From Butyrivibrio sp. (GTDB lineage Bacteria > Bacillota_A > Clostridia > Lachnospirales > Lachnospiraceae), in assembly GCF_024699075.1 (NCBI RefSeq), contig NZ_JAILQF010000071.1:1-9601 (forward strand): DNA of 9,601 nucleotides, read 5' to 3'. This document shows positions 1 to 9,601 of the stretch, in pieces. The translations under genes were made by a program, and so were the position numbers. The stretch's first letter is position 1. The number at the start of each line of letters is the position of its first letter. Below the pieces are notes generated by a model, which had not been told where the DNA came from, did no database searches, and saw only the letters and a program-made list of their open reading frames with translations.

Positions 1-618
1 TCTCCACTCATTGGCACCGTCGATCTTGGCAGCTTCAATAAGTGATGTAGGAAGACCTTCCATGAACTGCTTCATAAGGAAGAGTCCCATAGGTGATGCG
101 AACGCAGGAATTATGATTGCCCAATATGTATCAATCCATCCGAGCTTGTTCAGTATCAGGTAGTTAGGAATCTGTGTAACATAACCTGTGAACATCATCG
201 CAACTGTTATGATCTTGAAAAATGTCTGACCACCTGGGAAATCGTACTTAGCAAGTACGAAAGCTGCCATAGAAGCAATGATCAGATGTCCAAAGGTACC
301 TGCAAATGTTATCCATACTGTATTGAACAGGTATCTTGAAAATGTAACCCAGCTTTTACCCATTGTTACAAACAGATCCGAGAAGTTATCGAATGTCGGA
401 TTCTGAGGGAATATACGCGGAGGGAACTTAAAGAGTTCATCAAGAGGCTTTAAAGCACTGCTGACCGCATATATAATAGGGAAAGCCATTACTATTGCTA
501 CAAATAATAAAAACAGATATAAGAATATGTCGCCGATAATTGAGCGGTTAGGCTTCCTTCTCTTTACTAAGGGCTTACGATATTCTTTTTCTTTAACGAC
601 CTTTTCCTTTTTCTTCAT
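1..618 (-). CDS. Carbohydrate ABC transporter permease, MalG/UgpE type (3' end off window)
   Basis: This is the second inner-membrane permease of a CUT1-type sugar importer. The window holds 206 codons of a protein that is usually about 270-300 residues, so the C-terminal third is missing beyond base 1. The start ATG (618-616) follows the stop of the upstream permease by one base (TAA-A-ATG), so translation is probably coupled; the nearest purine-rich stretch, AGAAG, is distant. The N-terminus is a highly basic cytoplasmic tail (residues 1-26). It is followed by membrane segments at about 29-55, 100-123, 134-156 and 164-184. The family's EAA loop, which docks on the ATPase, begins at about residue 187: EGLPTSLIEAAKIDGANE, with the conserved Glu-Ala-Ala at 195-197 and Gly at 201. 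The family and role are clear. The sugar transported is inferred from the neighbouring GH115 and GH43 genes. Confidence 0.93.
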   Translation of the reverse strand, partial: MKKKEKVVKEKEYRKPLVKRRKPNRSIIGDIFLYLFLLFVAIVMAFPIIYAVSSALKPLDELFKFPPRIFPQNPTFDNFSDLFVTMGKSWVTFSRYLFNTVWITFAGTFGHLIIASMAAFVLAKYDFPGGQTFFKIITVAMMFTGYVTQIPNYLILNKLGWIDTYWAIIIPAFASPMGLFLMKQFMEGLPTSLIEAAKIDGANEWR

Positions 619-619
619 T

Positions 620-1573
620 TTACGTACCAACTCTTCTCAACAGATTTTGAATTAACTTGTTACAAAGGATCATCATAAGGAACAGAATTGTTGCTATAGC
701 ACATGCATAACCCATTTCAAATCTTACTGAACCATAGTCTATAAGGTGAGTAACGATTGTGCTGGCTGCATAGTCAGTACTTGGGTTACCACAAAGGGCA
801 ATTGTTACATCAGCTACGCCAAATGCCTGTGTGATACTCATAACTGCACCGAACATAAGCATTGGTTTCATGTTAGGAAGCGTGATATACCACAGCTCCT
901 GCCATCTGTTCTTTACACCATCCATGTAACCTGCTTCAAACTGTGCCTTATCGACACCCTGAAGACCTGCTACAAAGGAAAGGAAGCCTGTTCCCAAACT
1001 CATCCACAGAATAACCACCATACATATAGGAAGCATGTATGTCGGATTGATAAACCAAAGAATAGGTGTATCTATAATTCCGAGATTCATAAGTGCTGCG
1101 TTGACATATCCGTATGCATCACCTCTGAAGAATACTGAGAAGATAACATAACAGTTACCTGCAATTGATGGCGCATAGAATACGATTACCGCAATTGATC
1201 TGACCCATCTTGGAAGTTCGTTAATAAGCCATGCAAAAAGGAATGACATTATATAACCAAGAGGACCCGTTATAACCGCTATCATCAGCGTGTTCTTGAC
1301 ACTTGTAAGAAATACATCATCTTCAAGTATCAGTGATACATAGTTCTGCAATCCCAGAAACCTCGGTGGCTCCAAAATATTGTAGTAAGTAAAACTGTAA
1401 TAAATTGAAGCTACAACCGGATAGACAAAAAACATTGCGAAAAGAATTGCATATGGTGCAAGGAATGCGTAACACATTTTGGACATCTTGGCCTTTTTGA
1501 CCATTATTATGGCTTCACGCTTCCTCAGCTTAATATACTTACTGAAAAATTCTTTCATACCTTCTTCTCTCAT
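620..1573 (-). CDS. Carbohydrate ABC transporter permease, MalF/UgpA/LacF type
   Basis: This is the first inner-membrane permease of the sugar importer (317 residues, a normal length for the family). It has about six membrane segments, at roughly 34-60, 93-118, 126-148, 170-200, 238-258 and 285-308. The N-terminal block around residues 36-52 (AFLAPYAILFAMFFVYP) and the RFLGLQNY motif at 71-78 are typical of MalF/UgpA proteins. The EAA loop lies at about 204-237 and contains the variant EAGYMDG (213-219) followed by ITLP. The first ATG overlaps the stop of the binding-protein gene as ATGA (1570-1573), which suggests translational coupling. An in-frame ATG at 1558 (Met6) is preceded by an AGAGAAGAAGG purine tract and could be the real start; five residues are at stake. 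The gene pairs with the MalG-type permease one base downstream to form the channel. The substrate is inferred from context. Confidence 0.95.
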   Translation of the reverse strand: MREEGMKEFFSKYIKLRKREAIIMVKKAKMSKMCYAFLAPYAILFAMFFVYPVVASIYYSFTYYNILEPPRFLGLQNYVSLILEDDVFLTSVKNTLMIAVITGPLGYIMSFLFAWLINELPRWVRSIAVIVFYAPSIAGNCYVIFSVFFRGDAYGYVNAALMNLGIIDTPILWFINPTYMLPICMVVILWMSLGTGFLSFVAGLQGVDKAQFEAGYMDGVKNRWQELWYITLPNMKPMLMFGAVMSITQAFGVADVTIALCGNPSTDYAASTIVTHLIDYGSVRFEMGYACAIATILFLMMILCNKLIQNLLRRVGT

Positions 1574-4521
1574 TCCCCATAAATCGGCAAACCAAATTCT
1601 CGTCTCTTCTTGGTAATCTCATCATCAATCTTGATAGAGTAGTCAATTATGGTTTCTCGTGAATCTACCTTTTCGTTAAATACCTTTCGTATAGCGTTGG
1701 AAATATGTCTTCCTGTGTAATAACCACCAGGAACTTCTCTGATTCCAACTGTCTGATCCCACTGAGCATTTAATACTTCAATGTCATCTGAACTCCAGGA
1801 CAAATTAGCGAAAGCTTCTCTGTTAGCAGTTGCATATCTGGCTGATGCACCAAGAAGAGCCTCGATCTCTCGACCGAATGTTACCTGTGTTTCAGGCTGT
1901 GCCCACCACTTCATGAATTCCCATGAATTCTGGCGAAGGTTTTCATCTTCTGTCTTGATCATCATTGTTGCTGCGCCGGATATAAAGTCTGAACGATCTA
2001 TATAAGTAGTACCGTCTTCATTTTCACGAACTGTTCCAGGAATAAGAGTAAAGTCCCAAAGACCTCTTATTTCAGGTGCTGATACCATCAAAGTATTGTA
2101 TGTAGAATATGGAGCAATACCAATTGGCATCTCACCTGAACGGAATCTTGAAACAAAGTCATAAATTGTAGGTATACCATAATCATTGAAATACCTTACA
2201 TAATCATCAAAAGCTCTGATTCCTGCTTCATCGTCAACAGTAGTCTTGGTACCCTCTTCGTTATAAACATCTCCTCCATACTGGAAAAGAAGTGAGAAGT
2301 ACATAGACAGATCAGGCTGAGCTGACATGATCGATGTGGAAGCTGCTGCACTTGCAGATGAACCTGCTGCCGTAGGTATACCAACTGAAAGGTTGTTACC
2401 CTGAATAGTAGGAAGCTCTGATATAAGCTCATCCCATGTATTAGGAATAGGAAGACCAAGCTCTTCCATAACGTCTTTTCTGTAGAACATTACGTTAAAG
2501 GTCTGAGTTTCAGGAACACCGTAAATATGACCGTCAAGTGTATACTGTTCGTATGAACTTTCTGAATAATACTTAAGTACTTCCTGATAATCAGAGAACT
2601 GCGTAATATCTTCAGCTGCGCCACGAAGTGCGTAGTTTACAGGCTGATCAGCACCTATAGAAAGAACTACATTAGGTCCTCTTCCTGCAAGTACTGCATT
2701 AAGAAGTGCTCCCGCATCAACTATCTCAACGTTTACTTTGATTCCTGTGCTTGTAGTAAAATCTTCATCGATCATGGACTTAAGGATTGTTCCCTGATCT
2801 CTACCAGTAAGAACCCATACCTTAACTACATCTTCGCCATCTCCGTATACATCACCAACTGCGTTGTAATCAACAAAGAATGAAACAAAGAATGACTTGA
2901 TCTCATGTCCGATCTTGTCGAGAGCAGTTTCAGTATCCTTAACAGGTGATGTTCCTGATGCTGTAACTTCGATATAGTCAATATCAAGTCTTGTCATGCT
3001 AAGGTTAAGTGAAGCAGTACCAAGTGAAGTGATATTATCTTTAAATGTTGTAAACTCTGTAGTTATCTTATTAGGCTTTTCACAGAATCTTTCAAGCTGC
3101 TGGGCAACTGTCTGAGCTGTTGCAATTGAGTCAGCCTTCTGACCTGAATAGTCAACCATGTCATCAACTATCTTGTATAGTCTCTTTGACTCAAGATCCA
3201 TAGCTTCCATGATCTCAGGATAAGTAGTCTCTATATGATAGTCTCTGTACTGGTCAGGTGTTGCTCCCGTGTAAACAAGGATCTTACGATATATCTGATT
3301 CAATCTGTATGTAGAATCCTCGATCTCTTCGAGAATATTACCAAGTTCTCCAAGAGAAGCTTCAAGTCTTATTGTGTGAGTTCCCTTTGTAAGATAGAAA
3401 TTATAAGGATTACCATTTTCGTCAGATAAAGTTATAAGTGACCAGTTATTGGTATAAGGAAAAGAAATCTCTTCTACTTCTTTAAATGGTACCTCTCCAT
3501 CAATATACAGAGTTCTGTTTGATACATTACCTCTTGAATAGTTCTGTCTTCCTTTAACAGTGAGATTATAAAAGCCATCTTCTTCTACTGTTACGTCCCA
3601 TTCAATCCACTGTCCATTAGTTCTCCATGCTTCACCACCAACATAGTTAAGAACTGTATGCTTGAGTGACATAGGCTGAGTTGAGGGAGAGGATCTGTCA
3701 TACTTTGCATAAAGTGATGATTCTGATCTTCTGGATGAATCTTCACCCTGAACTATCTGTGTGTATCCTTCAGACTGATTAGAACTGTTATCTTTATTGG
3801 CCGCTGTATATTCTTCATATGTTGCAAGTTGATATACACTTGTGAACTTCAGGCTCTTTATCGCCATTGGTTCGTTGACCGCTTCGAGTGTTACTTCATT
3901 CTCACCTTTATTAAGGTAGAACTTGTATGGCTCTGATATGTAACCAAGCTTATCTTTGAAGTATGCACTCTGCCAGCAGTACTCTTCGATCTGCTTAGGT
4001 CTTATTTCATTGCCCTGGTTATCAATTCTCTTATCTCCGTCATCAACCCATACTCTGGAAAAAGAAATATTGATAGCATCATCGAACGGGAGTTCTCCGT
4101 TAATGTATACTGCTCTTTCAGCAGCAACACCTCTTGACTCGGGCAGATAATACTCAAGGTAAAGGTTGTAGAAGCCTTCCTCAGGAGCATTTACTTTGAA
4201 GGATACCTTTGAATCAAGTTCTGTATAAAGAACATTGCTTTCTCCTTCATAGTTTGCCTCAAACTTGACATCGCCTTCAGCTTCATATGATGAAAGGTCA
4301 ATATCAATATCCTGAGTTGAATCTTTGCTTCCCTCATGTTCTAAGAGATATCCGGTATAGCCACCCGTTCGCTCCATACCTTCAACATCCTTAGTAAGGT
4401 CCACCCCTTCGTACTTGTCCCTAAAGTTTTCGACCCTCTTTGTCAGAAACAATGCAGCGATGCCTATTACTGCCAGAACCGCTACAGCCCCGATTGCCAG
4501 GCCTTTCTTAATGCTTTTCAT
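1570..4521 (-). CDS. Large modular extracellular solute-binding protein with two CBM-like beta-sandwich repeats
   Basis: This is the sugar-capturing component of the ABC importer. It has about 983 residues, against 400-450 for an ordinary CUT1 binding protein. Order of parts, numbered from the chosen start: basic residues then one hydrophobic helix (7-27) ending in Lys-Arg; a beta-rich module at about 105-230; a related module at about 305-420; a largely helical linker at about 425-555; and a family-1 solute-binding domain at about 565-983 (VVKVWVLTGRDQG, the GHIYGVPETQTFNVMFYRKDV block near 664-684, and WEFMKWWAQPETQVTFGRE near 867-885). The two modules resemble CBM6/CBM35-like folds (weak call), so they may grip xylan or oligosaccharides outside the cell. 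The start at 4521 is chosen over the in-frame ATG at 4548 because AGGAG lies 8 bases before it and because 4548 falls at the predicted transcription start. There is no Cys lipobox, so the protein is probably held by an uncleaved N-terminal helix. The stop overlaps the permease start. Decorated xylo-oligosaccharides are the inferred ligand. Confidence 0.9.
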   Translation of the reverse strand: MKSIKKGLAIGAVAVLAVIGIAALFLTKRVENFRDKYEGVDLTKDVEGMERTGGYTGYLLEHEGSKDSTQDIDIDLSSYEAEGDVKFEANYEGESNVLYTELDSKVSFKVNAPEEGFYNLYLEYYLPESRGVAAERAVYINGELPFDDAINISFSRVWVDDGDKRIDNQGNEIRPKQIEEYCWQSAYFKDKLGYISEPYKFYLNKGENEVTLEAVNEPMAIKSLKFTSVYQLATYEEYTAANKDNSSNQSEGYTQIVQGEDSSRRSESSLYAKYDRSSPSTQPMSLKHTVLNYVGGEAWRTNGQWIEWDVTVEEDGFYNLTVKGRQNYSRGNVSNRTLYIDGEVPFKEVEEISFPYTNNWSLITLSDENGNPYNFYLTKGTHTIRLEASLGELGNILEEIEDSTYRLNQIYRKILVYTGATPDQYRDYHIETTYPEIMEAMDLESKRLYKIVDDMVDYSGQKADSIATAQTVAQQLERFCEKPNKITTEFTTFKDNITSLGTASLNLSMTRLDIDYIEVTASGTSPVKDTETALDKIGHEIKSFFVSFFVDYNAVGDVYGDGEDVVKVWVLTGRDQGTILKSMIDEDFTTSTGIKVNVEIVDAGALLNAVLAGRGPNVVLSIGADQPVNYALRGAAEDITQFSDYQEVLKYYSESSYEQYTLDGHIYGVPETQTFNVMFYRKDVMEELGLPIPNTWDELISELPTIQGNNLSVGIPTAAGSSASAAASTSIMSAQPDLSMYFSLLFQYGGDVYNEEGTKTTVDDEAGIRAFDDYVRYFNDYGIPTIYDFVSRFRSGEMPIGIAPYSTYNTLMVSAPEIRGLWDFTLIPGTVRENEDGTTYIDRSDFISGAATMMIKTEDENLRQNSWEFMKWWAQPETQVTFGREIEALLGASARYATANREAFANLSWSSDDIEVLNAQWDQTVGIREVPGGYYTGRHISNAIRKVFNEKVDSRETIIDYSIKIDDEITKKRREFGLPIYGE
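3262..4209 (-). repeat. Internal duplication: two related beta-sandwich modules within the binding protein
   Basis: Reading the translation, a first unit (about residues 105-230, bases 3832-4209) and a second (about 305-420, bases 3262-3609) share landmarks in the same order. These are APEEGFYNL against VEEDGFYNL, AVYINGELPFDDAINISF against TLYIDGEVPFKEVEEISF, and EPYKFYLNKGENEVTLEA against NPYNFYLTKGTHTIRLEA. The repeat is seen directly at protein level; the DNA has diverged. The pattern (GFYNL strand, short NGE/DGE turn, then an L-x-KG-x-x strand pair) is common in CBM6/CBM35-like jelly rolls, but the family is not proven. The first unit has an extra insertion of about 25-30 residues (near 160-190) with an Asp-rich start. 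Confidence 0.75.
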
Positions 4522-4529
4522 ATACCTAT

Positions 4530-4534
4530 CTCCT
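4530..4534 (-). promoter_or_regulatory. Ribosome binding site that fixes the binding-protein start at 4521
   Basis: AGGAG on the minus strand sits 8 bases before the ATG at 4521. The alternative upstream in-frame ATG at 4548 has no such site and coincides with the expected +1 of the promoter, so the shorter protein is preferred. Confidence 0.8.
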
Positions 4535-4554
4535 GCACTTGTTTTCATATATAA

Positions 4555-4583
4555 ATTATACGTTCAGACAGTTACTCAAACTT
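4555..4583 (-). promoter_or_regulatory. Promoter of the transporter genes (sigma-A type, poor -35)
   Basis: On the minus strand, a perfect -10 TATAAT (4560-4555) is preceded by a 17-bp spacer and the weak -35 AAGTTT (4583-4578). Transcription would start near 4548, giving a leader of about 27 bases that contains AGGAG. The -10, the spacer length and the -35 hexamer are the same as those of the promoter before the GH43 gene. The poor match of the -35 to TTGACA suggests that an activator is needed. Confidence 0.7.
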
Positions 4584-4618
4584 CCTATTTATTGCGACTA
4601 CCTTTTCACACATTGCTA
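4581..4618 (-). promoter_or_regulatory. Direct-repeat activator site (AraC-type geometry) before the transporter promoter
   Basis: There are two 17-bp half-sites in the same orientation, 21 bp apart start to start: TAGCAATGTGTGAAAAG (4618-4602) and TCGCAATAAATAGGAAG (4597-4581). The inner half-site overlaps the first bases of the -35. The same arrangement, to the base, is found at 9465-9502. Two half-sites about two helical turns apart, with the inner one touching a weak -35, is the known layout of AraC-family activator sites. The identity of the regulator is inferred and its gene is not in the window. Confidence 0.6.
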
Positions 4619-4642
4619 TCATTTGTTATCATCCACAATAGT

Positions 4643-4655
4643 GCTCAATTTGAGC
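4643..4655. repeat. Perfect 13-bp palindrome in the control region
   Basis: GCTCAAATTGAGC (minus-strand reading) is a perfect inverted repeat around a central base, about 100 bp upstream of the predicted transporter transcription start and 27 bp past the GH115 stop. It could be an operator. It is a poor terminator because the hairpin loop would be only about 3 bases and no T-run follows. Confidence 0.4.
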
Positions 4656-4681
4656 CGCAATCGTTTAGTCAATATGACAAG

Positions 4682-7600
4682 TTATCTGCCATCCGAAGCT
4701 ATAGGACCAAGAAATCCTTTGTGCCATTTGCTCTTAGAATGCTTAACAAGTATCCTTTCAATAACAATTCCGTCATCTGTAAGATCAACATCAAGTCTTC
4801 CAACTCCCTTATTACAGTGGAGTTTAAGGCTTTGTCTGTGCTCGCCTGCGAATATATCCTTGGACCAGTAGTAGTTGCTATTATCTCCGCCTACATATTT
4901 CTCATCGATAAGATTTAGCAAATATTGCTTTTCATCCCAGGTAATAGCAATTTTCAATGAATTGTCTTTAGTTACAGGATTGGAAGGAGCTATGATAAAG
5001 GTAAACTCATAATCACCCTCTTCTATAGTATTAATTAGGTAAGATATGTCATGAGACTTATCTTTTTCATCCTTAGTGCCAAGAGCTTTAAGTCCGCATG
5101 AATACTTGCCATAAGGACTTATGACTTTAAGTTCTCTTTCATTATCAGGGTTAAGCTTCTCATATTCAAAAGCTTCGATCGCAAGGCCTATAGAATCTCC
5201 GGTATTTACAGGAAGTCTTACTTCTTCAAATGCAGAAGGATGATCTTCTTTACTTATAAATGGAAGCCATTCATCAGGAATAACCGGAACAAGATGCTCT
5301 TTTTCAAGATCTTCATCTTTGTAACATGCTGCAAGAACCACAAGTGTTACTTTTTTATTGCCGGATGTCAAAAGAAGACTTCCCGCTACATAATAAGTAT
5401 TGTTTCTATATATAATGCCTGACTTCTTGTCAGCGCTTCCTGCATCATCTGAAGCTTTGTCTTTTACAAGACTCATAAGCTTTTCTCTGTCTATTGTTAC
5501 AGTGATCTCTTTTTCGCTTATCTTTTCATCAGCCTGTTCAAATGGAGGAAGCTTTCCGCACAACAAGTCAACGCTTATCCATTCTTCACTTGTCTCTATC
5601 TTCCATTCAAGTTCTTCATTTCCTCCATTTTCTATAAGGAAGGTCTGCGTATTAACTAAAGGCTTGATGAATTCATATAAGAAGAGATTCTTTCTGGTCC
5701 AGTCGCCTCCCATTGAATACTCACCTGTAAGAGGTACTGTTACTACCATTCTGTGTTTATTGGCAGGCCATATATATGATCTTGAAGGATACATATTCTC
5801 TTCTTCATTCCAGTATCTAAAACCTGTATGAGCAGAAAGCATCATTCCGTCCCATTTACCGCTTTCTATAGAATGGTAGGTGCTGATCAGATTTTTCTCT
5901 ATTCTGTAGCACTTCTCGATTTCTTCTGCATAGAAGTTAGCTATTACTCTTCCCCTGTCAGCGCATGCCTTGTTCTTGCCGGCTGCTATCATCATTTCAT
6001 AATGATTAGCAATGATCTTTGAAGGGAATATAACAAGTTCAAATAAAGCTGAATCTATTTCCTTAAGTCTCTTACCAAGGACGTACATCTCAAGTTCGTC
6101 GCATTTATGTTTTATCTCCTCTACTTTCTTATATATATGATCAGCTTCGCCGTAATTAAAGCTGTGAAGTGTAGAAGGATAAAGGCTTTCAGGCTTTCTG
6201 ATACTGCTAAGATATGTATACTGGTCAAGAAGCTCTATTACCGTATTCTGCTCTTTGTCTTCAAGGAAGCCTTCAAACTGCTGAGCTGTCCAGTATTTAA
6301 GAAATCTCTGGTAAGGTTTCTCAGAATGAACGCTCCACTTCTCATAGTCATAAGCAAGTTCGAAGAAATATGAGATCGGGAATTCCTGAGGTTTAAGATC
6401 TCCAACATTAACAATCCAAATATCTCTTACTCCCTTGTCATAAGCTTCGCTCATCTGCTCACATACTTTTGGTATATATGTACTGTTAACCCATTCATAT
6501 GAAACAGGATCACCATGATAGTCAAAATGGTAGTACATACCGAATCCACCGTTGTGAGTCTCACCGTTTTCGGGAAGTCTTCTCATATTGCCCTGATTGT
6601 CTTCGCACAGCATAAGTGTTATGCCGTCAAGACCATCCCAGCTTCTAAGTCCCTCAGTAGTCTCATCTCCAAAGTAGTACTTCTCAACTTCCTTATATAT
6701 AGCAAGCATCATAGGAACTTCATCAGCATTATCACCATATACTTCTTTGATAAGATTTCTTTGTGTTAGTATAACTTCCTTAAGATAATCAATATTCTCT
6801 TTAAGGGTCGCTTCTCTTCCTAAAACCTCGCTATCTCTTTCTCCTCTCATACCAACAGTTATGATATTTTCAAAAGGAGCATTTCTCTTAAGTCCGTCTC
6901 TCCAGTAATTAGTAAGACCTTCCTTGTTCTTGTCAAAGTTCCAGGCATTGCCGTACTTGGAATCTTCGCCTCTTACAAGGTCCCACTCTTCACTATGTCT
7001 TGAACAAGGCTCATGATGGGAATTACTCATTACTATTCCAAGTTCATCTGCTAGTTCAGCGCTCAAAAGGCCAGGTCCATCAAGTGAGAAATTAGATGTC
7101 CACATGGCAGGCCAGAGGTAGTTACCTTTAAGTCTTAAGATAAGCTCAAAGACATTTTCATACATTTTTGCAGTAAATCCGCCGTAATGCTTCATAGTCC
7201 AGTTACCAAAAGAAGGCCATTCATCATTTATAAAAAGACCTCTGTACTTTACTGAAGGTTCTCTGGAAATAAAAGCATCCTCATCTGTCATAAGAAGCTC
7301 TTCTTTCTTTGCAGGTCTTACATCAGCAAAGTTAACCCAGGGCGATACGCCAAGAAGTTCAGACAAATGGAAAAGGCCGTATATTGTACCCCTTTTATCA
7401 CTTCCTATGATCACAAGCCTTATTTCATCACTGCCTGGAGCCTTCTTAAAAAGAAATGCATATGCTTCTCTTCTTTTTTTCAGCGTATCCTCTTCTTCAC
7501 TGCTCAAAGGAAGATCAGTTGATACTCCAAGAGTTCCGACAAATATACTTTTTATATAATTTGTACCGTTATCAGTATTATCTTTAGAGCTGTCTCCGAT

Positions 7601-7762
7601 ATCAGAATATGTCATGACTTTAGTAAACTCAGAAGTAATCCCCAGAACTTTATTGACATCTTCTGAAACCTTGTTCATGACTTTCTTAACACCGCTAAGA
7701 GTTCCTTTGGGATAAAAGAATATCAGGCTTTTTTGGTTATCGATTTTATAGTTCATATTCAT
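4682..7762 (-). CDS. Glycoside hydrolase family 115, xylan alpha-1,2-glucuronidase (cytoplasmic)
   Basis: The enzyme removes glucuronic acid or 4-O-methyl-glucuronic acid from xylan or xylo-oligosaccharides. It has 1026 residues. The family signature runs through the centre: YRGLFINDEWPSFGNW (173-188), FELILRLKGNYLWPAMW (205-221), SNSHHEP (246-252), GMRGERD (304-310), EDNQGNMRRLP (387-397), GMYYHFDYHGDP (408-419) and VNVGDLKPQE (451-460). These belong to the catalytic barrel and sugar-binding surface of GH115. An alpha/beta N-terminal domain (1-165) precedes it; a helical section (about 480-650) and beta-rich C-terminal domains (about 690-1026) follow, as in characterised members. There is no signal peptide or membrane helix, so it is expected to act on imported substrate. 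AGGAG (7770-7766) is only 3 bases before the first ATG but 9 before Met3 (7756), so Met3 may be the true start. The gene begins 21 bp after the GH43 stop and is probably co-transcribed with it. Confidence 0.93.
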   Translation of the reverse strand: MNMNYKIDNQKSLIFFYPKGTLSGVKKVMNKVSEDVNKVLGITSEFTKVMTYSDIGDSSKDNTDNGTNYIKSIFVGTLGVSTDLPLSSEEEDTLKKRREAYAFLFKKAPGSDEIRLVIIGSDKRGTIYGLFHLSELLGVSPWVNFADVRPAKKEELLMTDEDAFISREPSVKYRGLFINDEWPSFGNWTMKHYGGFTAKMYENVFELILRLKGNYLWPAMWTSNFSLDGPGLLSAELADELGIVMSNSHHEPCSRHSEEWDLVRGEDSKYGNAWNFDKNKEGLTNYWRDGLKRNAPFENIITVGMRGERDSEVLGREATLKENIDYLKEVILTQRNLIKEVYGDNADEVPMMLAIYKEVEKYYFGDETTEGLRSWDGLDGITLMLCEDNQGNMRRLPENGETHNGGFGMYYHFDYHGDPVSYEWVNSTYIPKVCEQMSEAYDKGVRDIWIVNVGDLKPQEFPISYFFELAYDYEKWSVHSEKPYQRFLKYWTAQQFEGFLEDKEQNTVIELLDQYTYLSSIRKPESLYPSTLHSFNYGEADHIYKKVEEIKHKCDELEMYVLGKRLKEIDSALFELVIFPSKIIANHYEMMIAAGKNKACADRGRVIANFYAEEIEKCYRIEKNLISTYHSIESGKWDGMMLSAHTGFRYWNEEENMYPSRSYIWPANKHRMVVTVPLTGEYSMGGDWTRKNLFLYEFIKPLVNTQTFLIENGGNEELEWKIETSEEWISVDLLCGKLPPFEQADEKISEKEITVTIDREKLMSLVKDKASDDAGSADKKSGIIYRNNTYYVAGSLLLTSGNKKVTLVVLAACYKDEDLEKEHLVPVIPDEWLPFISKEDHPSAFEEVRLPVNTGDSIGLAIEAFEYEKLNPDNERELKVISPYGKYSCGLKALGTKDEKDKSHDISYLINTIEEGDYEFTFIIAPSNPVTKDNSLKIAITWDEKQYLLNLIDEKYVGGDNSNYYWSKDIFAGEHRQSLKLHCNKGVGRLDVDLTDDGIVIERILVKHSKSKWHKGFLGPIASDGR

Positions 7763-7765
7763 GCT

Positions 7766-7770
7766 CTCCT
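7766..7770 (-). promoter_or_regulatory. Ribosome binding site of the GH115 gene
   Basis: AGGAG on the minus strand lies inside the 21-bp gap between the GH43 and GH115 genes. Its spacing is 3 bases to the first ATG (7762) and 9 bases to the ATG of codon 3 (7756). The latter is the more usual distance, so the protein may begin MNYKID. Confidence 0.7.
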
Positions 7771-7783
7771 GCGATCAAACACT

Positions 7784-9343
7784 TCACGCTTCATATTTAA
7801 AGTTTGTAAACACAGCCTCATTATCAAGATCCTTGCCTGTATTATCAAAAGCAAACATTCCTACAGTACAGCCTACAAAGCCGCCGGCAATTTCTGTTGA
7901 AAGAGCTCTGATATCCGCTTCATCAAATACTGTTTCCTTACCACCTATGAATGCGGAAGCCTTTGCAATTAATCCATTTACTTCAATTTTGAGAGTAACA
8001 GATACTTCATTTGAATCAGCAGTAACAAGATCCATAACATTCACAGATCCAAGCACCTTGTCCTTTTTGTCCTGTCTTAGTACAGCGCAGACTTCTTTGC
8101 CCTTAAGTAAAAGTCTTAATGAAAAGCTTTCATTCTGCATAAGGACAAGTCCCTTTGTAACTGCCTCATCATATATATTGTGGCAAACAGATACGCTTGC
8201 TTTAAATGCATGATCCTGAACTCTAAGACCAAGATATGAAGGGTTTGATTCTTCTGTTATAGGAAGCTTTGAAGCTTTCATTGCAAGGCCTTTTTGTGTA
8301 AGTTCATATCTATCCTGCTGCTCGTTTCTAAGTGTCAGAAACTCAGGTCCTATCTTATTCATAGAAGTAAAGTCGTAATCTTTAGAAGCTTTTACATCAT
8401 CATCCCACAAGACCTCTTCAAGACCTGTATCAACTATGCTTGTAAGCTTTGCTACTCCCGGATTTACAACGGGCCAGCCATTTTCCCAGATAACCTTTGC
8501 AAGAAATGTCTCTCTTCCTATTGTTGTAAAGCCTTCCGTGCGCCTTACTCCCAGCATTACCATAAACCATTCACCAGCTGGCGTTTCCACAAGATCTGCA
8601 TGTCCTACGTACTGCACCGGATACTGACTTCCCATATCTCTGTGAGTAATGATGGGATTATTCATATTGTTCTCATAAGGTCCGAAAAGAGATTTACTCC
8701 TGCAGACAGCTTCGCAGTGATTAGGTCCAGTTCCGCCCTCTGCATGCATGATGTAATAATAATCATCCTTTTTGTAAAGGTGAGGTCCCTCAGGCCAGAT
8801 GATATTTCTCATTGAACCATTCCAAACATTGACTTTCTCTCCGCAGAACTGGAAAGTCTTACTGTCAAGCTCTCCTATGTATATGTAATAGTCTCCGCTA
8901 TACTTCTCTCCCTCAGGATTGGGATGAGTTCCGATATAATAGCATTTTCCATCATCGTCAAAGAAAATACTGGGATCAATTCCGTCAGCTCCCTTGATGT
9001 AGACAGGCTCTGACCACGGTCCATTAATATCATCTGCTGTAACTATGAAGTTACCGCCCTTTGTGATATTGGTGCATACAACATAAAATTTGCCCTCATG
9101 GTATCTGATAGTCGGTGCGAACAGCCCCTGAGAAAGCCCTGTTCCATCAAGCGGAAGTGACTTGTCATTACAAAGGACATTGCCTATCTGATGCCAGTTA
9201 GCAAGATCTTTACTATGCATGATTGGAAGTCCCGGAAAATAAGCAAAAGATGAATTAAGAATGTAATAGTCATCATTTGCCCTGACAATAGATGGATCAG
9301 GATAGAAGCCCGAAAGAATCGGGTTTGTAGCAACTGCTTTCAT
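7784..9343 (-). CDS. Glycoside hydrolase family 43 beta-xylosidase / alpha-L-arabinofuranosidase (XynB-like, cytoplasmic)
   Basis: This 519-residue inverting exo-glycosidase releases xylose or arabinose from short xylan fragments. The N-terminal five-bladed propeller (about 5-310) opens with NPILSGFYPDPSIV and FPGLPIMHSKDLANW (36-50), a pattern of the GH43 subfamily 11/12 XynB group. Three expected catalytic acids are visible: Asp16 (YPDPS, general base), Asp123 (GIDPS, pKa modulator) and Glu185 (WPEGPH, general acid). A C-terminal beta-sandwich (about 318-519) of the XynB/DUF1349 type starts near DFTSMNKIGPEFLTLRN and normally closes the active-site pocket. There is no signal peptide, so it should act in the cytoplasm. 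It is the first gene of the cluster in this window, with AGAGAGG placed 8 bases before ATG 9343. Sequence alone does not separate xylosidase from arabinofuranosidase activity, and many members have both. Confidence 0.92.
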   Translation of the reverse strand: MKAVATNPILSGFYPDPSIVRANDDYYILNSSFAYFPGLPIMHSKDLANWHQIGNVLCNDKSLPLDGTGLSQGLFAPTIRYHEGKFYVVCTNITKGGNFIVTADDINGPWSEPVYIKGADGIDPSIFFDDDGKCYYIGTHPNPEGEKYSGDYYIYIGELDSKTFQFCGEKVNVWNGSMRNIIWPEGPHLYKKDDYYYIMHAEGGTGPNHCEAVCRSKSLFGPYENNMNNPIITHRDMGSQYPVQYVGHADLVETPAGEWFMVMLGVRRTEGFTTIGRETFLAKVIWENGWPVVNPGVAKLTSIVDTGLEEVLWDDDVKASKDYDFTSMNKIGPEFLTLRNEQQDRYELTQKGLAMKASKLPITEESNPSYLGLRVQDHAFKASVSVCHNIYDEAVTKGLVLMQNESFSLRLLLKGKEVCAVLRQDKKDKVLGSVNVMDLVTADSNEVSVTLKIEVNGLIAKASAFIGGKETVFDEADIRALSTEIAGGFVGCTVGMFAFDNTGKDLDNEAVFTNFKYEA

Positions 9344-9350
9344 ATAATAT

Positions 9351-9357
9351 TCCTCTC
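9351..9357 (-). promoter_or_regulatory. Ribosome binding site of the GH43 gene
   Basis: The minus-strand stretch GAGAGGA lies just upstream of the ATG at 9343, with GAGG about 8 bases from it. This supports the chosen start. Confidence 0.75.
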
Positions 9358-9381
9358 TGTAAAAATAAATAGATCATTTAG

Positions 9382-9398
9382 CTTATCAATTATTGCTA
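9382..9398 (-). promoter_or_regulatory. Extra activator half-site in the GH43 5' leader
   Basis: TAGCAATAATTGATAAG (minus strand) matches every position of the half-site consensus GCAAT-N3-TG-N2-AAG drawn from the four promoter half-sites. It lies about 35-50 bases downstream of the predicted transcription start and has no partner 21 bp away. It may be an auxiliary or repressing site, or chance. Confidence 0.35.
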
Positions 9399-9438
9399 AT
9401 TTCTCGCAAAATTCACTACTTTTCTAGCTTGTAGACTT

Positions 9439-9467
9439 ATTATAAGTATTGTCATACTACGAAACTT
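9439..9467 (-). promoter_or_regulatory. Promoter of the GH43-GH115 unit (sigma-A type, poor -35)
   Basis: On the minus strand, a perfect -10 TATAAT (9444-9439) follows a 17-bp spacer and the weak -35 AAGTTT (9467-9462). Transcription would begin near 9432, leaving a leader of about 88 bases. The hexamers and spacer length are the same as in the transporter promoter at 4555-4583. Confidence 0.7.
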
Positions 9468-9502
9468 GCCAGATATTGCGCACTCGTATTCAGAATTTGC
9501 TT
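9465..9502 (-). promoter_or_regulatory. Direct-repeat activator site (AraC-type geometry) before the GH43 promoter
   Basis: The half-sites AAGCAAATTCTGAATAC (9502-9486) and GCGCAATATCTGGCAAG (9481-9465) lie in the same orientation, 21 bp apart, with the inner one overlapping the -35. Spacing from CGCAAT to the -35 hexamer is 13 bp start to start, exactly as in front of the binding-protein gene. This is a candidate site for the same activator; the regulator is not in the window. Confidence 0.6.
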
Positions 9503-9601
9503 ACTTTAAATAGCAATAATTTTGTTGTTTTATCGATCCAAAAGTGTCATATTTTTTCTTATAAAATACAATAATTTTTCATGTATTTTTTTTAAATCTC
9601 A
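9503..9601. other. AT-rich stretch at the right edge, no gene seen
   Basis: This is very AT-rich sequence upstream of the GH43 promoter with no credible coding frame. It holds TAGCAATAAT on the plus strand (9511-9520), an inverted copy of the first ten bases of the leader half-site. It also has a weak AT-only hairpin, AAAATACA/TGTATTTT (9563-9570 with 9582-9589), followed by a few more T on the plus strand. The hairpin could end a plus-strand transcript, but no plus-strand gene precedes it here. The next gene lies beyond the window. Confidence 0.4.

Follow-up and report, generated by a model that had tools for sequence, protein, structure and literature searches.

All five genes of the window, by which we mean the whole 9,601-nucleotide stretch of Butyrivibrio sp. 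DNA that was analysed, lie on the minus strand:

7784..9343, minus strand: GH43 gene with a GH43_C2 domain, first gene of unit 1
4682..7762, minus strand: GH115 gene, 21 bp after GH43
1570..4521, minus strand: gene for the solute-binding protein (SBP) of a sugar ABC importer, first gene of unit 2
620..1573, minus strand: ABC permease gene
1..630, minus strand: another ABC permease gene, truncated where the window ends, with a Pfam match under the cut-off

GH115 is the α-glucuronidase family; the closest relatives of the present member are found at 77% identity in an uncultured Butyrivibrio (contig L001, genome G001) and at 65% in another Butyrivibrio (L002, G002). The SBP has a long N-terminal extension and would measure 992 aa if counted from 4548, but the start at 4521 is preferred as the likelier one, with AGGAGA directly upstream and kept in four of four species. 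The end of GH115 and the SBP start are 160 bp apart. As a simple scan of the interval between GH115 and the promoter before SBP (P1) found no terminator, P1 may be an internal promoter that boosts importer expression rather than the head of a wholly separate unit. By eye, a short GCTC...GAGC hairpin can be made out in this interval (4618-4681); it is not followed by a T run, and no intrinsic terminator is evident. In the relative, contig L001 continues past the permeases (9240-14024) with genes for an NHL-repeat protein, a Yip1-domain protein and a DUF5696 protein of 869 aa.

The promoters of the two units, P2 before GH43 and P1 before SBP, both read AGCAA[AT]-N15-CGCAAT-N7-AAGTTT-N17-TATAAT on the minus strand (9501-9439 and 4617-4555). 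A preliminary description of this DNA had called the spacing of their elements identical base for base, and all the elements can be read off the window: P2 has AGCAAA at 9501-9496, CGCAAT at 9480-9475, AAGTTT at 9467-9462 and, after a 17-bp spacer, TATAAT at 9444-9439, and P1 has AGCAAT at 4617-4612, CGCAAT at 4596-4591, AAGTTT at 4583-4578 and, after a 17-bp spacer, TATAAT at 4560-4555. The distances of 13 and 21 bp given there for the boxes are right as start-to-start distances, and a recount returned the same 5 of 17 identical spacer positions. Written as putative half-sites of 17 bp with the form GCAA-N7-nAAGT, the layout becomes:

9485..9501, minus strand: P2 outer half-site AGCAAATTCTGAATACG, with 17 of 17 columns identical in four aligned species
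9464..9480, minus strand: P2 inner half-site CGCAATATCTGGCAAGT, overlapping the -35 position; half-site score 20.2
9462..9467, minus strand: P2 hexamer AAGTTT in the -35 position, a non-consensus -35; AAGTTA in G302
9439..9444, minus strand: P2 -10 element TATAAT, invariant in four of four
4601..4617, minus strand: P1 outer half-site, SBP promoter
4580..4596, minus strand: P1 inner half-site CGCAATAAATAGGAAGT, overlapping the -35 position
4555..4560, minus strand: P1 -10 element TATAAT, invariant in four of four

In both promoters the half-sites are direct repeats 21 bp apart, and the distance from the core G of the inner one to the -10 is 35 bp. The -10 itself is perfect in P1 and P2; other members of the operator set more often have a TG-extended -10. 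The hexamer AAGTTT is present where it had been reported, but its reading as a -35 did not hold. Because it matches TTGACA at only one of six letters, and because AAGT alone is kept across the wider site set while the last two letters of the hexamer vary, we regard it as operator sequence: AAGTTT closes the inner half-site, whose end falls in the -35 position, and there is no real -35. A sigma-70 promoter with a consensus -35 was rejected, no TTGACA-like hexamer being found 16-18 bp before the -10, where AAGTTT stands instead; a sigma-70 consensus scan of the window missed both P1 and P2.

When the two intergenic regions are compared without gaps, no 63-mer pairing does better than the P1/P2 register, which agrees at 38 of 63 positions; paired dinucleotide shuffling attained this value 8 times in 5000. 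The register is thus unlikely to be accidental. Summed identical runs of at least five (24 bases) were attained in 2 of 2000 shuffles. This evidence from the window alone is suggestive, not overwhelming, and it is the comparison between species that makes it firm. When four species are aligned, invariant columns make up 35 of 37 in the P2 operator and 6 of 6 in its -10 but 3 of 17 in its spacer; the contrast between operator and spacer is weaker at P1, with 31 of 37, 6 of 6 and 8 of 17, respectively. Since the operator is conserved while the P2 spacer has been randomised, the shared parts look selected and not left over from a recent duplication, as had been proposed from the window.

Both sites recur in three relatives. 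In G301 and G302 they come in the order of the window, with SBP and GH43 behind them, and in G001 they lie on two contigs, with SBP behind P1 on L001 and the start of GH43 behind P2 on L087; G002 has a site of the same kind before GH115, facing an AraC gene. L087, a public MAG contig, opens with what is apparently Illumina adapter sequence (1-46), and this may explain the break of the locus there. The suspicion that a regulator gene would be met just outside the window is borne out in the relatives: in G001, G301 and G302 a divergent AraC/cupin gene adjoins the GH43 site, and by Pfam the AraC proteins of these three genomes and of G002 contain AraC_binding or cupin and HTH domains. The distance from the outer box to the start of the gene is 162-183 bp in G001, G301 and G302, and 226 bp in G002; on the strength of the former spacing, the predicted AraC gene of the window organism should start 60-85 bp past base 9601. 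On L087 the GH43 start and the site are followed by the divergent AraC gene 170 bp on and, beyond it on the other strand, by genes for a further SBP, a YesN-type response regulator with an AraC-type HTH, a YesM-type histidine kinase, a GH43 and a GDSL-GH10, the YesN/YesM pair starting 1.7 kb past the GH43 site. At 72-100% identity, this AraC is present in 4 of 79 genus genomes. All six zero-mismatch places of the composite pattern in the 79 genomes fall in these four, and there are two one-mismatch places, P2 of G302 and one in G331.

With three mismatches allowed, the composite pattern gave 87 places in 44 of the 79 genomes, compared with 16 for the reversed pattern (hand-summed). The 24 sites left after thinning have features that are absent from the query, namely T at position 29 (24 of 24), A at position 13 (21 of 24) and G at position 30 (20 of 24); before the -10 they have T and G in 23 and 20 cases. 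Once the pattern had been sharpened, there were 90 places in 43 of 79 genus genomes and 2 for the reversed control (hand-summed), and at the family level 15 places in 13 of 299 genomes and none reversed. Some operator places look coding and are hence likely to be chance matches; such coding-looking matrix matches are found, for instance, on L087 at 19919, L056 and L217.

Thirty genes, picked by hand from those behind the 132 distinct operator places, were scanned with Pfam. Eight encode GH10, seven GH43, three CBM6 without a catalytic match, three SBP, and one each a carboxylesterase, a permease, an FGGY kinase, GH3 and GDSL, so that all 26 genes with a Pfam match belong to the breakdown, binding, phosphorylation or transport of sugar polymers; four of the 30, pieces of 56, 463, 114 and 76 aa, had no match. 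At the L002 locus the sole place of at least 14 bits stands before GH115, and the controlled gene set therefore differs between species. In six genomes (G303, G304, G322, G348, G349 and G368) the operator precedes one same kind of gene, which is CBM6 by Pfam in G303 and was assigned by N-terminal likeness in the other five. In these six the 3.8-kb locus of the closest AraC homologue has no site, and a second AraC with a site is found only in G304 and G349 (13.5 and 21.6 bits). Elsewhere, in G146, another Lachnospiraceae genome, an AraC gene is separated from a 970-aa frame resembling the SBP of the window by three tandem half-sites instead of two (L034:13998 and L096). A separate AraC clade (L094, L250 and L263 of G001, G302 and G301) has a conserved upstream variant, GCAAGAATTG and, 21 bp on, ACAAAAACTG, perhaps this operator in a form that has drifted.

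The association of the operator with AraC homologues was scored with a matrix 38 bp long, whose 24 training sites all lay outside the scored AraC upstream regions: L129 and L169 were dropped, 34 sites were then thinned to 24 at 80% identity, and the near-copies L137 and L138 among the training sites lie ~1.6 kb from an AraC gene, outside the scored regions. The site threshold was 12 bits, and the upstream lengths were 400 bp for 36 homologues, 600 bp for 40 further ones and 700 bp for controls. Within the window the two promoters score 32.1 and 30.0 bits and the third-best place -1.8; these two scores are not independent, because the training sites had been found with a pattern derived from P1 and P2, while the scores at AraC genes are independent of that pattern. 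Of the 36 AraC homologues, 32 have a site of at least 12 bits upstream, in every case on the divergent strand, and 1 of 1800 shuffles reaches 12. The further homologues have it in 21 of 40 cases (16 divergent, 5 on the AraC strand), by falling identity in 5 of 5, 13 of 16 and 3 of 19; no site was found upstream of L097 and L098, at 44-48% identity, or of 16 of the 19 homologues in the 31-36% identity group. This brings the total to 53 of 76 AraC homologues, which range from 27 to 100% identity and are in many cases closely related to each other. Among 20 lower-scoring AraC-family genes of G001 and G002, none had a site of at least 12 bits. In a matrix-free check, 43 of 57 non-redundant regions upstream of AraC homologues contained GCAA-GCAA at 21 bp, with 9 for the next commonest GCAA spacing, a mean of 3.6 for the others, and 2 of 20 for controls.

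What do these observations suggest about the control of the locus? Because P1 and P2 share a paired site that also stands at xylan and AraC genes elsewhere, one sugar-sensing regulator probably co-activates the enzymes and the importer. We consider it probable that P1 and P2 are activator-dependent promoters under an AraC/cupin regulator, which would jointly switch GH43-GH115 and the importer within a genus-wide xylan regulon. This regulator, predicted to be encoded divergently from GH43 just past base 9601, would bind as a dimer to the two direct-repeat 17-bp half-sites, 21 bp apart, and from the inner one, in the -35 position, would contact RNA polymerase and recruit it to a good -10 that has no real -35. 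The likely signal is a xylan-derived ligand in the cupin domain, upon which GH43-GH115 and the ABC importer would be switched on together. The locus would then be a single local instance of a xylan regulon that extends throughout Butyrivibrio under several like regulators. Less easily reconciled with this scheme are the six genomes whose CBM6-type gene has the operator while their closest AraC homologue is without one, and the homologues that lack a site (L097, L098 and 16 of the 19 in the 31-36% group).

It appears improbable that P1 and P2 are activated instead by a YesN-type response regulator of the locus, together with a YesM kinase. A response regulator with an AraC-type HTH and a histidine kinase are indeed encoded near the AraC gene in G001 and L002, and two-component control of xylan genes exists elsewhere, in the form of XydS/R in C. 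cellulolyticum (parts of PMC3572039). However, in 16 regions (100.8 kb) of long AraC-domain proteins no place reaches 12 bits. Of the 15 that were checked by Pfam, eight have a receiver domain, six are without one and one is of another kind, resembling isopropylmalate synthase but with an AraC HTH; none of the eight confirmed receiver-domain regions attains the threshold, the best place, at 11.7 bits, being in a YesN-type region. Nor is there a site at the YesN-side genes of L087, and the site goes with stand-alone AraC homologues. Because the operator occurs with AraC homologues but not with the YesN-type genes that were tested, AraC is our preferred candidate of the two. As an observation apart, a 676-aa frame of G002 (L298:3344-5374, minus strand) encodes an alpha-isopropylmalate synthase (HMGL-like, LeuA_dimer) that ends in an AraC-type HTH_18 domain, an unusual fusion if it is no assembly error.

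Slightly less probable still is an arrangement in which P1 and P2 answer two paralogous AraC regulators that share a site type and act in parallel, without coordination. While AraC homologues do coexist, three each in G001, G301 and G302 at E<=1e-42, some of them with closely similar sites, P1 and P2 belong to a single locus that has one AraC gene beside it, and zero-mismatch places track the AraC clade of 72-100% identity. That the likeness of P1 and P2 is due to chance or is the remnant of a duplication is hardly credible: the significance within a single window is only ~1 to 2 in 1000, but the comparison contradicts this explanation, with an operator conserved between species next to a randomised P2 spacer, as do the 90 genus-wide places of the sharpened pattern against 2 reversed.

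Beyond the pair of half-sites on which control by one AraC/cupin regulator would rest, the window contains two further ones:

9381..9397, minus strand: third half-site AGCAATAATTGATAAGC in the GH43 5' leader, score 19.2, 104 bp downstream of the outer half-site start
9512..9527, plus strand: inverted half-site directed towards the predicted AraC gene; weak, with a score of 6.4 both here and in G301

The leader half-site, at +103, scores 15.1 in G001, 13.5 in G301 and 16.7 in G302 and is absent in G002; the inverted one is seen by eye in three of four alignment rows. Among 33 AraC-adjacent places, many of them closely related, 15 have a half-site in the same direction at +88/89 and 7 have one at +103/104; inverted half-sites stand at -120 in 15 and at -98/-99 in 8. 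A set of 33 promoters lying apart from AraC genes was searched within 200 bp at score 8, the AraC-adjacent search having used score 6 and a wider range, and there no extra half-site stands at one spot in more than three. Because extra half-sites thus recur at AraC-adjacent promoters and hardly elsewhere, the half-site in the leader of GH43 probably has a part in repression or autoregulation, with ara-like looping as a conceivable means. As to the latter, which we infer, the spacings of the extra half-sites match no single whole number of helical turns.

The regulators themselves differ in a residue of HTH1. In a first sample of 74 rows, which are non-independent and leave out L095 and the controls, a site accompanied 0 of 16 E-type regulators versus 52 of 58 non-E ones (S, T or A with site; Fisher 1.1e-11). 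The E rows form two separate clades, of 13 and 3, in a tree that carried long-branch warnings and from which L253 and four control proteins were too short to enter (5 of 20 controls left out). E-type upstream regions contain GCAA-21-GCAA in 3 of 11 non-redundant cases. As a rule for the site, the residue was weakened by further genes: two of seven additional E-type genes (L319, L321, L324 to L328) have a site, L326 at 13.5 and L327 at 21.6 bits, and six distant S-type genes (L329 to L334) have none in their locus. A more general scheme can be proposed tentatively, although we think it rather unlikely to hold in full: a Lachnospiraceae AraC/cupin group would keep one half-site code and a rigid grammar (two half-sites at 0/+21, another in the leader at +88/89 or +103/104, an inverted one at -120 or -98/-99), with ara-like looping to a partner downstream of the start and the HTH1 residue, S/T versus E, helping to decide which regulators keep the code.

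Butyrivibrio are important xylan degraders of the rumen. With an operator, a regulator group and a target list at hand, their xylan response becomes directly testable. Xylan regulons would become readable from genome or metagenome sequence, and many so far unassigned regulators may find a place in such a regulon.

Activators of the AraC type that use tandem half-sites are already known as a kind; this operator and regulon are apparently undescribed in the open-licence literature, our search of open-licence papers having found no description of this operator or of a Butyrivibrio xylan regulon. The genome paper on B. proteoclasticus, in the portions available to us, counts 17 AraC-family regulators and lacks the term 'promoter' (PMC2914790). 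Similar genes and regulators make up the Roseburia gpPUL Ros-5 (GH43, GH115, ABC, HK, RR, LacI and AraC), in whose paper the terms 'binding site' and 'promoter' are absent from the main text (PMC5320581). Shared operators for xylan enzymes and importers are described in parts of a study of Caldicellulosiruptor XynR, XylR, BxgRS and AxuRS, the BxgRS sites being tandem repeats at a glucuronoxylan cluster (PMC8579813). Those regulators differ from the AraC considered here, and they are likened to it by description, not by sequence.

The layout of P1 and P2 resembles that of araBAD, which also has direct-repeat half-sites 21 bp apart, the same 35 bp from core G to -10 and an inner half-site that overlaps the -35 position, its elements being labelled I1, I2, -35 and -10. 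As in AraC, the adjacent regulator of the relatives has a cupin/AraC-binding domain, and the ara system too has extra half-sites beyond the pair. In contrast to araBAD, with its TAGC-N7-..., the half-site is GCAA-N7-nAAGT, the third half-site lies downstream, in the leader, and the ligand is presumably derived from xylan. The DNA-binding domain, moreover, scores higher against SoxS, RamA and Rob, its nearest solved relatives by sequence, than against AraC. Published half-sites are GCAC-N7-CAA for Rob, GCAC-N7-TAAA for SoxS and TAGC-N7-ACCTGA for AraC (parts of PMC4514859), and the present half-site shares its form with those of Rob and AraC; in sequence it is like those of Rob and SoxS, as is the HTH1 helix (SK-x-H-x-x-R versus SKW-x-x-x-R). 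Rob and SoxS, however, act as monomers according to the same source (PMC4514859), whereas here two tandem half-sites are combined with a regulator that has a cupin domain.
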